DNA from: a virus
DNA: 21,045 nucleotides
Strand: one strand, 5' to 3'
Virus record (IMG/VR): IMGVR_UViG_3300018405_000075
Coordinates: 1 to 21,045 of that record
The position numbers were made by a program, and so were the translations under genes. Positions within the stretch are counted from its first letter, which is position 1. The number at the start of each line of letters is the position of its first letter. A model generated the notes under the pieces. The model had not been told where the DNA came from, searched no databases, and saw only the letters and a program-made list of their open reading frames with translations. Shown piece after piece: positions 1 through 21,045 of the stretch.

Positions 1-66
1 ATCCCCAGTAGCCTCACCGAACGCGGTGTCGTAATCTGTGTCCAGCACGTCGTCTGTAGTATCCAT
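1..66 (-). CDS. Probable scaffolding protein, N-terminal 22 codons (partial)
   Basis: Only the start of this gene is in the window; it runs off the left edge. On the minus strand an ATG at base 66 follows an AGGTAA-type ribosome site about 8 bases upstream. The 22 codons are open and very acidic (MDTTDDVLDTDYDTAFGEAT). It lies 31 bases downstream of the small gene that follows the portal. In podovirus-type phages this position is usually held by the internal scaffolding protein that guides procapsid assembly and then leaves or is cleaved, and acidic N-termini are common in that family. The scaffold call rests on gene order and acidity, not on a domain. It could also be another head protein. 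Confidence 0.5.
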   Translation of the reverse strand, partial: MDTTDDVLDTDYDTAFGEATGD

Positions 67-97
67 AGCAGTTATTTACCTGTGTTTGTGTTGTGTG

Positions 98-334
98 TCA
101 AGTTTGTGGCGCTTCTTTTGTGACGCCATCAAGGCCCTTCTGTATCGTTCGTAGTACCCGTAGCTCGCCTTGGTACCTGAACAACTCGTGTTCGTTATCG
201 ATTCGCTCCAGCGAGCTCGACGACTTCTCCGCCAGACTGCTGAGGTACTGGCGTAACACTTCCTTGAGCTGTGGGTTGCTCTGTAGTGCCGCGGCGAGCT
301 GCTGTTGTGCTGACGATCTGTCTGAGGGTGTCAA
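98..334 (-). CDS. Small head-region protein overlapping the portal gene, TTG start
   Basis: A 78-residue protein with no recognised domain. It is rich in Gln, Ser and Leu at the N-terminus and predicted mostly helical (QLKEVLRQYLSSLAEK, then ELFRYQGELRVLRTIQKGLD). Start choice: TTG at base 334, with an excellent Shine-Dalgarno AAGGAG about 7 bases upstream, inside the portal gene. It overlaps the last 140 bases of the portal gene (195 to 334) in another reading frame, so the shared DNA encodes both the low-complexity portal tail and this protein. Small helical proteins of this kind often sit between portal and scaffold in podoviruses; their role is unknown. I am fairly sure it is expressed because of the ribosome site and its operon position. 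Confidence 0.72.
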   Translation of the reverse strand: MTPSDRSSAQQQLAAALQSNPQLKEVLRQYLSSLAEKSSSSLERIDNEHELFRYQGELRVLRTIQKGLDGVTKEAPQT

Positions 335-2339
335 GGTCTACTCCTTTTACGATAGCTTCAACCAACGCTCGGGCCGTAGCCACATCGGCGTTGTCCAGGT
401 TGCGCTGGGCGGCGGTGGTTTCTTTGAGCGCCTTGCCTCGGGTCAGCATGATGTCTGCCGCCATAACTTCGGCAGCCTGCTGTTGCGCCTGCTCAGCTTG
501 CGCCGACTGCGCCTCGCGGCGTTCGGCCACTTGTTCTTTGGTCGCCAGCAGTTTCTCAAGCGGTAGGTCGCGTACTGACAGTCGCTCTTTCAGTAGCTCT
601 TCCTCGTTGATATAGATGCGCTCTTCGGGTGTCAGCGTCTGCGCCAGGGCATCCAACACGTACGCGCGGACTTCCTTGGCCATGAGGCTGCTGGCGCCTT
701 TGGCAATCGGTCGCAGATCGCCGGTGAGGGTGTCCGCGTCTTCGTGATAAATCAGGTTCCACTGGATCAGTGCGTTGATCACACTGGACGTGAACTTGTC
801 GAAGTTGCGCACAATGTCCTTGAACGGGAGCGCTGCGTTACCCATGGCCATGGACATATTACCCTGCGTACGCAGCGCCTCGGATGGCATGGACTCCATA
901 TCGCCGCCGGTCATCGGGTTGACGAACGTTTCCGCGTCCGCGAACTCGCGGAACAGGCCGATAGCGGCCATCAGGTCGGTCATATGACTGTCGAACGAAA
1001 TAGACTGCACCGCGCGCCCACCGTTCGGACTCGCGTTGTCTTTGACCCACGCCTTGAACGGCACGATGGTGTTAGGGTTTGTACTGGCCGCCAACTGATC
1101 CAGATCCACTTCGACGTTCGGACCACACACCGATGCTGCGTTGTCCACCAACATGCGGGTGAACGTGGCAATACCGAGCTGGCTGTCGCGCATGATGACC
1201 GGTAGGCCGGAACCAGTCAGGTTGACTTCATCTTCTTCAAACACGAAGTGGTGGTACATACTGACCTGGTCCTTGTACGGCGCCTGGGCTACCTTGACCA
1301 CCACGTCGTCGATCATCCACACGCATCCGTAGGAACACTTGTCCAGGTCACTGTCAGGCACTTCAACGCCCGCGGCCCGCAGGTCGTGGCCGGTGATGCT
1401 ACCCCAGTATTCAAACAGCTCGAACTTCTTACCTTCGCCGGGTTGTGTCTGCTGTTGCTCAGTAGACAGCGCGTCCAGCACCTGTTCGTGATTACGCTTG
1501 CGGTAGTTACCGTCCGCATGGTCGCGCAGGTACTGCTCCACCGCGTCGGTTATGAAATCCTCACGCTGACCTAGTTCTGCGAAGGTGGCGTGGGGATAGA
1601 CGTGGCGCTGGAATGCGCCGTCCATGAACTGGAACTCTTTCGCGGAAAAGTCGGGGTAGTAATCCCAGATCGACACCGGTTCCAGGTACGGGCGATACAG
1701 ATCAAGTTCTATCACTGTTGGCATACCGGTGTCGCTAACCCGCAGTACGGCGCCTTTGTGGCCTACGCTCATCGGGCCTTTCAACACGCCGCAGCCGTAC
1801 AGCACACCGGAGAACAGAACCTTGCGCACCAGGGCGGGGTAATCACAGGCTGTGTCGTGAGAAGCATCCTTGAGCTGGTCGTCGATAACCAGCTCCATCG
1901 CGGATGCGATCTCGTCGGCCAGTAGTTTGATCAGACGGTCCATCTCAGTCTGGGATGCGCGTGCCTCTGGGTTAGCAGCCGAATCTTCTATCCACTTTTG
2001 CGCGATGCCTTGCAGACGCTCCAGCGGTAGTTGCGGTTTAGGGGAGGCTTCGACGCCCCAGTTCTTTTCGCCAGCCGGAAACAACAGGGCGTGCAGTCGG
2101 GCTACCAGCGCCAAACACTTGACCCGGGTAATCTTTGGATACGCCCGGGACTGCTCGGTCGTGAGCTTGTCGAGGATAGCGGGGTCGTACTCACCGATGT
2201 ATTGGCGGACGTTCTTGAGCCATTGTTCCTCGCGGACCTGGCGGGACTTCTCGTATTCCTTGAACCGGTCGCTCAGCTTGGTACCGAGTTTCTTGAGCCT
2301 GTCGGTGTCCAGCTTCAATTCTGTATCTTCGTCAGCCAT
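195..2339 (-). CDS. Portal (head-tail connector) protein
   Basis: A 714-residue protein, within the large size class of podovirus portals. Portals form the dodecameric ring at one capsid vertex through which terminase pumps DNA and to which the tail attaches. Visible features are a charged helical N-terminus (residues 1 to 50), a conserved-looking stretch SRAYPKITRVK at 64 to 74, LLFPAGEKNWGVEASP at 85 to 100, long alpha/beta stretches, and a Glu/Gln/Ala coiled-coil segment near 600 to 640. A Gly/Thr/Gln-rich tail ends the protein. It starts 12 bases after the large-terminase stop, with an AGGGG-like ribosome site, so the two are probably cotranscribed. Its 3' end overlaps the next gene by 140 bases. 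The identification comes from size, sequence character and its place just after the large terminase. Confidence 0.85.
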   Translation of the reverse strand: MADEDTELKLDTDRLKKLGTKLSDRFKEYEKSRQVREEQWLKNVRQYIGEYDPAILDKLTTEQSRAYPKITRVKCLALVARLHALLFPAGEKNWGVEASPKPQLPLERLQGIAQKWIEDSAANPEARASQTEMDRLIKLLADEIASAMELVIDDQLKDASHDTACDYPALVRKVLFSGVLYGCGVLKGPMSVGHKGAVLRVSDTGMPTVIELDLYRPYLEPVSIWDYYPDFSAKEFQFMDGAFQRHVYPHATFAELGQREDFITDAVEQYLRDHADGNYRKRNHEQVLDALSTEQQQTQPGEGKKFELFEYWGSITGHDLRAAGVEVPDSDLDKCSYGCVWMIDDVVVKVAQAPYKDQVSMYHHFVFEEDEVNLTGSGLPVIMRDSQLGIATFTRMLVDNAASVCGPNVEVDLDQLAASTNPNTIVPFKAWVKDNASPNGGRAVQSISFDSHMTDLMAAIGLFREFADAETFVNPMTGGDMESMPSEALRTQGNMSMAMGNAALPFKDIVRNFDKFTSSVINALIQWNLIYHEDADTLTGDLRPIAKGASSLMAKEVRAYVLDALAQTLTPEERIYINEEELLKERLSVRDLPLEKLLATKEQVAERREAQSAQAEQAQQQAAEVMAADIMLTRGKALKETTAAQRNLDNADVATARALVEAIVKGVDLDTLRQIVSTTAARRGTTEQPTAQGSVTPVPQQSGGEVVELAGANR

Positions 2340-2351
2340 GGTGCTGGACCC

Positions 2352-4763
2352 CTAGTAAACGTACGTGTTGCGCGACTTTACCGCATGATGCGCATGTTTT
2401 CTAGCGCGGGCGTCGCGCGCGTTGCCATCGGCGAACGCCATCATATTGTACTGAAAAGCGTCGTGCACGTGGCTGTATTCGTTTTTCTCGGGGCTGTCCG
2501 CCTTGACTCCTTTGCGGTTTATCGCGTAGCGGTAGCCTGCCTGGAACCCGATTATCAGTTTCTTACAGCTTGGATCGATCAGTACCGCGGGGCCTGCCTC
2601 GGTCAACAAAGACAGCCCGTCCTCCACCGCGCCTAAGCGAGCGGCTAAGACGTTGCTCGATGCTGGCACTACCTTGACCCCTAGTTCGCGCTCAACCACG
2701 CTGGCTACGGTAGCCTCGTCTGTCTGGGCACGTTGCTTGGTTGCAGGGTCCGCCGCGATAATCATTTTGCAGTCTCGGAACCGCTGGTTAATCAGGGGTT
2801 TGACCTTCTCGCGGCAGAACCGCTTGGCGCCCATGCCGTCGCTGGTCAACTCGGCCAGCACCAGTACACGGCCAAAACTATCCTGTTGTGAGAACGTGGC
2901 CGCCGGTGTAAGCCCTGCGTCGAAACCCATGATGATCGGCAGGTGTGGGTTGTATTTCAACGGCTGCTTAGCGCCGTGCAGCTCCGAGTTGAACATCTTG
3001 TACACGGGTTTGCCGCGTTGGCTGAACCCCCACAGCACCTTGATGAACTGGCTGACCCATGCTTCGGTCTTACCCTTTGCCAGTTCCATATAATACTCAC
3101 TACTGTCTGGGTCGTACGGTGGCAAGTTTTCCAAGTTCTCGGCATCTGGGCTGAACCCGCTGGGTTGGACGAAGTAGTTCAGCACTTCCTGCTGCAGCTT
3201 CGCTCCACCCTCTTCGTCTGGCCACTCATAGTTGAGCCAGTCGTACCACCAGGCGTCCTGCGTGCCTGGGTTCGATGCGCCCCAGATACCCTTCCAGGTA
3301 CAGCCGCCCTCTTTCTTCGACGGAAAGCGACCACAGCGTGACTGCAAGGCGTCAACAATCTCACGTGGGATCTCCACGAACTCATCCAGCATAGCCCCTG
3401 TGATCTCCAGAGACAGTACACTCGATACGTCATCCGCGGTATCCAGTGCTCGGAACATAACCTCGCAGTGCACGTCACTGAATCGGAACGTAAACGTCTT
3501 CGGGGTTGCGCGCCATTCACCGGCGATGCCAGGTTTGAACCACTGGAAGAATGATTTGAGCGTGGTGTCCTGCAGTTCCTTGTTCGTGTTACGCACCACT
3601 ACGAACCGCGTGTATCGGATGCCGTCTTCGGGGTTGGGCACCTGGCGTTTGGCGTGGAACAGAATTTTCATCAGGCAGGCTACTGACTTGCCCGAGTTGC
3701 CAGTAACGAACACCCGGCCGTTGTGTCGAGCCAAAAAGAAACTGGACGGGGTGCGGAAGCAGTATTGTTTGCCGCCTGGCGCCGGTACTTCGACACTCTC
3801 ATACGTCTCAGATTCTTTTACGCAGACCGCCGCCTTGCGGCTGCCCTTGGGCGATATGTGGACCGTGTATGTGGGTTTCCAGTTTGGGTTCTCGGGGTAG
3901 GTGTACGTGCTTATGGTTGCTCGACCACCTGTAGCGTGGGCCACGTATTGGATGAAGTCCGCGTCTCCTTTTGAGTTGGTAGAGAACCGGGTGTCTGGAC
4001 CCTCGAACAAACCGTCCCAATGCGACATTTCGTCGATGATCACATTTAGCTCGGTATTGTTCGCTGCCCACCACTGGGGGGTATCGAACGTCTTGCCCAT
4101 GTATGGGCTGTCAAACCTAAAGCACGTCTCTGACGGTCTGCCTGGGTATGTAGATTCTTTGTAGCTGACACCGCACGCCTTGAGTAATTCGCGAAGCCTG
4201 ATTTTCTTACGTTCTTTGCGCACGACAATGTGACACCATCGTCTTTTGTTCGTGGTTTTTTTGCCCGGCGCCGGGAAATGTCCATCCGCATGTATAGCTA
4301 CCGCCAGACGTAGAATGCGGCCAGACAATCCGGTGCCTGGGGCATCGACACAGAACGAGGTCGGTATTCGACGCACGCTCGGTTTGTCGTGTATTTTACC
4401 GGCCGGCACAACGCGGAAGTCACCCTTGTAATCGTAGTACGGAACGCGATGGTTCTCGGACAAGACCATGGATAGGGACCGCTCATTGCGGAAGTGAATC
4501 ATTTTCTCGGCAGGGGCCACTATGTACCCAAGTGGGTCTACCAATGTGACGCAGCCACCTGTGGGGTCGTTTATGGGTGATGGGGTCCACTGCGCCACCT
4601 TATCACCTGGTTCGTACTCATCGACCCGCTTCCACCCTCGGGCGGTCAAGAACTCGGTATCCCCAGACACGGGACCGACCGGACCCACGACGAAGGTATA
4701 TTTCTTGAGGCTTTGGATTACGGCCTCACCTGTAGGGGTCGGTGTGTAGTTTACGTCGCTCAT
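2352..4763 (-). CDS. terL: Large terminase subunit precursor containing an intein
   Basis: An 803-residue precursor. Removing the intein (residues 31 to 356) leaves 477 residues, normal for a phage packaging ATPase/nuclease. The joined halves recreate a perfect P-loop, GPVG plus SGKS. Walker B is GAMLDEF, with D460 and E461. The C-terminal RNase H-like nuclease has acidic residues in IIMGFDAG (D615), IIAADPA (D672) and SHVHDAFQY (D768). The protein cuts concatemers and drives DNA into the procapsid through the portal, using the small subunit for recognition. It starts at an ATG at 4763 with AAGGT about 10 bases upstream and stops at TAG. Because the intein splits the ATP-binding loop, packaging should need splicing. 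Confidence 0.95.
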   Translation of the reverse strand: MSDVNYTPTPTGEAVIQSLKKYTFVVGPVGPVSGDTEFLTARGWKRVDEYEPGDKVAQWTPSPINDPTGGCVTLVDPLGYIVAPAEKMIHFRNERSLSMVLSENHRVPYYDYKGDFRVVPAGKIHDKPSVRRIPTSFCVDAPGTGLSGRILRLAVAIHADGHFPAPGKKTTNKRRWCHIVVRKERKKIRLRELLKACGVSYKESTYPGRPSETCFRFDSPYMGKTFDTPQWWAANNTELNVIIDEMSHWDGLFEGPDTRFSTNSKGDADFIQYVAHATGGRATISTYTYPENPNWKPTYTVHISPKGSRKAAVCVKESETYESVEVPAPGGKQYCFRTPSSFFLARHNGRVFVTGNSGKSVACLMKILFHAKRQVPNPEDGIRYTRFVVVRNTNKELQDTTLKSFFQWFKPGIAGEWRATPKTFTFRFSDVHCEVMFRALDTADDVSSVLSLEITGAMLDEFVEIPREIVDALQSRCGRFPSKKEGGCTWKGIWGASNPGTQDAWWYDWLNYEWPDEEGGAKLQQEVLNYFVQPSGFSPDAENLENLPPYDPDSSEYYMELAKGKTEAWVSQFIKVLWGFSQRGKPVYKMFNSELHGAKQPLKYNPHLPIIMGFDAGLTPAATFSQQDSFGRVLVLAELTSDGMGAKRFCREKVKPLINQRFRDCKMIIAADPATKQRAQTDEATVASVVERELGVKVVPASSNVLAARLGAVEDGLSLLTEAGPAVLIDPSCKKLIIGFQAGYRYAINRKGVKADSPEKNEYSHVHDAFQYNMMAFADGNARDARARKHAHHAVKSRNTYVY
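3696..4673 (-). other. Intein with LAGLIDADG homing endonuclease, in the terminase P-loop
   Basis: This is an in-frame protein insertion, residues 31 to 356 of the precursor. The N-terminal block is PVSGDTEFL, with Pro instead of the usual Cys/Ser/Ala at position 1. Block B is LSENH. The C-terminal blocks are KQYCFRT and NGRVFVTGN, followed by Ser as the first C-extein residue. Cys334 takes the place of the usual Asp in the VYDL-type block F, and Thr354 is two residues before the terminal Asn356. These traits resemble class 3 inteins, where an internal Cys attacks the N-terminal junction. The Trp expected in block B is not evident (the residues after His are RVP). Between the splicing blocks are two LAGLIDADG-like helices, LAVAIHADG (D160) and IIDEMSHWDG (D250), so the endonuclease may still be active and spread the intein. 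Confidence 0.9.
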
Positions 4764-4776
4764 GTTCGGGGATACC

Positions 4777-4839
4777 TTATTTACCAGATACTACAGGTAT
4801 ACCACGAGTGTCGCGCGGCGACCAGTGTTTGTTGCTCAT
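4777..4839 (-). CDS. Possible 20-residue mini-cistron between small and large terminase
   Basis: A short open frame starts with an ATG that overlaps the small-terminase stop codon as ATGA and ends at TAA, 13 bases before the large-terminase ATG. The peptide begins MSNKHWSPRD. It matches no family I know. The exact ATGA overlap and its place in the only gap between two coupled genes suggest a translated leader that carries ribosomes towards the large-terminase ribosome site. Such a short frame could also arise by chance. Confidence 0.28.
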   Translation of the reverse strand: MSNKHWSPRDTRGIPVVSGK

Positions 4840-5393
4840 ACGTCGGTGATCTCCCCGTCGTACGTGTTGCCCGAAGGTTTGCCGCCCGAGAAGTTGATGT
4901 TGAGCGAGAAGCTACCGGTACCGTCAACAGATGCACCTGTCTTGTCGAAGCCGGCCCAGCGCACAATATCGTTGATCAGTTTCGCGCGCACCCGGGGGTC
5001 CATATCCTCGGTCTTGGCAATCTTGTAGGCTTCGTCAATCAGATCCTCGGCCTGGAGCTGCGCCTTGAGGGTGAACGTCGCCCCCTCTTTTTCGAGTTCT
5101 TTTTTGAGCGTGGCGACTTTCGCCAGGAACGACGTGTCGTTGACGATCAAGTCGTAGTGGTGCGGCATCAGCGAATATTCTTCGCAGATCGATTCCTTGC
5201 TGGCGCCGAGCACAAAGTCGATGACGATGCGGATGCTCCACTCGGGGCGCGAAGCCAACGAGGTCGGAGACGTAGGCACCCACGGTGGTATAGACCGCAC
5301 TATCTCCAGCGGGTCGCTACCGTCGAACACGGGCTTTCGTGGCTCGGGTGTGTCTTGCTCGATAGGGTCGCCCCACGCGAACGGATCATTCAT
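4836..5393 (-). CDS. terS: Small terminase subunit (DNA recognition)
   Basis: A 185-residue protein directly upstream of the large terminase. Small terminases form rings that recognise the phage packaging site and regulate the motor. Visible parts are a Pro-rich N-terminus, a helix-turn-helix-like stretch near residues 55 to 85 (IDFVLGASKESICEEYSL), a long charged helix around 90 to 115, and VRAKLINDIVRWAGFDKTG at about 140 to 158. A Gly/Asn-rich C-terminal tail with LNINFSGG follows and may bind the large subunit or portal. The start ATG at 5393 has CAGGAG 8 bases upstream. The stop overlaps the ATG of a possible mini-cistron. Gene order and domain character make the call strong even without a search. 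Confidence 0.85.
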   Translation of the reverse strand: MNDPFAWGDPIEQDTPEPRKPVFDGSDPLEIVRSIPPWVPTSPTSLASRPEWSIRIVIDFVLGASKESICEEYSLMPHHYDLIVNDTSFLAKVATLKKELEKEGATFTLKAQLQAEDLIDEAYKIAKTEDMDPRVRAKLINDIVRWAGFDKTGASVDGTGSFSLNINFSGGKPSGNTYDGEITDV

Positions 5394-5504
5394 GGTGTAG
5401 CTCCTGTAACCTGTTCGGTGATTATCGGCTAGTGGGGCTGAGTGTCAAGGTGCTGCGCGCAATGGAGCGTGCCCTGATCACCGACCGCCCCATGAGCCAC
5501 CGAG

Positions 5505-5768
5505 CTATTCCCAATACTCGCCCAAGGGTTTGTGATCATCCATCTGTTGAAGAAACTTGCCGTCGCGGAACAGATTGAAGTCCACGGCAAGTCTCTGCTT
5601 ATGTAGGCTGCCCGTAGCGCCATACCCTTTCTTTTCGCCAACCTGGCCGTGCAGGCGCGGGTCACGGTACGCATCGCCAAAGGTCATCTCATAGCCGTTC
5701 TGGTAGGCGTATTCGATCAGCAGCCCGATCATTTTGGTAAAGCGGCGTTGCTTGCTTCCGAGTGACAT
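5505..5768 (-). CDS. M15-type peptidase (endolysin-like), truncated by an amber codon
   Basis: An 87-residue product. ATG at 5768 is chosen over the upstream TTG because TGGAG lies about 7 bases before it and MSLGSKQRRF is the family-typical start. M15 (VanY or T5-endolysin-like) zinc peptidases cut peptidoglycan stem peptides for lysis. Family features seen are FGDAYRDPRLHG at residues 30 to 41, then SLHKQRLAVDFNLF with zinc ligands H56 and D63, and PLGEYWE at the end. The family normally continues with a Trp-Gly-Gly-Arg segment and a third zinc ligand (His). Here TAG (5505 to 5507) interrupts, yet the next eight codons in frame read LGGSWGGR before a TGA (5478 to 5480). A single change from TCG (Ser) to TAG would explain the break. 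As written the product lacks its third ligand and is probably inactive. Confidence 0.8.
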   Translation of the reverse strand: MSLGSKQRRFTKMIGLLIEYAYQNGYEMTFGDAYRDPRLHGQVGEKKGYGATGSLHKQRLAVDFNLFRDGKFLQQMDDHKPLGEYWE

Positions 5769-5780
5769 ATAAACTCCAGG

Positions 5781-5806
5781 CAATAAAAAACCGCCTCAAG
5801 GGCGGT
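5781..5806 (-). terminator. Rho-independent terminator after the tail-fibre genes
   Basis: On the minus strand a 6-bp stem ACCGCC / GGCGGT with a 5-base loop is followed at once by TTTTTTATTG. It lies between the last fibre gene and the M15 peptidase, 13 bases before the peptidase ATG. It should stop or reduce fibre-operon transcripts before the lysis and packaging genes, unless antitermination or a separate promoter serves these. Confidence 0.8.
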
Positions 5807-5964
5807 ATGTGAAATGGTCAGCCTTTTTGATAGTGCGGTGATGACAGAGCTGGAAGATGGCGGCAGTATCAACACCACTTCTCACACGGATTGTGGGTCG
5901 TTCTGAAAATCCTTAGTTGCATCCTAGCGCCGGTGAAGTTTGCAGTACCGGCATTCTCTATATA

Positions 5965-6348
5965 TCAGATCTTTATCTGGTCAGCAGCAATAAACAGCTC
6001 ATCAAGGTCTATCTCTAAGGGTCCTGCAATTGCAGCCATCAACGGGCTGTCACGATGGAACTCCCCTATTGTGTCAAAGGCTAGCTGGGCTTCTGGACCG
6101 GCTGCTACCACCGCTGCCTTTACTAACTCCAACTTACTAGCATGGTAAAGCGCCATAATACCCTGCGCCTTGGAGACAACTTGCGGCACGTATTCAGGCA
6201 CTGGCCCCCACTGTTCTAGCTCAAAGTTCCATACTTGACGGGCATCCTCCGGAGCAGATGAGACTTCAATAGCTACAGCAGTAGGTTCAACACCGCTATA
6301 GCCCCCTAAGTAGTTACCTATAGAATCAACATAGTGTTTTGTATTCAT
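5965..6348 (-). CDS. Tail-fibre-associated or fibre-assembly-like protein
   Basis: A 127-residue protein coupled to the preceding fibre gene by a 4-base ATGA overlap. The N-terminal half has a short beta region followed by VWNFELEQWGPVPEYVPQ (about residues 39 to 56). The C-terminal half is helical, with AQGIMALYHASKLELVKAAV and RDSPLMAAIAGPLEIDLDELFIAAD. This layout, a small Trp-containing domain plus a helical part with LDELF near the end, resembles XkdW-like and other small proteins found at the end of tail-fibre operons, some of which aid fibre folding. The function is inferred from position and resemblance. The gene is AT-richer than the head genes and uses more codons ending in A or T. 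Confidence 0.6.
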   Translation of the reverse strand: MNTKHYVDSIGNYLGGYSGVEPTAVAIEVSSAPEDARQVWNFELEQWGPVPEYVPQVVSKAQGIMALYHASKLELVKAAVVAAGPEAQLAFDTIGEFHRDSPLMAAIAGPLEIDLDELFIAADQIKI

Positions 6349-6830
6349 GCGACAGCCACCAATCTAAGCTTCCATTGGGTTGGGCTAATAATCTGGTTGG
6401 CACCATTATCCGGCCTTATCATTTTCAGCCCACTAATCCCTACCCTTACTTGCAACTCATCATCTCTAGCTATAACTCCAAGCCCAAAGCTAGCATTATC
6501 CCCGTCACTAATAGTGGCCATCACCACTGCCTCACCCACCGCACAACCATAGACGGCAGTCTGGCAGATTGCATAGGCCTCTATAAATCTGGGAATTGTT
6601 CCTAGGGTGTGGGCTATTGTAAGGGTGCCGCCAGTTACATAGGTGTAATCACTACTTACCCACTCTTTAGTAAGCACAGCTTTGGTATTGTTAGGGTACG
6701 CAACAATAGTCCCTGAGCTATTGGTAACGTAGACATCAAACCCAGTGCCAACTCGCACATAATAGATTGAGTTGGCCTGGAGTGGTGAAGGTAGTGCAGA
6801 GACTACCTTATGCTGTAATACTTCAGCCAT
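6345..6830 (-). CDS. Tail-fibre or appendage protein
   Basis: A 161-residue protein. The ATG at 6830 is preferred over a start 14 codons upstream, which would overlap the previous gene; from 6830 the gap to that gene is only 4 bases. The N-terminal 45 residues (KVVSALPSPLQANSIYYV, then YVTNSSGTIVAYPNN) repeat the pattern in the neighbouring upstream gene. The rest is beta-rich with few charges (ISGLKMIRPDNGANQIISP near the end), typical of a fibre tip or head domain. It probably binds a host receptor or caps the fibre. It shares a 4-base overlap with the following gene. Base use is clearly AT-richer than in the head genes. Confidence 0.68.
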   Translation of the reverse strand: MAEVLQHKVVSALPSPLQANSIYYVRVGTGFDVYVTNSSGTIVAYPNNTKAVLTKEWVSSDYTYVTGGTLTIAHTLGTIPRFIEAYAICQTAVYGCAVGEAVVMATISDGDNASFGLGVIARDDELQVRVGISGLKMIRPDNGANQIISPTQWKLRLVAVA

Positions 6831-6834
6831 AGGA

Positions 6835-7398
6835 TCACCAGTTGTTAGTATCCCAGTCAACAGCGCCGCCAATCTCGGCCCCGTTATAGTAAGGCTTTCC
6901 GCCGATCTCAGAGAATTTATCTAGCACCGTCTTATTGGTGTGTGAGTGAGCCTGCCCAACCGCACTATCAATCTGCGCCGGGGTAGACGTGGGCTTGCCT
7001 GAAATAGCCGCCCAAGTAACAGTCACATCCATAGACTCAAACTCGGAGAGCTTAGTGAAGCTGGTAGTCCCGGCGTTATAAGCATACAGAGCCGCACCGG
7101 CTGTCACCGTTGCATCAGCACTGGCATCAGTCACCAATACCATGCGATTCACATCAAGAACCAATGCGTCACGTGCTGCAATATCAGCAGCAATAAGCAC
7201 GGTATTAAAGTCCGCCACCACAGCATTAGCCGCTGCTGTTGCCAGTGCGGTAATCATCGTTGAGTTACCTATAGACTTTGCTACACCAGCATCATCCGTC
7301 AGGTATGCTTCAGCGTAAGAGCCGTTCTCTACATAGTAGAACGAGTCCGGCTCTAGGCTGCCGGGTAAGGATGTTACTTTGTTAAATGCAAGTGCCAT
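6835..7398 (-). CDS. Tail-fibre protein with HSHTN motif
   Basis: A 187-residue protein. It opens with a short domain (KVTSLPGSLEPDSFYYVENG, first 27 residues) that recurs at the start of the next gene. An Ala-rich helical stretch follows (ALATAAANAVVADFN), then a beta-rich middle. Near the C-terminus comes AHSHTNKTVLDKFSEIGGKPYYNG, a common phage tail-fibre signature where paired His residues can bind metal in a trimer and LDKF...YNG forms the fibre end repeat. It is probably a trimeric receptor-binding or connecting fibre at the tail. It starts 5 bases after the previous stop, so it belongs to the same transcript. Confidence 0.75.
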   Translation of the reverse strand: MALAFNKVTSLPGSLEPDSFYYVENGSYAEAYLTDDAGVAKSIGNSTMITALATAAANAVVADFNTVLIAADIAARDALVLDVNRMVLVTDASADATVTAGAALYAYNAGTTSFTKLSEFESMDVTVTWAAISGKPTSTPAQIDSAVGQAHSHTNKTVLDKFSEIGGKPYYNGAEIGGAVDWDTNNW

Positions 7399-7402
7399 GC
7401 TA

Positions 7403-7642
7403 TCACCACTCTTTGTTGTTCCAAGTTATTCCTGTTCCCAGCTCAGACATAAACTCTGCCCACGTGCCGCCGGGGTTTCTCGCTTCCCAATCTTCAAAAG
7501 CACTTAATCCTGCTCGGCCCCGGACGCCTCCAGCGACAATTTTCATCTCTGGACTTTTCTCTGAAACCAATCGTTTATTAGGTCGTTTAACTCCAGCCAC
7601 TTGATGCCGCAAGCCGGTATTAACTGCCACAACCTTGCTCAT
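7403..7642 (-). CDS. Small tail-operon protein, function unknown
   Basis: A 79-residue protein that overlaps the preceding gene by 4 bases (ATGA), so translation is probably coupled. The first half is basic with many Lys and Arg. A Gly-rich segment (VAGGVRGRAG) is followed by LSAFEDWEARNPGGTWAEFMSELG. Short helical elements of this last kind recur in tail-fibre and appendage proteins as linker or trimerisation pieces. No enzyme motif or membrane segment is visible. A minor structural or adaptor role in the fibre complex is the likely job, based on its neighbours alone. Confidence 0.6.
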   Translation of the reverse strand: MSKVVAVNTGLRHQVAGVKRPNKRLVSEKSPEMKIVAGGVRGRAGLSAFEDWEARNPGGTWAEFMSELGTGITWNNKEW

Positions 7643-8232
7643 CGAGTCACCTCATTGCTGATGCAAAACGGGCTTACCGCCACAAGCGGATAGACGTTGC
7701 CATCAGGGTCAATGGCCTCTGCATCCCACACACCACGCATGACAGGTAGGCTTTCTGCTGTCTCCGCACCCAGTGACAGAGTGAATGTACTGTTCGCCGG
7801 ATCAACCAGAAACAAGCCGTCAGCACCTGCAGCCGTGGTAAAGCTCAGGACTGGCTCTGCATCGGTAATGCGTAGGCGGAACATGGCGCGAGCCGTCCAG
7901 CCGGTAATATCGCCCGGGGCTGGGTATTGAATGACGCCGCCTGATGACCAGGTGTGCCGCCAGCACTGGCCAACAAGACCGTTTATCTCAATGGTGTCCA
8001 CGTCGATAACAGTGGCGCTATACTCCCCGTTGAGCTCGCTCGGACGCCGGACGCACGATACTGTGAACGGCCAGTCTTCAGGCAGGTTGTGATCTGGCAC
8101 AGTGAGGCGCACGGGCACAAGTGACGGAACACCTGTAATCGCCTTGGATACAAGTCTGCCCTCGGCGTACATCAGCGCAAACTCGAACGTCTTGCCTTTG
8201 GGGATAGTGAGATCGATAACCGGGGCGCCCAT
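7639..8232 (-). CDS. Tail appendage protein, beta-sandwich type
   Basis: A 197-residue protein and the first of the fibre gene chain. The start at 8232 has AGGAGTT upstream. It opens with MGAPVIDLTIPKGKTFEF, typical of phage proteins with a baseplate-upper-protein-like beta-sandwich. The centre has an Ig-like or carbohydrate-binding-like beta region. Residues after about 115 read ITGWTARAMFRLR, then FTLSLGAETAESLPVMRGVWDAEAIDPDGNVYPL, a layout I associate with the BppU N-terminal fold in appendage proteins that anchor receptor-binding proteins. It probably links the tail tube or adaptor to the fibres coded next. The family call is by eye; beta-rich fibre proteins are hard to separate without structure prediction. 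Confidence 0.62.
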   Translation of the reverse strand: MGAPVIDLTIPKGKTFEFALMYAEGRLVSKAITGVPSLVPVRLTVPDHNLPEDWPFTVSCVRRPSELNGEYSATVIDVDTIEINGLVGQCWRHTWSSGGVIQYPAPGDITGWTARAMFRLRITDAEPVLSFTTAAGADGLFLVDPANSTFTLSLGAETAESLPVMRGVWDAEAIDPDGNVYPLVAVSPFCISNEVTR

Positions 8233-8260
8233 GGATAACTCCTACTGGTGTCAGGTGATT

Positions 8261-8287
8261 ACCCACCAGGCCATCCCCGTGGTGGGT
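8261..8287. repeat. 8-bp inverted repeat upstream of the appendage gene
   Basis: ACCCACCA (8261 to 8268) and TGGTGGGT (8280 to 8287) form a perfect 8-bp stem with an 11-base loop. It sits between the 41-residue gene and the appendage gene, 29 bases before the latter's start. There is no T run on either side, so it is not a standard terminator. It could tune transcript stability or block the ribosome site. Confidence 0.45.
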
Positions 8288-8300
8288 CTAGCGTCGGAGC

Positions 8301-8426
8301 TTACGGGGTCTCGACGGCCGCCAAGCGGGCTTCGAGTTCTTCGATGTATTTCAGAAGCGCGTTCAGTTTCTTGGCCTGGTTGGCGCGGGTTTCGGTCTCG
8401 GTGAACTTCTCGGTTGCTTGGGCCAT
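8301..8426 (-). CDS. 41-residue coiled-coil protein, first gene of the late operon
   Basis: A small gene read leftwards from ATG at 8426 to TAA at 8301. GAGGAA lies about 7 bases upstream of the start. The product is almost entirely helical and charged, beginning MAQATEKFTETETRANQAKK and continuing LNALLKYIEELEARLAAVE, with Leu/Ile spacing of a short coiled coil in the second half. No function is known to me. As the first gene after the predicted late promoter it may be a trimerising structural peptide or a small regulator. A longer overlapping frame on the same strand lacks such a ribosome site and has shadow-like composition. Confidence 0.62.
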   Translation of the reverse strand: MAQATEKFTETETRANQAKKLNALLKYIEELEARLAAVETP

Positions 8427-8484
8427 GGGTCGTTCCTCGGTGCTGGGTCAGTTGGCGCGGGACTGCATCGCCCGTGTAGCACGA

Positions 8485-8513
8485 AGAGTAGACGGTTTGC
8501 AAGGGAGGGTCAA
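8485..8513 (-). promoter_or_regulatory. Candidate sigma70-type promoter for the late operon
   Basis: On the minus strand, TTGACC (8508 to 8513) and TACTCT (8485 to 8490) are 17 bases apart. This lies about 60 bases upstream of the first late gene. The -35 box is 5 of 6 to consensus, the -10 box only 3 of 6. An inverted GTAGCAC / GTGCTAC pair (8476 to 8482 and 8522 to 8528) encloses it, which could be an operator. Confidence 0.42.
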
Positions 8514-8838
8514 TAGGGCGGGTGCTACGTCCGTGTAGCCTACCTTTTCGCCGTAGCAGCGGTCGGGCTGTCTGCAGACAGTTACCGACTCCAGCCTGGG
8601 CCGAGACCCACAGTGGTGTGCTGTTTCACAGCCCAGAAAGATTGGAATACACGGTGGTGGGTTCGGATCACCATTACTGCCGCTCGGTGCTTGTTATCGC
8701 CTTTCGGCCAACCTTGAGCACCCGCCCGGACTTACTAGGTCTTTCTCCTGGTACTCAGAACCAGACTCCCATTACACCCTGGTGTGGCGCAGGCATTCTG
8801 CTCGTCGCGTGCCGCATATTTAACCACAGGTCGCATCG

Positions 8839-8938
8839 TGTATTGCTGTGTAGTGTGGTTTACCCGGTCGTCCAGGTTGCGGCCCTTTCGATCATTACGC
8901 GGAGCATACCCGCCCGTCCCAAACTACACAGCAATACA
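8839..8938. repeat. 16-bp perfect inverted repeat, widely spaced
   Basis: TGTATTGCTGTGTAGT at 8839 to 8854 returns as its exact reverse complement at 8923 to 8938, with 68 bases between. Its core GCTGTGTAGTG occurs a third time, in direct orientation, at 9194 to 9204. No gene reads through it. It may be a pair of protein-binding sites or the closing stem of a structured transcript. Confidence 0.7.
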
Positions 8939-8953
8939 TCCCTCCGATAAAAC

Positions 8954-8987
8954 TAGGGGCCAGCCACCGCCAAGCAACTGGCCCCTA
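8954..8987 (-). terminator. 10-bp hairpin, possible terminator for a leftward transcript
   Basis: TAGGGGCCAG (8954 to 8963) pairs perfectly with CTGGCCCCTA (8978 to 8987) over a 14-base loop. On the minus strand the stem is followed by GTTTTATC, a weak T tract; on the plus strand there is none. It would end leftward transcripts arising in the control region before they reach the late promoter. Confidence 0.5.
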
Positions 8988-9337
8988 TCACAACGCTACC
9001 GGAGAGCAGCACGGGTAAAGTTAGTAGGTTGGCTAGGTTATGTCAAGCGGGGGCTATAAAATCTATAACGAGGCGGATATGTGGGAGGTGTATTAGGTAC
9101 TGGGTTTTTGTGGGCTGGGCAAATTTTATGAGCGGCACTGCATTGTGGTTTTGTTTTTAGGGATAGTACAACTAGGACACTGTGAAATTAGGTGCTGTGT
9201 AGTGAGGCGAATGGATAAGAGAGGGTACGCACACAGCCCCTCCCCCCAGCACCCCTCGCGCCTGGAGTCAAGGGACGTTACTCGATGCCAGCTAGCAGCC
9301 CGAGCACGCCGCCAGGATTTAGCAGAGCCTCCCGCGC

Positions 9338-9403
9338 CAGCTAAGCGCTAGCCAGGTGAGCTACGCTAGCCAGCTAAGCGCTAGCCAGGTGAGCTACGCT
9401 AGC
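9338..9403. repeat. 33-base tandem repeat, two exact copies
   Basis: Two identical 33-base units (9338 to 9370, 9371 to 9403) begin CAGCTAAGCGCTAGCC. Each contains the palindromes AGCGCT and GCTAGC and a copy of GAGCTACGCTAGC. A partial copy of CAGC/GCTAGC appears upstream near 9288. They are noncoding and lie about 130 bases left of the first GTATAC site. Confidence 0.85.
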
Positions 9404-9486
9404 CAGCCAGGCACACAACAGCACACCGCCGTATAATTAAGCGCCGCACGTTAAATCTAATTATGTTTAGCGGGTGATGGCCTTGC

Positions 9487-9515
9487 TTGTTTTACGTAGC
9501 GCGCCAGGTTATAGC
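9487..9515 (+). promoter_or_regulatory. Candidate rightward promoter at the left edge of the GTATAC array
   Basis: TTGTTT (9487 to 9492) and TATAGC (9510 to 9515) are 17 bases apart. The first array element, an 18-bp perfect palindrome at 9529 to 9546, would fall just after the transcription start, so a bound protein would block it. An isolated perfect TATAAT at 9432 to 9437 lacks a matching -35. The nearest downstream gene is over 900 bases away. Confidence 0.3.
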
Positions 9516-9528
9516 GCCTAAGTAGTAT

Positions 9529-9690
9529 TCTCGCGTATACGCGAGACAATACCGCCGAGCTATCCGTATACGCGAGACGCTAATTTAGAGCTATTTGTAT
9601 ACGTGGGAGGCTATCCGTATACGCGAGACGCTAATTTAGAGCTATTTGTATACGTGGGAGGCTATCCGTATACGCGAGACGCTAAATCTA
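9529..9690. repeat. Left GTATAC array (six sites, 51-base repeat unit)
   Basis: GTATAC palindromes begin at 9535, 9566, 9597, 9617, 9648 and 9668, with steps of 31, 31, 20, 31 and 20. The last four steps arise from a 51-base tandem unit (9559 to 9609, 9610 to 9660, partial from 9661). Each unit holds one CCGTATACGCGAGA site and one TTTGTATACGTGGGAG site. The first site is the fullest: TCTCGCGTATACGCGAGA is an 18-bp perfect palindrome. Steps match two or three turns of B-DNA, so all sites face the same side. This is expected of cooperative operator or iteron arrays. Confidence 0.93.
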
Positions 9691-9738
9691 AGGCTTAACA
9701 CGTGGCTATATACTGCTAAATTAACGTAGAGCGTGTTA

Positions 9739-9769
9739 ATTCGGCACCATTATGGTGCGTTTTGCTAAA
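9739..9769 (+). repeat. Palindrome GCACCATTATGGTGC followed by TTTT
   Basis: GCACC and GGTGC pair around ATTAT and are followed by GTTTTGC. It could be a weak rightward terminator or a protein-binding palindrome. It sits between the left GTATAC array and the AT-rich core. Confidence 0.35.
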
Positions 9770-9870
9770 AATAGTGATCCAAAGGCTTGTTTTTACCCAA
9801 ATGACCGAATAGGTCACTACGGCTGAAAGGCCCATTCCAGAGCGGTTCCTCTTATTATTTATCCATGGAA

Positions 9871-10051
9871 TAGTGAAAAAAGTGAAAATAGTGAAGGAAA
9901 AATTTATAGGATACGCTGTGAGGGTTATTTGTATTCATGAGATTGTGCGGCGCGCTAAATTAACACCGCAGCATAACAACCAAAAGAATACAAACAGCCC
10001 CTAAAACGCGTTATATCTGAAAAGTCTTGTCTATTTTCACTATGTTCACTA
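9871..10051. repeat. 181-base imperfect dyad with 9-base TAGTGAAAA repeats; candidate origin core
   Basis: Three 9-base direct repeats (TAGTGAAAA, AAGTGAAAA, TAGTGAAGG at 9871, 9880 and 9889) are mirrored by two inverted ones (TTTTCACTA, TGTTCACTA, ending at 10042 and 10051). Bases 9871 to 9888 match the reverse complement of 10034 to 10051 at 16 of 18 positions. A second pair, GGGTTATTTGTATTC (9922 to 9936) and GAATACAAACAGCCC (9986 to 10000), matches at 12 of 15. Both pairs share the same centre, base 9961. The left arm is very AT-rich, as in an origin's unwinding element. More TAGTGA/TCACTA copies lie at 9772, 9814, 10100 and 10121. Confidence 0.7.
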
Positions 10052-10055
10052 ATAC
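10027..10055 (+). promoter_or_regulatory. Possible promoter overlapping the TCACTA repeats
   Basis: TTGTCT (10027 to 10032) and TAATAC (10050 to 10055) are 17 bases apart, with both TCACTA repeats lying between or on the boxes. If real, a protein bound to the repeats would directly block it. The -10 match is weak. Confidence 0.25.
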
Positions 10056-10147
10056 CCCTCTAGCATGGGCCTCCCAGGCTAGGCAACCTTGACTAATGGT
10101 CACTAAAAAGCCCCGCCGCTTCACTATTTGCCAGCATTTCTATGGTG

Positions 10148-10334
10148 TCCGTATACGGATAGCCTTAAATTAAGCCTATTTGTATACGCGAGAACGCCAA
10201 TTTAAGGCTATCCGTATACGCGAGAGCACCACACATAGCCCAATGTATACGCGAGAGCGCTAATTTAAGGCTATCCGTATACGTGGAGCCCACGCCTATT
10301 ATTCTCGTGTATACGTCAGACCTTACCTGTATAC
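10148..10334. repeat. Right GTATAC array (seven sites)
   Basis: GTATAC begins at 10151, 10182, 10214, 10245, 10277, 10309 and 10329, with steps of 31, 32, 31, 32, 32 and 20. Four sites keep the GCGAGA or GTGGAG flank seen in the left array; the first is a TCCGTATACGGA palindrome and the last two are degenerate. The regular steps equal three or two helical turns. The array ends about 35 bases before the candidate early promoter, placing it where a bound protein could control the early genes. Confidence 0.92.
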
Positions 10335-10369
10335 AGTTAGACCGCCCATCGACTAGAGCGTCTGGCGTA

Positions 10370-10398
10370 TTCTTTTGATGGTAATGCTGCGTTATGCT
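10370..10398 (+). promoter_or_regulatory. Candidate early promoter
   Basis: TTCTTT (10370 to 10375) and TATGCT (10393 to 10398) are 17 bases apart, ending 29 bases before the first early ATG. The -35 is poor and the -10 moderate, so an activator bound at the adjacent GTATAC array might be needed. The distance to the start codon fits a short leader. Confidence 0.42.
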
Positions 10399-10427
10399 AC
10401 CCACTCACAACCACGGAGCACTACATT

Positions 10428-11099
10428 ATGAAGCCACGCAAGCCCCGCCCGCTTAACTTGCCCCACCAGATGCAGGCGCGAATAACCGATAGCCAACTGT
10501 TTTTCATTCAGGTTATGGCACCCAACGAGCGCAACGCAGCCGCGCAACTGCGCAAGACGCTAGAGCGCTGCATCAATTTAGCCCTGGATACCGGAGCAGC
10601 CCCGCCCGCGTTATATGAGCACATAGCGCAGCACCGCCCTATAAAATGGAGCGAGCTATATAGCCGCGGACCCATACCAGGTGCAGACCACCTGCCCGAG
10701 CCGCATTATTCCCGCGTGCATGGCCACCCGAGGGCTGCCCAGGTAGCGCCAGGCACCAGCAACCCACGCCCTGACCCGTTCGCAGACTGGGAAGACGACG
10801 AACCCGAGCCACAACACCACGCAGCGCCACAATACACACCACCGGCCCAGGTACAGCCGCAGCCGATCCAACAACCCGCAAGCGGCCCGCAGTACCTGGC
10901 GAACCCATACGCGCACTTACCAAACAGTCAGCGACCGGCCAAATACCAGGCCACCAGGCAGACCCGACACGCGACACCCGAAGAACTAGCAGCCGAAGGC
11001 CGCCGCGCGATGCAGTACGCAGCGCTTGAAGCCCAAGGAAAAGCGCCAGCCTGGGAGCACGCACCCTGGGAGGAAGTCATACCAGACAACCAGGCATAA
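10428..11099 (+). CDS. First early protein, N-terminal helical domain and Pro/Gln-rich tail
   Basis: A 223-residue protein of unknown family. ATG at 10428 follows CGGAG about 10 bases upstream. Residues 16 to 52 (MQARITDSQLFFIQVM, then NAAAQLRKTLERCINLAL) could form a short strand and two helices, a layout shared with ribbon-helix-helix DNA-binding domains, though the match is weak. From about 90 to 175 it is Pro/Gln/His-rich low complexity, probably disordered. A helical end with PEELAAEGRRAMQYAALEAQGK follows. It is the first gene right of the GTATAC array, so it is one candidate for the protein that binds there and controls its own promoter. That role is inference. Confidence 0.7.
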   Translation: MKPRKPRPLNLPHQMQARITDSQLFFIQVMAPNERNAAAQLRKTLERCINLALDTGAAPPALYEHIAQHRPIKWSELYSRGPIPGADHLPEPHYSRVHGHPRAAQVAPGTSNPRPDPFADWEDDEPEPQHHAAPQYTPPAQVQPQPIQQPASGPQYLANPYAHLPNSQRPAKYQATRQTRHATPEELAAEGRRAMQYAALEAQGKAPAWEHAPWEEVIPDNQA

Positions 11100-11166
11100 G
11101 CACGCCCCGCCTTATAAATAAACGATATTGAAATAACAGCGCACGGACGCGCACACCCTCAAAACT

Positions 11167-11176
11167 CTGGTATAGT
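11167..11176 (+). promoter_or_regulatory. Extended -10 promoter before the second early operon
   Basis: CTGGTATAGT contains TATAGT (11171 to 11176) preceded by TG at the extended -10 position. The -35 region at the right distance (CGCGCA) is poor, as is usual for extended -10 promoters. It lies in the 116-base gap after the first early gene and 40 bases before the next ATG. Confidence 0.5.
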
Positions 11177-11200
11177 TACCCCACGATTTACGAAAAACGA

Positions 11201-11215
11201 ACCGGAGACACCGCC
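11201..11215 (+). promoter_or_regulatory. Recurring leader ACCGGAGACACCGCC with ribosome site
   Basis: ACCGGAGACACCGC directly precedes the ATG here, at 12307 (gene at 12322) and at 18248 (gene at 18263). GGAG serves as the Shine-Dalgarno. Identity over 14 bases is more than ribosome binding requires. Confidence 0.75.
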
Positions 11216-11452
11216 ATGACCTACTTCGAACCAGCAGCAGACCAGCCAGACCTGACCACCGTGCGCACCAACGCGCCGAGCTACCGCGAGCGCTTGAACA
11301 AGCTGGCCAACCGCGCCCCGCGCATCACGCTGCACAGCGCCGAGCTTATCCAGGCCGACACACTCGCCATGCGCAAAGCCCGCGCCGCAGTGTACGCCCG
11401 CAACAACCCGAAATCATTCGCCGTCTATAACGGCCACACCCTGGAGGCTTGA
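11216..11452 (+). CDS. Early hypothetical protein, 78 residues
   Basis: Function unknown. The product is basic in the centre (YRERLNKLANRAPRITLHSAELI, about residues 22 to 44) and predicted largely helical (ALTMRKARAAVYARNN region). It has no Cys, no signal peptide and no membrane segment. It is the first gene of the second early transcription unit, behind the extended -10 promoter and the ACCGGAGACACCGCC leader. It is followed after 3 bases by the next gene. Small basic early phage proteins often bind host enzymes or nucleic acid, but nothing here proves that. Confidence 0.72.
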   Translation: MTYFEPAADQPDLTTVRTNAPSYRERLNKLANRAPRITLHSAELIQADTLAMRKARAAVYARNNPKSFAVYNGHTLEA

Positions 11453-11455
11453 ACC

Positions 11456-11704
11456 ATGAACCAGCCCTTACGTTACACACCCGTTACAACCGCCGCACGC
11501 TGGACCCAGGAGCAGCGCGCCGACGCCATGCGCGACAGCATCAAACACCAGCAGGATCTGATACGACTAGCCCGCCAGGCGCTGGCATGCGGCAACGCCA
11601 CCGCCAGCCGCGAGTATATGAACCAGTATCGCAGCGAGCACACAACATATCAGTGGCTAGCCCGCGTCCAACTGAACAACACCACAACCAATACCGGAGC
11701 TTAA
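11456..11704 (+). CDS. Early hypothetical protein, 82 residues
   Basis: Function unknown. ATG at 11456 lies 3 bases after the previous stop, with GGAGG about 9 bases upstream. A frame starting at 11449 covers the same DNA but lacks as good a spacing and has shadow-like Arg/His/Pro composition. The product is helical in the middle (RWTQEQRADAMRDSIKHQQDLIRLARQAL, residues 15 to 43) with a Thr/Asn-rich end. No membrane or catalytic motif is visible. It overlaps nothing and leads into the next gene with a 4-base gap. Confidence 0.7.
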   Translation: MNQPLRYTPVTTAARWTQEQRADAMRDSIKHQQDLIRLARQALACGNATASREYMNQYRSEHTTYQWLARVQLNNTTTNTGA

Positions 11705-11708
11705 AACC

Positions 11709-12272
11709 ATGAATACCACCACTCAAAACCACGAAGACGAGAACAGCGGCCGCAGCCAGGCCCGCGCCCAACTGAACAGCGTATTGGAAATGGTCGCAGC
11801 ACTAGAGTGCGACTTCAACCGCCTTGAAGAACTACGCGACGCCCGCGAAGAACTACGCGAGGACTTTAACGATATACCGGAAAACGATGGGGTAGACTTC
11901 GATAGCTGGGCACGCCACCAACACGCAATGACCAGCGAGGAATGCGACGAACTGGCCGAGCTGGAAGCCGCCGCGGGCGACTGCCGCGACCAAGACGCCG
12001 CGCAGCAGCGCATCTATGCTGACGCCCTATCCGTCGAAGTGCGCAGCGGCTGGCAGTCCCAAGGCGAAACACTAGAGCCCGAAGAATTTAGAATCGTCCT
12101 ATGCACTGGCGGCCCACACTGCCAACTTGTAGGAGAACTGCAAGACGGCGAACCAACCCGCGTATGGATGGAATACAGCGATTGGGGCACCGGCCTAATT
12201 GAGTTTCCAACAAGGGGCAGCGACAACGCCGCGCTTTTGACCTACGCCCAGCAGTTTTATTTTGGCGAATAA
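11709..12272 (+). CDS. Acidic conserved phage/plasmid hypothetical protein
   Basis: A 187-residue, strongly acidic protein. The first half is coiled-coil-like (RAQLNSVLEMVAALECDFNR, then ELRDAREELREDFNDI). The second half, from about residue 105, is an alpha/beta domain with LSVEVRSGWQS, FRIVLCTGGPHCQLVGEL, VWMEYSDWGT and, at the end, YAQQFYFGE. I recognise this C-terminal pattern as one seen in hypothetical proteins of many phages and plasmids, but know no assigned function. The negative charge would suit a DNA mimic or an inhibitor of a host DNA-binding protein; that is only a possibility. The ribosome site is CGGAG, 12 bases upstream of the ATG. Confidence 0.78.
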   Translation: MNTTTQNHEDENSGRSQARAQLNSVLEMVAALECDFNRLEELRDAREELREDFNDIPENDGVDFDSWARHQHAMTSEECDELAELEAAAGDCRDQDAAQQRIYADALSVEVRSGWQSQGETLEPEEFRIVLCTGGPHCQLVGELQDGEPTRVWMEYSDWGTGLIEFPTRGSDNAALLTYAQQFYFGE

Positions 12273-12321
12273 CCACACCGCCGCGCCTAGCGCGGCACAA
12301 CCAAACACCGGAGACACCGCT

Positions 12322-12507
12322 ATGACCAACCGCACCGCGTACACCGTCGCCCTGCAAACCAAAACGCACCAGGACAGCCCCTGGCAGCGCACAACGTGGC
12401 CCGTACTGACCAACAACAAAGACAACGCCCGGACCCAGGCACTAGAAGACGCCCGCAAAGCAGGCTACCACGTCGGCGAGTGCTACACCGTGACCGAAGG
12501 AGCATAA
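12322..12507 (+). CDS. Early hypothetical protein, 61 residues
   Basis: Function unknown. The ATG at 12322 carries the recurring ACCGGAGACACCGCT leader, so it is preferred over an in-frame TTG 20 codons upstream that would overlap the previous gene. The product begins MTNRTAYTVALQTKTHQDS, has the look of a small beta-sheet plus a helix (NARTQALEDARKAGYHVGEC) and ends YTVTEGA. The pattern is that of a compact single-domain protein. It leads into the next gene after 4 bases, where GAAGGAG within its last codons is the next ribosome site. Confidence 0.7.
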   Translation: MTNRTAYTVALQTKTHQDSPWQRTTWPVLTNNKDNARTQALEDARKAGYHVGECYTVTEGA

Positions 12508-12511
12508 CACC

Positions 12512-12775
12512 ATGAAGACAATACAAGTTTTTGAATCAGTAGACGGCGAGATATTCAGAACCCGCAAAGACGCGGAAAAACACGACCTGGATTGCATCGG
12601 TGAAGAGTTCGACGGCCTGATGCTGCTCGCCATCGGCGGCAACGGCAATATAACCCGCCATGATCAATTCAGAATGTGCATGGCCCTGATCGACGACAAG
12701 AACCGCGCAGCAGTAACTAAAGCAGTCAACACCCTGCACGCGTACTTGAACACCACCACCGACGAGGACGAATAA
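12512..12775 (+). CDS. Early hypothetical protein, 87 residues
   Basis: Function unknown. It begins MKTIQVFESVDGEIFRTRKDAEKHDLDCI, a pattern in which a short beta-hairpin reporting a 'query' such as DGEIF is followed by an amphipathic helix (KDAEKHD). I have seen that start in several small phage proteins of unknown role. A Gly-rich turn (IGGNGNI) and a second helix (AAVTKAVNTLHAYLN) follow. It is acidic at the end. AAGGAG sits 9 bases before the ATG, and the gene ends 2 bases before the next ATG. Confidence 0.72.
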   Translation: MKTIQVFESVDGEIFRTRKDAEKHDLDCIGEEFDGLMLLAIGGNGNITRHDQFRMCMALIDDKNRAAVTKAVNTLHAYLNTTTDEDE

Positions 12776-12777
12776 CC

Positions 12778-13275
12778 ATGACCGCCCCAGTATTCAAAAT
12801 CAAAGCCGGATTGTCAGCTTATGCGATGGCGTGCGGATACATCCAGCGCTTTGCGATCACAGACAACAAGCGCGACCTTGTAGTCGATTTATGGCACGAA
12901 GGCGCCTGCTATCACGTCCGAGCACATGACCACAAAGGCCCAGGCCGGATAATGTGGGAGAGCTTCGACACTTTAACCGAAGCCCGCCGCGAATGGCGCA
13001 AATCCGTCACCCTGCACGCTGGCGCGGATCTGCGCACCATCCAGCGCGACAGCAGGTACACCGTCGCCCGTGAATACCACGGCGAGGCCCAGCCCAGCTA
13101 TATAGCCCGCTTTTGTGGCGAGGCATTACCCGCCAGCCAGGACAGCCCCGGCGCTTTCGGATGCAGCACCGCCGCCCAAGCCTGGGGACGATGTTACACG
13201 CACAACGCTGCACGCACTGCCCCGTTCACACCAGGCACCCCAGAACACGCGGCCTTTATTGGCCAGGAGCACTGA
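12778..13275 (+). CDS. Conserved phage hypothetical protein, 165 residues
   Basis: Function unknown. The first 80 residues carry a recognisable pattern of small phage proteins: LSAYAMACGYIQRF, then VVDLWHEGACYHVRAHDHKG and IMWESFDTLTEARREWRK, which suggests an alpha/beta fold with a beta-meander. The second half contains five Cys-poor but Gly/Ala-rich stretches and ends in a basic, Thr/Pro-rich tail. No catalytic motif is clear. It is coupled to its upstream neighbour (2-base gap) with GAGGA as ribosome site and is followed by a 3-base gap to the first copy of a duplicated gene. Confidence 0.75.
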   Translation: MTAPVFKIKAGLSAYAMACGYIQRFAITDNKRDLVVDLWHEGACYHVRAHDHKGPGRIMWESFDTLTEARREWRKSVTLHAGADLRTIQRDSRYTVAREYHGEAQPSYIARFCGEALPASQDSPGAFGCSTAAQAWGRCYTHNAARTAPFTPGTPEHAAFIGQEH

Positions 13276-13278
13276 ACC

Positions 13279-13599
13279 ATGATCGACACCGGACAGCACG
13301 CAGCGCGCCAGACCGTAATCAGCGCGCCAGACCCAGGCATACACGAGCGGCACCGCGCCCGCGTGCGCGCCATGATCGACGCAGAACCCACCTATGAAGG
13401 TTATCGCGCCCATAACGGCCACATATTCACCCAGGCCGAAGCAGACGCATACAACCGAGCATGCACGGACACCGCCCATGCCGAACGCGAAGCGCACAGA
13501 GCCCCCCAGGTTGAGCAGCGCAGCGAGCTAGCCCGCCATGCACTGGAGCACGCCCGCGACCAGCAACACCGCCTTTTTAAAACTATTATTGGAGACTGA
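13279..13599 (+). CDS. Early hypothetical protein, duplicated gene copy A (106 residues)
   Basis: Function unknown. The C-terminal 60 residues (YRAHNGHIFTQAEADAYNRAC, then ELARHALEHARDQQHRLFKTII) are clearly related to the gene at 14304. The unit looks like a short strand or turn with a helix-turn-helix of two long helices, which suggests a small helical bundle. The N-terminal 40 residues are unique to this copy and basic (ERHRARVRAM). The ribosome site is AGGAG, 10 bases upstream of the ATG. Its end leads into a 17-base segment, GGAGACTGACCACCATG, that recurs before the gene at 13868. Confidence 0.75.
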   Translation: MIDTGQHAARQTVISAPDPGIHERHRARVRAMIDAEPTYEGYRAHNGHIFTQAEADAYNRACTDTAHAEREAHRAPQVEQRSELARHALEHARDQQHRLFKTIIGD

Positions 13600-13604
13600 C
13601 CACC

Positions 13605-13862
13605 ATGCCAAAATATAAAATACAAGAAACGAGCGTGCGCAGCCGACTGGAACGGATGCGTCCAGGAGATACTGCCGTTTTTGAACTACCCGACCGCCTC
13701 AGCATGCCCACTTGGCAAAGCCGGATTGCCACCGCGCTAGCCAACCACTTATGCACCATAAAACACGAGTACACGCAGCGCAGCGCCTTGCTGGTTTTCG
13801 ACCGCAACACACTGCCCGTCGCGTGCACCATTGTCACCCGCCAACTAGAACCAGGAGACTGA
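13605..13862 (+). CDS. Early hypothetical protein, 85 residues
   Basis: Function unknown. The product starts MPKYKIQETSVRSRLERMRPGDTAVFELP, followed by SMPTWQSRIATALANHLCTIKHEY and ALLVFDRNTLPVACTIVTR. It reads as a small mixed alpha/beta domain in which PGDTAVFELP and TIVTRQL are strands and the centre is helical. A DNA-binding or inhibitor role is possible, but no signature supports it. The ribosome site is GGAG, within the 17-base GGAGACTGACCACCATG leader. It ends 5 bases before the next gene, which has the same leader. Confidence 0.7.
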   Translation: MPKYKIQETSVRSRLERMRPGDTAVFELPDRLSMPTWQSRIATALANHLCTIKHEYTQRSALLVFDRNTLPVACTIVTRQLEPGD

Positions 13863-13867
13863 CCACC

Positions 13868-14071
13868 ATGAAAACCGAACCACTAATCCCCGCGCACCCG
13901 CCACAACAACAGCAGGCCCGCGACTACCTGACCGCTGTTTATCTGGATTGGCGCAACAATTATTTAACCGTCGCAAAATTCGCCGAGCACAACGGCCTGA
14001 CCGAAGCCCAGGCGGCAACCCTAATCACCCTCAGCCGCGACATAGCCCACACGGAGCACCCAGACGCATGA
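13868..14071 (+). CDS. Small conserved phage protein (YLDWRNNYLTVxKFAEHNGL type), 67 residues
   Basis: The ATG at 13868 is chosen because it carries the GGAGACTGACCACC leader; the longer upstream frame is a shadow of the previous gene. The core, DYLTAVYLDWRNNYLTVAKFAEHNGLTEAQAATLI, is a pattern I recognise from many small phage proteins, with a likely helix-turn-helix-like arrangement of three helices. A DNA-binding role is plausible but unproven. The stop TGA overlaps the ATG of the next gene (ATGA), which begins the tightly coupled chain to 15538. Confidence 0.72.
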   Translation: MKTEPLIPAHPPQQQQARDYLTAVYLDWRNNYLTVAKFAEHNGLTEAQAATLITLSRDIAHTEHPDA

Positions 14072-14307
14072 AAAGCATAAAAAGCCTGGCCCGCGCAGCC
14101 TATAAAAACCGGTACGGATTCGCCCGCGTGACCATCGACACCGCCGGAAAAATACTAGGACACTGGGACACGCCCAGCAAACTGCCACCGGTAGACCTTG
14201 GGCATATTGACGACTGCCGAACCACCGAGACAGACCGCCGCACCGGCGTACGGTTCTATAACCGCCATATTCTGGTTTATACCTTCTCGCCGGATGTCGC
14301 CAAATGA
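14068..14307 (+). CDS. Early hypothetical protein, 79 residues
   Basis: Function unknown. ATG at 14068 overlaps the previous stop as ATGA. The product starts with a basic helix (MKSIKSLARAAYKNRYGF) and continues with a beta-rich part (VTIDTAGKILGHWDTP, then RFYNRHILVYTFSPD). This layout is that of a small single-domain cytoplasmic protein. No catalytic residues stand out. It ends with another ATGA overlap, so translation depends on its neighbours. Confidence 0.68.
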   Translation: MKSIKSLARAAYKNRYGFARVTIDTAGKILGHWDTPSKLPPVDLGHIDDCRTTETDRRTGVRFYNRHILVYTFSPDVAK

Positions 14308-14516
14308 AAACCATAACCGCAGGGTACACCGCCTATAACGGTCACGTATTCACCCAGGCAGAAGCCGACACATACAACAACGCGTGTCAGGACACCGCAC
14401 GAGCGCTAAAACAGGCATCGACCGGCAGCGCCCTAGCCCGTGACGCTTGGGAGCGTGCTATGGCACGTCAACACCAGCTATTTACCGCCATCATTTACCG
14501 GAGTCCGACAGTATGA
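14304..14516 (+). CDS. Early hypothetical protein, duplicated gene copy B (70 residues)
   Basis: Shares with the gene at 13279 the series AYNGHVFTQAEADTYNNACQDTA and LARDAWERAMARQHQLFTAII, differing by many substitutions, so the duplication is not recent. It lacks the N-terminal extension of copy A and has its own end (YRSPTV). It joins both neighbours by ATGA overlaps. The conserved Tyr-x-Ala-x-Asn-Gly-His and Gln-Ala-Glu-Ala-Asp segments are the best guess at a functional surface. Function unknown. Confidence 0.74.
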   Translation: MKTITAGYTAYNGHVFTQAEADTYNNACQDTARALKQASTGSALARDAWERAMARQHQLFTAIIYRSPTV

Positions 14517-14824
14517 ACACCCCGACACTAAACAAAGACCAACGCAAGCACGCAGCCATACAAGGCGCGACGTTCCAGCACACAGCCCTTTTCCGCACCA
14601 TGGCGGCCAGCAGCGACGCCTGGCACCTGTACGCCGTGAGCGGCACACATTCAGGCGTAGCAATCCACGCAGCCAGCGAGGGCGAGACCGCCCCCGTATT
14701 GGTGCCGAACGTGCACGCCATGACCGCCGCAACCATGGCAACCAAGATAAACACCGCCTGGCCAGAACAGGAAGCCCGCAGCGTATCGGCCCCATATGGC
14801 CCCGCACAGGAGCGCACACAGTGA
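14513..14824 (+). CDS. Early hypothetical protein, 103 residues
   Basis: Function unknown. ATG at 14513 overlaps the previous stop (ATGA) and follows CCGGAG, and is preferred to an upstream frame start inside the previous gene. The product begins MNTPTLNKDQRKHAAIQGATF, then has WHLYAVSGTHSGVAIHAASEGETAPVL and an Ala/Thr-rich helix (TAATMATKINTAW). It has no Cys and no membrane part. It carries one copy of the TGAGCGGCACAC repeat. Its end overlaps the GTG of the next gene. Confidence 0.68.
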   Translation: MNTPTLNKDQRKHAAIQGATFQHTALFRTMAASSDAWHLYAVSGTHSGVAIHAASEGETAPVLVPNVHAMTAATMATKINTAWPEQEARSVSAPYGPAQERTQ

Positions 14825-15006
14825 ACACCATACCCCGCGACGTAGCACAGACACTAATAGCCAAGCTGGATCAGAAACATATACGCCCCGGCGAGGCTAA
14901 AGCCTTTGCACAAAAACACTATTCCGTGACGCTACCAGGCCGCAGCCGCGAGCAGGTAGCTAACGCCATATGCGCGCACCTCAGAACACAGGAGCGCACA
15001 CAATGA
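14821..15006 (+). CDS. Early hypothetical protein, 61 residues, GTG start
   Basis: The GTG at 14821 overlaps the TGA of the previous gene as GTGA, and CAGGAGC lies about 11 bases upstream. A longer frame opening at 14440 is a shadow of two other genes and is not used. The product is basic and mostly helical (NTIPRDVAQTLIAKLDQ, then GEAKAFAQKHYSV and GRSREQVANAICAHLRTQ), like a small nucleic-acid-binding or adaptor protein. The function is unknown. It is linked to the next gene by ATGA. Confidence 0.66.
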   Translation: MNTIPRDVAQTLIAKLDQKHIRPGEAKAFAQKHYSVTLPGRSREQVANAICAHLRTQERTQ

Positions 15007-15212
15007 AAAACCCAGAATACTACGCCGGCCTGGACGCCATGGCCGACCAGATAAAGGCCCGAGGCTTTGCCGCATGCCGTGACGACTTCAACCGCAGGCA
15101 CCCACCAGGCCGCCCGCTGGACCTTGAACCCGCCGAGCAATGGCGCGCCCACGGTGAATTTGCAGCCCTGGCGGCAGCCAGTGAGCGGCACACCGGAGCA
15201 CCGCACAAGTGA
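15003..15212 (+). CDS. Early hypothetical protein, 69 residues
   Basis: Function unknown. ATG at 15003 overlaps the preceding stop as ATGA, with CAGGAG upstream. The product begins MKNPEYYAGLDAMADQIKARGF, is helical, and contains the basic stretch CRDDFNRRHPPGR and the end EQWRAHGEFAALAAA. No recognised domain. Its last codons contain the 14-base DNA repeat TGAGCGGCACACCG (15182 to 15195), read here as ERHTG. It is joined to the next gene by GTGA. Confidence 0.66.
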   Translation: MKNPEYYAGLDAMADQIKARGFAACRDDFNRRHPPGRPLDLEPAEQWRAHGEFAALAAASERHTGAPHK

Positions 15213-15538
15213 AAAAGCCGATCATATACCGCACCACCGACAATCAAGCCGCACAACACCGAGCACGGCCGCGACTACTAGAAGCCGCCGATATTGTCGC
15301 GCAGTACCGCCAGCATAACCCCGACATACTAAACGAATGGCACCGCTCAAAACTGACCGGCTGTATAAAGCACGCCCGCGAATGCAGCCGCAATAGTTGG
15401 CAAGAACCCAAGCACCACAGGCGCGAGTACCTGCGCATGCGACGAGAAGCCATGCAGGATGCCCGGTACTGGCGCGACCTGGTAAACAGCACCCATGAGC
15501 GGCACACCGCCGCGGCAACCGGAGAGACGTACCCATGA
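15209..15538 (+). CDS. Basic early hypothetical protein, 109 residues, GTG start
   Basis: Function unknown. The GTG at 15209 overlaps the previous stop. The product is strongly basic, with a helix-rich middle and end (RRLLEAADIVAQYRQHN-type region, then HHRREYLRMRREAMQDARYWRDL). Abundant Arg and aromatic residues could suit RNA or DNA binding. Cys is nearly absent and there is no membrane part. The TGAGCGGCACACCG repeat sits near its end (15496 to 15509), read as ERHTA. An ATGA overlap leads to the zinc-finger/Arc-type gene. Confidence 0.68.
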   Translation: MKKPIIYRTTDNQAAQHRARPRLLEAADIVAQYRQHNPDILNEWHRSKLTGCIKHARECSRNSWQEPKHHRREYLRMRREAMQDARYWRDLVNSTHERHTAAATGETYP

Positions 15539-15978
15539 AAATGTATGTGACCAACTTCAACAAAAAACAAGGCGCCCCGATCTGGGGCCTGGAGCATATG
15601 CCAGAGGACCAGCATATGGCGAGCTGCGATCTGTGCGGCCACCTGTTCGGCACTAAAAAGGAACTACTGGCGCACTATGCTGGCGACACCCGTGTGGAAC
15701 TGGTAAAGAAACCCAAGTCGCCAGCCAACCGCACCGCCGACGCCAAGGTAGTGGTACGCATGACCGCTGGGCTGCACGATGAACTCAAGGCGACAGCCAA
15801 GGCAAACCGCCGGTCTATGAACACCGAGATCCTGCGCCGATTGAGCGGCACACCGAGCGAGTCGGAACTCGCCACCGCCGTTATGGCCGCCATGCACAAT
15901 AAATGCTTCTACGCGGCAGACGGTACTTTAATGACCGTGGAAGTCAAGCGCAGCATCTTCGACGACGTGGATAAATAG
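15535..15978 (+). CDS. Putative transcription factor: zinc-finger-like N-terminus and Arc-type DNA-binding domain
   Basis: A 147-residue protein. Residues 31 to 47 read CDLCGHLFGTKKELLAHYAG, with C31, C34 and H47 in C2H2-finger spacing but no second His at the usual place. Residues 71 to 103 read KVVVRMTAGLHDELKATAKA, then NRRSMNTEILRRL, a very good match by eye to the Arc/MetJ-type ribbon-helix-helix family, where the first strand contacts the DNA major groove and the RSMN-x-EIL helix packs the dimer. Residues 104 to 147 (SGTPSESELATAVMAAM...) may form a C-terminal tail. Such dimers bind tandem, helically spaced operators. It is thus a strong candidate for the GTATAC arrays. It overlaps the upstream gene by 4 bases. 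Confidence 0.82.
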   Translation: MKMYVTNFNKKQGAPIWGLEHMPEDQHMASCDLCGHLFGTKKELLAHYAGDTRVELVKKPKSPANRTADAKVVVRMTAGLHDELKATAKANRRSMNTEILRRLSGTPSESELATAVMAAMHNKCFYAADGTLMTVEVKRSIFDDVDK

Positions 15979-15987
15979 GAGAACACC

Positions 15988-16182
15988 ATGAACACCCGCA
16001 AACTACTACCACCAAACAAGATCACCCTGCAGCTACGCCAGGCGCTACCCTTGGACGCCGAGGATCTGCAGCAACGCGAACGACTGGAACAACACCTGGC
16101 CGATGCCAAGGCAACCATGGGCAGTCAGTACCTGCTGCACAACTACAATCCCACCGTGCGCCCTGCGCGTTCGGTAAACTGA
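15988..16182 (+). CDS. Early hypothetical protein, 64 residues
   Basis: Function unknown. ATG at 15988 has AGGAG 7 bases upstream, in a 9-base gap after the Arc-type gene. The product is helical and charged, with LRQALPLDAEDLQQRERLEQHLADAKATMG in the centre and YLLHNYNPTVRPARSVN at the end. This suggests a two-helix or dimeric adaptor. The TGAGCGGCACACC repeat straddles its stop codon (16180 to 16192). Confidence 0.66.
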   Translation: MNTRKLLPPNKITLQLRQALPLDAEDLQQRERLEQHLADAKATMGSQYLLHNYNPTVRPARSVN

Positions 16183-16215
16183 GCGGCACACCACCCTACT
16201 AACTGGAGCACTGAA

Positions 16216-16920
16216 ATGCAACTACTAACCGAAGACCTGAATTACGTTGTCAACCGTCTGCCCAAGGACGTGAAGAAACTGTTGAAGACCGAGACCGTGT
16301 ACTTGGCCGGCGGATTCATCCGTAGCTGTATCGCCAACGAGCAGGTCAACGACATCGACCTGTGGGGCGAGCATCCCGAACGCCTCAAGACCCAGGCCCA
16401 GATATTCGCAGGCGAGCGCAAGGTGCGCTGTATGGTGACAGACAACGCCTGCACCATCTTGACCCTGAACCGCACACCGGTGCAGTTCATCACCCGCTGG
16501 ACATTCACGGACCCGTACGGCCTGGCAGAGTCATTCGATTTTAGTATCGCCCGAGCCGTGGTGTGGTACTGCAAGGCAGACAAAGAATGGAAGTCAACCT
16601 GCGACGATACGTTCTACCCAGACTTGGCCAGCAAGCGCCTGCGCTATATGTTCCCGGTGCGCAACGAGGATGCAGGCGGCAGCATGCTACGCATGACCAA
16701 GTTCCTGTCACGCGGCTACCGTATTGCACCCGAGAGCCTGGCCGGTCTGATCGCGCGCATGAACGCAGGTATCAAGGACTACGACTTCCTGACCAAGACC
16801 GAAGAGCACCAAACCATGGTATACGCAGGTCTGCTGCGCGAAGTAGACCCCCTGAATATCGTGGACGGCTGCGAGATCCTGGCACCGGATGCACCCCTGG
16901 AGAACGACGATGACAGCTAA
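16216..16920 (+). CDS. Nucleotidyltransferase, polymerase-beta superfamily
   Basis: A 234-residue protein. Residues 29 to 50 carry the nucleotide-binding and metal-binding signature YLAGGFIRSCIANEQVNDIDL, with Gly32-Gly33, then Asp46 and Asp48 as the paired catalytic acids. A third candidate acid is Asp108 in SFDFSIARAVV after TPVQFIT. This arrangement occurs in CCA-adding enzymes and poly(A) polymerase heads, and in phage proteins of unclear substrate. It lacks the long C-terminal RNA-binding regions of full tRNA nucleotidyltransferases. It may add nucleotides to RNA ends, repair host tRNA during infection, or be an antitoxin-like transferase. Ribosome site GGAG precedes the ATG. It overlaps the next gene by 11 bases. 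Confidence 0.8.
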   Translation: MQLLTEDLNYVVNRLPKDVKKLLKTETVYLAGGFIRSCIANEQVNDIDLWGEHPERLKTQAQIFAGERKVRCMVTDNACTILTLNRTPVQFITRWTFTDPYGLAESFDFSIARAVVWYCKADKEWKSTCDDTFYPDLASKRLRYMFPVRNEDAGGSMLRMTKFLSRGYRIAPESLAGLIARMNAGIKDYDFLTKTEEHQTMVYAGLLREVDPLNIVDGCEILAPDAPLENDDDS

Positions 16921-17293
16921 ATATTTATTAATGAACACTATCGACTTGCTACGAATACACGCCGACGAGATAGCAGACTCGAAGGTCCGTCGTGCTATCG
17001 ACAAGCGGGGCACAGAAATATTCCTATTGGCCAGGGACGGGCACCTCCACAACATGAACGGCGGCAAAGGTCCAGAACCACGGAGCCCCATCGGCGTACC
17101 CATCGGTCTGAACGACAGGCACGGCAACCCGGTGCATATCGGTGATACGTTACGGTTCGACCCATACGCATGGGGTAACACCACCAACAACGAGTTCGTG
17201 GTCGAGTTGGTAGCAGGCGAGATCCAAATAAACGGCGCACCGTCGGACATCCCGAACTGGTGCGAGATCATCAAACGCTGGAACGAGGACTGA
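16910..17293 (+). CDS. YopX-like beta-barrel protein
   Basis: A 127-residue protein. ATG at 16910, with TGGAG about 7 bases upstream, overlaps the previous gene; an alternative ATG at 16931 lacks a ribosome site. After a helical N-terminal half comes PIGLNDRHGNPVHIGDTLRF (about residues 67 to 86) and NEFVVELVAGEIQINGAPSD, then NWCEIIKRWNED. The G-L-x-D-x-x-G-x-x-x-x-x-GD series followed by beta strands ending in a CEIIK-type strand resembles the YopX family, common and mostly uncharacterised in phages. It is coupled to the next gene by a 3-base gap. Confidence 0.66.
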   Translation: MTAKYLLMNTIDLLRIHADEIADSKVRRAIDKRGTEIFLLARDGHLHNMNGGKGPEPRSPIGVPIGLNDRHGNPVHIGDTLRFDPYAWGNTTNNEFVVELVAGEIQINGAPSDIPNWCEIIKRWNED

Positions 17294-17296
17294 CTG

Positions 17297-17782
17297 ATGC
17301 CCATTGATACCCGCGCGCACCTACCATTCAAACTCGACGCGCCAACACCACTACCCCACGTCAGCCGCCGCGCATTGGCCCGTGTCACGCACGCTACGCC
17401 ACCACCAACACACTGCCCGCACTGTGGCTCAGACGTGGTGCTCACCGAGAACTCAGCCATCTACAACGGCAAGTCCTACGGCACCTGGCCCTATGTGTAC
17501 CAGTGCGCCCCGTGCGACGCCTACGTGGGACTGCACCCCGACACCGACCTACCACTCGGCACACTGGCGAAAAAGCCGCTACGCAAGGCACGGATCGACG
17601 CCAAGGCGCGGTTCTTTGAAATGTGCCGGGCCAACCACTGGAGCCGCGACACCGCCTACGCATGGCTCACCGACGCGATGGGTATCACGCGCGACGAATG
17701 CCACTTCGGCATGTTCGACATCGACCAGGCAAAACAAGCCGGCATATTGTGCCGCAACAACACAAAGGACTTGACTGTATGA
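17297..17782 (+). CDS. Zinc-binding DUF3268-like protein
   Basis: A 161-residue protein. C40-x2-C43 (HCPHCGSDVVLTENSAIYNG) and C70-x2-C73 (YVYQCAPCDAYVG) form a likely zinc ribbon. This is followed by LGTLAKKPLRKARIDAKARFFEM and a helical end with WLTDAMGI and the sequence CHFGMFDIDQAKQ. The combination, with the 'GTLA' and 'AR..AK..F' steps, matches by eye the family annotated DUF3268 or zinc-finger-containing domain. Functions in that family are not established; a nucleic-acid-binding role is likely. Its stop TGA overlaps the ATG of dUTPase, so the two are made together. Confidence 0.8.
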   Translation: MPIDTRAHLPFKLDAPTPLPHVSRRALARVTHATPPPTHCPHCGSDVVLTENSAIYNGKSYGTWPYVYQCAPCDAYVGLHPDTDLPLGTLAKKPLRKARIDAKARFFEMCRANHWSRDTAYAWLTDAMGITRDECHFGMFDIDQAKQAGILCRNNTKDLTV

Positions 17783-18207
17783 ATATCAAAGTAAAGCGCT
17801 TACACCCCGACGCTATCCTGCCCACGTATGCAACCGACGGGTCTGGGTGCTTCGACCTATATGCGATAGCTCGCGCACCTATAGGCACCGGGTTTCCTGT
17901 ACTGCGCACCGGCTTGGCGTTCGAGATCCCGGAAGATCACGTGATGTTGGTGTTCAGCCGCAGCGGGCACGGGTTCAACCACGACGTGCGCTTGGCCAAC
18001 TGTGTCGGGGTAATCGACGCAGATTATCGCGGCGAGATCCGTGTGAAGCTGACCGCCGATAGCAAAGCCAACCCACTGATAGTTCGCCCCGGCGACCGCA
18101 TCGCCCAGGCACTGGTCATCCCCATCGCCCAGATGTCGTTCACCGAAGTTGACGAACTCAGCGACACCACCCGCGGCACCGGCGGGTTCGGATCGACAGG
18201 CGCTTGA
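17779..18207 (+). CDS. dut: dUTP diphosphatase (dUTPase)
   Basis: A 142-residue protein with all five trimeric dUTPase motifs in order: GSGCFDLYA (21 to 29), MLVFSRSGHG (56 to 65), VGVIDADYRGEI (76 to 87, catalytic Asp80 region), GDRIAQALVI (105 to 114) and RGTGGFGSTG (132 to 141). It converts dUTP to dUMP and pyrophosphate in the cytoplasm, keeping uracil out of DNA and feeding dTMP synthesis. The ATG at 17779 overlaps the preceding stop; the longer frame upstream is a shadow. The stop codon TGA lies inside the -35 box of the next promoter. A phage making its own dUTPase is common, and here it stands in a group of nucleotide-metabolism genes. Confidence 0.96.
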   Translation: MNIKVKRLHPDAILPTYATDGSGCFDLYAIARAPIGTGFPVLRTGLAFEIPEDHVMLVFSRSGHGFNHDVRLANCVGVIDADYRGEIRVKLTADSKANPLIVRPGDRIAQALVIPIAQMSFTEVDELSDTTRGTGGFGSTGA

Positions 18208-18233
18208 CAAACACTTGATACAACTACTACAGT
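18204..18233 (+). promoter_or_regulatory. Promoter before the last early operon
   Basis: TTGACA (18204 to 18209), a perfect -35 box, overlaps the dUTPase stop codon. TACAGT (18228 to 18233) is 18 bases downstream, 4 of 6 to the -10 consensus. The 55-base gap to the next ATG ends with the recurring ACCGGAGACACCGCC leader. It would give the Nmad5, exonuclease and diphosphohydrolase genes a separate start. Confidence 0.62.
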
Positions 18234-18262
18234 CTGTGTTGTAATTAACCGGAGACACCGCC

Positions 18263-18640
18263 ATGCACAACCAGAAAGAATATCTTGACGATCTATGCGA
18301 CCAGATCGACGCCGCTGTATTCTCAGGCGACGCTGTACACCACGAAGAAATCCGCGGACTATTAAAGGGTTACATCGGACGGTGGCAGCGCGCTATCTTC
18401 CAAGGTGAAGAAATAAACGCCGAAGAAAACGGCACACCGCCGCCCAAGCCCGACCTGACTTTGCCCGCGAAGTGGATGACCAAATACCACACTGCAGGTA
18501 AAGACCCTGGCTACCTGATCCGCTCCCCACGCATCAACGGCGTCGCCGCTAACACGTTCGTATGGGCTGGTGCAGATAACCCCGCCGAACGCATGCTGTA
18601 CCTCATCCTGTCAACCCACAACACCATCGAAACGGAGTAA
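18263..18640 (+). CDS. Hypothetical protein, 125 residues
   Basis: Function unknown. ATG at 18263 carries the recurring leader. The product starts MHNQKEYLDDLCDQIDAAVF, has a helical first half with EEIRGLLKGYIGRWQRAIFQGEEI, and a second half with PAKWMTKYHTAGKDPGYLIRSPRINGVAA and ERMLYLILSTHNTIETE. This reads as a two-part protein, helical then mixed. It is the first gene behind the TTGACA promoter. It ends 7 bases before the Nmad5-like gene, whose ribosome site (ACGGAGTAACACC) overlaps its end. Confidence 0.7.
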   Translation: MHNQKEYLDDLCDQIDAAVFSGDAVHHEEIRGLLKGYIGRWQRAIFQGEEINAEENGTPPPKPDLTLPAKWMTKYHTAGKDPGYLIRSPRINGVAANTFVWAGADNPAERMLYLILSTHNTIETE

Positions 18641-18647
18641 CACCGCC

Positions 18648-19247
18648 ATGTCTAAGCTGACACACGACCTCAAGTCCACCATCAAGGCCAACGCTTGCAC
18701 ATCTGCAGGTCTGGACAAACAACACGAACAGATCCAAGCCGCCAAGGCTACGCTGGCCGAAGACCTGTATTCCCTACGCATGAGCGAGTACAAGCACGAT
18801 ATACCACACATTGAAGCACTGGAGAAAAGCATAGCCGAGACCATACCCGAAGGACTGCGTTGCTCTATAGTGTTGGTGGGGCGGGGCACGAGACAGCTGT
18901 ACAATGTTGGTGGTGAAGTCCACCGAATAGACTACCCTGGCGAACCCCGTATTCTCGACACTAAGAACAAGGGTTTCGCCATCCAGGCATCCCACCCATT
19001 GGCAAAACGACTGACCAAACTGAACAACCAGGCGGCAGACCTTAAAGACCGGTACGACCAGGTCAAAGCCGAGGTCGGCGCCGTGTTGTCCAGCGTCAAT
19101 ACTATTCCCCAGCTCCTGAAAGTGTGGCCCGAAGCCAAAGAATTACTACCTGAGCGCAACAAACCAGCACCTGCTCAGTTGCCGGCCGTACAAATCCAAC
19201 ACCTGAATAGCGTGCTGGGCCTTCCTACTGATTCCGAAACGGAGTAA
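18648..19247 (+). CDS. Nmad5-like protein (nucleotide modification associated domain 5)
   Basis: A 199-residue protein. The layout matches what I know of the Nmad5 family: a helical N-terminus (EDLYSLRMSEYKHDI), a beta segment with LYNVGGEVHRIDYPGEPRI, HPLAKRLTKLNNQAADLKDRYDQVKAEVGAVLSSV at 116 to 150, NTIPQLLKVWPEAKELLP at 151 to 168 and LPAVQIQHLNSVLGLPT at 178 to 194. The family was named by comparative genomics from phages with modified DNA bases; no reaction has been assigned. It sits between dUTPase and the DEDDh exonuclease, which supports a role in DNA metabolism. The ribosome site is CGGAG. It leads to the next gene after 4 bases. Confidence 0.78.
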   Translation: MSKLTHDLKSTIKANACTSAGLDKQHEQIQAAKATLAEDLYSLRMSEYKHDIPHIEALEKSIAETIPEGLRCSIVLVGRGTRQLYNVGGEVHRIDYPGEPRILDTKNKGFAIQASHPLAKRLTKLNNQAADLKDRYDQVKAEVGAVLSSVNTIPQLLKVWPEAKELLPERNKPAPAQLPAVQIQHLNSVLGLPTDSETE

Positions 19248-19251
19248 CACC

Positions 19252-19899
19252 ATGCACATCATGATCGACTTTGAAACGCTGTCCCTCAAGCCCAACGCCG
19301 TATTGCTGGCCCTCGGCGCCGTTGCGTTCGACGCAGACACCGGCGTGCTGCTGGAGCAGTTCTACGTCAACATCGACCCGCGTATCCAACCAGGCCGTGA
19401 CATCAGCGCCAGCACCGCCCTGTGGTGGATGAAGCAATCCGACGAAGCCCGTCAGCGCCTAACCACCGCAACCGATCTGGCCGACTTGAAAGACAGCGAG
19501 AAGTTCGACGAACTGTCCGAGGAAGAACAAGACCGGGTATTCATGGAAGCCGCCATGCCAATCAACCACGCCGCCCAAGCGTTCATTACCTGGTACGATT
19601 ACGTCAAGGACCAGAACGCTAAGGTTGAGGGTGTATGGTCGTGCGGTGGTATCGACCACACCTGGATGGAATCCATGATGGATTACTCAGGCTTCAAGAA
19701 CCCCATTCCGTACTACGTCCAGCGCGACTACCGCACGATGCGTGAGCTGTACCCCCAGGTTATAGCACCGCCGTTCGAGGGCGCACAACACGACGCCGCA
19801 GCCGATGCCATGTATCAGACCGCGCACCTGCTGGACATCCTGCAACACATCGGCCAGGCGCGTAGTAAGCCCGCCCTGACCGTCGTACCCACGGAGTAG
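19252..19899 (+). CDS. DEDDh 3'-5' exonuclease
   Basis: A 215-residue protein of the RNase H-like DEDDh type, similar to the short phage exonucleases annotated Rv2179c-like. Exo I is MIDFETLS, with Asp6 and Glu8; Exo II is GGIDHTWME, with Asp135; Exo III is AQHDAAADAMYQ, with His180 and Asp185. All four metal-binding acids and the general-base His are present, so activity is expected. It may trim DNA or RNA 3' ends during replication, repair or RNA turnover. A charged insertion near residues 74 to 98 (LADLKDSEKFDELSEEEQD) is typical of this subgroup. CGGAG precedes the ATG. Confidence 0.88.
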   Translation: MHIMIDFETLSLKPNAVLLALGAVAFDADTGVLLEQFYVNIDPRIQPGRDISASTALWWMKQSDEARQRLTTATDLADLKDSEKFDELSEEEQDRVFMEAAMPINHAAQAFITWYDYVKDQNAKVEGVWSCGGIDHTWMESMMDYSGFKNPIPYYVQRDYRTMRELYPQVIAPPFEGAQHDAAADAMYQTAHLLDILQHIGQARSKPALTVVPTE

Positions 19900-19904
19900 C
19901 GACC

Positions 19905-20306
19905 ATGCCTATGAACTCGTGGGACGAGGTGCCTCGCGGCACCACACACCAGACGGTTGATGGTCTGTTGTTCAAGCACAACCCCAGCACGGATAAATGG
20001 TCAGCGATTCATTTCTCAGGACCAACATACCGCACCGCGTTGGGGTTGGGCACATCTGTCTGGCTGCGATGCGACAAGCCGGAGTTCAAACTGATCCCCA
20101 AGCCTACGCCCATAGGCACCCACCGTGGCTCCAAACAACGCCTGATGGTCGCCGTTGGCGGCCCTTGGGACAACGAGCGCGTCGTGCTCCCGGTACCCGC
20201 GTCAAGTCGCGACCCAATGGGGCTGCCTATTCGCGTCGGTGAATGGCACGGGCGCTATAACCTGGCCACCGGCGAGTGGTCGGATATGAAAGCGGAGGCT
20301 GTATAG
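19905..20306 (+). CDS. Hypothetical protein, 133 residues
   Basis: Function unknown. ATG at 19905 follows CGGAG; a second Met two codons later is also possible. The product appears beta-rich with many Trp and Pro: MPMNSWDEVPRGTTHQTVDG, FKHNPSTDKWSAIHFSG, SKQRLMVAVGGPWDN and GEWHGRYNLATGEW. Two D-x-W / G-E-W segments suggest beta-turn repeats. No Cys cluster or membrane segment is present. The last base of its TAG stop is the G of the next gene's GTG, so both are translated together. Confidence 0.68.
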   Translation: MPMNSWDEVPRGTTHQTVDGLLFKHNPSTDKWSAIHFSGPTYRTALGLGTSVWLRCDKPEFKLIPKPTPIGTHRGSKQRLMVAVGGPWDNERVVLPVPASSRDPMGLPIRVGEWHGRYNLATGEWSDMKAEAV

Positions 20307-20530
20307 TGACCCAGACCCGCATCAGTAGCGCCGTCGAAACCTGCACCAGCACCGCTATCGGATACGCCGTGGCGGTCTGCACGCAGCTCATAGTCCTGCC
20401 TTGGTTCGGGTTCACGCCGTCCTTTAGTGAGAACTTAACCATGGCAGCCATATTTACTGTTGTCAGTCTGGTGCGCGGTTACTGGGTGCGCCGACTGTTC
20501 AACCACATCCAGTACCGGAGAACGGTATGA
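20306..20530 (+). CDS. Small two-helix membrane protein, DUF7220-like, GTG start
   Basis: A 74-residue protein. The GTG at 20306 overlaps the previous stop by one base (TAGTG), with AGCGGAGGC upstream. Two hydrophobic helices are visible, about 16 to 36 (AIGYAVAVCTQLIVLPWF) and 44 to 60 (LTMAAIFTVVSLVRGYW), followed by a basic end with RRLFNH. This is the look of a small phage inner-membrane family known as DUF7220, often found near DUF5664 genes, of unknown role. Being early and next to nucleotide genes makes a holin role unlikely. It overlaps the next ATG by 4 bases. Confidence 0.76.
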   Translation: MTQTRISSAVETCTSTAIGYAVAVCTQLIVLPWFGFTPSFSENLTMAAIFTVVSLVRGYWVRRLFNHIQYRRTV

Positions 20531-21045
20531 ATAAGCCCACCAACCCCAAGGACATCATGGCCATCGGTAAAGTTGGTATGTCTGTGTTACCAGCACAGGT
20601 AATGTTAGAGGTAGCCACGGCTATGGCCGAAGGCGCTTGTAAATACGGACTCTATAACTATCGATCTGCAGGCGTCCGCGCCAGCATCTATTACGACGCC
20701 ACGCTGCGGCACCTGATCGCGTGGTGGGAGGGCGAGGACATCGACGACGCGTCCAGCCTGTCCCACATCACTAAGGCTATCAGTAGCCTGGTCGTACTGC
20801 GCGACGCCATGCTCAACGATACGCTCACCGACGACCGCCCACCGCGCCCCAAGGTGCAGATCGGCAAGCACATCGAATCCCTCAACGAGATATGCGCCAG
20901 CTTGATCGAGCGACACAAAGGCGCGGACGTGACCCACTACACGCACGCTGACCTGGGTGGTGTGGTTGATACGCGGGTAGAGAACTACTTCCCGACCACC
21001 GACGCCCACCCGGACGCTTGGGACGAGGGTGAGAAGCGCATAAAC
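20527..21045 (+). CDS. Putative dATP/dGTP diphosphohydrolase, DUF5664-type (3' end off window)
   Basis: The first 173 codons are present; the frame is still open at the right edge. The start MNKPTNPKDI is followed by AEGACKYGLYNYRSAGVRAS (35 to 54), then YYDATLRHLIAWWEGEDIDDASSLSHITKAISSL with acids at E68, E70, D71, D73 and D74. This matches by eye the family once called DUF5664 and now named dATP/dGTP diphosphohydrolase, N-terminal domain, whose reference is the MazZ-type enzyme of Vibrio phage phiVC8. Those enzymes hydrolyse dGTP and dATP in phages that use 2-aminoadenine, but the family is wider than Z-DNA phages. It overlaps the DUF7220-like gene by 4 bases (ATGA). Confidence 0.86.
   Translation, partial: MNKPTNPKDIMAIGKVGMSVLPAQVMLEVATAMAEGACKYGLYNYRSAGVRASIYYDATLRHLIAWWEGEDIDDASSLSHITKAISSLVVLRDAMLNDTLTDDRPPRPKVQIGKHIESLNEICASLIERHKGADVTHYTHADLGGVVDTRVENYFPTTDAHPDAWDEGEKRIN

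Follow-up and report, generated by a model that had tools for sequence, protein, structure and literature searches.

The window, by which we mean the whole 21,045-nucleotide stretch analysed here (viral record IMGVR_UViG_3300018405_000075), carries on its minus strand the gene for a phage terminase large subunit (TerL), which is interrupted in frame by an intein. The gene is divided as follows.

2352..4763, minus strand: terminase large subunit ORF with the in-frame intein inside; precursor of 803 aa (open reading frame, homology and PHROG terminase families)
4674..4763, minus strand: N-extein, 30 aa, whose C-terminal end FVVGPVG is the first half of Walker A (delimited by the empty Rollin allele)
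3696..4673, minus strand: intein, 326 aa, precursor residues 31-356 (delimited by the Rollin allele and homologues at the same site)
2352..3695, minus strand: C-extein, 447 aa, from SGKS onward, stop included

Over query residues 338-803, the C-extein shares 71.9% identity with a hypothetical protein from Pseudomonas phage Rollin, and its identity to annotated terminases is about 27-35%. The Rollin terminase is intein-free and reads KKYTFVIGPVGSGKSVSCI, whereas the window reads KKYTFVVGPVG, then the intein, then SGKSVACL. Rollin is thus a natural empty allele that fixes both intein junctions, and in the precursor sequence GPVG and SGKS form an uninterrupted Walker A once the intein is removed. 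The initial annotation had placed an intein at 3696-4673 between GPVG and SGKS, and the ORF and the empty allele show these coordinates to be exact. Beyond the terminase the window is also phage, with matches to head-tail connector, dUTPase and exonuclease families; we found no near-identical phage record for the whole window and no tRNA in it. Searches of Pfam and NCBIfam with the intein gave no intein match at useful scores, PF14528 found nothing in the window record, and TIGR01445 was reached by 6/56 family members with E values up to 0.1. One PHROG, phrog_32482 (annotated PhoH-like), matches the window across intein residues 2-326, so this family profile contains an intein and may mislabel intein-bearing proteins.

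The residues relevant to splicing are located as follows.

4671..4673, minus strand: Pro1, codon CCC, where a Cys1 nucleophile would stand
4458..4460, minus strand: Ser72, block B position 7 (B:7), in the motif SxxH
4449..4451, minus strand: His75, block B position 10 (B:10), invariant in 138/138 distinct family members
4443..4445, minus strand: Val77, block B position 12 (B:12), which is Trp in WCT class 3 inteins
3759..3761, minus strand: Cys305, block F position 4 (F:4), proposed initiating nucleophile, invariant in 138/138
3702..3704, minus strand: Thr324, block G position 5 (G:5)
3696..3698, minus strand: Asn326, C-terminal residue, proposed to cyclise
3693..3695, minus strand: Ser+1, first C-extein residue

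Block B reads LSENHRVPYY, block F reads KQYCF, and the C-terminus VFVTGN, in which Gly325 is penultimate, is followed by Ser+1. The reading of Pro1, KQYCF, a Thr two residues before the final Asn, a penultimate Gly and Ser+1 in the initial annotation was therefore right, although the block F cysteine given there as Cys334 is in fact intein residue 305, or precursor residue 335 counted from the ATG. The annotation had also noted that the Trp expected of class 3 is not evident. An alignment of block B confirms its absence: His75 corresponds to B:10, so that, with the spacing of H65/W67 in MchDnaB1 (PMC7664689), B:12 is Val77. Class 3 inteins are defined in PMC5222942 by Trp B:12, Cys F:4 and Thr G:5 (WCT). 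By this strict definition the window intein has the Cys and the Thr, and with Pro1 its sequence has no Cys, Ser or Thr at position 1, as also expected, but it lacks the Trp. It does fall under the wider class 3 rule described in PMC7891396 (no Cys at the N-terminal end, Cys at C2:4). Class 1 inteins have Cys, Ser or Thr at position 1, and the Pro1 of the window intein does not agree with that class.

The middle of the intein encodes a predicted homing endonuclease.

4281..4313, minus strand: first LAGLIDADG-type motif, LRLAVAIHADG (Asp130)
4011..4043, minus strand: second LAGLIDADG-type motif, VIIDEMSHWDG (Asp220)
3804..4331, minus strand: endonuclease domain, limits approximate (helices of the AlphaFold2 model; matches to TliVMA, PI-SceI and I-DmoI)

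An AlphaFold2 model built from 37 sequences with five extein residues on each side (pLDDT 92.9, pTM 0.91) predicts a splicing domain plus an endonuclease. The two motifs with their acidic residues and the predicted HINT-plus-endonuclease fold are those of a LAGLIDADG homing intein. In structural comparisons the model matched endonuclease-containing inteins best (TliVMA, Z 23.8 over 296 residues; Foldseek E 2.8e-14). The first structure consisting of a splicing domain only is AceL NrdHF (Z 18.7, rmsd 2.2, 150/154 residues), below which come Hedgehog (16.0), the class 1 NpuDnaB intein (15.5) and the WCT inteins Msm (14.0) and Mch DnaB-1 (13.8); the WCT class 3 entries 6bs8, 6riy and 6rix thus stand lower down in the structure list. 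The family profile gave the same splicing-domain neighbour, AceL NrdHF being its best PDB match (E 1.7e-12), and no WCT class 3 structure was among the profile-search matches listed.

Tblastn with the window intein matched 276 of 50,697 phage records. The matches examined have Cys1 together with Cys F:4, and their host genes include PhoH, primase/helicase, RtcB, RecD-like and nucleotide reductase genes. We combined five productive IMG/VR scans, one GTDB genome scan and the phage rows into 193 aligned rows, of which 138 were distinct at 95% identity after removal of near-copies. Dropped before counting were L071 and L072 (the contig starts inside the intein), L127 (a repeat of L125 in its visible sequence), one of 126 later loci (no full-length match), and L023, L024, repeats of contigs already in the set, 14 near-copies. 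A further IMG/VR scan restricted to terminases found nothing, probably because its patterns were strict.

Position 1 is Cys in 127 of the 138 distinct inteins, Pro in nine and Ala in two. His B:10, Cys F:4, the Gly before Asn and the final Asn do not vary at all (138/138 each), so that the penultimate Gly is unremarkable in this family. G:5 is Thr in 109, Ser in 23, Cys in five and His in one; B:12 is Val in 74, Met in 34, Ile in 11, Leu in seven, Cys in five, Phe, Thr and Trp in two each and His in one. The conservation of Cys F:4 is partly built in, since four of the five productive IMG/VR scans used a pattern containing YCF, and the share of Pro1 is not a frequency estimate, since one scan pattern fixed Cys or Ala at position 1. 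The fifth productive IMG/VR scan had neither constraint, and the 24 named-phage rows, which came from tblastn without a YCF pattern, all have both Cys F:4 (24/24) and Cys1 (24/24). Because nearly all relatives have Cys1, the window intein appears to be a Cys1 replacement inside a family that carries Cys1 plus Cys F:4.

All nine Pro1 inteins lie in the terminase Walker A, between G-P-x-G and S-(G/A)-K-(S/T). A slightly wider pattern for this site collects 39 distinct rows, 30 with Cys1 and nine with Pro1. The nine keep Thr G:5, Ser B:7, Ser+1, Gly-1 and both catalytic Asp residues of the endonuclease (9/9 each), and their B:12 residue is Val, Leu or Met. Both Ala1 rows lie in RtcB, between VDIG and CGM, and are 70% identical. 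In the rows examined the position 1 codon is TGY for Cys and CCN for Pro, which means at least two base changes between the two states.

Several other features of the family were seen. All nine Pro1 alleles read GGNCCNNNNGGN followed across the junction by CCN (window 4671-4685), giving a five-base GG-N-CC echo nine bases apart. This could possibly reflect slippage, or chance given the fixed Walker A codons; because the upstream half of the echo is fixed by the Walker A motif, we leave slippage as an idea only. Residue 55 of the intein is Ala in 6/7 Pro1 rows and Cys in 39/60 Cys1 rows, with too few independent pairs for a paired test; Cys55 might be a redox partner of Cys1. The inteins in the TerL of Gordonia phage GordTnk2 (L123) and the portal of Gordonia phage Woes (L124) have Cys1 together with the full WCT set. 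Escherichia phages 19-1-2 and 18-1-2 (L007, L126; Avunavirus) carry family inteins in both primase/helicase and terminase genes. The terminase on the Nitrospira MAG contig NSJL01000006.1 (L120) has an apparent second, unrelated-looking intein downstream of the Walker A one, starting with CYDDQTEIL, and L074, whose C-extein is equally long (807 aa), may resemble it.

We built trees with residue 1 excluded throughout. In a 68-row tree the window, L001, L002, L025 and L026 form a clade (support 100/100) that sits within a 25-row, mostly Cys1 clade (99/97). The window intein is thus nested among Cys1 inteins, in trees made without any WCT intein lacking Cys1; searches for such inteins starting from two phage inteins returned only Cys1 among the sequences examined. 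With the first seven Pro1 rows, three changes were needed, but the AU test did not reject a single origin (p 0.11; 0.145). With wider sampling, a 42-row tree required five changes, all five forced by well-supported branches. A realigned tree from which L171, L253 and L073 were omitted again required five, two of them forced, and rejected the nine Pro1 inteins as one clade (AU p 4.36e-66). The strength of this rejection comes from L183, a Pro1 intein that is sister to the Cys1 intein L151 (support 100/99, 72% identical); if L183 is left out, p rises to 0.040, a marginal rejection. These trees suggest that at least two origins of Pro1 are firm and five are likely. Parsimony favours loss of Cys1 as the direction, given the 127/138 rows with Cys1, and the trees themselves do not fix it.

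The intein and terminase trees also differ from each other. The L088 terminase nests with those of L025 and L026 (100/100), whereas its Cys1 intein nests with those of L036, L039, L044 and L047 (100/99), and in the terminase tree the intein-free Rollin terminase adjoins L001 inside the window group (98/92). This disagreement fits gain, loss and replacement by homing. Together with the catalytic acidic residues and the predicted fold, it makes an active homing endonuclease plausible.

The five inteins of the window clade are under purifying selection, with synonymous differences of 0.73-0.80 per site against nonsynonymous differences of 0.23-0.34. At all nine Pro1 loci the reading frame stays open across the terminase, although L025 and L141 have no ATG in the N-extein stretch examined. 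The Pro1 anatomy is more than a chance finding, since eight other terminases share it and purifying selection acts on the five closest inteins.

Based on these sequence comparisons and on analogy with known inteins, we consider that the insert in the terminase Walker A is most probably an active intein of the LAGLIDADG type that splices without a position 1 nucleophile by attack of Cys305, in a class 3-like manner, and that is derived from Cys1 plus Cys F:4 inteins (probability about 0.78). By the chemistry of AceL NrdHF and class 3 inteins, His75, held by Thr324, and Ser72 would distort and polarise the Gly-Pro bond, and Cys305 would attack the Gly-1 carbonyl at this strained bond. A branched thioester would form on Cys305, the N-extein would pass to Ser+1, and Asn326 would cyclise, after which an O-to-N shift would join GPVG to SGKS. 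The ancestors would have carried both Cys1 and Cys F:4, and Cys1 could be lost because the second cysteine was already present; in terminases Pro would have replaced it more than once. The endonuclease, if active as supposed, would carry the intein into terminase genes that lack it. Two features count against the proposed splicing route: the WCT Trp is absent, and with Pro1 the bond to be cleaved is a prolyl amide. A prolyl amide twists more easily than an ordinary amide, and Pro1 may help by easing the twist of the scissile bond. In the accessible literature we found no splicing-tested intein with Pro1. Position 1 is sensitive in AceL NrdHF, where changing Ala1 to Gly abolished splicing (PMC7891396).

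Other explanations have to be considered. Since position 1 has no nucleophile and +1 has one, Ser in all nine Pro1 inteins, Ser+1 might attack the Gly-Pro bond directly, as in class 2, with Cys305 serving only a structural role. Direct attack by the +1 residue is the KlbA-type route, and according to PMC3196547 class 2 had been seen only in KlbA genes, whereas the host here is TerL and +1 is Ser. According to PMC5222942, Cys+1 dominates outside class 3, Ser+1 or Thr+1 being a class 3 feature, and even Cys+1 did not let the Bvi IcmO intein splice by the class 2 route. The retention of Cys F:4 in 138/138 members also speaks against a purely structural cysteine, and we regard direct attack by Ser+1 as unlikely. 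It is also quite unlikely that the intein fails to splice, or does so very slowly, and that terminase is supplied by a co-infecting phage. Published substitutions of position 1 in class 1 inteins do block splicing, and for the early class 3 inteins a rescue by co-infecting phages has been suggested (PMC3196547). However, saturated synonymous sites with limited protein change in the window clade argue against a dead intein, as do nine distinct Pro1 sequences with open exteins and the apparently repeated origin of Pro1.

The initial annotation had described the intein as class 3-like without the Trp and perhaps a variant of the class. As a mechanism this description holds, but as membership of the monophyletic WCT group with secondary loss of Trp it does not, as far as our tests go. 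Position 1, Cys F:4 and Thr G:5 would all fit such a member, yet the window intein is nested within a set of Cys1 inteins whose B:12 residue is Val, Met or Ile (in the tree made without WCT inteins lacking Cys1), and in the structural comparison AceL NrdHF and several class 1 inteins score higher than the WCT DnaB inteins. Both results make this origin improbable. A displaced N-terminal junction can be set aside almost completely. The sequence PVSGD does offer a Ser at position 3 that might act as a normal class 1 nucleophile, but Cys1 relatives commonly have Ser3 as well, position 3 is Pro in L119, and the product would read GPVGPVSGKS, two residues longer than the Rollin allele. We therefore rejected Ser3 as the first residue on the Rollin allele and on position 3 of the relatives.

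For initiation by Cys305, the preferred reading, the wider meaning concerns how class 3 inteins arise. They have been described as monophyletic, descending from one phage ancestor (PMC3196547), and direct conversion of class 1 to class 3 was argued to be unlikely from a failed engineering attempt (PMC7664689). We lean somewhat toward the view that class 3 splicing represents a grade, attained repeatedly, and not a single lineage, with Cys1 dropped independently in terminases (for Pro, with five changes on the best trees) and in RtcB (for Ala). The Cys1 plus Cys F:4 relatives are candidate intermediates, perhaps able to start from Cys F:4, and if they are, the supposed barrier between class 1 and class 3 would be removed. 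Natural pairs such as L183 (Pro1) and L151 (Cys1), 72% identical, make this step testable by a one-residue swap, and the Pro1 inteins offer a contiguous, Trp-less set for protein engineering. Trp-less inteins with Cys F:4 are already published, AceL NrdHF being the example. What appears new from the sequences is a Trp-less class 3-like intein that groups within Cys1 inteins, and the repeated appearance of Pro1. In the literature searched, with subscription journals mostly outside our reach, we found no report of repeated replacement of Cys1 by Pro1.

Among known systems, the inteins TerL1-a to -e of mycobacteriophages are LAGLIDADG inteins in terminase ATPase motifs like that of the window, and some were shown to cut and splice, but they occupy other insertion points, TerL1-a lying between Lys and Thr of Walker A; in its available text this survey mentions no classes other than 1 and WCT class 3 (PMC5050341). 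The WCT class 3 inteins (Msm and Mch DnaB-1, MP-Be DnaB, Dra Snf2) share with the window intein a Cys F:4 that takes the place of position 1, Thr G:5 and a hydroxyl residue at +1 (Ser or Thr there, Ser here). Unlike it, they have Trp at B:12 where the window intein has Val, and in Msm DnaB-1 the block B motif is DxxH and the residue before the last is His (PMC6195587), against SxxH and Gly in the window intein.

AceL NrdHF (PDB 6zgq) is much closer in its splicing residues, with no nucleophile at position 1, Cys F:4, Thr G:5 and SxxH, and with neither Trp at B:12 nor His before the last Asn. PMC7891396 reports for it a class 3 mechanism with an MCT triplet in place of WCT, no His at C1:6 or C2:13, and a strained bond at the N-terminal junction; its His B:10 mutant is dead, Cys124 (F:4) is the branch point, and the Thr mutant is about tenfold slower. 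It differs in being a split intein of 146 aa in NrdHF with Ala1 and Met B:12 (PMC7891396), whereas the window intein is contiguous, lies in TerL, contains a LAGLIDADG domain and has Pro1 and Val B:12. The same study counted 1701 inteins without an N-terminal Cys and with Cys at C2:4, 6.1% of which deviate at the Trp, and terminase inteins like that of the window may be among them. By sequence and tree, the window intein belongs with the Cys1 plus Cys F:4 inteins of phage TerL, PhoH, RtcB, primase/helicase, RecD-like and NrdA/B genes; these retain Cys1, and 30 of the Cys1 rows occupy the very TerL site that is interrupted in the window.

Follow-up and report, generated by a model that had tools for sequence, protein, structure and literature searches.

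In a virulent-looking relative of Pseudomonas phage Rollin, thirteen GTATAC sites form two helically phased arrays in the noncoding junction that separates the leftward late genes from the rightward early genes. The arrays flank a core of about 460 bp with origin-like features. Their layout is kept in four lineages and their phasing in three, but the recognition word is not. We give about even chances to the reading that the arrays are operators of the first early gene's product, and that they form an autoregulated early promoter together with a nucleoprotein complex at the origin-like core. The DNA analyzed here, called the window, is the 21,045-bp virus record IMGVR_UViG_3300018405_000075. 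Its late genes include those for the portal (2339-195, minus strand) and the terminase (4763-2352, minus strand), and its early genes begin at position 10428 on the plus strand.

The left array is located on the late-gene side (9529..9679), with six GTATAC sites starting at 9535, 9566, 9597, 9617, 9648 and 9668. The right array, on the early-gene side (10144..10340), has seven, starting at 10151, 10182, 10214, 10245, 10277, 10309 and 10329. All 13 positions given in the original prediction are exact. The entire window contains 15 copies of the word, whereas shuffled windows average 4.0 and never exceed 10, and the Poisson probability of at least 13 copies in 806 bp is about 4e-21. The steps between sites are 31, 31, 20, 31 and 20 bp in the left array and 31, 32, 31, 32, 32 and 20 bp in the right. 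The helical phasing proposed for these steps of 31–32 or 20 bp is confirmed: at 10.5 bp per turn their mean cosine is 0.92. The best period is 10.4, and none of 100,000 sets with random spacing was equally good. The steps are not all independent evidence, because segments 9559-9609 and 9610-9660 of the left array are an exact 51-bp tandem duplication. One spacer in the right array is unrelated in sequence and is still 25 bp long. The best full site, TCTCGCGTATACGCGAGA (9529..9546), is indeed a perfect 18-bp palindrome, with zero mismatches in the site search. The GCGAGA flank, said to be shared by most sites, follows GTATAC in 7 of the 13.

Just to the left of the left array is a 33-bp perfect tandem repeat of 2.2 copies (GCCAGCTAAGCGCTAGCCAGGTGAGCTACGCTA, 9336-9407). 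Upstream of the late genes, on their own strand (8987-8954, minus strand), is a strong terminator-like hairpin with 15 pairs and a T run; late transcripts may be initiated past this hairpin or be subject to antitermination. Two other accounts of the arrays were considered and set aside, restriction sites and protein-coding repeats. The minus-strand open reading frame that spans the repeats (10404-10165) has no sign of being a gene.

The top relatives by portal are G001 (60 kb, 60%), G005 (46.6 kb, 60%) and Rollin (OR577172, 60.6%); the HMO-2011-like phages are far weaker portal relatives than these three. Megablast of the window against phages gave no match, and neither did a portal-profile search of host genomes. 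A DUF927 primase-helicase of about 990 residues is encoded by five of the five sizeable relatives tested (G001, G005, G007, Rollin and the genome of L241), and Rollin also encodes a family A DNA polymerase.

In G001, 15 GTATAC sites are located at its own late/early junction, in two blocks with steps of mostly 21, 31, 32 and 54 bp. G005, a partial genome with a contig that starts within the array, and the closely related L213 also have two blocks, with steps of 31, 32 and 53 bp, but the palindrome is a different one, CATTACCCAATGGGTAATG and variants of it. Two further sites with this palindrome, 56 bp apart, are found in the core of G005/L213. Rollin has a third palindrome, AAAAGGTAGTAACTTRCTACCTTTT. 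Its sites are few and poorly phased (steps of 21, 45 and 80 bp), and therefore the phasing is not universal. The steps pooled across the phages have a mean cosine of 0.75 at 10.5 bp, with 0 of 100,000 random sets as good. A lack of conserved spacing in relatives was among the grounds on which the original prediction would be refuted; the phasing was found to be kept. Its view that a cooperative DNA-binding protein organizes the early/late junction or an origin is supported as well.

Regular spacing could also arise by descent, through tandem duplication of a site together with its spacer, and the sites would then be a sink or neutral. The exact 51-bp duplication in the left array is of this kind, and near-identical tandem units are present in G001 and G005 as well. 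However, the steps of 31–32 and 52–53/20–21 bp recur in G005/L213 with an unrelated palindrome, the divergent spacer of the window has kept its length, and four lineages have kept arrays at this locus. Phasing without function is for these reasons scarcely credible.

A palindrome-cluster screen of portal-bearing loci, which detects exactly repeated words only, found no other such array, and the exact array unit of the window was not found in viral contigs. A scan of viral contigs for phased GTATAC triplets returned 68 stretches, among which G001 is the recognized relative and the other listed clusters are spaced differently. GTATAC clusters are located in the viral contigs L166 (2988-3063), L163 (5478-5534), L128, L133, L140, L154 and L160, with 11-bp steps, 8-bp steps and a common 9/43/12/23 pattern; these are possible operators of other regulators. 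The junction spacers of the window, G001, G005 and Rollin are rich in short GGCTTAAWTTAAGCC-like palindromes, constant across the operator classes, which are possibly a second binding site or a bend element.

The candidate array-binding protein is the 223-residue product of the first early gene (10428..11099, plus strand). It has a layout resembling that of ribbon-helix-helix (RHH) proteins at about residues 13–55, followed by a proline-rich disordered middle and a C-terminal helix. No match was found for it in Pfam, PHROG or PDB sequences, a Foldseek search with its model gave nothing meaningful, and the counterparts in G001, L213 and Rollin have no convincing Pfam or PHROG family. The first early proteins of all four phages share a small N-terminal segment (strand, short helix, turn, long helix), a proline-rich middle with a short, tryptophan-containing acidic motif, and a C-terminal helix. 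Models of the window and L213 proteins, at low confidence (mean pLDDT of 52 and 40), show a strand-length segment, a short helix, a turn and a helix of 16–19 residues. This helix pattern fits the RHH fold, a beta-alpha-alpha unit that dimerizes through its strand, and the 10428 product may well adopt it. In L241, a still more distant relative, the positional counterpart of this gene is located beside the core motif and matches DUF6290 (7.8e-05), NikA-like, HicB and RHH_1 families (weak, below cut-off); the palindromes near it read AATCCCACGGGATT.

The first early protein is the fastest changing of the three proteins compared. Across these phages the portal is 59–78% identical and the primase-helicase 56–65%. 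The first early proteins of the window and G001, both with GTATAC, show a weak match (E of 5e-4), and those of Rollin and L213 match with an E of 2e-11. Across the operator classes only proline-rich low-complexity or insignificant matches were found, and none for the N-terminal part was significant. A profile of the first early gene, searched against viral contigs, finds only the contig of L213 itself; in phages, Rollin is the only match of the L213 protein, and the window protein has none. The operator word and the first early protein thus appear to change together, as a protein/operator pair would, a correlation based on about five informative phages from few lineages. Moreover, in the four phages examined for this, roughly 50–100 bp separate the first early ATG from the nearest palindrome ahead of it, a position compatible with autorepression.

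Other proteins could occupy the sites: the Arc-family protein, with a possible zinc finger, encoded at 15535..15978 (plus strand), the phage's own primase-helicase, or a nucleoid protein of the host. The first of these is a bona fide member of an RHH family (Pfam Arc, 5.3e-08), and is present in the window and in Rollin and weakly in G001. It was not detected in the incomplete contig of G005, however, where phased arrays are present, and its gene is not adjacent to the arrays but 5 kb away, for which reasons the 10428 product appears the better candidate. The primase or a conserved host factor is disfavored because the palindrome is wholly different between phages whose primase-helicases are 56–65% identical. 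Binding of the arrays by any of these proteins is considered improbable, and the 10428 product is retained as the candidate binder.

The core (9680..10143) is origin-like in its composition, its iterons and hairpins, and the blocks that it shares with G001 and G005/L213. The region had been described as AT-rich; it is only moderately so, with 48–68% AT per 100-bp window and the peak of 68% at 9851-9950. In a MAFFT alignment of the window, G001, G005 and L213, the segment 10018..10073 (plus strand) is a conserved block of ACTATT/TTCACTAT-type iterons leading into CTCTAGCATGG. It contains the iteron set CTATTTTCACTATGTTCACTA (10026..10051, plus strand), seen in both the alignment and a repeat search, and the repeat search also finds an inverted set, TTCACTATTTTCACTTTTTTCACTAT on the minus strand, at 9870..9896. 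One copy of the core motif, CTCTAGCATGGGCCTCCCAGGCTAGGCAA (10058..10086, plus strand), could form a short hairpin, although the signal is weak (DNA fold of -7.8 kcal/mol, z of -1.6). A second, inverted copy, GCTCTGGAATGGGCCTTTCAGC on the minus strand (9822..9843), is 86% identical to the G001 motif and is oriented relative to the genes in the same way as that motif; the ACTATT-iteron/CTCTAGCATGG block of the window has the opposite orientation relative to the genes. A conserved, terminator-like hairpin, GCACCATNNTGGTGC followed by TTTT, is found at 9736..9775 (plus strand, hairpin at 9744-9758). It is 85% identical to L213 over 40 nucleotides, has a fold z of -2.5, and was picked up in a terminator scan. 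Upstream of the first early gene is the element GTATTCTTTTGATGGTAATGCTGCG (10367..10391, plus strand), which carries one-mismatch variants of GTATAC and has an inverted near-copy at 9967-9991 and a partial copy at 9931. These coordinates (9931, 9967-9991 and 10367-10391) carry the 25-bp element GTATTCTTTTGRTKGTWATGCTGCG, inverted within the core and again ahead of the first early gene, which is a possible phage promoter or degenerate site.

A search for the pattern ACTATT...CTCTAGCATGG finds G001, G005 and L213, and most of its other matches have few or no repeats nearby. The core motif AAGTNNTTGATTT is found in G001, G005, G007 and L241 and in none of the host genomes. Most of its matches belong to one repeated sequence free of iterons, which seems to be coding DNA from a different group of phages, and the motif alone is therefore not diagnostic. 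In the Rollin core the iteron-like repeats are different (TTGCATACT), with only short pieces in common. The more distant G007 (portal 47%) carries, at its junction, inverted sets of TTTACTATT iterons together with AAGTNNTTGATTTC and a CTAG hairpin. Although this core is present, neither palindromic arrays nor such a first early gene was found at the G007 junction, and for this reason the core seems older than the arrays. L103 and L241, relatives lacking phased arrays, have a leftward gene on the late side of the core (18947-19513 and 3136-3768, respectively, both on the minus strand) whose product looks largely helical; no counterpart of it was seen in the window.

In a phage group that encodes its own primase-helicase, a core with iterons, hairpins and an AT peak can naturally be read as a replication origin. 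Clustered short iterons with an AT-rich region, the traits of iteron-type origins, are both present, and direct as well as inverted iterons are found near an early regulatory gene, as in such origins. Unlike in those, an initiator gene was not identified beside the core, and the origin is only putative. An Rfam search of the junction gave no match.

The junction could instead be purely a transcriptional switch, in which the first early protein or another phage regulator shuts divergent early and late promoters and the core is promoter and terminator rather than origin. The arrays do lie between divergent gene blocks and adjoin the first early gene, and the conserved hairpin in the core is terminator-like. 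In addition, the junction shows no clear sign of an origin in GC skew. On the other hand, the iterons and hairpins of the core are conserved more deeply than the arrays, unlike in a plain operator or promoter, and a promoter scan gave two matches compared to 2.7 expected, not above chance. A switch of this kind is somewhat unlikely, though a serious alternative to the combined operator and origin reading.

The original prediction had also suggested a partition centre resembling parC, and this suggestion fares less well. It would make the two blocks, bound by an RHH protein around a promoter, the segrosome of a plasmid-like prophage. The parC site of R1 likewise has its repeats in two blocks, one on each side of a promoter, and is bound by the RHH protein ParR, with autorepression by looping (PMC5016525), and to this extent the likeness stands for the type II parC/ParR systems (R1, pSK41). 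The type of repeat differs, however. According to the title of Dam and Gerdes (1994), cited in PMC5016525, R1 parC is made of direct repeats, whereas the window has palindromes 20–32 bp apart, rather than the directly repeated ParR iterons of ParMRC, and a core of about 460 bp with iterons. The ParA-type ATPase (AAA_31) and ParB_N, which characterize ParABS, and integrase were not found in the window, G001, Rollin, G005 or L213, although the positive controls matched; the window and some of the contigs are fragments. A search of the same five records for StbA_N/ParM gave no match, with its control set also silent, and no NTPase gene was recognized after the first early gene. A partition centre is therefore not supported by these searches, and is considered very improbable. 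Operators or stoperators of lysogenic immunity (CI/Cro type) were set aside, given that no integrase was found; the one HTH_3 match, below cut-off, is in Rollin and 6 kb from the junction.

The 87-kb plasmid of Massilia violaceinigra (NZ_CP024609; L099/L100), a distant relative, has a portal 32% identical to that of the window, an N4-gp56-type capsid, a tail fibre, ParA/ParB and an integrase. It looks like a phage-plasmid, and since it carries ParA/ParB with a related portal, plasmid lifestyles exist at this distance.

Read as phage operators that accompany an RHH-like regulator at a junction with origin-like features, the arrays are of an already known kind. P22 Arc is a small phage RHH regulator with a palindromic operator near its own gene. 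In both phages palindromic operators are located near the gene of a small RHH or RHH-like regulator, but P22 has a single operator and the window 13 phased sites in two arrays, and the 10428 product has no Pfam Arc match. ORF56 of pRN1 is an RHH protein as well. As a small repressor it accompanies the primase-helicase ORF904 (PMC4234260), a combination of transcriptional repressor and replication system that is similar to that of the window group. The two genes of pRN1 share an operon, and its origin, a 100-nt stem-loop, lies downstream of orf904. In Rollin, by comparison, about 25 kb separate the RHH-like gene from the primase-helicase gene, and the iteron core of the window group is upstream of the RHH-like gene. 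The surprising part is that geometry and core are conserved with word and protein replaced.

In the preferred reading, the 13 sites would be operators for the small DNA-binding protein from 10428-11099, each palindrome being bound by dimers or tetramers. Since neighboring sites are two or three turns apart, the bound proteins would share one face of the helix and could touch each other, giving two rigid nucleoprotein blocks around the 460-bp core. The right block is placed immediately ahead of the start codon of the protein itself and would keep the early promoter repressed, which would be autoregulation. Together the two blocks may bend or loop the core, repressing promoters and helping or blocking the opening of the putative phage origin, with its inverted 9-bp iterons, AT peak and conserved hairpins. 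A bolder proposal, which we hold as speculative and rather doubtful, is that this lytic phage family builds a phased scaffold around its origin with a fast-evolving RHH protein. Protein and palindrome would be replaced together in each lineage, with spacing and core kept, and the resulting complex, naturally orthogonalized and segrosome-like but free of an NTPase, would license or silence the origin.

The data suggest that the docking word of each phage is paired with its own fast-evolving DNA-binding protein. If so, related phages would supply matched protein/operator pairs of different specificity and the same geometry, in which cooperativity, helical phasing and specificity swapping are directly testable, and a replication origin would be located in a little-studied phage group. 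The swapping of palindromes might be a sign that relatives competing within one cell exclude each other (superinfection incompatibility).

Several other features of these genomes were observed. The public record of Rollin (L013/L014) has nearly 10 kb of early region without annotation (51.8–61.3 kb), which includes the first early gene (61208-60786) and the Arc-family gene near 56.1 kb. The terminase of the window carries an intein-like insertion of about 300 residues between GPVG and SGKS, within the Walker A loop; the match of the Rollin terminase to it covers residues 338–803 only, and the G005 terminase has no insertion. Finally, the gene at 18642-19244 (plus strand) encodes a protein with the nucleotide-modification-associated Nmad5 domain (3.6e-32), which suggests that the phage DNA or nucleotides may be modified.

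Follow-up and report, generated by a model that had tools for sequence, protein, structure and literature searches.

Does replication begin in the symmetric DNA that separates the two divergent gene blocks of this phage, or does this DNA serve another purpose? The window, by which we mean the whole stretch of DNA analysed (21,045 bases, the complete virus record), belongs to a phage related to Pseudomonas phage Rollin; its portal is 60% identical to the Rollin portal and about 25% identical to those of HMO-2011-like phages. According to the ORF map, late genes run leftward and early genes run rightward from 10428, and the intergenic region between them contains the entire element described below. 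To our knowledge, few replication origins have been located in lytic tailed phages other than the model ones. We found no origin for this phage group in the literature, an absence that is no proof that none exists.

195–2339, leftward: portal, late gene.
2352–4763, minus strand: large terminase with inserted intein, late gene.
4836–5393, leftward: small terminase (assigned by position), late gene.
9060–10427, no strand: divergent intergenic region between late (minus) and early (plus) genes.

The near relatives compared are G001 (60,075 bases; loci L026–L028), Rollin (61,282 bases; L023/L024), G006 (46,577 bases; L030), and G008 (13,957 bases; L037/L042). L030 and G008 are ~80% identical in the region and were counted as one lineage, which leaves four independent lineages: the window, G001, L030/G008, and Rollin. 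G001 and Rollin have a divergent intergenic region at the equivalent place. A blastn search of the phage collection with the region gave no match, and a portal scan of the genome contigs found no relative. The terminase intein (~325 residues, within 2352–4763, minus strand) lies in-frame inside the Walker A motif (GPVG / SGKS); by alignment it would start with a proline (PVSGDTEFLT), not a cysteine or serine, and end with GN, and it also occurs in L004 and is absent from G001, Rollin, and G006.

The preliminary description had claimed a 181-base imperfect dyad centred on 9961, with two arm pairs sharing that centre. The centre is exact, since 52 of 90 mirrored positions pair and centres half a base or one base off pair only 24–31 of 90. 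No other centre in the 21-kb window gives a better dyad (z 6.9), and in a check against chance none of 300 Markov shuffles of the local 450 bp reaches 52 (best dyad per shuffle, mean 36.5, sd 1.8). The top dyad of G008 lies at the equivalent place. The 181-base unit is thus real, but it is merely the core of an element of ~800 bp.

9871–9896 and 10026–10051: outer arms, 85% complementary.
9922–9946 and 9976–10000: inner arms, 76% complementary.

The outer arms are iterons (element A). As described, 9-base direct repeats on the left are mirrored by inverted copies on the right, with three units on each side, the third minus-strand unit being degenerate.

9871–9897, plus strand: late-side iteron set, TAGTGAAAA, AAGTGAAAA, and TAGTGAAGG at 9871, 9880, and 9889 (9-bp period; −90 to −64 from the centre).
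10025–10051, minus strand: early-side iteron set, TAGTGAACA, TAGTGAAAA, and degenerate TAGACAAGA (+64 to +90 from the centre).
9772–9777, plus strand: outlying TAGTGA.
9814–9819, minus strand: outlying TAGTGA.
10100–10105, minus strand: outlying TAGTGA.
10121–10126, minus strand: outlying TAGTGA.
9845–9944, no strand: candidate unwinding element, the least stable 100 bp, overlapping the late-side iterons.

The triplet at 9871–9897 is the sole 8–11-bp tandem triplet of such quality in the window, and TAGTGA occurs eight times in 9700–10150 (0.18 expected in 450 bp), including the further TAGTGA/TCACTA copies reported on either side (9772, 9814, 10100, and 10121). The left arm is AT-rich, and in the stability profile no 100 bp of the window is less stable than 9845–9944 (−116.2 versus a window mean of −147.8, sd 7.7). 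The least stable 100 bp overlaps an iteron set in the window, Rollin, and the G008 contig, and falls within the equivalent region in G001. The cumulative AT-skew minimum also lies at the element region in both near-complete genomes, but AT skew and gene direction cannot be separated, which weakens it as an argument for an origin.

A second repeat, the GTATAC palindrome (element B), occupies both flanks of the dyad: 13 of the 15 copies in the window are in this intergenic region, in arrays at 9535–9673 and 10151–10334. Their steps are near 31 and 20.5 bp, i.e., three and two helical turns, so the B sites all lie on one face of the DNA. When the 21 kb was scanned with a weight matrix of the 13 sites, the highest-scoring additional site was at 9931, which lies within the dyad, and the inner arms thus correspond to a facing pair of degenerate B copies; the preliminary description had seen these arms and had not recognised them as copies of a second repeat.

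9529–9681, no strand: late-side B array of six palindromes, GTATAC core at 9535, 9566, 9597, 9617, 9648, and 9668 (steps 31, 31, 20, 31, and 20).
10146–10340, no strand: early-side B array of seven palindromes at 10151, 10182, 10214, 10245, 10277, 10309, and 10329 (steps 31, 32, 31, 32, 32, and 20).
9922–9945, plus strand: inner degenerate B palindrome (GTATTC), centre −27.5, the best non-training matrix match in 21 kb.
9976–10000, minus strand: inner degenerate B palindrome (GTATTC), centre +27.5, inverted with respect to the former; its position fits the G008/L030 pairs at ±28.
10364–10391, plus strand: further degenerate B-like copy before the first early gene, 88% complementary to 9967–9991.
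10058–10086, plus strand: element D, CTCTAGCATGGGCCTCCCAGGCTAGGCAA, imperfectly palindromic and located beyond the early-side iterons; also conserved in G001, L030, and G008.
9817–9842, minus strand: second copy of element D, CTCTGGAATGGGCCTTTCAGCCGTAG, outside the late-side iterons.
9744–9758, plus strand: terminator-like hairpin, GCACCATTATGGTGC plus GTTTT, also in G008 and L030.

Element D (CTCTAGCATGG...CAGC.TAG) is present on both sides in the window; G001, L030, and G008 have it on their late side. Its opposite-strand alignment had suggested that the centre is inverted between the window and its relatives, an idea that was dropped given the second D copy on the other side. The D pattern also matches contig L045, by chance, within a coding gene of an unrelated phage. 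A search with the B-site pattern returned 15 single-copy hits, none of which matches window proteins by tblastn. Elsewhere in the intergenic region, a GC-rich late-side leader (9215–9290, minus strand) contains a run resembling GAGGGGTGCTGGGGGGAGGGG; Rollin, L030, and G008 have a similar G-rich block with GACTAGGAGTCCC at the equivalent place, possibly a late leader or a G-quadruplex. A 33-bp tandem repeat (GAGC...CCAGCTAAGCGCTAGCCAGGT; two copies, 85% identical) lies at 9325–9390 (plus strand).

Comparison with relatives, which had been proposed as a check, revealed origin-like parts that are conserved by position, not by sequence. Each relative has both A and B in the intergenic region between early and late genes, at an equivalent place. 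The A unit is TAGTGAAAA (TAGTGAA) in the window, TAGTTAA and close variants of it in G008 and L030, TAATAGTAA (iteron TAGTAA) in G001, and TATGCAAAG (iteron TATGCAA) in Rollin, and the B core is CGTATACG in the window and G001, ATTACCCAWTGGGTAAT (ATTACCC/GGGTAAT) in G008 and L030, and AAAAGGTAGTAACTTACTACCTTTT (GGTAGTAAC/GTTACTACC) in Rollin. In the window the iteron sets occupy ±64–90 bp from the centre; G008 and L030 have them at nearly equal distances, and G001 at ±72–98 bp. The inner B pair is at ±27.5 in the window and ±28 in G008 and L030, and G001 keeps one site, at 29.5. Eight of the nine TATGCAA copies in the 61 kb of Rollin fall within this one region (three in each orientation about the centre and two others), and its B sites are arranged differently.

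The outer arrays of two relatives are also mirrored. All five B pairs of L030 mirror within 2 bp (221/222, 274/275, 306/307, 337/339, and 28/28), as do four pairs of G001 within 1 bp (175.5, 229.5, 291.5, and 374.5/375.5) around a centre set from the iterons alone; when the gaps were redealt, p was 0.002 for L030 and 0.005 for G001. In the window itself, the outer arrays do not mirror each other base for base (p about 0.4), and those of G008, which shift by ~12 bp on one side, are not mirrored beyond chance, which counts against an origin. Exact symmetry is therefore a property of the core only in the window and of the whole element in G001 and L030. The Rollin record begins and ends inside a B repeat, and the L030 contig likewise starts within the element. 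Because the junction of the Rollin record falls within a B palindrome (L024:11260–11282, L023:1–30) and the record has an N run at 987–1086, the outer layout, circular junction, and B copy number of Rollin are uncertain.

The distant relative L034 (terminase 43% and PrimPol 29% identical) has its own nested dyad and a tandem set of 8-bp units and lacks B arrays, which would fit an iteron core that predates the rest of the element. The dyad is centred at about 6697 (L034:6518–6877), with CAATAAGACAG repeats and a DnaA-box-like TATCCACGG near the centre, and lies near the gene divergence point, not exactly on it.

G001 and Rollin encode a 990-residue protein with primase-polymerase and DUF927 parts (PrimPol-DUF927), along with DNA polymerase A, a PDDEXK nuclease, and an SNF2 helicase; G006 also encodes PrimPol-DUF927. 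The helicase part matches Cch of SCCmec (NCBIfam NF047345, E 6e-14 and 6e-16; PDB: 5dgk, E 2e-14) and a SaPI protein (PDB: 8tch, E 4e-5). Three observations speak against an origin here. The window contig, which ends at 21,045, has no helicase gene. The gene lies tens of kilobases from the dyad in G001 (about 45.5–48.5 kb versus 12.57 kb) and Rollin (32.9–35.9 kb versus near 0.4 kb), unlike in PICIs. No segment of PrimPol-DUF927 co-varies with the iteron sequence, and hence none singles out the iteron-binding protein.

10428–11099, plus strand: first early gene (223 aa), encoding a candidate B-binding protein with a homologue in G001.

The first early protein appears to comprise a small N-terminal helical domain followed by a proline-rich tail, and has candidate counterparts in G008 and Rollin, recognised by position and a by-eye motif. 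A QxQxR stretch near the N-terminus is found in the proteins of the window and G001 and is absent in the G008 and Rollin candidates; among these four sequences, compared by eye, the carriers are those that share the B core CGTATACG. The B arrays call for a protein of their own, and this product is a candidate, its gene lying next to them and having these counterparts. AF2 predicted helices at residues 21–30 and 37–55 (pLDDT 74) and no strand. For this protein, Foldseek, VIA-align, Pfam, and PDB profile searches were all negative, as was hhalign against the window's own Arc-type protein; a ribbon-helix-helix fold, guessed from a by-eye pattern, gained no fold or profile support from these searches and is conjectural. 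The Arc-type protein is an early protein (15535–15978, plus strand) with a ribbon-helix-helix domain at residues 69–104, preceded by a CxxC...H zinc-finger-like stretch, and weakly matches the conjugation regulator TprA. Another plus-strand gene (18570–19247) encodes a protein with an Nmad5 nucleotide-modification domain, which, together with a dATP/dGTP diphosphohydrolase of G001, hints at modified DNA in the group.

We propose, at a probability of roughly 60%, that the element is an iteron-type origin from which replication proceeds in both directions, enclosed by arrays that another protein, possibly encoded by the first early gene, would bind. This reading builds on the rank of the core dyad as the best in the window, on the conserved spacing of the sites, on the anatomy (a pair of facing iteron sets, one of which the least stable DNA overlaps), on the replication genes of G001 and Rollin, above all PrimPol-DUF927 (also in G006), on the nested dyad and tandem set that L034 has in the absence of B arrays, on the position of the AT-skew minimum, and on the finding that sigma-70-like sites are not above chance. 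The earlier suggestion of iterons beside an AT-rich unwinding element is partly supported: all parts are present and kept in relatives, which also encode an initiator-type helicase, and together they make a good circumstantial case; a divergent control region remains as a competitor, and the helicase gene is missing from the window contig.

The sites, the symmetry of their core, the conserved spacing, the instability, and the helicase family in relatives are observed; the origin function, the assignment of proteins to sites, and the direction and order of events given here are inferred. An initiator, likely the phage PrimPol-DUF927 helicase, possibly with a helper, would bind the two facing sets of 9-bp iterons, assemble as two complexes, and melt the unstable DNA within and between the sets. 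Forks would exit both ways, each running in the direction of the gene block, early or late, that it enters. The flanking B arrays and the inner pair would be filled by another, dimeric protein, perhaps the first early gene product, which would fold roughly 800 bp into one complex and probably would also control divergent transcription.

Several features of this proposed origin have counterparts in known systems. An AT-rich region with an iteron set on either side is a constant feature of PICI origins (PMC6092414). Cch is a relative of the SaPIbov1 Rep; SaPI Reps attach to iterons, apparently as a pair of hexamers, and the SaPIbov1-type initiator helicase belongs to the DUF927 family and reads short repeats (PMC7581432). 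Similarly, the window has A sets at −90 to −64 and +64 to +90, with AT-rich DNA between and around them that is its least stable, and the phage's relatives encode a DUF927 helicase that matches Cch and the SaPI protein. PICIs carry their DUF927- or D5-type initiator helicase in the element itself; G001, Rollin, and G006 encode such a helicase, and its gene is not on the window contig. The differences are that the PICI origin follows rep, whereas here (G001 and Rollin) it would lie in the early/late intergenic region; that the helicase of the phage relatives is fused to a primase-polymerase; that about 128 bp separate the two facing iteron sets; and that large palindrome arrays frame them, for which the literature consulted describes no counterpart. 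By analogy, the element may work like a PICI origin; since its initiator gene does not lie next to it, we do not class it as one. The origin of phage lambda (O iterons plus an AT-rich region) likewise has tandem iterons beside easily melted DNA. In lambda, a single group of palindromic iterons lies within the O gene, whereas here two facing sets of 9-bp units lie in intergenic DNA. The origin of PLE satellites is intergenic, with semi-palindromic iterons of ~30 bp and RepA, and among PLE variants the origin sequence and the initiator domain are exchanged together (PMC8263062). The semi-palindromic repeats of about 30 bp in an intergenic origin are the shared feature; PLE differs in its RepA_N initiator, its three iterons, and its lack of facing 9-bp sets.

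If the element were instead a divergent transcription switch, A and B would be operators or activator sites for early and late promoters, with no role in replication. Such a role would suit palindromes phased at about 31 and 21 bp, as cooperative repressors might occupy them, and a candidate DNA-binding gene that is the first early gene; and the region is the point between divergent early and late blocks where promoters are expected, which is also an argument against an origin. Yet sigma-70 hexamer sites are no commoner than in shuffles (found versus expected: window, 2 versus 2.0; G008, 1 versus 1.9; G001, 2 versus 2.2), which lends no support to a sigma-70 divergent promoter region in any of the three. 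A switch would have to time early and late promoters oppositely, yet the core is alike on both sides, a two-sided symmetry that suits two forks better than an early/late switch. The reach of the B arrays, up to 420 bp from the centre, and the L034 dyad, which lacks B arrays and is not exactly at the divergence point, also argue against a switch, which we consider rather unlikely.

It is considerably less probable that the small terminase or a partition protein binds here, at a packaging (pac/cos) or centromere-like site. The small terminase gene is 4.5 kb away and phased palindrome arrays resemble centromere arrays, but the small terminase is 62–67% identical across genomes where B is wholly different, and ParA is not one of the 11 Pfam families detected in 35 proteins of G001. 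That the L030 contig and the Rollin record start inside the element could point to packaging, but assembly is expected to end contigs in tandem repeats. Least probable by a wide margin is that a tyrosine integrase uses the element as an attachment site with arm-type sites: the iterons (TTCACTAT), which resemble lambda arm-type sites, do form short tandem sites in both arms of a symmetric core, but G001, Rollin, G006, and G008 have no Phage_integrase (PF00589) match in a search that detected all 14 controls plus two more distant relatives, and this candidate was rejected on the near relatives, the window's own genome being incomplete.

The preferred reading, a bidirectional origin, gives a testable candidate in a phage group of which one member, Rollin, is in culture, and connects this group with the DUF927 initiator helicases of staphylococcal islands. 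We tentatively suggest that the element may represent an undescribed class of phage origin, in which a facing double iteron set sits in a mirror-symmetric, helically phased scaffold of ~800 bp; its geometry would be inherited within a few bases while the recognition sequences and the reader protein are replaced, so that shape is conserved and sequence is not. The relatives form a natural series with fixed spacing and changing binding sequences, in which site geometry and recognition may be studied separately.
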